Assembly: GCA_937858895.1 (NCBI GenBank)
Contig: CALLZN010000394.1
Coordinates: 1 to 32,748, forward strand
Direction of reading: 5' to 3'
Length of the DNA stretch: 32,748 nt
Source: an uncultured bacterium
GTDB taxonomy: Bacteria > Planctomycetota > UBA1135 > GCA-002748355
Shown: positions 1 through 32,748 of the stretch, piece by piece
Numbering within the stretch: the first letter of the stretch is position 1
Layout: every line of letters starts with the position of its first letter
Position numbers and translations under genes: made by a program
The notes under the pieces: generated by a model
What the model saw: the letters and a program-made list of their open reading frames with translations, nothing else
Databases searched by the model: none
Told to the model about the DNA's origin: nothing

Positions 1-1
1 G

Positions 2-355
2 GGGCGGGGGTCGCCGGCGGCCACCCCCGCGGCACCCGGGGCTCCCCAGGGCATCCGCGACGGCGCAAAGAGGGGGGACAAGAAGGGCACCCCGCTGTCC
101 GAGCCGCTCTCAGCTTCGCCTGTCTTCCCGCCGATGGTGACCAAGATGATCGGCATTGGCGAGCGATCCGGCTCGCTCGAGATCTTGCTCGAGAAGATCG
201 CGACCTTCTACGACGAGCAGGTCTCAGCAGACGTCAAGAGCCTCACGTCCTTGATCGAACCGCTCATGATCGCCGTCATGGGTTTCGTCGTCGGTGGCAT
301 CGTGCTCGCCGTCTTCCTTCCGATCTTCAAGCTCCAGGAGAAGCTCGCAGGATGA
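2..355 (+). CDS. GspF/PilC-type secretion inner-membrane protein (3' end only)
   Basis: The reading frame is open from the window edge, so the gene is 5'-truncated and only about 117 codons are visible. The C-terminal part is diagnostic of the GspF/PilC family, the polytopic inner-membrane platform protein of type II secretion and type IV pilus machines. It shows a PLSEPL segment, then VFPPMV, then MIGIGERSGSLE followed by a helix with FYDEQV, a SLIEPLMI motif, and a final hydrophobic span ending in LPIFKL, as in full-length family members. The last transmembrane segment runs about 25 residues before the end. The stop codon overlaps the ATG of the next gene (ATGA), which implies translational coupling. 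The first 50-60 nt translate into proline/glycine-rich sequence that fits the family poorly and may be unreliable. The family call is firm; pilus versus type II secretion cannot be decided from this fragment. Confidence 0.88.
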   Translation, partial: GRGSPAATPAAPGAPQGIRDGAKRGDKKGTPLSEPLSASPVFPPMVTKMIGIGERSGSLEILLEKIATFYDEQVSADVKSLTSLIEPLMIAVMGFVVGGIVLAVFLPIFKLQEKLAG

Positions 356-1218
356 ACACGAAGCACCGAGGGATCGCCTTGTGGACTGGGGCCAGCCTCG
401 TGGTTGGCGCCCTAGTCTACGGCGGCTTCATCTATCCGCGCAGCGTGCGTGCTGACGCTGGCACGCTGCTCTCGATGTGCGAGCTCCACCTGGGGCTCGC
501 ACAACAGCTGCCCTTGACAGACGGCGTCGCGAAACAACAGCGCAAGGACAACATCGACAAGGCGCTCGCGATCCTCGACGACGTCGAAGCAGAGAGCCCT
601 GGCCTCTCGATCACGTCCGAGTTCCGTGGCTTTGCTGAGTGGATGCGCAGCGACTTCGAAGCCGCCAAGCGTGCCTATGGCGAGGCGCTCTCGCGCGCTG
701 GAGACGACGCTGCGCTGCGCCTGCGACTCGAGAACAACCTCGCTGCGATCGACCTCGAGTCCGGCAAGCCTGACCGCGCGATCGCGCGACTCGAGGGCAT
801 GGAGAACGGACGCCGTGACGCTTCGACCTTCATCGTCGAAGCCCAAGCTTGGCAAGCCAAGGGCGACGCCAAGAAACGCAGCCAAGCGCTCGCCGACGGA
901 CTGCGTCGCGCCGCAAAAAATAAGGACGCGAATGGGATTTATTCCATCGCTGAAGCCGCTGCGTCTCTCGGCGATGCCATCGCGACTTCGGCCTTCGAGG
1001 AGTTGGGCGCCGAACACGCCCGCGCTCGCTACCGCTTGGCTCAACTCAAGATCAACGAAGGGGCCACCGATACTGCGACGAGCATGTTGGAAGCAATCGC
1101 AAAGACGGCTCCGGAAGCCTTGAAGCGCTGGGTCAGCGAAGACCGAGGCTTCTGGATCGGAGACCGGAAAGCGCTCGCCGACAGGGTGCTGTCCGTCACC
1201 GCCGGGCCGACGCGCTGA
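352..1218 (+). CDS. membrane-anchored TPR-like protein of the pilus/secretion locus
   Basis: This 288-residue protein has no name I recognise. It begins with a short basic stretch and one hydrophobic segment (about residues 9-30), so it is probably an N-in signal anchor with the bulk outside the cytoplasm. The rest is helical and alanine-rich with TPR-like pairs: a segment with DKALAILDDVE, then AKRAYGEAL near residues 104-112, then RAIARLEGME near 142-151, and a final AQLKINEG-type helix pair. The start is fixed by a 4-nt ATGA overlap with the GspF/PilC-like gene, and the prepilin follows 65 nt downstream. By position it is probably an accessory or assembly protein of the same machine, perhaps acting as a scaffold. 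That role is inferred from context only. A long open frame on the opposite strand here is a codon-bias shadow. Confidence 0.75.
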   Translation: MNTKHRGIALWTGASLVVGALVYGGFIYPRSVRADAGTLLSMCELHLGLAQQLPLTDGVAKQQRKDNIDKALAILDDVEAESPGLSITSEFRGFAEWMRSDFEAAKRAYGEALSRAGDDAALRLRLENNLAAIDLESGKPDRAIARLEGMENGRRDASTFIVEAQAWQAKGDAKKRSQALADGLRRAAKNKDANGIYSIAEAAASLGDAIATSAFEELGAEHARARYRLAQLKINEGATDTATSMLEAIAKTAPEALKRWVSEDRGFWIGDRKALADRVLSVTAGPTR

Positions 1219-1270
1219 GCAGAGCCTTGACGATGCGGAACCGAGAACGTTCACACCAGAACAGGGAAAT

Positions 1271-1274
1271 GGAG
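1271..1274 (+). promoter_or_regulatory. ribosome binding site deciding the prepilin start
   Basis: GGAG lies 9 nt upstream of the ATG at 1284. In-frame ATG codons exist upstream at 1227, 1233 and 1269, but only the 1284 start gives a normal seven-residue prepilin leader before the conserved Gly-Phe cleavage site. Confidence 0.6.
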
Positions 1275-1283
1275 CTCACCACA

Positions 1284-1997
1284 ATGAACAAGCGAGAAAG
1301 CGGCTTTACGCTTATCGAGCTGATGATCGTCGTCGCGATCATCGCCATCATCGCGTCCATCGCGATTCCGAACCTAATGGCGGCCCGCATCAATGCGAAT
1401 GAAAGCGCAGCGATCGCGACCCTCAAGAACATCAGCTCGAGCCAGGCACAGATCCAGGCTGCGGGCGTGATCGACGCCAACGGCAACGGTGCCGGTGAAT
1501 ACGGCTACTTCCAAGAGCTGTCGGGCGCACGTCCCGTCAAGACCGGCACGCCGGCGACGACCGTCTCGGAGAGCACGGTGCGCGTCGCGCCGCCGGTCCT
1601 CTCGGGCGCCTTCGGCAAGGTCGACACAACCGGTCGCGTCCTGCGCTCCGGCTACTACTTCCAGATGATCTTGCCGGGCGTCGGCGCCAACTTCCTCCGC
1701 GAAGGGGACCCGACGGCCGCCTACCCGGTGGTCGACCCGTCGCAGTCGGAAGTGCTCTGGGCCTGCTACGCCTGGCCGGCCAGCTTCGGCAACTCGGGCA
1801 AGCGCGTCTTCTTCTGCAACCAGCAGGGTGACGTCATGTCCTCGTCGAACGCCACGACCCGCTACAGCGGCACGACCGCCGTGCCTTCGGGTAGCGCGGC
1901 CTACGTCGCGGTCTCCGGTATCACGCTGTCGATGGCGGCTGAAGTCGCCGTCAACACGACCGGCACCGACGGCATGCGCTGGACCGTCGTCAACTGA
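1284..1997 (+). CDS. type II/IV prepilin (major-pilin-like, N-methylation motif)
   Basis: This 237-residue protein begins with a short basic leader (MNKRESG) followed by the classic class III signal FTLIELMIVVAII. Prepilin peptidase should cut between Gly7 and Phe8 and methylate the Phe. The conserved glutamate at mature position +5 is Glu12. The roughly 20-residue hydrophobic spine is followed by an alpha-helix (ARINANESAAIATLKNI) and a large globular C-terminal region with a GYFQEL motif, a GYYFQMILPG strand, a WACYAWP segment and an FFCNQQGD segment. Two cysteines in the last two segments could form a disulfide. Similar pilin-like proteins are abundant in Planctomycetota. The gene follows GspF/PilC-like and TPR genes and is closed by a hairpin terminator, so it is probably the last gene of the unit. 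Whether it builds a pilus or a type II pseudopilus is not clear. Confidence 0.9.
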   Translation: MNKRESGFTLIELMIVVAIIAIIASIAIPNLMAARINANESAAIATLKNISSSQAQIQAAGVIDANGNGAGEYGYFQELSGARPVKTGTPATTVSESTVRVAPPVLSGAFGKVDTTGRVLRSGYYFQMILPGVGANFLREGDPTAAYPVVDPSQSEVLWACYAWPASFGNSGKRVFFCNQQGDVMSSSNATTRYSGTTAVPSGSAAYVAVSGITLSMAAEVAVNTTGTDGMRWTVVN

Positions 1998-2017
1998 TCG
2001 ACGTAGAACGGTGCAGA

Positions 2018-2052
2018 GCGGCCCCGTGAGCCCTTGTGGCTTGCGGGGCCGC
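2018..2052 (+). terminator. rho-independent-type terminator hairpin after the prepilin gene
   Basis: A 9-bp perfect stem (2018-2026 GCGGCCCCG with 2044-2052 CGGGGCCGC) encloses a second short stem (AGCC 2029-2032 with GGCT 2038-2041). The total span is 35 nt, starting 20 nt after the prepilin stop. The tail (TTGCATTG) is only weakly T-rich, as is common in GC-rich genomes. A TTG codon at 2034 lies inside the loop, which argues against it as the start of the next gene. Confidence 0.65.
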
Positions 2053-2075
2053 TTGCATTGCAGGCGGCTTTGCCG

Positions 2076-3158
2076 ATGACAGCGGCGATTGGCTCAACGT
2101 CGCTGCCTCGCCTGGTCGATGGGTCTGCCATGGCGACCGTCGATTCCCGGGAACGAGATCTCGTCACGCTCATGGCTGCAGCTCCATTGGAGACAAGCCT
2201 TGCTGACGCGCCGCGCGAGACCGCGGTCCCCGCCTCTCACAAGGCAATGGCGACGCGCACGAGGCTCGTTACGGTCGTGCTGCCCGTGCTGAACGAAGCG
2301 GAGAACCTTCGTGCTTTGCTGCTCGAGCTCGACGAGGTCTTGTCCTCGATCGAGGGCTTCGAGTTCGAGATCCTCGTCGTGGACGATGGTTCGACCGACG
2401 GCAGCGCCGACATCGCGCGTGCGCATGGCGCCCTGGTCCATCGTCACCCGCGCAACCTCGGCAATGGCGCGGCCGTCAAGCGCGGCATCCGCGAGGCTCG
2501 CGGCGACTACATCCTCTTGATGGACGGCGACGGCCAGCATCCGCCCGAAGCGATTCCACGTCTGCTCGCGCAGCTCGACGAGTACGACCTCGTCGTCGGT
2601 TCACGCGGTGGTTCGGGTGGCACCTTGCACCGCAATCTCGCGAACCGCATCTACAACAAGGCCGCGGGCTACGTCACGCGCGCGAAGATCCCAGACCTCA
2701 CGAGCGGCTTCCGCGTCGCGCGGGCCGACTTCCTCAAGGGCTTCGTGCACATGTTGCCGAACACCTTCAGCTACCCGACGACGATCACGCTGGCGGCGTT
2801 TCGCGCAGGCTACTCGGTGTTCTACGAGCCGATCCAAGTGCGCAAGCGCGGCGGGCGTTCCAAGATCCGCCTCTTCGAGGACGGTTCGCGCTTCTTCTTG
2901 ATCATCCTCAAGGTCGCGACGCTCGTTTCGCCCCTGCGGGTCTTCTTGCCGCTGGCCTTCTTCGTCGGCGCGATCGGTGTGACCTGGTACGTCTACAGCT
3001 TCCTGACGACGGGGCGCTTCACGAACATGGCCTTGTTGCTCCTCGTCCAGGCGAGCGTGCTCTTCAGCCTCGGGCTCATCTCCGAGCAAGTGGCCCAGCT
3101 GCGCTTCGAAGGCTCGTCGTCGCGCGAGGACTCACAGCGCATCGACCGAGGTCGATGA
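2076..3158 (+). CDS. family 2 glycosyltransferase, polyprenyl-phosphate sugar synthase type
   Basis: This is a membrane-associated GT-A glycosyltransferase of the dolichol-phosphate mannose/GtrB/ArnC-like group. Such enzymes move a sugar from a nucleotide donor onto polyprenyl phosphate at the cytoplasmic face. The catalytic domain starts at the VVLPVLNEAENL motif. Asp103-Asp104-Gly (in VVDDGSTDGS) and Asp150-Gly-Asp152 (in LMDGDGQHPPE) are the expected nucleotide- and metal-binding motifs. The IPDLTSGFR motif and the RKRGGRSKIR segment are typical of this subgroup. Two hydrophobic spans follow, at about residues 270-315 and 320-345. The start is uncertain: ATG 2076 is the first after the terminator, but 2130, 2172 and 2247 are possible and the catalytic domain needs only the last. 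It heads a three-gene run with 4-nt overlaps. The acceptor and sugar cannot be read from sequence. Confidence 0.85.
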   Translation: MTAAIGSTSLPRLVDGSAMATVDSRERDLVTLMAAAPLETSLADAPRETAVPASHKAMATRTRLVTVVLPVLNEAENLRALLLELDEVLSSIEGFEFEILVVDDGSTDGSADIARAHGALVHRHPRNLGNGAAVKRGIREARGDYILLMDGDGQHPPEAIPRLLAQLDEYDLVVGSRGGSGGTLHRNLANRIYNKAAGYVTRAKIPDLTSGFRVARADFLKGFVHMLPNTFSYPTTITLAAFRAGYSVFYEPIQVRKRGGRSKIRLFEDGSRFFLIILKVATLVSPLRVFLPLAFFVGAIGVTWYVYSFLTTGRFTNMALLLLVQASVLFSLGLISEQVAQLRFEGSSSREDSQRIDRGR

Positions 3159-4381
3159 GCACGGCGTCACCGAGTCCGAGGCGTCGGGTCCTCTTCTTCG
3201 GCTGCTACGACAGCGGCCCGGGCTACCCACGCGTGCGTTCCTTGCGCGCTGGCTTCGAGAGCCACGGCGTCGAGGTCGTCGAGCTGCGCGAAGACCTGCT
3301 GCCGACACGCGAGGAGCGGCGCAGCAAGTTGCGGCGCCCGCTCGCCTGGCCGGGCCTCTTCGCGCACCTGCGCAGCGGCTCGAAGCGGCTCGAAGCGCGC
3401 CTGCGCGCGCTGCTCCGCGAAGAAGCGATCGACGCCCTCGTCGTGCCGTACCCAGCTTGGTTCTCGATCGGCACGGCGCGCCGCGTCTTCGATGGCCCCA
3501 TCTTGCTCGATCTCTTCTTGTCGCTCGCGGACACCTGCTGCCACGACCGCTCGATCTTTCGGCGGCATGGCTTGGCCGAGTTCGCGCTGCGCAAGCTCGA
3601 CCGTCGCACCTGTGCGCTCGCCGACCGCGTCGTCCTCGACACACCCGTGCACGCGCGGCGTATCGCTGACTTGCTCCACCTGGATCCTGAGCGCATCGGC
3701 TTCGTCCAAGTCGGTGACCCGGACGCGCCGCTGACGGCGCCGCCGCTACCTGTAGTCGGAGACCGCGTCCACGCGCTCTACGTGGGGACGGGCGTGCCGC
3801 TGCATGGTGTCGACCACATCCTCGACGCCTGCGAAGTCAGCGACGGCGTGGCCCTTTCGTTCGTTGGTGGGAGCGAAGCGCAGCGGGAGCGCGCGGCCAA
3901 GCTGCCCTGCACTGTTCTCGTCGAACCTTGGGTCGAGACGGAGGCTCTTCAGGACCTCTTCGCGGCCCAGCACGCGGTCTTCGGAATCTTCGGCGCGAGC
4001 GCCAAGGCGAGGTCCGTGATCCCTTACAAGGTCATCCACGGTCTCGCGCACGGGCGCGTCGTGATCACGGCCGAGACCGAGGCCGTGCAGACGATGCTCG
4101 CTCCGGGCGTCGATTGCATGACGACGCCGATCGCGGATGCCGAGGGCATCGCGCGCACGCTGCTTTGCCTGCGTGAAGGTCCACTGCTCGCCGAGCGCAT
4201 CGCTGCTCGCGGCGCACAACGCTTCGCGACATCGTTTTCGGCGCGGTCGATCGGGCATCGCCTCTTGCTCAATCTCGCCGAGATCGACGGAGCGACGTGG
4301 GGGCCACTGCTCGGCGATGACGTGCCGATCTCCTGTGATCAAGCAAGCGAAGCGCTGGCCTCCATGGCTCGCAGCGGATGA
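3155..4381 (+). CDS. GT-B-fold glycosyltransferase (family 4-like)
   Basis: This 408-residue protein looks like a cytoplasmic GT-B glycosyltransferase. The N-terminal half opens with a beta-strand and a glycine-containing turn (RVLFFGCYDSGPGYPRV). It then shows alternating strands and helices, including a CALADRVVLDT segment typical of the linker before the second Rossmann-like domain. The C-terminal half begins near ALYVGTGVPLHGVDHILDA and contains FVGGSE, VEPWVE and the late VIPYKVIHGLAHGRVVIT segment. That last segment matches the region where GT4 enzymes contact the donor sugar nucleotide, in which family members show P-x-K-x-x-E-x-x-A. The usual glutamate is replaced by histidine or glycine here, so the exact activity is uncertain. 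It overlaps both neighbours by 4 nt, placing it firmly in a glycosylation operon. It probably elongates or modifies the glycan started by the upstream enzyme; the sugar is unknown. Confidence 0.72.
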   Translation: MSTASPSPRRRVLFFGCYDSGPGYPRVRSLRAGFESHGVEVVELREDLLPTREERRSKLRRPLAWPGLFAHLRSGSKRLEARLRALLREEAIDALVVPYPAWFSIGTARRVFDGPILLDLFLSLADTCCHDRSIFRRHGLAEFALRKLDRRTCALADRVVLDTPVHARRIADLLHLDPERIGFVQVGDPDAPLTAPPLPVVGDRVHALYVGTGVPLHGVDHILDACEVSDGVALSFVGGSEAQRERAAKLPCTVLVEPWVETEALQDLFAAQHAVFGIFGASAKARSVIPYKVIHGLAHGRVVITAETEAVQTMLAPGVDCMTTPIADAEGIARTLLCLREGPLLAERIAARGAQRFATSFSARSIGHRLLLNLAEIDGATWGPLLGDDVPISCDQASEALASMARSG

Positions 4382-6450
4382 AGAAGGCGCAGATGCCGCG
4401 ACTTTCGACGCACACCCTCCTAGCACTCGGCCTCGCGCTGATCGCCATCGTCCGTGCCAGCGTGCTGCCCGGACCGCTCGTCTTCGATGACTTGCACAGC
4501 GTCGCCTTCAATCCGGCGATTCGTTCCTTCGACCACTTCGCGTCGTGGTTCACGGATGGCCAGAGCTTCTCGACGATTCAGGGCATCCATGCCTTTCGTC
4601 CGCTCGTGCTCGCGAGCCTCGCCGTCGATCACGCGCTCTTTGGTGGGACGGCCCAAGGCTTCCGCTTCGGCAACCTGGTGCAACACGTGCTCGCTTGCTG
4701 GCTCGTGTTCTTGGTTTTGCGCCCCGTCTTTTCGCGCGCAGGGCTCGACACGAAGACGAGTGAGCGCGCTGCGCTCGTCGGCGTCTTGCTCTTCGGCTTG
4801 CATCCGATCCATGTCGAGACGATCGCGCTCGCCTCGGCGCGCAGCGAGATCCTCGCGACCATCGGTCTCTTGATTGCGTTGCGCGGACACCTCGCGCATC
4901 CGGAGGCGCCGTGGCGACGCGCGGCTTGGATCGGCGCCGGGACGACCTTTGCCCTAGCAGCCAAGATGACCGGAGTCCTCGTGCCGGCCATCGTTGTCCT
5001 CGTCGAAGTCGTGCTGCCGAAGGATCCCGCCCTGCGCGGACGCTGGCGCGGCGTCTTGCTCGCGCGGGCGCGCGCGCTCGTGCCTGTCGTGGCCGCCATG
5101 CCGGTCTTGGCGCTTTGGTACGTCGCTCGCGCCAACGCGATGGGCCTGCGCATCGCGCCGAACCCGGCGATGATGTCGAATCCGCTCTACGGCGCCGGTC
5201 GCGGTCTCGCGACCCAGCTCGAGGGCAGCGCCTTCTTCGTGCCGAAGGCCGTCTGGCTGTGGCTCTGGCCCTTCGAGATGACCATCGACCACACCGAGTT
5301 CTTCCGGCTCGGCTGGGCATCGGCGCCGCCGATCGCGGGGGCGGTCTTCGTCGTTGCGACACTCGCCTACGCGCTTTGGTGCCTCGGACGACGGCCGCTC
5401 TTGACCCTGTCGGTCTTCGGGGCCTTCGCCTTCGTTCTGCCGTGGATCGTCGTGCCGCTCAACATGCCGCTCGCCGAGCACCGCATGTATCCGGTGGCGT
5501 TCTTCTTCGGGCTCGCACCCGCTGCCTTCGTCGCTCGCAACAGCAGCGCGGTCACCGTTGGCCCTTGGCCGGCGCGCCTGACGCGTGGTCTCTCCGTGAT
5601 GGCCTTGGTCGTCGCGAGCTTGCAGACGGTGCGTTGGAGTCGTGCGTGGCACGATCCGAAACTGCTCTGGGAGACCTGTCTTCGCTATTCACCGAAGTCG
5701 CACTTCGTCTGGGCCAACCTCGCCAAGGTGGCTTCCGAACGCGGTGACCACGCGGCTGCTGTGCGGGCCAACGAGAAGGCGCATGCGATCTTCGGGGCCA
5801 AGCGGCCGATCCTGCTCGCCCTCGTGGAGTCGCGGCTCAATGCCATGCGGAGTGCACCTCGCGATGCGAGCTTCGTCGCCGCGACGGCGCGGCGCGTGTC
5901 CGACCTCAGCGAGCGCTGGCCGGAGCGCTGGCGGGGAGCCATGCACAGCAGCGAGTTCGCCGAGGTCCTCAACGACGGCAGCGACGACCTCCTCGCGCGC
6001 GAGGGAGTGGCTTGGGGGCTTTCGATGCTCGAAGTCGGTGCGACTTCGGCCGATGCGCAGCTCTACGCGGCCCGCGCTGCGCGAGCAGGGCGGCGCTTCC
6101 TCGAAGCACGCATCCTCCTCGAAGATGCCCTCGGTACGCAGGGCGGCGCCGAGGCTGCGCGCGGCCTCACGCCGACGCAGCGAAGGACACTGCGCGTCGA
6201 ACTCTGTCGCGTCCTCATCGAGGCGCGGGACTTCGAAGCTGCCAGGCATCACGACACGCTGCTGCGCGCCGATGCGGGGCCTTCCGCACCGATGGATCGT
6301 CACGTGCTCGAAGTGCAGGCGCGGCTGCAGCGCGAACTCGGAGACAAGCAGGGCTTGCAGCAGACCCTCCAGATCATGCGAAGGCTCGGCATGCCGATCG
6401 CTGACCTCGTGGGCTCGACGGACCCGGAGCTCGGCGCTCACCCTCGCTGA
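4378..6450 (+). CDS. TMTC-like GT-C membrane glycosyltransferase with TPR tail
   Basis: This 690-residue polytopic membrane protein resembles the TMTC family, GT-C enzymes that transfer a sugar from a lipid-phosphate donor to exported proteins. Just after the first membrane span comes the Asp37-Asp38 pair in VFDDLHSVAFNP, matching the catalytic acidic loop of GT-C enzymes. Next come a FRPLV segment, a GNLVQHVLACWLV span, and HPIHVETIALASARSE, a hallmark of TMTC-like proteins. AKMTGVLVPAIVVL is a further family segment. About nine to eleven membrane spans fill the first 440 residues. The last 250 residues are soluble and helical with TPR-like pairs, beginning at KSHFVWANLAKVASERGDHAAA. The ATG at 4378 overlaps the previous stop; ATG 4393 is an alternative. 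In TMTC proteins the TPR part binds substrate. Here the substrate is unknown, and the pilin encoded just upstream is one candidate. Confidence 0.78.
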   Translation: MKKAQMPRLSTHTLLALGLALIAIVRASVLPGPLVFDDLHSVAFNPAIRSFDHFASWFTDGQSFSTIQGIHAFRPLVLASLAVDHALFGGTAQGFRFGNLVQHVLACWLVFLVLRPVFSRAGLDTKTSERAALVGVLLFGLHPIHVETIALASARSEILATIGLLIALRGHLAHPEAPWRRAAWIGAGTTFALAAKMTGVLVPAIVVLVEVVLPKDPALRGRWRGVLLARARALVPVVAAMPVLALWYVARANAMGLRIAPNPAMMSNPLYGAGRGLATQLEGSAFFVPKAVWLWLWPFEMTIDHTEFFRLGWASAPPIAGAVFVVATLAYALWCLGRRPLLTLSVFGAFAFVLPWIVVPLNMPLAEHRMYPVAFFFGLAPAAFVARNSSAVTVGPWPARLTRGLSVMALVVASLQTVRWSRAWHDPKLLWETCLRYSPKSHFVWANLAKVASERGDHAAAVRANEKAHAIFGAKRPILLALVESRLNAMRSAPRDASFVAATARRVSDLSERWPERWRGAMHSSEFAEVLNDGSDDLLAREGVAWGLSMLEVGATSADAQLYAARAARAGRRFLEARILLEDALGTQGGAEAARGLTPTQRRTLRVELCRVLIEARDFEAARHHDTLLRADAGPSAPMDRHVLEVQARLQRELGDKQGLQQTLQIMRRLGMPIADLVGSTDPELGAHPR

Positions 6451-6488
6451 GGTGGAGCTGAGGTGGAGCTGAGGTGGAGCTGAGGTGA
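6446..6488. repeat. 11-bp tandem repeat at a convergent gene junction
   Basis: The unit GCTGAGGTGGA starts at 6446, 6457, 6468 and 6479. Three copies are perfect; the fourth matches for its first nine bases and then diverges. The first copy contains the TGA stop of the TMTC-like gene. The period is not a multiple of three and is close to one helical turn. The tract fills most of the gap before the 3' end of the minus-strand TatD gene. Confidence 0.9.
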
Positions 6489-6522
6489 GGCGAAGTGAGA
6501 CATCGAGACGGCGACGCGGCGC

Positions 6523-7311
6523 TCAGAGCTTCAAGCCGAAGAGCGCGTCGCTGTTTGCCGTGCACGTCTCTGCCATTTCCGCCAACGGCACCCCGCGCGT
6601 GGCGGCGAGCGTCGTGAGGACTTCGACTACGCCGCTCGCTTCGTTGCGTGAGCCGCGCCGCGATTGCGGAGGCAGGAAGGGTGCGTCCGTTTCGACGAGG
6701 ACGCGGTCGGCTGGCACGAAGCGGGCCGCTTCACGCAGCGTGTTGTTGCGCGGATAGGTCAGCGGCCCCGCGAAGGAGACATGGAGGCCGAGGTCGAGGC
6801 AGGCGCGCGCGGCATCCACATCGCCCGTGAAGCAGTGCAGGACACCGCGCACCGGAGCCTCGTGCGCAAGCGCCGCGAAGAGCTCTGGAAAGGCGTCGCG
6901 ACAGTGCAGGATGACAGGCTTCTGGACTTGGCAGGCCAAGTCGAGCTGGCTTTGCAACGAAGCGAGTTGGACCTCGAGCGGCACCCGGTCCCAATAGAGA
7001 TCGAGGCCCGTTTCGCCGATCGCGACGCAGGCCTCGTCGACGGCCAAGGCGCGCAAGGCGGGCAAAGCCTGGGCATAGTCGGCGCAAGAATCAGGGTGCA
7101 AGCCCACGCTCGCGAAGACTCCGTCGATCGACCTCGCGCGTGCGAGCGCCGCTTCGCTCGAGGCGGGGTCGATGCCGACGTCGATGATGGCCACGACTCC
7201 GAGTGCTTGCGCGCGCGCGACCTGCTCCTTGGCAGGCGGGCCAGCAGCGTCAGCATCGAAGCCGAGGTGGCAGTGCGTGTCGACAATCCGGAACTGTTCG
7301 CTTCGACTCAT
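6523..7311 (-). CDS. tatD: TatD-family metal-dependent hydrolase (putative deoxyribonuclease)
   Basis: This 262-residue protein has the full TatD signature of a TIM-barrel, two-metal phosphoesterase acting on DNA. It has the His13-x-His15 pair in DTHCHL near the N-terminus, Glu100 in AIGETGLD, His136 in VILHCRDA, His159 in VLHCFTGD and Asp209 in VETDAPFL. The length fits the family (about 255-265). The ATG at 7311 is preferred because it overlaps the TGA of the upstream minus-strand gene by 4 nt; a GTG at 7320 would add only three residues. It is translationally coupled to the membrane-anchored repeat protein at 7308-8309, which is not a usual tatD partner. In bacteria TatD proteins are cytoplasmic and have been tied to DNA repair, DNA turnover and processing of 3' ends. 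The family call is firm; the physiological substrate is not defined. Confidence 0.92.
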   Translation of the reverse strand: MSRSEQFRIVDTHCHLGFDADAAGPPAKEQVARAQALGVVAIIDVGIDPASSEAALARARSIDGVFASVGLHPDSCADYAQALPALRALAVDEACVAIGETGLDLYWDRVPLEVQLASLQSQLDLACQVQKPVILHCRDAFPELFAALAHEAPVRGVLHCFTGDVDAARACLDLGLHVSFAGPLTYPRNNTLREAARFVPADRVLVETDAPFLPPQSRRGSRNEASGVVEVLTTLAATRGVPLAEMAETCTANSDALFGLKL

Positions 7312-8309
7312 CCGCACCACTGCTGGAGCAGTTGGCCCAAGTTCATGCGGACAGAATCGTCGGTCTCTTCAGCGAACTTCTCACGCAGCCAAGGACATGC
7401 GAGCGCGCCTTGGATCTCGGCGACCGCGCGCGCGAGCTTGCGTCGCAACAGGGCATTGCGCTGTTCGATGGTCACGCTCGAGCCGCCCTGGAAGATGTTC
7501 TGGATCGTCTCGACCGTCTCTGGGTTCTTGGCTTCGATCAGTCCATCGACGGCTGCCTGGTAGGTCGCGACATCGTGCCCCGCCGTCTTGAGGACGACGA
7601 CCAGGGTGTCGGCCTTGCCGGCGTCTCGTGAGCGGAGGTAGAGGTTGACGAGGCTCGAGAAGCCCGGGTAGCCGCCGACGGCGAGACCTCCACTTGGCCC
7701 CGACCCGACGCTGTGGCGCGCCCCACGGTAGTTCTCGGTTAGCAGAATCTGGCGGATCTTGGCGCCCCCGAGCTCCGGGTCGATGTCGAGCAAGAGTTCG
7801 CCGGCCGCCGTTCGGATGGCCGACTGCATGCCGACATCGGTCAGGTGGGCGATGAGGATGTCGCGGCAGCGCTGGCGGTCGAGGTCACAGAGGACCCGCA
7901 GTAAGCGCTTGGCGAAGGGCGTCTGGGTCTTGTCGTTGGCAATGGCCAGGAAGCGCTCTTCGACCGCGACGTAGGCCGGCGCGCCGATGGCCCGGAGTGC
8001 GGCGATGCCGCGACCGATGCGCTCTTCGAGGATCGGCTGCTCGAGAATACTGTTGCCGTATTGCTGCTCGCGTTCGGCCCAAGTCGCGAGGTAGCCGAGC
8101 ACTGCCTCGACCGGCCAGCCCTCGGGGTCGCGGCCGAAGTGCAGGAGTTCGACCGAGTTCTCGATGCGATCGAGGCGCTCGTTGACTTCGGCCAGCCGCG
8201 CGGTTTGGGCGTCGATCGCGGGGAGGAAGCGCCAGTGCAGCCAGGCTCCGATCACAGCGAAGAGAGCCAGGGAAGCGAGGAAGGCGGGTAGCGGATTGCT
8301 CTTGGCCAT
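7308..8309 (-). CDS. membrane-anchored HEAT-like repeat protein, function unknown
   Basis: This 333-residue protein starts with one transmembrane segment (about residues 8-26). A short predicted coiled coil follows (DAQTARLAEVNERLDRIENS, about residues 34-53). The rest is a largely helical body with HEAT/armadillo-like helix pairs, for example around AALRAIGAPAYVAVEERFLAIAND and SAIRTAAGELLLDIDPELGG. A glycine-rich loop (SVGSGPSGGLAVGGYPGFSS) interrupts the middle. It contains no catalytic motif I recognise. The single N-terminal anchor suggests a body facing the periplasm, where it could act as a scaffold. Its stop overlaps the tatD start by 4 nt, so the two are co-translated. It is divergent from the lipoprotein genes across a 396-nt gap. 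No good Shine-Dalgarno is visible before the ATG at 8309. The repeat assignment is a pattern impression. Confidence 0.65.
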   Translation of the reverse strand: MAKSNPLPAFLASLALFAVIGAWLHWRFLPAIDAQTARLAEVNERLDRIENSVELLHFGRDPEGWPVEAVLGYLATWAEREQQYGNSILEQPILEERIGRGIAALRAIGAPAYVAVEERFLAIANDKTQTPFAKRLLRVLCDLDRQRCRDILIAHLTDVGMQSAIRTAAGELLLDIDPELGGAKIRQILLTENYRGARHSVGSGPSGGLAVGGYPGFSSLVNLYLRSRDAGKADTLVVVLKTAGHDVATYQAAVDGLIEAKNPETVETIQNIFQGGSSVTIEQRNALLRRKLARAVAEIQGALACPWLREKFAEETDDSVRMNLGQLLQQWCG

Positions 8310-8705
8310 GGATCGGAGTTTCGGTTCGGATGTCGGTCAGGTGGCGCCGGGCTTCGAGCGGCGGCGAACGATGAGTGTGAGAAAGCGCACATGGACCGGT
8401 CTCGGGGCCCTGGCGGTGCGCATGTTCTCCGCGCTTTTGTAGTGGCTGTCTTGGCTTGGCCGTCAGATCAAAGCGTTGGTCGGAATGAAGTTAGAGCTGA
8501 AGGCTCGTCGTGGAGGATGGCGGGCTATACTTCCACGCACGGTCTTCCCAGGCTATTCTCATACCACGCGGGAGACGGCACGAGACTTGACTGACCATTC
8601 TTCTTGCGTCCTGCTCAGTGGCAGCTTCGATGCCTGCCCCGACCGGGTCGAACCCCGTTCTCGCCCTCCCCTGATCGACATTCCCCGCACCGTGACGAGG
8701 TCTTC
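8310..8705. other. 396-nt divergent intergenic region, presumed promoter region
   Basis: No convincing gene is seen here; short open frames lack a Shine-Dalgarno and have no recognisable product. Promoters for both the minus-strand repeat-protein/tatD pair and the plus-strand lipoprotein pair should lie here. A TATACT at 8526-8531 resembles a -10 box but has no good -35 at the right spacing. A TTGACT at 8587-8592 resembles a -35 box but lacks a matching -10. I could not identify an operator or riboswitch. Confidence 0.5.
8697..8700 (+). promoter_or_regulatory. ribosome binding site deciding the first lipoprotein start
   Basis: GAGG is followed by a 5-nt spacer and the ATG at 8706. The frame is open upstream to 8604, but only the 8706 start places a basic N-terminus and hydrophobic core directly before the lipobox. 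Confidence 0.6.
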
Positions 8706-11336
8706 ATGAGCGGCCGAAATACCGGACCGATCCTCTTCTCCGCGCTCCGCCAGGCCCGCAATCTCGCTATCCCGCTCGCGCTCTTTGCGCTCGGTTCTTG
8801 CGGAGGTAGTGGTGGAGGCACCCCTGCAGGCATCGTCGGCTGCACGGACGGCAGCAAGGCGCTTTGCGTCACCGCTTGCAACCTCGGCTGCAGCACGAGT
8901 GGTTGCAGTCTCAGCAACATCGCGGTGAACCAACGGCTCGACTTCAGCTTCAATCTCGAGGTCGATGCGGCGAGGGTCACCACGAACAGGGTGCGCATCC
9001 GCGGGCGCGCGGGTAACGAGCCGATCGGGGTCTTCCTCGTGCAAGGCGCGACGATCAGCTTCGTGCCCGAGGTCAAGCAGGGAGGTGGCGAGACCTTCTT
9101 CGGCTTCACGAGGGACGAGACCTACACGCTCACGATTCCTTCCAAGGGGAATGCCTTCGAGACCCTGCGCTCGACATCGGGGGACGTCTTGGCGTCGGAC
9201 TTCTCTTGTCGCTTGCAGGTGACGCTCGGCATCGTCGACTTCGACGGCCAGCCGCCGCGCGCTTCGCTGCTCGTGCCTTCGACGATCGGCAAGAACTGTA
9301 TCGATCGCCGCGACACGAACATGCTGATCGAGTTCTCCGAACTCATCGATCCGCAGACTCTGACCGAGACCTCGGATGGTTTGAGCTTCCGCTTGGCTCA
9401 GGCCGACAACCAGGGCAACTGCTCGCAGAGCACGATTGCCATGCCGGGTGTGCGGACCATCAGTGTCGACCGCATCACGCAGCGCACGCGCGTTGCGTTC
9501 CGACCGGCCTTCGAGCCACCTGCGGGCTTCTGCATCATCGCGATCGTCTCCGACGAGATTCGCGACCTGTCTGGCAAGCGTGCGCAGCAGCAGAGCTTCT
9601 CCTTCTTGACTTGTGCCGGTGACGCGCCAACGCGAGAGATCGTCGATGACTTCTCGGACGATTCGACCAACGACCGGTCGCGCGGCGGGGCCAAGTGGGT
9701 TCAAGGCGCGGTCGTGGCGCCCACGCTCGGGGGAAGCGGCCGACACGGCGACTTCAATTATTTGCGCGTCGGCGCGAAGGACACATCGCGGGTCGATGCC
9801 CAGGATCGTCAGATCTGGGAGCTCAACGTCGATACAGCGGTGATTTCGGAACTCAGCACTCTGAGCGGGCAGGACGAGCCGGTCGTCAACGGCATCTTCG
9901 AGTTCACGAGCTTCTCGATCCCGTCCAACATCCACCTACAGCTCGTGGGTACGAAGGTGCCGGTGATTCGGGTCAGCGGCCAGGTCGACATCCAGGGCGT
10001 GCTTTCGCTTCCGCCGGAGACCGCGACCAAGCTGCTCGGGGCGAACAACAAGCCGCCCCTGGACGGACAGCAGGGCTTCCGCGGGGCGATCGGTGGCGGC
10101 ACGGGCGGCATCGGTGCGGACAGCCCGCACAAGAGCGGTGGCGGTCGCTTGGTCGGTACTGCGGGCGAGTCGATTCGCCTGCCGGCTGGACATCCCTTCG
10201 CTGCCTCTGCCGCGAATACCGGTGGCCTGCCGACGGGGGCCTGGCCGGCGAGCGGTCTTGACAAAGACGTGAAGTTCTCAGTTCAAGTCGTGCTCTGTCA
10301 GATGGCTGCAGCTGGTGGGAGTGGTGGCTCCTTCATCACCGCGGGCGGCGTCGGCTCGACGATCGACAACCTCTCGGCGGGAACCAAGGGGCAGCCGTAC
10401 GACTTTGGACCCGCTGGGTCGCCGAGCACGCCGGTCGACATCGCCCTCTTGCGCAATCGCTCGGAGCGCAGCTCGCTCCTCTATCTCCTTGGCGGTTCGG
10501 GCGGTGGTGGATCCGGCACGCATGCCAGTTCGACCTTTGATTCGCTCCCCTTCAGTCCACTTGCCTGGTCGCCTGGCTCGGGCGGCGCTGGTGGTGGGGG
10601 CATCCTGCACTTCCAAGTTGGCAGCGACTTCAACGTCGGAATCCGGGGCATCGTGAGTGTGGCGGGCGGCAATGCTCAGGACTACAACGTCGACCTCACG
10701 AACTTCACCAACCCGCCGCCAGGCGGTGCGGGTAGCGGCGGATCCCTGCTCTTGCCGGTCGGGGGGCTCCCCGACATCCGTGGTTCCGTGACGGCCGCCG
10801 GTGGTGCGGCCGGGCGCTATCGCTCGCGCGACTACAGCTTCACGGTCGACAGCGTCAGCGGTGCTGGCGGCGATGGCTTGCTGCGCTACGAGTCGGATCC
10901 GCCGCCGGCGCTTGCGGCTCTCGTCAACATGACGCCGACGCCAACCGCGGACAACATCGGCCCGGTCCATCCGGACGATGCCTCGCAGTTCTCGGTGCTC
11001 GCGACCGACTGGTACGACACGGGGCTCTTCTTCCCGCCGAAGCACCTGCGCTACGTCATCGAGGCGACGATCGACGACGTGCCGACCGTCTTCAGCGACG
11101 ACTCGACGCTCGGGCGCCGGGCCCAAGTCGGAGAGCCGATCGAAATCCTCTTCCAGGGTGCCCAGCTCGACGCTCAAACCAAGCGTCCGATGCCGCCCTT
11201 CTCCTCGTGGTCGTCAGGCACGATCGATGGCTTGACCCTCGCGGGTGGCAATGCCTTCCGCGTGCTCCTGCGCTTCGACCGTAGCAAGGCGTCGAAGATC
11301 GTCGTCAACAAGACCACCTACCGCTTCCAAGGTTGA
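8706..11336 (+). CDS. large glycine-rich lipoprotein with Ig-like segments (tandem paralog 1)
   Basis: This 876-residue secreted lipoprotein has a basic N-terminus, a hydrophobic stretch and a lipobox L-G-S-Cys32, so it should be lipid-anchored. Past a short GGSGGG linker sits a cysteine cluster at Cys46, Cys54, Cys58, Cys62 and Cys67. Two segments then resemble SbsA/Big_5-type bacterial Ig-like domains. The first contains NQRLDFSFN and DETYTLTIP; the second contains NMLIEFSELIDPQTL, RTRVAFRP and ISDEIRDLSGK-like strands. The middle has a VNGIFEFTSFSIP motif. Long glycine-rich blocks (GGGTGGIGAD, LLGGSGGGGSGTH, GGAGSGGSLLLPVGG) alternate with short hydrophobic strands, which suggests a repetitive beta fold. 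A final non-repetitive domain ends the protein. It is 3 nt from its paralog downstream. A role as surface structural or adhesive protein is plausible but unproven. No enzyme motif was seen. Confidence 0.75.
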   Translation: MSGRNTGPILFSALRQARNLAIPLALFALGSCGGSGGGTPAGIVGCTDGSKALCVTACNLGCSTSGCSLSNIAVNQRLDFSFNLEVDAARVTTNRVRIRGRAGNEPIGVFLVQGATISFVPEVKQGGGETFFGFTRDETYTLTIPSKGNAFETLRSTSGDVLASDFSCRLQVTLGIVDFDGQPPRASLLVPSTIGKNCIDRRDTNMLIEFSELIDPQTLTETSDGLSFRLAQADNQGNCSQSTIAMPGVRTISVDRITQRTRVAFRPAFEPPAGFCIIAIVSDEIRDLSGKRAQQQSFSFLTCAGDAPTREIVDDFSDDSTNDRSRGGAKWVQGAVVAPTLGGSGRHGDFNYLRVGAKDTSRVDAQDRQIWELNVDTAVISELSTLSGQDEPVVNGIFEFTSFSIPSNIHLQLVGTKVPVIRVSGQVDIQGVLSLPPETATKLLGANNKPPLDGQQGFRGAIGGGTGGIGADSPHKSGGGRLVGTAGESIRLPAGHPFAASAANTGGLPTGAWPASGLDKDVKFSVQVVLCQMAAAGGSGGSFITAGGVGSTIDNLSAGTKGQPYDFGPAGSPSTPVDIALLRNRSERSSLLYLLGGSGGGGSGTHASSTFDSLPFSPLAWSPGSGGAGGGGILHFQVGSDFNVGIRGIVSVAGGNAQDYNVDLTNFTNPPPGGAGSGGSLLLPVGGLPDIRGSVTAAGGAAGRYRSRDYSFTVDSVSGAGGDGLLRYESDPPPALAALVNMTPTPTADNIGPVHPDDASQFSVLATDWYDTGLFFPPKHLRYVIEATIDDVPTVFSDDSTLGRRAQVGEPIEILFQGAQLDAQTKRPMPPFSSWSSGTIDGLTLAGGNAFRVLLRFDRSKASKIVVNKTTYRFQG

Positions 11337-11339
11337 TCC

Positions 11340-13958
11340 ATGAGAACGACGTCCAAGCTCTTTCTCGCCCTGCCTCTCCTTCTCGCGGTCACTGCCTGTT
11401 CGGGCAGCGGCGGAGAAGCGGGGCTCGGGGCTGCGTGCCGCGGTTCCTCGGGGCTCTGTCTCGTGTCGTGCAGCCTCGGCTGTTCGCTCGAGGGCTGCAG
11501 CATCAAGAGCATCCCGGTCAACCAGCGCATCGTCTTCCGCTTCTCGCAGCCGATCGAGCCTAGCTCCGTTTCGCCTTCGACCGTGCGCTTGCGCAGCTCG
11601 CAGGGCGAACAACCGGTCGGCGACTTGATCGTCCAGGGTTCGGACATCGTCTTCAAGCCGGCGGTGCTTTCGAGCACGGAGTACGGCTTCGTCGAGAACG
11701 AGACTTACACGCTCGAACTCGCGGGCGGTCCTGGTGCTTTGGCGTCGATCGAGTCCTTGTCGGGTGACAAGCTCGGTGCGCGCCTCGCTTGCACGCTGTC
11801 GACGGACCTCGGAGTCATCGATGCGGACGGCAAGCCGCCGATCGGGGCGCTCGTCGTGCCGGACACGATCGTCGGTGTGAAGGCCGACACGCTGATCGTT
11901 GTCGAGTTCACGGAGAGCATCAACACCCTGCCGTTCCAGAACGGGGGCACGGGCGGCACGATCCTCTACAAGGTCGCTCTACCGGACTCGACATTGCCGA
12001 GTGGTTGCTCGAGGCGCTACTTCCCGCTGCCGGGTTCCGCGGCGCTCTCCGAGGATCCGATCACAGGGCGCACGAGAGTGGTCTTCCGCCCGTCCCTCCT
12101 CTTGCCGAGCGGCGCGTGCATCCAGGTCGAGATCACAGACGAGATCCGCGATCTGTCGGGCAAGTCGGCGGCAGGTCAAGTCTTCGACTTCGTGGCAGAG
12201 GCGCGTGCGGTCGTCGACCAGTTCCTGGAAGAGACCTTCGTCACCGCCGCCAAAACCGACGGGCTGCGCAGCGGCTCGTCATGGGGTGGCGGCAGTCTCA
12301 AGGTCGGCAAGCTCGGTGGCACCGGCATCCTCGGTTCCTTCAACCCTGTTGATGGCAAGGACCTGCAACAGAAGGATGCGCAGGGCCGCGACATCTACGA
12401 GTGGAACACCGACAGCGCGGTCATCCCTGAGTCGCGGACCTTGACGAACCAGGCCATCACGGTCACGAACGGAATCTTCGAGTTCACCGACTTCGTCGTC
12501 GGTGAGAAGGAGCGCGTGCGCTTCGTCGGCACGAAGCCCCCGATCATCCGCGCGTCCGGCACGATCCAGATCAACGGCGTCATCGAGTTGGTCTCGCCAC
12601 TTCCATCGAATACGCCGCCGTTTGAGACACGCGCTGGTTGGGTCGGTGGCATCGGTGGGCCGGGCGGTGGACGTGGAGGACAAGGTGGCGACAAGCCCGA
12701 TCTCCCAAGCGGTTCGATCAACGGTCGACCTGGCGAGAATGTGCGCGTGCCGGCTGGCCATCCACGAGCGGCGCAGGCGGTTGGCACCGGTGGCCCGGGT
12801 TCGCTCGCCTTCCCACGCACTGGCCAGAATCAGGATGTCGTTTGGATCGTCTTCCAGAACTTCGACATCTACGTACGGATGATGGCCAACGGCGGTGGCG
12901 GCGGCTCCCTCTTCGACCGCAACGGTACGCTCCTCGGCGGTACTGGCTTGGTCGAACGGACGACCACCACGCCCATCCTTGGCCCTTACTCGAACGCAGA
13001 GTTTCCGCCCACCGAGGCGGGCAGCAAGGCCTTCCCGGTGTTACCGGAAGTTTCCGGAATCGCGAGCAAGGATCTCTTCCTCCTCGGCGGCTCTGGTGGT
13101 GGCGGGGCTGGTACGCACGCTGCCTACACGGCTACGAAGGCTGCGTATTCATGGTCACCCGGGTACGGTGGCGGTGGTGGTGGCGGGGCTATCGCCTTCG
13201 AGGCGGGATCGGATTTCGTCGTCTCGGCGAGCGGTGAGGTCTACGCGCTTGGCGGCGGCGGCCTCGAATCGATCAACTTGAATGGCACCCCGCCCGCCTA
13301 CGCCCCTGGTGGCGGCGGCAGCGGTGGTTCGATCCTCGTTCAGGTCGGCGGTGTGCCAACCATCGTTGGTAAGGTCGACGTGTCTGGTGGAGCTGCCGGA
13401 ACCTTCCGGGAGACCGCTCCCCTCATCGATGTCAAGAGTCGCGGCGGCAATGGCGGCGCAGGTTACATCCGCGTTGAGGCCGATCCCAAGCCGAGCGCGG
13501 GCGCCTTCGGCGGCTTCAAGCCCGTGGCCATGGACGACAATGTCGGTCTCCTGAGGAGCGTCGACTACAGCGCGGCAACGGTTGCGGCCTCGTCGATCTA
13601 TGTCGCGCAGTCGCTCTTCCCGCCGACTTGGCTCTATTACAAAATCGACGCCAAGATCGACGGTGTGCCGGTGACCTACAGCGACGACATTCGCATGGTT
13701 CCGGGCAGTAAGCCGGCGTCCTCGTCGGAGCCGGTCGCGATCTACTTCAAGAGCGTGGCGGCCGATGCGCAGACCTCGCAGCCGATTGGCGAGTTCACGC
13801 CTTGGGTGCCTGCAACGGTCAAGGACTTCTCATTGCCGAAGTACGAGACCACTGCCGGCAACGGCATGCTCTTCCTGATCGTGCTCGACAAGGCCAAGAC
13901 GCCGACAAAGACGGGCTCGATCGAGATCACGAACCTGCGCATGTACTATCGCGGCTGA
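11340..13958 (+). CDS. large glycine-rich lipoprotein with Ig-like segments (tandem paralog 2)
   Basis: This 872-residue protein is a clear paralog of the lipoprotein just upstream, which ends 3 nt before this ATG. The signal peptide ends in the lipobox V-T-A-Cys20. The cysteine cluster is repeated at Cys33, Cys40, Cys44, Cys48 and Cys53. The same order of landmarks follows: VNQRIVFRFS, ENETYTLEL, the DEIRDLSGKSA strand, VTNGIFEFTDF, VRVPAGHPRAA, LLGGSGGGGAGTH, WSPGYGGGGGGGAI and GGGGSGGSILVQVGG. The C-terminal domain starts near SIYVAQSLFPPTWLYYKID, matching the first protein's TGLFFPPKHLRYVIE region. The two copies have diverged substantially, so the duplication is not recent. Both are probably co-transcribed and exported to the same envelope layer, perhaps as partners. 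No enzymatic motif is visible. Confidence 0.75.
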   Translation: MRTTSKLFLALPLLLAVTACSGSGGEAGLGAACRGSSGLCLVSCSLGCSLEGCSIKSIPVNQRIVFRFSQPIEPSSVSPSTVRLRSSQGEQPVGDLIVQGSDIVFKPAVLSSTEYGFVENETYTLELAGGPGALASIESLSGDKLGARLACTLSTDLGVIDADGKPPIGALVVPDTIVGVKADTLIVVEFTESINTLPFQNGGTGGTILYKVALPDSTLPSGCSRRYFPLPGSAALSEDPITGRTRVVFRPSLLLPSGACIQVEITDEIRDLSGKSAAGQVFDFVAEARAVVDQFLEETFVTAAKTDGLRSGSSWGGGSLKVGKLGGTGILGSFNPVDGKDLQQKDAQGRDIYEWNTDSAVIPESRTLTNQAITVTNGIFEFTDFVVGEKERVRFVGTKPPIIRASGTIQINGVIELVSPLPSNTPPFETRAGWVGGIGGPGGGRGGQGGDKPDLPSGSINGRPGENVRVPAGHPRAAQAVGTGGPGSLAFPRTGQNQDVVWIVFQNFDIYVRMMANGGGGGSLFDRNGTLLGGTGLVERTTTTPILGPYSNAEFPPTEAGSKAFPVLPEVSGIASKDLFLLGGSGGGGAGTHAAYTATKAAYSWSPGYGGGGGGGAIAFEAGSDFVVSASGEVYALGGGGLESINLNGTPPAYAPGGGGSGGSILVQVGGVPTIVGKVDVSGGAAGTFRETAPLIDVKSRGGNGGAGYIRVEADPKPSAGAFGGFKPVAMDDNVGLLRSVDYSAATVAASSIYVAQSLFPPTWLYYKIDAKIDGVPVTYSDDIRMVPGSKPASSSEPVAIYFKSVAADAQTSQPIGEFTPWVPATVKDFSLPKYETTAGNGMLFLIVLDKAKTPTKTGSIEITNLRMYYRG

Positions 13959-13988
13959 GCGCAGGGCGCAGCCTGCGGGTCGCGTGCT

Positions 13989-14007
13989 CGCGGTATTTCT
14001 ACCCGCG
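13989..14007 (+). terminator. possible first hairpin after the lipoprotein pair
   Basis: CGCGGTA (13989-13995) pairs with TACCCGCG (14000-14007) around a TTTC loop, with one bulged C. It lies 30 nt after the stop of the second lipoprotein. There is no clear T tract. Confidence 0.35.
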
Positions 14008-14025
14008 GCACGGTTTCCAGGTGAC

Positions 14026-14050
14026 GAGCCGAGCTTATGATGCTCGGCTT
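14026..14050 (+). terminator. candidate terminator hairpin before the nrnA operon
   Basis: A 9-bp stem GAGCCGAGC (14026-14034) pairs with GCTCGGCTT (14042-14050, one G-T wobble) around the 7-nt loop TTATGAT. It sits between the lipoprotein pair and the nrnA-like gene. The T-run is very short, so termination is likely but not certain. Confidence 0.5.
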
Positions 14051-14076
14051 CGACTGCACCAGACCTGGGAAGCCGT

Positions 14077-14082
14077 AGGGGA
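14077..14082 (+). promoter_or_regulatory. strong Shine-Dalgarno supporting a TTG start
   Basis: AGGGGA lies 5 nt before the TTG at 14088. The next residues (FDDVRSLIRDHGRFLISGH) align with the usual N-terminus of NrnA proteins, so TTG is the most likely initiation codon. Confidence 0.7.
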
Positions 14083-14087
14083 AGCCA

Positions 14088-15068
14088 TTGTTCGACGATG
14101 TCCGCAGCTTGATTCGAGATCATGGCCGCTTCTTGATCTCAGGGCACGTCAACCCCGATGGCGATTGCATCGGGACGCAGTGCGCTCTCTTCCATCTGTT
14201 GCGATCGCTCGGCAAGGACGCGCGGATCCTGAACGCCGATGCTCCCGAGCTGATCTTCGACTTCTTGGGTGAGCACACCACCTTCGGGGTGCACGAGACC
14301 GGAGCCGAGTTGCCGCCGCACGACGTTCACTTCTTGACCGATTGCGCGACCTTGGATCGCTTGGGCAGTGTTGGTGTGCAGGCGAAGCAGATGGTTGGCG
14401 TGCCGCGGGTCGTCGTCGACCACCACGAAGGCAGCGACCGAGGTGACGGCGACCTGCTGCTTTGGGACGTGACTGCGCCTTCGGCGGGCTGCGTAGTCCA
14501 CGCGCTCTACGAAGCGATGGGGCTCGAACTGACGCGAGCCGCAGCCGAAGGGATCTTCGTTTCGATCGTGTCCGATACGGGATGGTTCCGCTACTCGAAC
14601 ACCGATCATCGCGCCTTTGCGATCGCGGAGTCACTGATGCAGGCTGGCCTCGAGCCGCACCGCATCTACGACGCCATGTATCGTCGCAACCCGCGTGCTT
14701 CGGTCGCCCTCTTGGCGGACGGGCTCGGCCGCGCGTCCTTCGCACTCGATGGGTCTGTTGCCGAAGTCGCGCTCGATGCTTCGTACTGTGCGGCTGCCCG
14801 CAAGGCTCACTTCAACACCGACGCCCTCCTCGATCCCCTGCGCTCGGTCGATGGCGTCAAGGTCGTGGCGCTTCTGAAGGAGCTCGCCGACGGCGCCGTC
14901 AAGGTGAGTCTGCGCGCGAACGAGGGCGTCGAAGTCGACGGCATCGCACGGGCTTTCGGTGGGGGTGGTCACAAGAAGGCGGCCGGCGCGACGCTTCAAG
15001 GCCCGCTGGAAGTCGCACGCTCGACGCTGCGTACAGCGATTGCGCAAGGCCTCGGAGTCACATCGTGA
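14088..15068 (+). CDS. nrnA: DHH/DHHA1 phosphoesterase, NrnA-like oligoribonuclease/pAp phosphatase
   Basis: This 326-residue protein is a cytoplasmic DHH-family phosphoesterase. NrnA-type members degrade nanoRNAs (2-5 nt) and dephosphorylate 3'-phosphoadenosine 5'-phosphate. The metal-binding set is complete: His20, Asp24 and Asp26 in HVNPDGD; Asp85 in FLTDCAT; Asp111-His112-His113; and Asp163 in VSDTG. The C-terminal DHHA1 substrate-binding domain ends with the expected GGGGHKKAAG loop around residue 300. Length and layout fit NrnA (about 310-340) and not RecJ. The gene starts at a TTG behind a strong AGGGGA Shine-Dalgarno, and its stop overlaps the GTG of the metallophosphoesterase (GTGA). 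It probably heads a four-gene unit after a terminator hairpin. Function is confident at family level; the balance between nanoRNase and pAp activity cannot be judged. Confidence 0.92.
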   Translation: MFDDVRSLIRDHGRFLISGHVNPDGDCIGTQCALFHLLRSLGKDARILNADAPELIFDFLGEHTTFGVHETGAELPPHDVHFLTDCATLDRLGSVGVQAKQMVGVPRVVVDHHEGSDRGDGDLLLWDVTAPSAGCVVHALYEAMGLELTRAAAEGIFVSIVSDTGWFRYSNTDHRAFAIAESLMQAGLEPHRIYDAMYRRNPRASVALLADGLGRASFALDGSVAEVALDASYCAAARKAHFNTDALLDPLRSVDGVKVVALLKELADGAVKVSLRANEGVEVDGIARAFGGGGHKKAAGATLQGPLEVARSTLRTAIAQGLGVTS

Positions 15069-15817
15069 CGGTCATAGCCCTCGTCTCGGACCTCCACTCG
15101 AACATGTTCGCGACCGAGGCTGTGTTCCGACGCATCGACAGCCTCGCGGTCGATGAGGTCGTCTGTCTCGGCGACGTGATCGGCTATGGTCCGGACCCCG
15201 AGCCCTGCATCGACCTCGTGCGGGAGCGCTGCAGTTTCACGCTCAAGGGCAACCACGACTGGGGGATGACCGGCGACCTCCGCGACTTCAATCCGATGGC
15301 GCAGGAGAGCCTCATGTGGCACCGGCGCCGTCTCAAGCCTGGCTTCTTTTCGCCGAGCAAGAAGAAGCGCTGGTCGTGGCTCCTCGACCTGCCCGAACGC
15401 GTCGAGCGCAACGGTGAGGTCTTTGTCCATGCGTCGCCGCGCGATCCGATCAAGGAGTACGTGCTGCGCTCGGACGGCTTCCTCTACCCCGAAAAGATGG
15501 AGGACCTCTTCTCGCGTTTCGAGCGGCGCTGCTTCGTCGGCCACACGCATTGGCCGGGTTGGCACGGCGAGGACTATCGCTTCCACCAGGTCGCCGATGA
15601 TCGCAGCGAGTTCTTGCTGCCCGAGACCAAGGTCATCATCAACGTGGGCAGCGTCGGGCAGCCGCGTGATGGCGATCCACGAGCGTGCTTTGCGCTCATC
15701 GATGGGCAGCGGCTCGAGTACCACCGTGTGCCCTATCCGGTCGCCGAAACCCAGCGGCGCATCCTCGACATCGGGATGAGCTCGTGGCTCGCTGACCGTC
15801 TCGAGCGCGGAACGTGA
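15065..15817 (+). CDS. calcineurin-like metallophosphoesterase
   Basis: This 250-residue metallophosphoesterase carries the full five-motif set for a two-metal centre: Asp9-x-His11 (SDLHSN), Gly36-Asp37 (CLGDVIGYGPDP), Gly62-Asn63-His64-Asp65, His122 in FVHASP, and Gly159-His160-Thr-His162. The GDVIGYGPDP and KGNHD wording is that of the small YfcE/ApaH-like phosphodiesterase group, which lacks extra domains. The start is the GTG at 15065: it overlaps the nrnA stop as GTGA and gives the normal N-terminus (TVIALVSDLHSN). The end overlaps the cutA start in the same way. Pairing with NrnA suggests nucleotide or phosphodiester turnover, but that is inference. The catalytic class is clear; the substrate (cyclic nucleotide, dinucleoside polyphosphate or phosphoprotein) is not. 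Confidence 0.88.
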   Translation: MTVIALVSDLHSNMFATEAVFRRIDSLAVDEVVCLGDVIGYGPDPEPCIDLVRERCSFTLKGNHDWGMTGDLRDFNPMAQESLMWHRRRLKPGFFSPSKKKRWSWLLDLPERVERNGEVFVHASPRDPIKEYVLRSDGFLYPEKMEDLFSRFERRCFVGHTHWPGWHGEDYRFHQVADDRSEFLLPETKVIINVGSVGQPRDGDPRACFALIDGQRLEYHRVPYPVAETQRRILDIGMSSWLADRLERGT

Positions 15818-16149
15818 AGGCGCGCGTCCTCTTCAGCACCGTCGGCGACGCTGAAGCGGCCGAGCAACTCGCCCGGGCTTGGGTCGAAGCCCGCCTCGCT
15901 GCCTGCGTGCAGGTGCTGCCGAAGATCGAGTCCACCTACCGCTGGAAGGGCGCGATCGAGCGCAGCTCGGAGAGCCTCCTCGTGGCCAAGTTCGCGTGCC
16001 GCGACGACGAGGTCGCCGGGTGTCTGCGAGGCTTCGCGGAGGCGCATCCGTACGAGGTGCCCGAGCTCGTCGTCCTCGATGCGGTGGCGGTCGGCGACAG
16101 CTACCTGGATTGGCTCCTTCGAGAGGGGCGCAGCCCCGGCGATCGATGA
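15814..16149 (+). CDS. cutA: CutA1-like divalent-cation tolerance protein
   Basis: This 111-residue protein matches CutA1, a small trimeric protein of PII-like ferredoxin fold linked in E. coli to copper and divalent-metal tolerance. It shows the typical LAACVQVLPKIESTYRWKG segment (residues 29-46, with Cys31), followed by a helix pair and the HPYEVPELV motif (residues 78-86) and a terminal YLDWL helix. The GTG start at 15814 is fixed by a GTGA overlap with the upstream metallophosphoesterase. Its own stop overlaps the ATG of the membrane protein at 16146. CutA is frequently carried in operons with unrelated housekeeping genes, so the neighbours say little. The real biochemical role of CutA proteins is still debated. 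The family assignment is strong. Confidence 0.93.
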   Translation: MKARVLFSTVGDAEAAEQLARAWVEARLAACVQVLPKIESTYRWKGAIERSSESLLVAKFACRDDEVAGCLRGFAEAHPYEVPELVVLDAVAVGDSYLDWLLREGRSPGDR

Positions 16150-17921
16150 CGATGGGTCGCGGACAGGCGCGCGTGGCCTGCTGGCTCTTCTTGTTCTTGT
16201 TCGCGGTCTTCGCGTTCGGGGCGCAGGGTGGGATCTTCAATCCCGACGCCGAGGTCGAGTTTCAAACCGCGCGCTCGCTCTATCTGCGCGGGAGCGCGGG
16301 CCTCTCGGACGCGCACCCGGACGCGAGCAGCGCCGAGCGCTTCATCGTCAACTTCGTGCCTGAGGAGGGACGACGCGGCTTTGACTGCATGCAAGGGCGC
16401 GACGGGGCCTTCTATTCGTGGTTCGGAATCGGGCACGCGCTGGTCCTCGTACCGTTCTATGCCACGGGTCGGGCGCTCGCTGCGCTCTTCCCAGAGGTGG
16501 AAGCGGCGGGACTGCAGCGCGCGGTTCAGGACGCCGAGAACCTCGGGGCCAACCCGGGCTATGCGCGGGCTTTCAACGAAGACTTTTTTTCACACCTCGT
16601 CGTGAGCTTCCACACGCCGCTCTTCGCGGCGGGTCTCGGCGTCGTGATCTTCTTCGTGCTTGCTCACCTCGGTGTTTCGCTGTTGGCGCGCCTTCTTGCT
16701 GTCTTGGCGGCCTGCTTCACGACGCAGGTCTGGCCGGGTTCGCGCGAAGCGATGAGCGACATCACGGCGGGGTTCTTCTTTGTCTTTGCGCTCGGGCGCG
16801 TGCTTGCTTGGAAGGTCCGCTGCGCCGCTCATGTCAACGGACAGGCGCGGCTGACCCTCGTCGTCGCGGGCCTTGCGTGCGCGGCGACGATCGCCGTGCG
16901 CAATGCCCAAGTCGTGCCGGTGTTCGTGATCGTCGCCTACGCCTTCTTGCTCTCGTTCACGCGTGGTGGTGACAGCGCTTCGCTTTCGAAGCGCGTTATG
17001 GCGGACGCCCTCGCGATCCTCGTGCCGATCGCGGCCGTCGTTGTCGCGTTGCTCGTCTTCAACTACGCGCGCTTCGGAAGTCCCTTCGAGACCGGCTACA
17101 GCGCCGGCACTGCAAAGGGCTTTTGGAACTTCCCGATGCACCTCGGCATGGCGTTCTTGCTTGCGAGTCCTGGCAAGGGTGCCCTCGTCTTCTGCCCGTT
17201 GCTCGTCGTCGTGCCGCTTGTTTTCTTGCGCTTGGCCAACGGTCGTCGCCTCGACTTGCTGCTCGTGAGCGCCATGCTCGTTCTGCCTTGGCTGCTCGTG
17301 TCGCGCACGACCGGCTGGCATTCGAGCCAAGCGTGGGCGTCGCGCTACATGACGGTCGGCTCGGTGCTCTGCATCGCGGTGGCAGTCGGTCTGGCCATCG
17401 ATGCGCTGCCGCGGCGCGCGCTCGCGCGACGCGTCCTGCCGTGGCTCGCGGCGCTCGGCTTCGTCATCAACCTCGGTGGCGTGCTGACGTCGTATCGCGG
17501 CTACTACGACCTCGGGCGACCGGCCTTTGCGACGTGGTTCCAAGACGTCGATCCGCGCGAAGATCAGTTTCAACGCGTTGTCCTTGTTCCGCGCTTGAGT
17601 CCAGCGCTCGGGCATTGGCTCTACGCCTTCGAGAATGCCTTGGGTCGAGTGCCGGCCACCGACCCACAGACAGCCGAGCGTAGCTGGCGGACCATCTACG
17701 GCGTCGTGCCGCGCGACGGCGCTTCGGTGCCACTGCCGCAGAAACTCGAGTTCGTCGAGGACCGCAGCTTCCGCCACCTCTGGCCCGTCGGGCTCTCGCT
17801 GCGCTTCGCGTCGAGCGTGCCGGCTGTCTGTGGGCTCGTCCTCTTGCTCCTTGCAGCCCTTGCTGCATGGCGGCTGCGGCGTTCGTGCTCCTCGGGGCTC
17901 GAGCCACCTGGAGCCGATTGA
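16146..17921 (+). CDS. polytopic GT-C-like membrane protein
   Basis: This 591-residue integral membrane protein has about ten to twelve hydrophobic spans. After the first span comes an acidic loop (IFNPDAEVEFQTARSLYLRGS), the position of the catalytic aspartate in GT-C lipid-linked glycosyltransferases. Further landmarks are a YSWFGIGHALVLVPFY segment, a REAMSDITAGFFF segment and FNYARFGSPFETGYSAG, a motif I associate with bacterial GT-C/mannosyltransferase-like membrane proteins. A WASRYMTVG segment follows. The C-terminal 120 residues form a soluble part with one last membrane span near the end. ATG 16146 overlaps the cutA stop; the open frame extends further upstream but only inside cutA, so that is out-of-frame shadow. 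It probably uses a polyprenyl-phosphate-linked sugar donor to modify an envelope glycan. The acceptor is unknown and the catalytic assignment is tentative. Confidence 0.65.
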   Translation: MTMGRGQARVACWLFLFLFAVFAFGAQGGIFNPDAEVEFQTARSLYLRGSAGLSDAHPDASSAERFIVNFVPEEGRRGFDCMQGRDGAFYSWFGIGHALVLVPFYATGRALAALFPEVEAAGLQRAVQDAENLGANPGYARAFNEDFFSHLVVSFHTPLFAAGLGVVIFFVLAHLGVSLLARLLAVLAACFTTQVWPGSREAMSDITAGFFFVFALGRVLAWKVRCAAHVNGQARLTLVVAGLACAATIAVRNAQVVPVFVIVAYAFLLSFTRGGDSASLSKRVMADALAILVPIAAVVVALLVFNYARFGSPFETGYSAGTAKGFWNFPMHLGMAFLLASPGKGALVFCPLLVVVPLVFLRLANGRRLDLLLVSAMLVLPWLLVSRTTGWHSSQAWASRYMTVGSVLCIAVAVGLAIDALPRRALARRVLPWLAALGFVINLGGVLTSYRGYYDLGRPAFATWFQDVDPREDQFQRVVLVPRLSPALGHWLYAFENALGRVPATDPQTAERSWRTIYGVVPRDGASVPLPQKLEFVEDRSFRHLWPVGLSLRFASSVPAVCGLVLLLLAALAAWRLRRSCSSGLEPPGAD

Positions 17922-17980
17922 GGTCGACAAAGAAGACGCTTTGATTCCAGTCGTCGCGACGGCGTGTCGAAAAGCGAGAC

Positions 17981-19450
17981 ATGGCCACGTCTTCCCCCTG
18001 CGATCGCATCCTCCGCGTCGCTTTGCTCGCCCTCTCGCTGAACGTTTCGTCAAAGGTCCTGTGCGCCGAGCCCACACAGGATGATGCTCGAGAAGTCGCA
18101 CAGGGCTCTGCCCTCAGGGACCTCGTGCTCTTGCATAACGGCAACGAGTTCGAAGGGGTCATCACGGCTGACGAGGTCGACACTCTCACGATGCGCCTCG
18201 CGCGCGGACAAGAGATCGAGATCAGCAAGGCAGTGATCGCCAAGGTCGTGCGCCGCACGCAGCTCGCCGAGGCGGGTGCGAGCATCGAGCCTCGCGCATT
18301 CTGGGACCAACGACACTCGTGGTTCCACCTGCGGGACGCCCTCGGGCACCACGTCGGCAAGCTGCACTACCATGTGCGCCCGAACGAAGACGGAGGGGTG
18401 CAGCTCGAAGAGCAGTGGACCTTCGTCGAGGAGGGACGCAAGAGCTTCCTCTCTCGCATCGAAGTCCTCGACGCGCAGCGCACGCCGCGCTCCTTCGTGC
18501 TGCGCGAAGCGGTGTCGCGCTTGTCCGACGATCACGTGGAACGCGAGCGTCTCGTGCGCGGCAACGTCATCGGCGACACCCTGCACATCGTCGAAGCCGG
18601 CCTCTCGGGTCGCCGCACGCGTGCGTTGCCCTTTCCTGCCGGTAGCTCCTTTCCGCTCGCCGTCGCGGAAGCGATGCGTCGAGGCGAGAGCGAGGGCGCG
18701 CGCGAGTTCACGGCCAAGGTCTATGACCCCCTCGACGCCGCCTTCGAGTTGCGCCGCTACTCGATCAGGGAGGGTGTGGCCGCGCCGGGCAGCGACCCAC
18801 AACGTCGCCGGAGTCTCGCGACGCAGATCGAGAGTCACGAGCACGGACGTGTGCGCCGCGAATGGGTCGCGACGGATGCGTCGATCCTGCTCGTAGAGGT
18901 CAACGGCATTCACCTCGTCGCCGAGCCGGTTTCGGAAGCGACGGCCAATGCCACTTCGAGCTACGGTCGCCTCAAGCTCGCGCCACGCGTCGCGCGGCTC
19001 GGCGACGTCGAAGTCTTCTTGCCGCGCGCCACCTGGCAGCTCGGACGCACGATCGAGCGCGGACGCTGCATCGAAGTGCTGCCGCCCATCGACGTGAGCG
19101 CGCGCGTGCGCTGGGTCGCAACGAAGCCGAGCGACGACGCCATGCTCTTGGGCTTCGGCGAGCGCTGGCTGACCGCCTTCTGCATCGATCACACGAAGTT
19201 CCGCGAGACGAGTCAGGAGCTCGTGTCCTTCGATGGTGAGGCGGGCTTGCGCATCACGGGCAAGCAGAAGGACGCAGTCGGGCACGAGATCGACGTGGTG
19301 CACTGGATCCGTGAGCGCGGCAAGGGCTACGTCGTCGTCACCCTCGAGGGTGACGCGCGCCAAGTCGCGCTCGCAGAAGTCGAAGCGCGCGACCTCGTGC
19401 ACAAGCTCTGCCCGGTCACGCCGAGCGTCGCCGCCGAACCCGGCCGCTGA
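17981..19450 (+). CDS. exported protein of unknown function with an N-terminal Sm/SH3-like segment
   Basis: This 489-residue protein has an N-terminal signal peptide (core LRVALLALSLNVSS, likely cut after the ALC-A region near residue 30). The next 60 residues (RDLVLLHNGNEFEGVITADEVD, then LTMRLARGQEIEISKAVIAKVVRR) look like a small beta-barrel with the shape of an SH3 or Sm-like fold: a run of short strands with a conserved Gly-x-x-Gly-x-Ile turn. Similar segments are common in exported planctomycete proteins of unknown role. The remaining 370 residues alternate beta and helix with no catalytic motif I recognise. It follows the GT-C-like gene by 59 nt and may belong to the same transcript. 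No Shine-Dalgarno of note precedes the ATG. A periplasmic or surface role is likely; function is unknown. Confidence 0.65.
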   Translation: MATSSPCDRILRVALLALSLNVSSKVLCAEPTQDDAREVAQGSALRDLVLLHNGNEFEGVITADEVDTLTMRLARGQEIEISKAVIAKVVRRTQLAEAGASIEPRAFWDQRHSWFHLRDALGHHVGKLHYHVRPNEDGGVQLEEQWTFVEEGRKSFLSRIEVLDAQRTPRSFVLREAVSRLSDDHVERERLVRGNVIGDTLHIVEAGLSGRRTRALPFPAGSSFPLAVAEAMRRGESEGAREFTAKVYDPLDAAFELRRYSIREGVAAPGSDPQRRRSLATQIESHEHGRVRREWVATDASILLVEVNGIHLVAEPVSEATANATSSYGRLKLAPRVARLGDVEVFLPRATWQLGRTIERGRCIEVLPPIDVSARVRWVATKPSDDAMLLGFGERWLTAFCIDHTKFRETSQELVSFDGEAGLRITGKQKDAVGHEIDVVHWIRERGKGYVVVTLEGDARQVALAEVEARDLVHKLCPVTPSVAAEPGR

Positions 19451-19508
19451 TTTCGTTGATGCCGCAGTCGTTGTTCATCAACAGTCCGCGCTAGCATCGC
19501 GCGACTCC

Positions 19509-20540
19509 GTGTCGCTGCTCCTGAGCTTCCTCATCCCGGTCCGTGACGCTGCGACCCGTCTCGGCGCGGCGATCGACTCGGCCCTCGCACAAGAGCAAGC
19601 TTCGATCGACTTCGAATTCGAGGTCATCGTCGTCGACGACGGCAGTCGCGACGCGAGCCTCGAAGTCGCCATGGAGGCGAGAAGCCGTGACACGCGTGTC
19701 CGCGTCCTCGCGACCGAGCGGCTCGGCCTCGTGGCAGCGCTGAACCGCGGCCTCGAGGCCTGCCGCGGCGACTTCATAGCCCGCCTCGACGCTGACGATC
19801 GCGCGCTTCCACAGCGGCTCGCGCGCCAGCTCGAGCGCTTCGCTCGCGATCCGTCGCTCGGGGTCGTCGATGGGCGTGTTCGCTTCGTCGGCGACGCAAA
19901 GCAGCAAGTGCCGGAGGGCATGCGCCGCTACGAAGCTTGGGTCAACTCGATCGTCGAGCCCGATGACTTCGCGCGCCTGCGCTTCTACGAGTGCGCCGTC
20001 GTCCACCCGGCGGTGACGATGCGGCGCGAGCTCTTCGCGAAGGTCGGCGCATACCGGGACGTTGGCCCCGAGGACTTCGATCTCTGGTTGCGCATGCACG
20101 AAGCCTGTGTTCGCTTCGCCAAGGTCGACGAAGTCCTCGTCGAGATGACCGATCACGGCGCGCGCCTCACGCGCTCCAGTCCGCGCTACACACGTCGCGC
20201 CTTTCGCGAAGTCGCGATGATCCACCTCGAGGCGCGCTGCCTCGCCGCTCGGCGTATTGTCCTCTGGGGGGCCGGCAAGGGCGGCCGGCCGTGGCTGCGT
20301 TGGCTGCGCAGCATCGGGCGAACACCAGTCGCCATCCTCGACATCGATCCTCTGAAGATCGGCGCCATGCGCGGTGGCGACGTCGTCGTTCGTGACTACC
20401 GCGACCTCGCTCGTATCGACGGCGACTTCATGCTCGTCGCGCTGGGGGTGCACGGAGCGGACGACGCCGTGCGTGTGGCCGTCAGCGAGCTGCGACCCGA
20501 GTGGCGCGAGGGCCTCGACTACTTCTTTGTCGTCACCTGA
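19509..20540 (+). CDS. family 2 glycosyltransferase fused to a C-terminal nucleotide-binding domain
   Basis: This 343-residue cytoplasmic glycosyltransferase has a GT-A family 2 domain (residues 1 to about 240) joined to a Rossmann-like C-terminal domain (about 248 to the end). Asp43-Asp44-Gly in VVDDGSRDAS and the Asp94-x-Asp96-Asp97 motif in ARLDADDRALP are the nucleotide and metal sites. The VGAYRDVGPEDFDLWLRM segment supplies the family's E-D-x-D-x-W/L catalytic motif. The second domain has a glycine-rich loop Gly254-Ala-Gly256-Lys-Gly-Gly after a beta-strand (RRIVLWGAGKGG), then ILDIDP, the pattern of a dinucleotide-binding fold. The GTG at 19509 was chosen as the only start just before the first strand; no clear Shine-Dalgarno supports it. 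No membrane span is present, so it is not a polyprenol-phosphate type. It probably builds a cell-surface glycan; the sugar is unknown. Confidence 0.8.
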   Translation: MSLLLSFLIPVRDAATRLGAAIDSALAQEQASIDFEFEVIVVDDGSRDASLEVAMEARSRDTRVRVLATERLGLVAALNRGLEACRGDFIARLDADDRALPQRLARQLERFARDPSLGVVDGRVRFVGDAKQQVPEGMRRYEAWVNSIVEPDDFARLRFYECAVVHPAVTMRRELFAKVGAYRDVGPEDFDLWLRMHEACVRFAKVDEVLVEMTDHGARLTRSSPRYTRRAFREVAMIHLEARCLAARRIVLWGAGKGGRPWLRWLRSIGRTPVAILDIDPLKIGAMRGGDVVVRDYRDLARIDGDFMLVALGVHGADDAVRVAVSELRPEWREGLDYFFVVT

Positions 20541-20542
20541 AA

Positions 20543-20572
20543 CGTGCATCGCGATCTCCGGGTCGCGTCACG
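20543..20572. terminator. possible shared hairpin between convergent genes
   Basis: CGTG (20543-20546) and CGCGA (20550-20554) pair with TCGCG (20563-20567) and CACG (20569-20572), with small internal loops. It spans the 27-nt gap between the glycosyltransferase stop and the comM stop. No T tract is visible; I offer it only as a candidate bidirectional terminator. Confidence 0.3.
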
Positions 20573-22142
20573 CACCATCGACGCGCATGCGGAAGTGCAA
20601 GGCCGTCGCGAGGGCCTCGTCGTCGATGAGGCGCGAACCCCCTAGGTCGGCGACCGTGCGGGCGACACGGAGAATGCGCTGGATCGCGCGCGCCGACAGG
20701 CCGGCACGGCGGCCGTCCGTAGTGAGGAGCCGATGCGCTGCTGGCGCCAGCTGCCGACGAAGACTGCGCTCGTCGAGGTTCGCGTTGAGAACGCCGCCGT
20801 TGCGCTCGAGACCCCGGCTACGACCTTCCTCGACGCGCGCGCGCAGCTGCGCCGATGTCGTCGTCGGCGCTTCCTCCCGCAGCAACTGCGTTGCGTCGAC
20901 TGGCTGCATCGAGAGTTGGAGGTCGATGCGATCGAGGAGCGGACCCGAGATCCTCGAGCGGTAGTTGGCGATCTGCTTGGGCGTGTCGATGCAGGGTCGC
21001 GTCGGGTGGCCGAGCATGCCGCACGGGCAGGGGTTCATCGCGACGACGAGCTGGAAGCGCGCCGGCAGGGTGACGATGCCTCCCGCGCGCGCGATGACGA
21101 TGCGTCCCTCCTCGATCGGTTGTCGCAGGGCCTCGAGGGCGAGGCGCGAGAACTCGGGGACCTCGTCGAGGAAGAGCACGCCGGAATGCGCGCGCGTGAT
21201 CTCGCCTGGCCGAATCGGCTGCCCACCGCCGACGAGGCCGGCGTAGCTCGCCGTGTGGTGGGGGGCGCGGAAGGGCCGGCGGCCTTCGTCGAGCAAGCGC
21301 GCGACCTCGACGCCATCGAGCGTGTCGAAGGCGCTGTGGATGCGCGCGAGTTCGAGGCGTTCGCTGCGCGAGAGTTGTGGCAGCAGTCCGGGTAGACAGC
21401 GTGCGAGCAGGGTCTTGCCGCAGCCAGGCGGCCCGGACATCAGCATGTGATGGCCACCGACCGCGGCAATCAACAGGGCCTCGACAGCACTCTCTTGTCC
21501 CCGCACGCGGCCGATGTCGACTTCGCAGCGGTTCGCGTCGCTCCTCGTCGCCAGTGGTTCTACCTGACGCGTCCTACCGCCGCTGACCACGGCGAGCGCT
21601 TCCGTCAAGTCGCGCAGCGGCACGATCTCGACCGGCGTTTCGACGTGGAGGGCGAGGCGGGCATCGTCATCCGGACAGCAGAGGCGCTTGATGCCACGAG
21701 CGACGCAGAGATCGAGGATCGCAAGGATGCCGCGCACCGGTCGAAGGCTACCGTCGAGGCCGACCTCACCGACGAAGAGGGCATCGCGCAAGCAGGTCGC
21801 AGCGACCCGACCGGTCAAACTCGACAAGGCGAGGGCGATGGCGAGGTCGAAGCCGCTGCCGGCCTTGCGCGTCGCGGCGGGTGCGAGGTTGATCACCACC
21901 TGCCCGCGTGGGAAGCTCCAATCGAGGCTCCGGAAGGCCGTCGCCACGCGGTAGTAGGACTCGCGGATCGTCGCGTCGGGCAGCCCGAGAATACGAGGCG
22001 GCGCGTACTGGTCGCCGTAAGCCGAGACCTCGATCTCGACCACGCTGGCCTCGAAAAGGGTCACATCGGCTCCGCGGACTTGGATCGGGTGGCGAGGACC
22101 GTGGTCGAAGAGGTCAGCGAAGGGCTCGGATCGTGGCGGCAC
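20568..22142 (-). CDS. comM: ComM/YifB Mg-chelatase-like AAA+ ATPase
   Basis: This 524-residue protein is a YifB/ComM-family AAA+ ATPase, a hexameric helicase-like protein that promotes branch migration during natural transformation in some bacteria. The N-terminal ChlI-like (Lon-related S5-like) domain shows the ILGLPDATIRES motif and RGQVVINLAPAATRKAG-SGFDLAIALA. The Mg-chelatase AAA+ domain follows, with Walker A GPPGCGKT (about residues 235-242), FRAPHHTASYAGLVGGG, Walker B GVLFLDEVPEF, the MNPCPCG segment and SGPLLDRIDL. The C-terminal helical lid ends in LSARAIQRILRVARTVADL. The GTG at 22142 is preferred. An in-frame ATG at 22238 would prepend 32 residues that look non-coding, rich in Ser, Pro, Arg and Cys. 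Neither start has a good Shine-Dalgarno. It is divergent from the small CxxC gene. Confidence 0.93.
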   Translation of the reverse strand: MPPRSEPFADLFDHGPRHPIQVRGADVTLFEASVVEIEVSAYGDQYAPPRILGLPDATIRESYYRVATAFRSLDWSFPRGQVVINLAPAATRKAGSGFDLAIALALSSLTGRVAATCLRDALFVGEVGLDGSLRPVRGILAILDLCVARGIKRLCCPDDDARLALHVETPVEIVPLRDLTEALAVVSGGRTRQVEPLATRSDANRCEVDIGRVRGQESAVEALLIAAVGGHHMLMSGPPGCGKTLLARCLPGLLPQLSRSERLELARIHSAFDTLDGVEVARLLDEGRRPFRAPHHTASYAGLVGGGQPIRPGEITRAHSGVLFLDEVPEFSRLALEALRQPIEEGRIVIARAGGIVTLPARFQLVVAMNPCPCGMLGHPTRPCIDTPKQIANYRSRISGPLLDRIDLQLSMQPVDATQLLREEAPTTTSAQLRARVEEGRSRGLERNGGVLNANLDERSLRRQLAPAAHRLLTTDGRRAGLSARAIQRILRVARTVADLGGSRLIDDEALATALHFRMRVDGA

Positions 22143-22251
22143 GGCGCTGTATGCCTTCGAGCGCCTCGCGGGCTCGCAGCTTTTTTTGCATCCTCCGGAT
22201 CTCGGCGCCGAGCCGGCTATGCTGGGCAGCTCTGCCACTGTCTATGGCCAT
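22114..22251 (-). CDS. possible 45-aa basic helical small protein overlapping the comM start
   Basis: On the minus strand, in a different frame from comM, ATG 22251 opens a 45-codon frame ending at 22114. The peptide is strongly helical and charged, with an AEIRRMQKKLRAREALEG core that could form a coiled coil. It overlaps the preferred comM GTG by 29 nt. A second ATG (22191) inside it directly abuts a GGAGG. High-GC shadow frames are often rich in Arg and Ala, so the composition is weak evidence, and codon bias does not separate it from the alternative frame. It could be a real leader gene or chance. No function is proposed. Confidence 0.3.
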   Translation of the reverse strand: MAIDSGRAAQHSRLGAEIRRMQKKLRAREALEGIQRRAATIRALR

Positions 22252-22292
22252 CGATCCACTGCGCGTGGATCGCGATCTCGAGGCGTGCTGCC

Positions 22293-22559
22293 GTGACGAC
22301 CAAGAAGCGCTACGAATCGATGCTCTTCGCTGAGGATCTGGAGTCCGAACGCGGGCTCACCTGCCTCGCGTGCCACGCCGAAGTCGGCAGGATCTCATGG
22401 CTCGGGGGCGCGCTTCGTGACCGCCGACCCGATGAGCCGCTACGCCTCGTTGCCTTGGCGGTCGATCGACGTCGCGTCCAAGGTGTGATCGGCACGCGCG
22501 AGTATGTGCGCTTCTCTTGCGATTGCGGCAAGACCTCGGTCTATCACCTCTGCCTCTGA
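22293..22559 (+). CDS. small CxxC/CxC protein, function unknown
   Basis: This 88-residue protein contains two cysteine pairs: Cys-x-x-Cys-His in LTCLACHAEVG and Cys-x-Cys-Gly in RFSCDCGKTSVYHLCL. They are about 45 residues apart, an arrangement consistent with a single zinc site or a redox site. Between them is a hydrophobic strand (LRLVALAV) and basic residues. The GTG at 22293 is preceded by CGAGG with 9-nt spacing; ATG 22320 is an alternative that would remove nine residues. The gene is divergent from comM, and its last 16 nt overlap, tail to tail, the minus-strand receiver-like gene. It could be a small zinc-ribbon protein. I recognise no named family. Confidence 0.55.
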   Translation: MTTKKRYESMLFAEDLESERGLTCLACHAEVGRISWLGGALRDRRPDEPLRLVALAVDRRRVQGVIGTREYVRFSCDCGKTSVYHLCL

Positions 22560-22867
22560 CCGGGGTCGACTTCGATCTGCTCGACTTCGATCTGCTCGAG
22601 CGTCCAGACTTCGAGTTCGGCGTCGATGCAGCGCAGAGTCTCGAGCACTTCGTTGGCACCGCGACCGTCACGCAAGGGGCCGGTGCACAAGATCGCATCA
22701 TGGCCGCCACGCTCGAGGAAGACCTTCATGGCCTGCGCGCTCGAGTCCGCGCGATCGAGGACGATGCCGGCCGCGCGGCAGAGGCGGCGTAGGTCGATGA
22801 ACTTGCGATCCAAGGGGCCCAGGGCGAGCAGCGCTGTTTTTGTCGGATCCGGCCGAGGCAGTTCCAT
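22544..22867 (-). CDS. degenerate response-regulator receiver-like protein
   Basis: This 107-residue protein resembles a stand-alone receiver domain. It has a first strand (KTALLALGP), a helix (LDRKFIDLRRLCRAAG), a strand/helix pair around VLDRADSSAQAMKVFLERG, then HDAILCTGPLRDGRGANEVLETLRCID, where the DxxLPDxxG-type loop and helix of receivers would lie, and a final strand (AELEVWTLEQ). Compared with true receivers, the phosphorylated Asp is replaced by Thr (in ILCTGPL) and the acidic pair after strand 1 is replaced by Leu-Gly. If the fold is right, it cannot be phosphorylated in the usual way and would be a pseudo-receiver. The C-terminus is extended by two copies of Glu-Gln-Ile-Glu-Val from a 15-bp tandem repeat. 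The ATG at 22867 has only a weak purine-rich upstream sequence. The fold assignment is by pattern only. Confidence 0.55.
   Translation of the reverse strand: MELPRPDPTKTALLALGPLDRKFIDLRRLCRAAGIVLDRADSSAQAMKVFLERGGHDAILCTGPLRDGRGANEVLETLRCIDAELEVWTLEQIEVEQIEVDPGQRQR
22566..22600. repeat. 15-bp tandem duplication in the receiver-like gene
   Basis: TCGACTTCGATCTGC occurs at 22566-22580 and 22581-22595, followed by TCGAG. It is in frame and encodes the doubled EQIEV at the C-terminus of the minus-strand protein. Confidence 0.9.
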
Positions 22868-22999
22868 GTGGTCTTTCTCGGAACTTCACCGCAACGCACC
22901 GTAGCCTGCGCCCGCGGCCAGTCTGGGTGTGGCGCAGAACAGACAGCTTTTCGCCGTGACGATCAGGCTGCGGCGTCGCGAACGCCGATCTCCAAGGGG

Positions 23000-24094
23000 A
23001 TGAAGAACTTCTCCCCAAGGCGCCTTGCCAGCGCTGTCGTCGCCAACACTGTCGTCGCCAACGTTGTCGTCATACTCGGCCTAGTCTCTGTCCCCTTGCG
23101 TGCGCAGGCGACGATCGTCGTCCCCAAGACCTTCGAGCTCCAGGAAGGGGCGAGCTTCACGAGCCTGCCCTTCGGGCGTTCGACGGCGATCCGCGTGCAG
23201 CAGTCCTACGGCGCTTCGCTCTTCACGGCGCGGACCTTCGACATCACGCGCATCGCCTTCCGACCCGACGCGTCGGTAGCGCTCGCGGCCAAGGGCGTGG
23301 ACCTGGAACTTGCGATGGGGACACTCCCGCAGCAGGCTGGTCTCGCGGCGAGCTTTGCCGCGAATCGCGGTCAGGACTTCGTGACCGTCTTCGCGCGGCG
23401 CATCGTCTCGCTGCCTGCCATCGCGAGCGCTCCCGGCCCTCGCCCCTTTGCGATCGACTTCGTGCTAGATCGCAGCTTCCGTTACGACGCCAGCCAAGCC
23501 GATCTCGTCGTCGAAGTCGTGGTCCACAGCCAGCAAGCTGGTCGCTACGAAATGGACCTCGATGCTTCGTGCACGAGTGCGCGCACCGACTTCGGGGCCA
23601 GGGGTTGTGCGGGTTCGACCCAGGTCGTGCCAGTGGCCGACTGTCCGACGGCGGCGCTCGTGCCAGGGCAGGCCTTCACGCTGCGCCTATCCGGACTGCG
23701 GCCACAGGACTGGGCTTTGGCCTTCTTGGGCACGACGGAAGTCGGCAAGTGGCAAGGCCTCAACTTGCCCGCCGCCCTCGACGCCTTCGGCGCACCTGGA
23801 TGCACGCTCAACACCGATGTCACGGTCGGTGTCGCAGGACAAGCGAGCGGTCAAGGCGAGCTGCGCCTGCCTGGGATCGTGCCGGATGATGCGCGGCTCG
23901 TCGGGGCTTGGCTGCGTTTTCAAGGCCTCGCCCTCGACGCGGGCGCGAACGCGCTGGGCATGAGCTTCAGCAACGGGCACAAGGTCCAGGTCTGTGGGCT
24001 GCCGCCGATGGCGCGCGTCGTCGCGACCTCGCTGCAAGCCACGAGCGGAACCGTCGAAGCCGGCCTCGTGCCGGTCACGCGCTTCAGCTACTGA
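23000..24094 (+). CDS. secreted protein of a planctomycete-type family, function unknown
   Basis: This 364-residue protein has an N-terminal signal peptide whose hydrophobic core contains a doubled VVAN motif, with a likely cleavage after LRAQA (around residue 37). The mature part has two halves. The first (about 40-190) alternates beta-strands, for example in RTFDITRIAFRPD and FAIDFVLDRSFRYD. The second begins near a Cys-rich patch (ASCTSARTDFGARGC) and continues with an ALAFLGTTEVGKWQGLNLP strand, GAPGCTLNTDV, and a late ANALGMSFSNGHKVQVCG segment. That wording is a recurrent C-terminal module in secreted planctomycete proteins, as I recall it. No catalytic residues are evident. The AAGGGG just before the ATG at 23000 abuts the start codon, leaving no normal spacer. 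It is divergent from the receiver-like gene and 123 nt upstream of the giant A2M-like gene. Confidence 0.7.
   Translation: MKNFSPRRLASAVVANTVVANVVVILGLVSVPLRAQATIVVPKTFELQEGASFTSLPFGRSTAIRVQQSYGASLFTARTFDITRIAFRPDASVALAAKGVDLELAMGTLPQQAGLAASFAANRGQDFVTVFARRIVSLPAIASAPGPRPFAIDFVLDRSFRYDASQADLVVEVVVHSQQAGRYEMDLDASCTSARTDFGARGCAGSTQVVPVADCPTAALVPGQAFTLRLSGLRPQDWALAFLGTTEVGKWQGLNLPAALDAFGAPGCTLNTDVTVGVAGQASGQGELRLPGIVPDDARLVGAWLRFQGLALDAGANALGMSFSNGHKVQVCGLPPMARVVATSLQATSGTVEAGLVPVTRFSY
23033..23071. repeat. 15-bp tandem repeat building the signal-peptide core
   Basis: GCTGTCGTCGCCAAC (23033-23047) is followed by ACTGTCGTCGCCAAC (23048-23062) and a partial third unit GTTGTCGTC (23063-23071). It is in frame and encodes the repeated Val-Val-Ala-Asn in the hydrophobic part of the signal peptide. 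Confidence 0.9.
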
Positions 24095-24203
24095 AAGAGC
24101 GAGCCTCTGAGCACGTGGGCCGGTCGCTGCGATCCTGAGGGGGAACCGTGCCAAGCGAAGGCCGTTGTGCCCGCACAATCCCCAAACCGAAACGGATCCA
24201 CCA

Positions 24204-24209
24204 AAGGGA
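24204..24209 (+). promoter_or_regulatory. ribosome binding site deciding the A2M-like start
   Basis: AAGGGA is followed by an 8-nt spacer and the ATG at 24218. This favours 24218 over the ATG at 24209 that overlaps the motif, and over a GTG at 24167. The 24218 start also gives a compact signal peptide. Confidence 0.6.
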
Positions 24210-24217
24210 TGCTCGTC

Positions 24218-27200
24218 ATGTCGTCGCTCGGTCGCCTTCTGCCTGCGGTCTTTCTCCCCTTCTTTCTCCAGGCTTCGACGCCGCAGAACCAGGCGCGCGA
24301 AGCCTTCCTGAGCCTGGCAGCGCGCGACTACGGCGCCGCGATCCGTGCTCTTGAAGCCGAGTACGGGAGTCAGCCGAAGGACGCACTCGGCGGGGGCGAA
24401 GCCGAGCGTGTGCTCTTCTTGCTCGCCAACGCGCGGCTCGTGAGTGGGGACGCCGCGGGAGCCGCCCGCGACTTCGAGGCCTGCCTCGACCGTCACGCGG
24501 AAGGACGGCACGCCGTGCTCGCGCGCTTCGGCCTCGCTCGCGCCAAGGCCAAGGTCGGCGACCATCGAACGGCGGCCGACCACTATGCCCATGAGGTCGC
24601 CCGCCTGCTCAGCGTCGAGCGGCGCCTCGGTCTCGCGGCGACCTACACCGGGCTCGTCGACAAGCGCCTCGCCCAGGAGCCACCCGACACGCGTGCGGCC
24701 ATCGCCTTCCTCGACCTCGCCGTCGCCCTCGAGCTGCCGCGGGACAAGGAGATCGAGCTACGGCGCCAGGCGGCCGAGCTCGCCTATCGAAGCGAGGACT
24801 GGGCCGACGCCGCGCGGCGAGCGGAGGAGATCACGAAGCTGGTCGGGCCGACGGTCCGCGACCCGGCAGCGACTCGCGACCGCATCTCGCTGGCTCGGGC
24901 ATGGCGCCGCGCCGGCAAGGTCGTCGAGGCGCGCCGTCTCCTCGAGGATCTCCTGCGTGGCGAGCTCGCAGCGCAGGGCGTGGACGCCGCGGCGCGCGAA
25001 GTCGCTGCACTCGCACGCTTCGAACTCGCGGCGACCTGGGGTCTGCCGACGGGCGGCACCAACGGCTTGCGGGCCAGAGACGAGCTGAGCCGCCTGCTGT
25101 CCGAGCATCCCGATGCGCCCTTCGCGGCCGAGGCGACCTGGCTCTTGGTCAAGACCCTCGAGGCGCTCGGGCGATCGCAGGAGGCCCTCGACGTCTGTGG
25201 GACTCTGCTCGCACGCTACAAGGCAGTCGAGGCGGCGCCGTCAGTCCTCACGAAGACGGTCATCGATCCCCTGGCCGAAGCGGCCATCGAGAAAGCCATC
25301 CTCCTCGGCGCCCTCGGTCGCTTCGAAGAAGCGCTGCAAGCAGCTCGCGACTACCTCGCGGGCCACCCGGCCCATGGGCGCTGGGTCGAGGCGCAGCAGG
25401 CCATCCTCGACTTCGAGCTGCGCCGCGCCTCCGCGCTGGCTGACCAAGGTCCCGAGCACGCGATCGAGGCGATCGAGCTCTACCACGCTTGGCTCGCTTC
25501 CCATCCCCTCGATGCGCGAGCTGCTTCGGTGTCCCTGAGCGTCGGCAAGCTCTTCGAGGCGAAGGCCAAGTCCGAGTCCGTCGAAGAGACGAAGCGTCGT
25601 GGCTTCGCGGCGGCGCGCGAGAGCTACGAGCAGACCGCGGCCAAGTATCCGAACAGCGGCGAGGCCTCCGAGGCGCGCTTCAGCATTGGTCGCCTCTACG
25701 AGACCGAGCTCTTCGACTACGCTGCGGCCATCGCAGCCTATGGTCGGGTCAGCGGCGGGTGGCAGGCCAAGGCGCAGCTGCGGCTCACGGCGCTGCGCGA
25801 GAAGAGCCTCGTCGTGACGACCGAGCGCATCTTCCGCAGTGACGAGGCGGCGGTCTTGAAGGTCGCGACCCGCAACATCGACAAGCTGCGCGTCCGCGTC
25901 TATGGCCTCGACTACGAGACGTTCTTTCGCGGCACCCGCGGTGTTGGAGACGTCGCTGCGCTTGCGGTCGAGGTCATCGCGCCGGACCAGAGCTTCGAAG
26001 CGCCGACCCCCGACTATGAGCCCTACCGCGAGACCGAGCGGGCGCTGCCGATCGAGACCAAGGGGCCAGGCGCCTGGATCGTCAAGGTCGACGACGGGGC
26101 GCTCGAGGCGACAGCAGTTGTCTTCGTGTCGGACCTCGCGGTCATCACCAAGGCGGCGCGCGATGAGCTCTTCATCTTCGCGCAGAACACCAAGACCCAG
26201 GCGGTCGAAGCCGGCGCCGAGGTCGTCGTGACCGACGGCAGCAAGGTCGTCGCCGAAGGCCGCACCGACGAGCGCGGTGTCTGGCGTTATCGCGGCGAAG
26301 CAACGAAGGCGGCCAAGCTCTGTGTCTTCGCGACGACAGCCTCCGGCAGCGGCGCGACGACGATGGACCTGAGCGGCCTCGTCACGGCTCAGGGCCTCGT
26401 CGCGCGTGCGGCGATTTGGACCGATCGCACCCTCTTCGCCCCCGGCGAAGTCCTGCATGCCAAGGCCGTCCTGCGCGAAGTCGAGGCCGGGCAATACCGG
26501 CTGCCGCCAAGGGTCCCGCATCGCTTCGAAGTGCTGGACCCGAGTGGTCGCCTGCTCGGCAGCGTGAGCCAGGAGCCCGACGAGTTCGGCACCCTGCGCG
26601 CTGACTTCGATCTGCCCGAGACCTCGCCGCCTGGCAGTTACTCGCTCGTCGTGACGCGGGAGCGGGACCAGCGCGTGCTCGCGACCGAGACGGTCGCGGT
26701 CGAGCACTTCACGAAGCCGAGGGCTTCGCTCGAGATCGAGAGCAAGGCCACGACCCTCTTGCGTGGGGACAAGATCGAGGGTGTCGTGCGGGCGGCATGG
26801 TTCTTCGGCGGGCCGGTCGTCGGCCGACGCATCAGCGTCCGCGCGAACATCGACGGCGGCCGCGTGCTCGAGGGCAGAAGCGACGAAAATGGCAGCTTCG
26901 CCTTCTCGTTCGAGACACAAAGTCTCGCGAGTGAAGCCAGCGTCCTCGTGACGGCGACCCTCGCCGAGGAGAGCGCGGTCGTGCAGCGTAGCTTCGAGGT
27001 GCGGAGCCAGGCCTTCACCCTCGCCTTGGACTTGCCTTCCAAGCTCTTCATCTGCGGTGACAGCCTCGAGGCGCAGGCCATGGTTCGCGCTCACGACGGC
27101 GCGCTGCTCGCGCGCGAGCTGCGCTTCGCGCTCTTCGAACTCGAGACGACGAAGCGCGGCACCGTCGAGCGCCCGCGCGGCGAAGTCATAGCGACGAGCC

Positions 27201-30200
27201 TCGCTGCGACCGGCATGGCGCGTGCGACCTTCCAGCTCAGCGGTGACTCGAAGAACCGCAGCGGCAACTGGCGGCTTCGCGTCGTCGGCGTCGACCGCAA
27301 CGGGGCCAGCGTCGAAGCGAGCACGACCTTCTTCGTCTCGGGCGAGGATGACGCGACCAAGCTCCGCGTGCTCTGTGACACACAGCACGGCAGCGTCGGT
27401 TCGAGCACGAAGCTGCGCATCGTCAACCGCGACGCCGCGCGGCTCGCGCTGATCACGATCGAGGGGGACGCGGTGCTCGACTTCGAGACCAGGCCGCTGG
27501 CCCTTGGCGAGACCATCATCGACCTGCCCTTCCGCGAAGTGCACGCGCCGAACTTCGCTTGGAACATCGCGCTCGCTGGTGAGCGTCGCCTCTACACGGC
27601 GCGCAAGGACTTCATCGTCGCGCGTCCGCTCGACGTCGAGCTGCGACGCATCGGCGACGCGCGCTTGCGCCCAGGCGACGAAGTGCCGATCGAGGTCATC
27701 GCCAAAGACGGTGCTGGCCGCCCCGTGCGGGCGGACTTCTCGCTGGCGCTCGTCGACCAGGCCCTGCTCGACCTGCGTCCCGATGCGTCGGCGACGCTCG
27801 ATGCGATCTTCTGGGGGCCGTCGGTTCGACGGAACACGGAGCTCGTGACGCATGGGTCGACGGCGTTCAGCTACGCGGCGACCACGCGTGGCGTCAACTC
27901 GGACCTCAAGGCTGACGAGCTGCTGCGGGAGCGCCTGCGGGCCGAAGAGCTCATGAAGGAAGCGTGGCGCGACCGTGGTGACGCCGCGTTGCCGGGCCTC
28001 GGAGACAAGAAGCTCGACCAGTTCAGTAGGGGCGCGTTGGAGCCCAGCGCGGTGCAGCTGGAGCTCGAGCAGACGGACGTCGCTCAGACCATGGGTATCG
28101 GTGGCGGAGGGGGCGGCAAATTCGGTGTCCGCAGCGGCGGTATCGCTGCTGTGCGTCGCGACCAGAGCCTCGGACAGCAGCAGCTGGGCGTCGTCGATCT
28201 CAACAGTTTTGGTGGTGGGCAGCTCTTCTTTGCAGCCCAGGGCCAGCAAGAGGAGGCGGGCATCGTCCGCTACTTCAAGAGCATCGAAGGTCGCACGGCC
28301 TTGACCTTGAGCAACGACTTCGCGACGCGAGCAGCGCGTGAAGAGCTGAATGTCCAAGAGCGCCGCATGGATGCAGGGTCTTCGATCTGGGTCGCGACGC
28401 TACGCACCGGCGACGATGGTCGCGCGACGACTACGCTGCGCCTGCCGCTCCGCGAAGGCGCCTTCCGTTTGCGCGTGCGCGGCCTGTCGGCTGAGTCGCT
28501 CTTCGGTGAAGCGAGTGAGGGCTTCGAGGTCAGCCGCGACCTCCTGCTCGAGCCGGTCGTGCCGAGCCTCGTCCTAGAAGGCGACGTGGTCCATGCAAGG
28601 CTCGGCGTTCATTGGCTCGGCAAGGAAGCGACCCGCGCGACCTGGCGGGTCAAGTCCGGGGCCGACCTCTTGCTCGAGGGATCGAAAGAGGTCGCGCCTT
28701 CGTCCGAGGAGCGCAGCGACTTCGACATCGCGACGAAGGTCGTCGGCGTCCAGCCCCTCGCCTTCGAGGGCGAGACAGCAGCCGGGAGTCGTGACCGCGT
28801 CCTCGGTGGCTACGAGGTCCGCGCCAAGGGGATCGAGGAGCGCGATGCTCGAGCTGGACTCCTCGGCGGCGAGACCTCGTTCGAGCTCGCGCTCCCGAAG
28901 GGCGAGTATCGCTCGCGCACCTTGACCCTCGACTTCGGCCCCGAGCTGCCCGAAGAGCTCCTACCGACCGCGCCCTTGACACGACGCTACAGCTTGTCCT
29001 GCGGCATCGACTGGCTGGTGCCGACGCAGCAGAACCGCGCCGCCGCCGGTCTCACGGCGCTCGCGCTCTTCGACGCGTGGAAGCGCGCCGCAACCGAGCG
29101 ACGCGACGCGAACACCGGGCTCGCCGCGACGATTCGCACGACGATCGGTCAGCTCACCGCGTCGCTGCAGGACGGTCGACTCGCGTGGATTGGCAAGACG
29201 AAGAACGACATCGTCGACGTCGAGGCGGGCCTCTTCGCGACGCTCTTCCTCGTGCGGGCGCAGAAGGCGGGCTTCGTCGTCGATCGCAACGTGCTGGGCG
29301 CCTTGCGCGCTCGCCTCATGGCCGAGGCCGGCGCGCGCGACCAAGGTCAAGCGACGCTGGCTCTGCTCGTCGCCGCCGAAGATGGCAGCGTCGACTTCGC
29401 GCGCTTCAACACGGTTCTTCGCGCGCGCACGCAGATGTCGCTCGGCTCGAAGGCGCGCCTCGTGCTCGCGGCAGCTGCGATGGGAAGGCCAGGCCTGACC
29501 GCCGACCTCGACCTCGTGTCGGACTTGCGGCGGCGCTTCGATGCCGGGACAGGGGCCAAGCCGCGGCACGTGCGGGTCGATGCAGCCACGCTGCGGGACA
29601 GCCTCTGGGCCCTCCTGGCCGTGCGTGAACAAGCTGGCAACGCGGCCCTCGTGCGCCTTGGCATGGACTGGCTCTGGGCTCAACGCGAGGCCAATGGCTT
29701 CGCTGATGCCGTCGCGACCGCGCTCGCGACCGACATCTACGCCCGCCAGGCGGTGGATCGCGATCAGCTCGCAGCCAAGGTCGTCGTGCGCGTCGCTTCG
29801 TTCGAGACGACGATCGACCTCGCAGCGGCGCCGCGTCACCACCGCGTCGAAGTGCCGGCGCAGCTCCTCACGGATGACAAGGTCCGGGTGACGCTGCAGA
29901 CTGCGGGCCGCGGCAAGGTCGTCTACACGGCGCTGCTCGCAGGCATGACGCGTGGCTTGCCCGAGGGGCGGCGCGATGCGGCAGCGCCTCAGCGGCGCTA
30001 CTTCCAGCCCGTCGACTTCGTGGACGGCCGGCCCTTGCCGGAAGGCTTTGCGGCGGTCGACGAGACCGTCGAGCGCTGGACGAACCTGGCGAGCGAAGTC
30101 GCGATCGGCGAGAGCATCCAGGCTCAGCTGCGCTGGCATCCGTCGCGCGACCTGCGCGCGCGCTTCGGATCGGTCGTCATCGAAGAGCCGCTGCCTGCCG

Positions 30201-32227
30201 GCGCCTACGTGCGGAGCGAGGACGTCAGCGGCAACTTCGACGAGGTCGAGGTCGGGCGTGGCTTCCTGCGCTTCTATCTGCACGCGACGCGGCCGGCTCT
30301 CTTCGTCCAGTACGCCTTGAGTGGCGTCGTGGCAGGTGAGTACGGCGTGCTGCCGGCGCGTGTCTTCTCGCTCGATCAAAGGGACATGCAAGCCTATGGC
30401 GCTGCGCAGTCCTTGCGCGTCTTGCGCGTGGGCGAAGCGCGCCGCGACGTGCGGCGCCCGACGCCCGACGAGCTGCTCGCGCGCGGCACGCGGCTCTTCG
30501 ATGACCCGCAGGGTGACCCTGCGCGTCGGGCCGAGGCCGAGCTCGTCTTGACGAAGCTCTGGGACGAGTATCGTGACCGCCTGAAGGACAGCGCCTTCGG
30601 AGATGTCGTGCGCCGCCTGCTTCAGAGCGCACTGCAGACCGGTGAGGCCACGAAGACGATCGCGCTCTTCGAAGCCCTGCGCGACCGCGATGCGAACGCG
30701 GTCCTGTCCTTCGCCGACACCGAGAAGGTCGCAGCGGCCTATGCCAAGAGCGGCGAGTTCGAGCGCGCCCTCCAAGTGCGCGAGGCTGTCTGCGAGACGC
30801 TCTTCCTTCGCGAAGTGCAGGTCGCAGGCGCCCTCGACCGCGTCGGCGAGGTCGCCCTCTCGATCGACTTCATGAATGCGCTCTTCCACGACTACCCGGG
30901 CTTGCCGACGATGCGCGGCGCGCTCTATGCCTTGGCGCAGTCGCTGCACGAGCGCGCCGCGTCGATCGCGGACGACGCGCCGGGTAGCGCGGCGCTGCGC
31001 ATCTCGCTGCGACGCAGCGCGCGCGACCTCTGTCGAGAGTATCTCTGGCGCTATCCCGACGACGCCGACGCCGACGAAGTCGTCTTCGCGCTCGCGAGCG
31101 TTGCGCTGGACGCCGACCAGGTCGAAGAGGCCAAGACGCTGCTCGAGCGTGCGCTTCCGGCGCACACCGCGTCGAAGTGGCTCGACGACTTCCTCTACTT
31201 GTCGGGCTACGCCTCCTACTTGCGTCGTGAAGACCAGGCGGCCCTCGACTTGCTTGCGCGCGTCGCGAGCGAGGACTTCGTGCTCGGTGCCGACCAAAAG
31301 GGACCGAGTTCGAACCGCGACGCGGCGGTCTTCCTCCAAGGGCAGATCCACCATGCCGCCGGCAATCCGAGCGAGGCCGTCGCCAAATACGAGGCCGTGG
31401 AGACGAGCATCGTCGAAGCGAAGGAGGCCGCCGACTACTTCCGCGCTCGCGAACTGCGTCTGCCTGAGGTCGTTGTCCTCGCGCCCACGGATGCGACGGA
31501 CGTCACGCTCACGCACCGCAACCTCGAGGCGGTTTCGATCGCGGTCTACAAGGTCGACCTCATGCGGCTCTACTTGATGCGCAAGTCGCTCGACGACGTC
31601 GCGTCGGTTCAGCTCTTCGGCATCGCGCCGGTCTTCGAACAGGAGCTCGACCTGCGTGCTGATCCGCGCTTCCGCGATGTCGAGCGCGCGCTGACGCTGC
31701 CGCTCGAAGGTCGCGGTGCCTGGCTCATCCTTGCCCGTACGGGTGCGGCGACGAGCACTTCCCTCGTCGTGCGCACAGCCCTCGAAGTCGAGACGCAGGA
31801 GCTCGTCGCCGAAGGCCGCGTCCGCGTCAACGTCCGTAAGGACGGCGTCGTCGTTCCGCGTGCGACGGTCAAGGTCGTCGGTGACCGCGATGGAACGATT
31901 CGCAGCGGCCGCACGGATCTACGCGGGGTCTTCGTCGCCGACGCTGTCCAGGGCATCGCGACGGTCCTCGTGCAGGAGGGCGAAGACTACGCCTTCTTCC
32001 GCGGCAAGGTCGCGCTCGGCCCGCCCATGCAGCAAGTCGAGCAGCAGCGCGGCATACAACTCGGCGTGCTGCACAAAAGCTTGAATCTCTCCGAGAAGGG
32101 GAAGAACTTCGACGCCCTCGAAGGCAACCGCGTCCTCAACATCCAGATCCAGCGCGCTGCGCGCGAGAAGCTCGAGACCTACTTCGAGAACAAGCAGCAG
32201 GGCGTCGACTTGCGGCGAGCGAAGTGA
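24218..32227 (+). CDS. giant exported TPR/alpha-2-macroglobulin-like protein
   Basis: This 2,669-residue protein has a signal peptide (MSSLGRLLPAVFLPFFLQAS) with no lipobox, so it should be periplasmic or secreted and not lipid-anchored. Residues about 25-520 are TPR-like helical repeats. A beta-rich block from about 530 begins the macroglobulin part: WTDRTLFAPGEVLHAKAVLRE near Trp734 is the MG2/MG3-type motif, and VDQALLDLRPD near 1179 is the bait-region-domain hallmark. Residues 1200-1390 contain a Gly/Gln-rich insertion. SIWVATLRTGDDGRATTTLRLP near Trp1391 starts the A2M domain. The helical thioester-like domain begins around Cys1595, but its motif reads Cys-Gly-Ile-Asp, not the C-x-E-Q needed for a thioester. 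A second TPR run (about 2085-2405) and a final beta-rich part follow. Bacterial A2M proteins trap proteases or guard the envelope; that role here is inferred. Confidence 0.82.
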   Translation: MSSLGRLLPAVFLPFFLQASTPQNQAREAFLSLAARDYGAAIRALEAEYGSQPKDALGGGEAERVLFLLANARLVSGDAAGAARDFEACLDRHAEGRHAVLARFGLARAKAKVGDHRTAADHYAHEVARLLSVERRLGLAATYTGLVDKRLAQEPPDTRAAIAFLDLAVALELPRDKEIELRRQAAELAYRSEDWADAARRAEEITKLVGPTVRDPAATRDRISLARAWRRAGKVVEARRLLEDLLRGELAAQGVDAAAREVAALARFELAATWGLPTGGTNGLRARDELSRLLSEHPDAPFAAEATWLLVKTLEALGRSQEALDVCGTLLARYKAVEAAPSVLTKTVIDPLAEAAIEKAILLGALGRFEEALQAARDYLAGHPAHGRWVEAQQAILDFELRRASALADQGPEHAIEAIELYHAWLASHPLDARAASVSLSVGKLFEAKAKSESVEETKRRGFAAARESYEQTAAKYPNSGEASEARFSIGRLYETELFDYAAAIAAYGRVSGGWQAKAQLRLTALREKSLVVTTERIFRSDEAAVLKVATRNIDKLRVRVYGLDYETFFRGTRGVGDVAALAVEVIAPDQSFEAPTPDYEPYRETERALPIETKGPGAWIVKVDDGALEATAVVFVSDLAVITKAARDELFIFAQNTKTQAVEAGAEVVVTDGSKVVAEGRTDERGVWRYRGEATKAAKLCVFATTASGSGATTMDLSGLVTAQGLVARAAIWTDRTLFAPGEVLHAKAVLREVEAGQYRLPPRVPHRFEVLDPSGRLLGSVSQEPDEFGTLRADFDLPETSPPGSYSLVVTRERDQRVLATETVAVEHFTKPRASLEIESKATTLLRGDKIEGVVRAAWFFGGPVVGRRISVRANIDGGRVLEGRSDENGSFAFSFETQSLASEASVLVTATLAEESAVVQRSFEVRSQAFTLALDLPSKLFICGDSLEAQAMVRAHDGALLARELRFALFELETTKRGTVERPRGEVIATSLAATGMARATFQLSGDSKNRSGNWRLRVVGVDRNGASVEASTTFFVSGEDDATKLRVLCDTQHGSVGSSTKLRIVNRDAARLALITIEGDAVLDFETRPLALGETIIDLPFREVHAPNFAWNIALAGERRLYTARKDFIVARPLDVELRRIGDARLRPGDEVPIEVIAKDGAGRPVRADFSLALVDQALLDLRPDASATLDAIFWGPSVRRNTELVTHGSTAFSYAATTRGVNSDLKADELLRERLRAEELMKEAWRDRGDAALPGLGDKKLDQFSRGALEPSAVQLELEQTDVAQTMGIGGGGGGKFGVRSGGIAAVRRDQSLGQQQLGVVDLNSFGGGQLFFAAQGQQEEAGIVRYFKSIEGRTALTLSNDFATRAAREELNVQERRMDAGSSIWVATLRTGDDGRATTTLRLPLREGAFRLRVRGLSAESLFGEASEGFEVSRDLLLEPVVPSLVLEGDVVHARLGVHWLGKEATRATWRVKSGADLLLEGSKEVAPSSEERSDFDIATKVVGVQPLAFEGETAAGSRDRVLGGYEVRAKGIEERDARAGLLGGETSFELALPKGEYRSRTLTLDFGPELPEELLPTAPLTRRYSLSCGIDWLVPTQQNRAAAGLTALALFDAWKRAATERRDANTGLAATIRTTIGQLTASLQDGRLAWIGKTKNDIVDVEAGLFATLFLVRAQKAGFVVDRNVLGALRARLMAEAGARDQGQATLALLVAAEDGSVDFARFNTVLRARTQMSLGSKARLVLAAAAMGRPGLTADLDLVSDLRRRFDAGTGAKPRHVRVDAATLRDSLWALLAVREQAGNAALVRLGMDWLWAQREANGFADAVATALATDIYARQAVDRDQLAAKVVVRVASFETTIDLAAAPRHHRVEVPAQLLTDDKVRVTLQTAGRGKVVYTALLAGMTRGLPEGRRDAAAPQRRYFQPVDFVDGRPLPEGFAAVDETVERWTNLASEVAIGESIQAQLRWHPSRDLRARFGSVVIEEPLPAGAYVRSEDVSGNFDEVEVGRGFLRFYLHATRPALFVQYALSGVVAGEYGVLPARVFSLDQRDMQAYGAAQSLRVLRVGEARRDVRRPTPDELLARGTRLFDDPQGDPARRAEAELVLTKLWDEYRDRLKDSAFGDVVRRLLQSALQTGEATKTIALFEALRDRDANAVLSFADTEKVAAAYAKSGEFERALQVREAVCETLFLREVQVAGALDRVGEVALSIDFMNALFHDYPGLPTMRGALYALAQSLHERAASIADDAPGSAALRISLRRSARDLCREYLWRYPDDADADEVVFALASVALDADQVEEAKTLLERALPAHTASKWLDDFLYLSGYASYLRREDQAALDLLARVASEDFVLGADQKGPSSNRDAAVFLQGQIHHAAGNPSEAVAKYEAVETSIVEAKEAADYFRARELRLPEVVVLAPTDATDVTLTHRNLEAVSIAVYKVDLMRLYLMRKSLDDVASVQLFGIAPVFEQELDLRADPRFRDVERALTLPLEGRGAWLILARTGAATSTSLVVRTALEVETQELVAEGRVRVNVRKDGVVVPRATVKVVGDRDGTIRSGRTDLRGVFVADAVQGIATVLVQEGEDYAFFRGKVALGPPMQQVEQQRGIQLGVLHKSLNLSEKGKNFDALEGNRVLNIQIQRAAREKLETYFENKQQGVDLRRAK

Positions 32228-32248
32228 GCGCCTGCCGCCGCGTGCGGT

Positions 32249-32271
32249 CCCGCTTGCCGTAGCTCAGCGGG
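32249..32271. terminator. weak hairpin between convergent genes
   Basis: CCCGCT (32249-32254) pairs with AGCGGG (32266-32271) around an 11-nt loop. It overlaps the stop of the minus-strand gene. There is no T tract, so this is only a possible shared terminator for the A2M-like gene and the minus-strand repeat gene. Confidence 0.25.
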
Positions 32272-32748
32272 TCTTCAGGCTGCGCAGCTTGCGCAGGCTC
32301 GTGTCGATGGCGCCGCGCAGGTCGCTGTAGTAGCGCGTCGCCCACATACCGGCGACGGTCGCGTCGAGCACGACGCCGCTCGTCGCGGTGCGGATCACGG
32401 GCTTGGCGATGGCGGCTGCGGTGGCAACTTCGACCTCGTAGTCGGCGACATAGGCCTGCTGCGTCGTGAACGACACGTTCGCGCGCGTCGCACCACTGCC
32501 AGTCGAGTCGGCCTTGTAGCGCGCGGGGATCGAGGCGCGCAGACCTTCGAGGACCGGGATCGCGTCCGGAGAAGCGATGGTCCCGAGGGCTTCGACTGCA
32601 CGCACCTCGAGGCCGCGATTGGGCTTGCCGAGCCACTGCGCGAGGTAGCGCGTCGCTGAGCTCGCTTGGCCCGCTTCGCGAAGATCGGCCGCGACGGCGT
32701 CGCGCGTCGGCCCGGCCGGGTTCGCGATCGCCAGCCGGTAGACGAAGC
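32264..32748 (-). CDS. HEAT-like repeat protein (3' part, runs off the window)
   Basis: The minus-strand frame is open from the window edge to the stop at 32264, so about 160 codons of the C-terminal end are visible. The start lies outside. The sequence contains helix pairs of HEAT/PBS-lyase type: ATRYLAQWLGKPNRGLEVRAVEALGTIASPDAIPVLEGLR is a clear repeat unit, here quoted only in part as AVEALGTIASPDAIPVLEGL. The remaining 90 residues are less regular (SFTTQQAYVADYEVEVATA, then GVVLDATVAGMWATRYY) and end in a basic helix. No catalytic residues are seen. HEAT-type repeats usually mediate protein-protein contact. It converges on the A2M-like gene with a 36-nt gap. The repeat assignment is moderately secure; function is unknown. 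Confidence 0.7.
   Translation of the reverse strand, partial: FVYRLAIANPAGPTRDAVAADLREAGQASSATRYLAQWLGKPNRGLEVRAVEALGTIASPDAIPVLEGLRASIPARYKADSTGSGATRANVSFTTQQAYVADYEVEVATAAAIAKPVIRTATSGVVLDATVAGMWATRYYSDLRGAIDTSLRKLRSLKTR

Follow-up and report, generated by a model that had tools for sequence, protein, structure and literature searches.

We find that two tandem genes of an uncultured planctomycete encode paralogous proteins, A and B, which we read as outer-membrane, probably surface-exposed lipoproteins displaying a ligand- or matrix-binding head on a disulfide-capped base of Ig-like domains. We give this reading a probability of roughly 0.6; of the account as a whole, the anatomical part is far better secured than the proposed function. 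Both genes lie on the forward strand of the window, that is, the whole stretch of 32,748 nucleotides that was analysed, which is one entire contig of a 5.77 Mb draft genome estimated at 88% completeness. Protein A, the first of the pair, occupies positions 8706 to 11336 and protein B positions 11340 to 13958, with 3 nt separating the stop codon of A from the start codon (ATG) of B. A preliminary description of this DNA had reported adjacent paralogs of 870 residues at this spacing, and the two are indeed 876 and 872 residues long; it had also called them giant lipoproteins, of which the second word stands while the first is generous for proteins of about 90 kDa each.

The anchoring of both proteins is indicated by a lipobox. 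The lipidated residue is predicted to be C32 in A (within LGSC; 8799 to 8801) and C20 in B (11397 to 11399), and the aligned column holds cysteine in all 142 ungapped rows of a 143-row alignment. The lipobox was read from the sequence rather than by a signal-peptide predictor, and read in this manner both proteins carry the signal peptide with lipobox cysteine of a bacterial lipoprotein. The residue at +2 from the lipidated cysteine is serine or glycine in 121 of the 142 rows and aspartate in 3. Lipoprotein sorting rules derive from E. coli, and by these rules A and B would probably reach the outer membrane, with exposure at the cell surface.

Starting 13 to 14 residues past the lipobox cysteine, both proteins carry a cluster of five cysteines, C1 to C5. 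In A these are C46, C54, C58, C62 and C67 (8841 to 8906), spaced C46-x7-C54-x3-C58-x3-C62-x4-C67, and in B they are C33, C40, C44, C48 and C53 (11436 to 11498), spaced C33-x6-C40-x3-C44-x3-C48-x4-C53, which is the shared N-terminal motif C-x(6,7)-C-x3-C-x3-C-x4-C as previously described. A scan for the wider form C-x(6,12)-C-x3-C-x3-C-x(4,5)-C recovers 47 of the 52 family ORFs of three families of the order (f1, f3 and f6), or 47 of 68 over all family ORFs. From the other ORFs of these loci with a length of 120 aa or more (2,233, with 606,050 residues in total) it recovers none, nor does it recover any of 20,000 shuffles of A or, likewise, of B; the motif is not a product of chance.

Given that five is an odd number, partners for these cysteines were sought further along the chain. 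Pairwise variation of the cysteines was already apparent when 68 family ORFs were first aligned; four rows of that alignment, from two families, lack C5 and C6, and all four have Phe and Gly in their place. The enlarged alignment comprises 143 non-redundant rows drawn from 248 ORF matches in 187 loci (at least 100 bits, profile start at or before 30, end at or after 255, duplicates removed), and it is in these rows, rather than in all 151 profile-matched genomes, that the pattern was checked. Scoring presence of C1 to C8 as a string, 72 rows read 11111111, 52 read 00111100, 11 read 00110000, 2 read 00100000, 2 read 00000000, and four patterns occur in single rows. C1 and C2 are jointly present in 75 rows and jointly absent in 68, with no discordant row; C5 and C6 are jointly present in 127 and absent in 16, again with none discordant; C7 and C8 are present in 74 and absent in 68, with one discordant; and C3 and C4 are present in 139 and absent in 2, both discordant rows reading CSLGGAPC, in which the second cysteine stands at a shifted spacing. 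Pairing C1-C2, C3-C4, C5-C6 and C7-C8 thus leaves 3 discordances, the fewest among the 105 possible pairings, the next best leaving 7. Individual proteins lack exactly one pair: L016 is without only C5 and C6, L127 without only C1 and C2, and L024_1 without only C7 and C8.

The predicted partner of C5 is C6, which lies beyond the first Ig-like domain, 98 residues downstream of C5 in B. In A it is C168 (9207 to 9209), paired with C67, and in B it is C151 (11790 to 11792), which would close the first Ig-like domain onto the cluster. C7 and C8, a predicted disulfide within the second Ig-like domain, correspond to C239 and C276 of A (9420 to 9533). An additional pair of A-type proteins is predicted between C198 (9297 to 9299) and C303 (9612 to 9614), whose columns hold cysteine in the same 5 of 143 rows and in no others. 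All nine cysteines of B are thereby assigned, one to the lipid and eight to pairs, and of the two proteins A alone keeps an odd cysteine, C531. Changes were also counted on a tree built without the cysteine columns, where each cysteine changed 2 to 4 times. Partners moved jointly in 3 of 3 contrasts for C1/C2 and for C5/C6, in about 1.8 of 2 for C3/C4 and in 1 of 2 for C7/C8, as against 0 of 3, 0.3 of 3 and about 1 of 3 for the mismatched control pairs C5/C7, C1/C5 and C1/C7. Because events on the tree are few, no single contrast reaches significance, and the weight of the pairing case comes from the near-perfect concordance together with the rows L016, L127 and L024_1, each missing a single complete pair.

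In the alignment, then, the cysteines behave as disulfide partners and not as a metal site. The cluster had been proposed to be a disulfide or metal knot at the membrane-proximal end, and the pairwise gain and loss argues for the former. Were the base of the protein to hold a metal or Fe-S site, the tight C-x3-C-x3-C spacing and the near invariance of C3 and C4 would fit. However, the ligands of such a site should be conserved jointly, whereas here separate pairs are lost while the protein persists, 11 rows retain C3 and C4 alone, C5 comes and goes with C6, which in B stands 98 residues off, and the invariant positions include no histidine; we regard such a site as very improbable. The pattern is clean enough that the disulfide map can be predicted from genomes alone.

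The preliminary description had allowed that the cysteines might not be conserved in homologs. The cluster is conserved among them, yet its form is not fixed: within the order C3-C4 alone comes close to being universal, other families there mostly have C3 to C6 only, rows of f1, f3 and f6 have C1-C2 in addition, and those of f1 and f6 C7-C8 as well. Homologs without the cluster occur elsewhere in the phylum. Outside the order the homologs retain the lipobox, the Ig-like domains and the opening part of the module that follows, and have no cysteine at C1 to C6; in one of them (L144/L187, genome G169) the core reads FNLGR, as against CNLGC in the order. Read as history, this would be a gain of pairs.

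Two Ig-like segments had been recognized in each protein, and both are borne out. In B the first (about residues 57 to 158; 11508 to 11813) matches Big_5 (PF13205) with 39.3 bits, over the gathering cut-off of 23.6, and A scores 22.2 bits, just below it; all 67 N-termini that were aligned match it at E of at most 0.1. The second (about residues 161 to 289 of B; 11820 to 12206), which holds C223 and C260 as C7 and C8, was assigned by structure alignment (VIA-align), in which the predicted domain fits PcoC with Z 10.6 at 2.6 Å over 103 aligned residues, and CopC/PcoC, LdtMt2 and SbsC domains as a group with Z 9 to 10.6.

The remainder of each protein, about 580 residues, is a C-terminal module that aligns from end to end between A and B, in agreement with the matching C-terminal domains and glycine-rich blocks previously reported. 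The AlphaFold modelling proposed there was run for B, and the module of A (9609 to 11333) was assigned by its alignment with B. The AlphaFold2 model of B, from 60 aligned sequences, has pLDDT 90.4 and pTM 0.75, and that of the module alone, from 59 sequences, pLDDT 95.3 and pTM 0.92. These models, their strand list and comparison with the PDB indicate a jelly roll split by a glycine-rich insert, the first half spanning about residues 290 to 424 of B (12207 to 12611), the insert about 425 to 720 (12612 to 13499) and the second half about 721 to 872 (13500 to 13955). Foldseek alone returned no match to the module model below E 0.05. By structure alignment the best match is a tail protein of phage SU10 (Z 9.3), phage tail proteins together scoring Z 8.0 to 9.3, and Eph ligand-binding domains, CBM16, the Fbs1 sugar-binding domain and meprin score about 7; the galactose-binding-like jelly rolls among these (Eph LBD and CBM16) reach Z 6.8 to 7.6 over 113 to 122 residues. 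The jelly-roll matches span residues 8 to 587 of the module with merely 113 to 129 positions aligned, and Z scores of 7 to 9 may reflect a common arrangement only. A viral structure library gave three matches at E below 1e-3, one of them named as a collagen-like protein of Orpheovirus.

Glycine makes up 22% of residues 425 to 720 in A and 24% in B, as against 7 to 12% in the other blocks from residue 40 onward. Across the family the insert is 273 to 429 residues long (about 290 in B) with 21 to 32% glycine, and its blocks are not floppy in the model (mean pLDDT 94.8). Of its 14 invariant positions 13 are glycine, GGGGxGG occurs in 49 of 59 rows versus 1.3 expected from shuffles, and the short spacers between glycine stems are invariant in length (sd 0.0), whereas loop lengths between stems cover 34 to 81 and 40 to 147 residues. 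We infer polyglycine-II packing for the insert, whose second part may be a small beta-roll. A beta-helical shaft, as suggested earlier for the glycine-rich part, is not the best reading of a predicted insert that sits within a jelly roll and is mostly non-beta at pLDDT of about 95, though a few strands may be beta-roll rungs; the structure models downgrade a pure beta-helix shaft. A related alternative takes the insert for a stiff spacer instead of a binding tip, with the fold of a short parallel beta-helix or beta-roll; in its favour are the short strands at residues 332 to 361 and 379 to 406 of the module model, recurring as they do in a GGGG-strand-turn-strand-GG pattern. Nevertheless, strands are scarce over roughly the first 190 residues of the insert, where pLDDT is high, the loops differ greatly in length while the stems stay fixed, and the insert lies inside a domain and not between domains, so that we consider this alternative quite unlikely.

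The proteins belong to a family without a name. NCBIfam holds no named full-length family for A or B, and in Pfam Big_5 alone names any part, other names each being found in a single member (among 67 N-termini, for example, one CopC and one CshA_repeat). The earlier statement that no named family is known thus holds, and a full-length match to a characterised family, which would have spoken against it, was found in none of NCBIfam, Pfam and PHROGs. A sequence search for solved relatives gave none that is credible (best E 0.41), and we found no description of the family in the open-licence literature. A first scan of the genome contigs with protein A as query revealed no relative. The paralog count that had been called for nevertheless comes to a third cluster-bearing copy, which lies on contig C28 and shares 51% identity with A, three partial copies of the C-terminal module (C23, C79 and C102), of which those on C23 and C79 have a different N-terminus without the cluster, and six further, weaker matches to the module. 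Lipoproteins that lack the cluster and are some 1,170 residues long carry more distant copies of the module. Given that the module is found without the cap, the head and the capped stalk appear to be separate units.

The profile search of the N-terminal region, including the Ig-like domains, matches 151 of the 154 genomes of the order, which are also the whole class in the genome set, and all 53 of those of good quality; most of the matching genomes hold several copies. Among 246 genomes drawn from the phylum the profile is found in 58, of which 16 are of the same order, and an independent scan of named genomes gave 24 loci, nearly all labelled as Planctomycetota MAGs. A nameless family provides a near-universal, multi-copy and probable envelope protein to an order of mostly uncultured planctomycetes. 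The pair is present at the home locus in 25 of 25 loci of f1, f3 and f6, some of which are truncated where the contig ends; of 14 loci retrieved for f2, f4, f5 and f8, 3 have it. In a tree of 60 full-length proteins the duplication in f1 precedes the split of that family, another duplication lies in f6 (branches 91 and 85, not starred), and f8 has separate within-genome pairs. Tandem pairs have formed repeatedly at this one conserved locus, which suggests that two copies were selected for, perhaps as a heteromer.

The surroundings of the pair are kept across the order and look like housekeeping genes: TatD, a HEAT-repeat protein, an amidohydrolase, a DHH phosphoesterase, a metallophosphoesterase, CutA and an SLC13-like protein, named by Pfam within the window and by reading of the sequence at other loci, with contig ends affecting the counts. 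These neighbours are uninformative as to function and give no hint of adhesion. The divergent HEAT-repeat gene (7308 to 8309, reverse strand; 333 aa, by Pfam) is a possible candidate partner of the pair; a gene of the same protein cluster stands beside the pair in 13 loci of f1 and f6.

How might these parts work together? From the membrane outwards, the lipid would be attached to the first mature cysteine and followed by a Gly/Ser spacer of 10 to 20 residues. A small cap would come next, with C1-C2 and C3-C4 as the disulfides that hold it and C5-C6 tying it to the far end of Ig-like domain 1, and then Ig-like domain 2 with its own disulfide C7-C8, to which A would add C198-C303. The jelly-roll beta-sandwich head would be outermost, with the glycine-rich region of about 290 residues projecting from its middle. 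Near-fixed glycine stems with loops of variable length between them are the layout of glycine-rich adhesin tips; the cap would rigidify the membrane-proximal end and the loops would set specificity. Both genes are probably expressed together, and their products may work as a pair. A role as surface adhesin or ligand-binding display protein is, in our judgement, most likely.

The main rival holds that A and B are not adhesins but structural bricks of a disulfide-stabilised envelope, an S-layer or wall-like lattice built of lipid-anchored Ig-type bricks with a packing head, in a role comparable to that of the cysteine-rich wall proteins of Planctomycetales. Near-universal and mostly multi-copy occurrence in the order is what one would see of such bricks, and the Ig-type domains resemble SbsC S-layer domains (Z 9.9). 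Moreover, excerpts of the report on YTV wall proteins describe them solely from Planctomycetales (PMC8567305), so that other lineages may use other proteins. Against this, the cysteines are even in number and co-vary within one chain, which argues for internal disulfides, and only A has an odd one (C531); we hold the structural role to be unlikely. The adhesin reading can also be extended to a near-universal, order-wide class of surface receptors or adhesins, with a polyglycine-II head like those of phage adhesins and ALK, a lipid-anchored Ig stalk that gains disulfides pairwise, and tandem copies acting as heteromer partners; taken jointly, these claims are possible and rather doubtful.

Several known systems bear comparison. 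Cluster-less lipoproteins of other Planctomycetota (L145, L146, L147 and L187) are relatives by profile, sharing the lipobox, two Ig-like domains and the beginning of the module that follows (E-x-F ... D), and differ in having no cysteine at the positions of C1 to C6. Big_5 and CopC/PcoC resemble both N-terminal domains by profile or structure (Z about 10), yet Big_5 spans under a third of the protein and the disulfide cap and C-terminal module fall outside it. The YTV wall proteins are likewise, as excerpted, cysteine-bearing envelope proteins limited to one planctomycete lineage; that lineage is a different one and the likeness is by description only, and the present family is a candidate surface component where such proteins would be lacking. 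The glycine-rich region of mycobacterial PE_PGRS proteins is described in the available excerpts as folded, not disordered, and tolerant of insertions (PMC10216338), with polyglycine-II sandwiches, and in this it is like the insert; PE_PGRS proteins differ in their GGX repeats behind a PE domain, for which A and B gave no match at E of at most 1.

The closest likeness in design is to phage adhesin tips and ALK. In the excerpted account of the Pam3 tail fibre (PMC9608196), gp24 has a TNF-like jelly roll that extends into a domain rich in glycine, in which the motif -GGGGxGG- occurs, with a conserved stem and variable tips, and is compared there with ALK and S16 gp38; GGGGxGG, fixed stems and variable loops are likewise features of the module described here, for which a beta-sandwich with a glycine-rich insert is predicted. 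These tips differ in belonging to trimeric phage fibres rather than lipoproteins and in 39% glycine versus 21 to 32%. Membership by sequence among the glycine-rich phage adhesins finds no support, the module having no match in PHROGs or, by tblastn, in 50,697 phage records. In extracellular ALK, again as excerpted, a glycine-rich region adjoins a TNF-like jelly roll (PMC10605310), the combination that gives the likeness to ALK/LTK (PF12810). Searched for through PF12810 (ALK_LTK_GRD), homology to ALK/LTK gave no match in the genome at E of at most 0.1 and none among 59 C-terminal modules at E of at most 1. ALK, S16 gp38 and Pam3 gp24 are not among the 50 structure matches listed, which excludes nothing. 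Given that the module has no sequence relation to ALK or the phages, it is similar to them in design and not a member, a resemblance that the models suggest. If the head is indeed a polyglycine-II tip, A and B would be a cellular lipoprotein counterpart of a design known from phage fibres and animal receptors.

The core of the cysteine cluster, CxLGC, is otherwise fixed, and two loci of homologous family f7 (L178 and L137) carry CSLGGAPC in its place; the cysteine pair is retained there and its spacing is longer. Additional cysteines occur in the C-terminal modules. Those of family f8 (L066-L069) have four, at columns 479, 769, 1060 and 1190 of the 59-row C-module alignment, all in the same six rows, and these look like two more lineage-specific disulfides. 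Protein A has one unpaired cysteine, C531 (window 10296-10298), within the glycine-rich insert; a cysteine occupies that column in 10 of the 59 rows, and C531 may possibly represent a free thiol or form an inter-chain bond.

The genome that encodes A and B also holds a second lipoprotein family devoid of the cysteine cluster (L194, L196 and L198, contigs C415 and C51), in which an Ig-like start is combined with a glycine-rich module and two of these proteins are about 1,170 aa long.

Downstream, a 2686-aa ORF on the forward strand (24167-32227) contains bacterial alpha-2-macroglobulin domains (MG2, 1.2e-18; bMG3; A2M) with TPR-like regions on both sides; reading this sequence by eye, we saw no CxEQ thioester motif. 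A HEAT-repeat protein is encoded on the reverse strand (7308-8309), its transcription directed away from the lipoprotein pair; in families f1 and f6, 13 loci retain this gene next to the pair.

Follow-up and report, generated by a model that had tools for sequence, protein, structure and literature searches.

A double-ended A2M-like protein of Planctomycetota with duplicated NIE-MG1 modules and a likely kinship to CAGE

Bacterial alpha-2-macroglobulins (A2Ms), a family of protease traps, are currently divided into two types. Type I proteins, such as E. coli YfhM/ECAM and Salmonella A2M, have the order NIE-MG1-MG2...A2M-TED-RBD and carry a CxEQ motif in their thioester domain (TED). Type II proteins, such as P. 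aeruginosa MagD and E. coli YfaS, have an A2M body without a thioester, and MagD retains a protease non-covalently after bait cleavage (PMC5764988). CAGE has been described as a conserved shell of megadalton size and novel fold, formed as a hollow tetramer of a protein of 2,200-2,300 aa that has no Pfam domains and whose function is not known (PMC12485934). It occurs in Planctomycetota, Verrucomicrobiota, ciliates and Dictyostelium, its members including Tetrahymena CAGE1 (I7MLD7) and Dictyostelium AbpF (PMC12485934). The published domain list comprises a helical region (1-443), three beta domains (444-555, 556-635 and 636-748) and, further along, helical domain 11, beta domain 12, helical domains 13-14 and a terminal beta domain (2014-2215, 202 aa); for domains 4 and 6, the authors' best structural matches were A2Ms (PMC12485934).

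The stretch of planctomycete DNA analysed here (the window, 32,748 nucleotides) encodes a 2669-aa A2M-like protein, P0001, whose A2M-type body lies behind a leader peptide. The gene could also start at an in-frame ATG at 24209 (MLVMSSLGRLLPAVFLPFFLQA, hydrophobic leader). The gene and its domains are as follows.

24218-32227, + strand: gene for P0001, an exported double-ended A2M-like protein of 2669 aa (ORF)
24287-25753, + strand: N-terminal TPR/helical run, residues 24-512 (AlphaFold mean pLDDT 92.7, helices 2-504 of the segment)
25754-26119, + strand: N-terminal NIE-type beta domain, residues 513-634, including IDKLRVRVYGLDYETFFR (Foldseek to 4zjh; hhalign with the C copy)
26120-26383, + strand: N-terminal MG1, residues 635-722 (Pfam bMG3 at 637-707, E 3.4e-12)
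26408-26701, + strand: MG2, the first domain of the conserved A2M core, residues 731-828 (Pfam E 1.2e-18)
27383-27775, + strand: match to the A2M bait-region domain, residues 1056-1186 (Pfam BRD E 0.0029, below its cut-off)
28085-28138, + strand: glycine-rich motif MGIGGGGGGKFGVRSGG at the bait position (basis includes 80%, 23 columns)
28385-28621, + strand: A2M domain, residues 1390-1468 (Pfam E 1.5e-5)
28910-29797, + strand: TED region without CxEQ, residues 1565-1860 (alignment with GCxEQT-bearing relatives)
30005-30442, + strand: RBD (bMG10), the usual C-terminal end of an A2M, residues 1930-2075 (profile alignments to short A2Ms and YfhM)
30455-31429, + strand: second (C-terminal) TPR run, residues 2080-2404 (AlphaFold helices; Pfam TPR in homologs)
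31430-31777, + strand: second NIE-type domain, residues 2405-2520, including NLEAVSIAVYKVDLMRLYL (4zjh as top Foldseek match; BLASTP to the N copy)
31778-32032, + strand: second MG1-type domain, residues 2521-2605 (BLASTP and Foldseek; Pfam bMG3 in few homologs)
32033-32224, + strand: conserved C-terminal tail, residues 2606-2669, with a GV[ED][VLI]xRxxK-like end (helix in the AlphaFold model)

Elsewhere in the window, two ORFs that lie next to each other (8604-11333, 910 aa; 11340-13955, 872 aa) have Big_5 Ig-like matches and probably encode large surface or exported proteins, and the product of 1227-1994 matches DUF2950 and carries a pilin-like N-terminal methylation motif. A ComM-type Mg-chelatase AAA+ gene (20568-22235, - strand) lies upstream of the P0001 gene, outside any conserved neighbourhood. 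Any one neighbour family was common to at most 14 of 77 loci, and the surroundings therefore gave no operon clue.

The MG2, bMG3 and A2M domains of P0001 scored above their Pfam cut-offs, with BRD below, and the body aligned to short A2Ms at the profile level. The window-clade profile (512-2069) aligned to 409-2079 of 2080-aa short A2Ms (profile of seven short A2Ms from related genomes, E 5e-119) and the RBD profile matched 1557-1633 of the 1639-aa YfhM chain, its last residues. As both alignments stop at the RBD, where canonical A2Ms end (residue ~2069 in P0001), the last 600 residues of P0001 are an addition past the canonical end, consisting of a second TPR run and a second NIE-MG1. Several of the seven short paralogs had a recognisable N-terminal NIE-MG1, and in none of the seven was a C-terminal NIE-MG1 found. 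The classical A2M core claimed in a preliminary description of this DNA was thus borne out for MG2, A2M and RBD, weakly for the bait domain, and not for the thioester motif, which is absent.

The same description had placed TPR and beta modules at both ends of the protein and suggested that they arose by internal duplication or by fusion of two related exported proteins. Paired sequences were apparent on inspection: IDKLRVRVYGLDY, beginning at residue 554, with NLEAVSIAVYKVD at 2435, and ALPIETKGPGAW, beginning at 609, with ALTLPLEGRGAW at 2491. BLASTP of residues 1-800 against 2050-2669 returned a single strong match, 543-689 against 2425-2573 (31% identity, one gap, E 2e-11), and the lack of self-similarity between 530-640 and 2410-2540 that would have refuted the proposal is therefore not observed. 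The match is also longer than first described, because the similarity runs on through the next domain. When the family alignment (A1, 18 homologs) was cut into 14 segments and compared all-against-all with hhalign, the NIE-NIE pair scored about 100, other pairs scored <40 unless overlapping, and no other two separate parts of the chain matched strongly. With a larger homolog set, the joined NIE-MG1 modules of the two ends matched each other at 99.8% (E 1e-27, profile-profile), and in a whole-genome search the C-module profile recovered the N module of P0001 (E 8.2e-20).

AlphaFold models of residues 24-735 and 1940-2669, for which window and GTDB-locus sequences had been aligned, had mean pLDDT values of 92.7 and 90.4, respectively, with helical runs preceding both modules (helices at 2-504 in the N model and at 144-470 in the C model). 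Among 50 homologs of the C-terminal part, 42 had Pfam TPRs; the YbgF/BamD-like TPR matches of the N-terminal run were below the NCBIfam cut-off. The top PDB match of the C model was 4zjh, the NIE-MG1 of E. coli A2M (Foldseek E 8e-8, 218 columns, 208-residue chain), and the N model matched 4zjh too, among many TPR proteins (E 6.2e-7, TMt 0.64). By sequence, the two module profiles matched one and the same stretch of E. coli A2M, N clearly and C weakly, and Pfam bMG3 was detected in the second MG1-type domain of 4/50 homologs and weakly in L117. Secondary structure was alike in both modules, including a helix following the early strands, which in the C copy holds a near-invariant VDLMRLYL. Since both models and both profiles match E. 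coli A2M NIE-MG1, each end of P0001 is, as modelled, a TPR run followed by NIE-MG1. The off-diagonal alignment of the two ends (482 columns) passes through the TPRs, and duplication of the TPRs in the same event as NIE-MG1 is plausible; we do not claim it, as TPRs align generically to one another.

We further investigated the occurrence of this layout. The 80 GTDB loci with the C-terminal motif were nearly all from Planctomycetota, with some from Verrucomicrobiota and one from a record titled Riflebacteria, and among them all complete chains were ordered TPR, NIE, MG1, core, A2M, TED, RBD, TPR, NIE, MG1. The C-module profile matched 123/294 Planctomycetota genomes, some of the weak matches possibly being N modules only. 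The cultured planctomycete Singulisphaera acidiphila has a double-ended A2M (L074). No relative of P0001 was found in viral contigs. One genome carries, besides an intact gene, a second double-ended copy in many frames (L120, G007:C198:6000-16500) that looks like a pseudogene, and in another the protein is encoded as two ORFs with a single in-frame stop after TED (L170, G255:C31:313000-321800).

The TED of P0001 reads LSCGIDWLVPTQQN at residue 1593, and CxEQ was absent from P0001 and every complete window-clade member, which sets P0001 apart from the thioester-bearing type I. All short A2Ms had CxEQ (YGCxEQT in L111, L112, L113 and L118). CxEQ was also retained in a distant set of double-ended relatives, mostly of 2431-2936 aa (L174-L178, L180-L183, L185-L189 and L193), as well as in L117; variants included DCVEQT (L175) and GCLEQS (L178), and L182 was read in part only. 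L190-L192 were without CxEQ and had weak TED or A2M matches. Within the thioester-bearing group, loss of CxEQ in L179 and L194 seems to have been independent of that in the window clade. Given that CxEQ persists in relatives of the same double-ended layout, the plain reading of the sequences is that the layout probably came first and thioester loss later. A quick core tree with long branches, taken as no more than weak support, was compatible with derived thioester loss; it placed two CxEQ-bearing short A2Ms (L115 and L116) beside the window clade, possibly through a long-branch effect.

A second family brought CAGE into the comparison. P0002 (L122), a 2229-codon ORF from a genome of the same family, was matched by the NIE model at both ends. 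Members of this CAGE-like family (P0002/A9) are about 2107 aa long when counted from their likely start, with a leader peptide; Pfam found essentially nothing in them, and matches occurred in 19/41 searched related genomes, including the window's own. The window clade matched the CAGE-like family by profile at 93% for the C end, 75% for the N end and 79% for the core (reversed control, 0.2%), and the thioester clade matched it at 97% over 555 columns, from RBD to the C end, the E-values of both being those of single comparisons and not of a database search. Taken alone, the TED, CUB and RBD segments did not match the CAGE-like family directly by sequence, and no CAGE chain was found when its profile was compared with PDB chains. 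Length, domain order, taxonomy and lack of Pfam domains suggest that the CAGE-like family may be CAGE itself. The window's own genome encodes at least two CAGE-like proteins (L136, G000:C352:2-2014; L145, G000:C246:3501-4223), one of them cut by a contig end, and in another genome several CAGE-like genes share contigs (L126, L142 and L147; G008:C25 and C52), suggestive of tandem copies.

A tree of 90 NIE-MG1 modules, drawn from the window clade, the thioester clade, a degenerate clade, L117 and the CAGE-like family, separated all C copies from all N copies by a single branch (support 99/91). Constraining the window-type N and C copies to one clade was rejected (AU p 4e-5). This split and this rejection show that the NIE-MG1 duplication predates the spread of the window clade through Planctomycetota and Verrucomicrobiota. 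The equivalent constraint on the CAGE-like copies was not rejected (AU p 0.275) because their branches are long; the best tree nevertheless argues, short of proof, against an independent duplication inside that family (99/91), and judging by these sequences the duplication is probably older than the CAGE-like family too. The double-ended layout is an ancient inheritance and not a recent fusion.

Two other accounts of the paired ends were weighed against duplication. Mere general likeness among macroglobulin beta domains might be expected to some degree, one fold being common to all MG domains, yet this account is already contradicted by the gap between the NIE-NIE score and those of the other non-overlapping pairs and by the specific match of both ends to NIE-MG1, and we regard it as having almost no chance of being right. 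Fusion, in this lineage, of an A2M with a separate but related exported TPR-NIE-MG1 protein is improbable, although the C-terminal unit stands as a TPR-beta module of its own and metagenome-assembled genomes with split ORFs occur. Against it, both ends were present in every complete homolog, distant ones included, and no free-standing C-module gene was found among the 294 Planctomycetota genomes, the inspected short ORFs with the module being contig-edge pieces or broken genes. A search for homologs split at about residues 530 or 2085 had been proposed as a check; the few split ORFs broke at unrelated points, after MG1, after TED or midway through the C-terminal TPR run, and the breaks appear to be frameshifts, in-frame stops or contig ends. 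Had a fusion occurred early, before the class spread, it would have left a picture identical to that of duplication. Of the two origins first suggested, internal duplication of an NIE-MG1 pair preceded at each end by TPRs therefore held up, and fusion of two exported proteins did not.

Many members of the window clade, of the double-ended A2Ms with a thioester and of the CAGE-like family have a motif resembling [IV]G[ILM]GGGxGGx[FY]GGRxGG at the bait position; the short A2Ms examined did not show it. We lean towards reading P0001 as a member of an exported double-ended ('bookended') A2M class, with TPR-NIE-MG1, an MG2-to-RBD body and a second TPR-NIE-MG1 whose NIE-MG1 is of old duplicate origin. 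P0001 itself has no thioester and is predicted to work non-covalently, as a protease trap or a container with kinship to CAGE. The duplicated end modules and the absence of the thioester in P0001 are direct results of the comparisons above; the mechanism is drawn by analogy. Through their end modules, which are paralogous, subunits would build a hollow shell in the cell envelope, as in the apparently related CAGE, and a protease or other client might be held inside non-covalently, as in the thioester-less MagD, probably after cleavage of the glycine-rich bait segment.

It is less probable that P0001 is a regulatory or scaffolding envelope protein whose thioester-less body traps nothing and whose two TPR ends bind partners. 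The lack of a thioester anywhere in the window clade, the common role of TPRs in partner binding, the weak bait domain and the very conserved VDLMRLYL helix of the C copy would all suit such a role. However, the two ends also occur in relatives that keep the thioester, and so were not acquired to replace trapping; the motif at the bait position turns up throughout the class, and no strongly conserved neighbour gene was found in the 77 loci. A trap or container remains our preferred reading of P0001.

Compared with known systems, P0001 shares the domain order of type I A2Ms, and both its N and C modules match their NIE-MG1 (4zjh). In contrast, type I proteins are about 1640 aa, have MG0 in place of the TPR run, stop at the RBD without a second NIE-MG1 and have CxEQ. 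The short planctomycete A2Ms likewise share NIE-MG1 and the A2M body with P0001, but end at the RBD and keep YGCxEQT. With type II proteins P0001 shares a body without a thioester; MagD, however, is a 165-kDa protein for which a double-ended layout is not described, and the six-gene mag operon is not seen around P0001, with none of the Pfam-scanned window genes recognisable as mag-like and no strongly conserved neighbourhood in the 77 loci. Bacterial A2M architecture is therefore more varied than the type I/type II division. The preliminary description knew of no such architecture, and this stands for A2Ms in the literature searched (thin on subscription papers and recent preprints), where double-ended members are not described, but not for CAGE, which has the same domain order (PMC12485934). 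When our models and segments were set against the published list, P0001 followed the CAGE order of helical-NIE-MG1-MG...helical-beta-helical-beta with a C-terminal beta domain: CAGE 444-555, 556-635 and 636-748 correspond to NIE, MG1 and MG2, helical domain 11 and beta domain 12 lie at the TED and RBD positions, and the 202-residue terminal beta domain compares with 201 residues for the second NIE-MG1. Unlike CAGE, P0001 is longer and has recognisable MG2, bMG3 and A2M domains. P0001 thus seems to link ordinary macroglobulins with CAGE of bacteria and protists. It is likely that CAGE has no separate fold but is a far-diverged A2M, for which an NIE-MG1 head (with TPRs) was duplicated onto the tail of a thioester A2M, the thioester then lost (window clade) and CAGE of bacteria and protists reached by further divergence; P0001 would be the sequence-level intermediate, predicting a trap or container function for both. 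If the two are related, an origin for CAGE and a testable function, the enclosing of proteases or other clients, follow, and a series from covalent trap to non-covalent cage becomes open to study in cultured planctomycetes such as Singulisphaera acidiphila.
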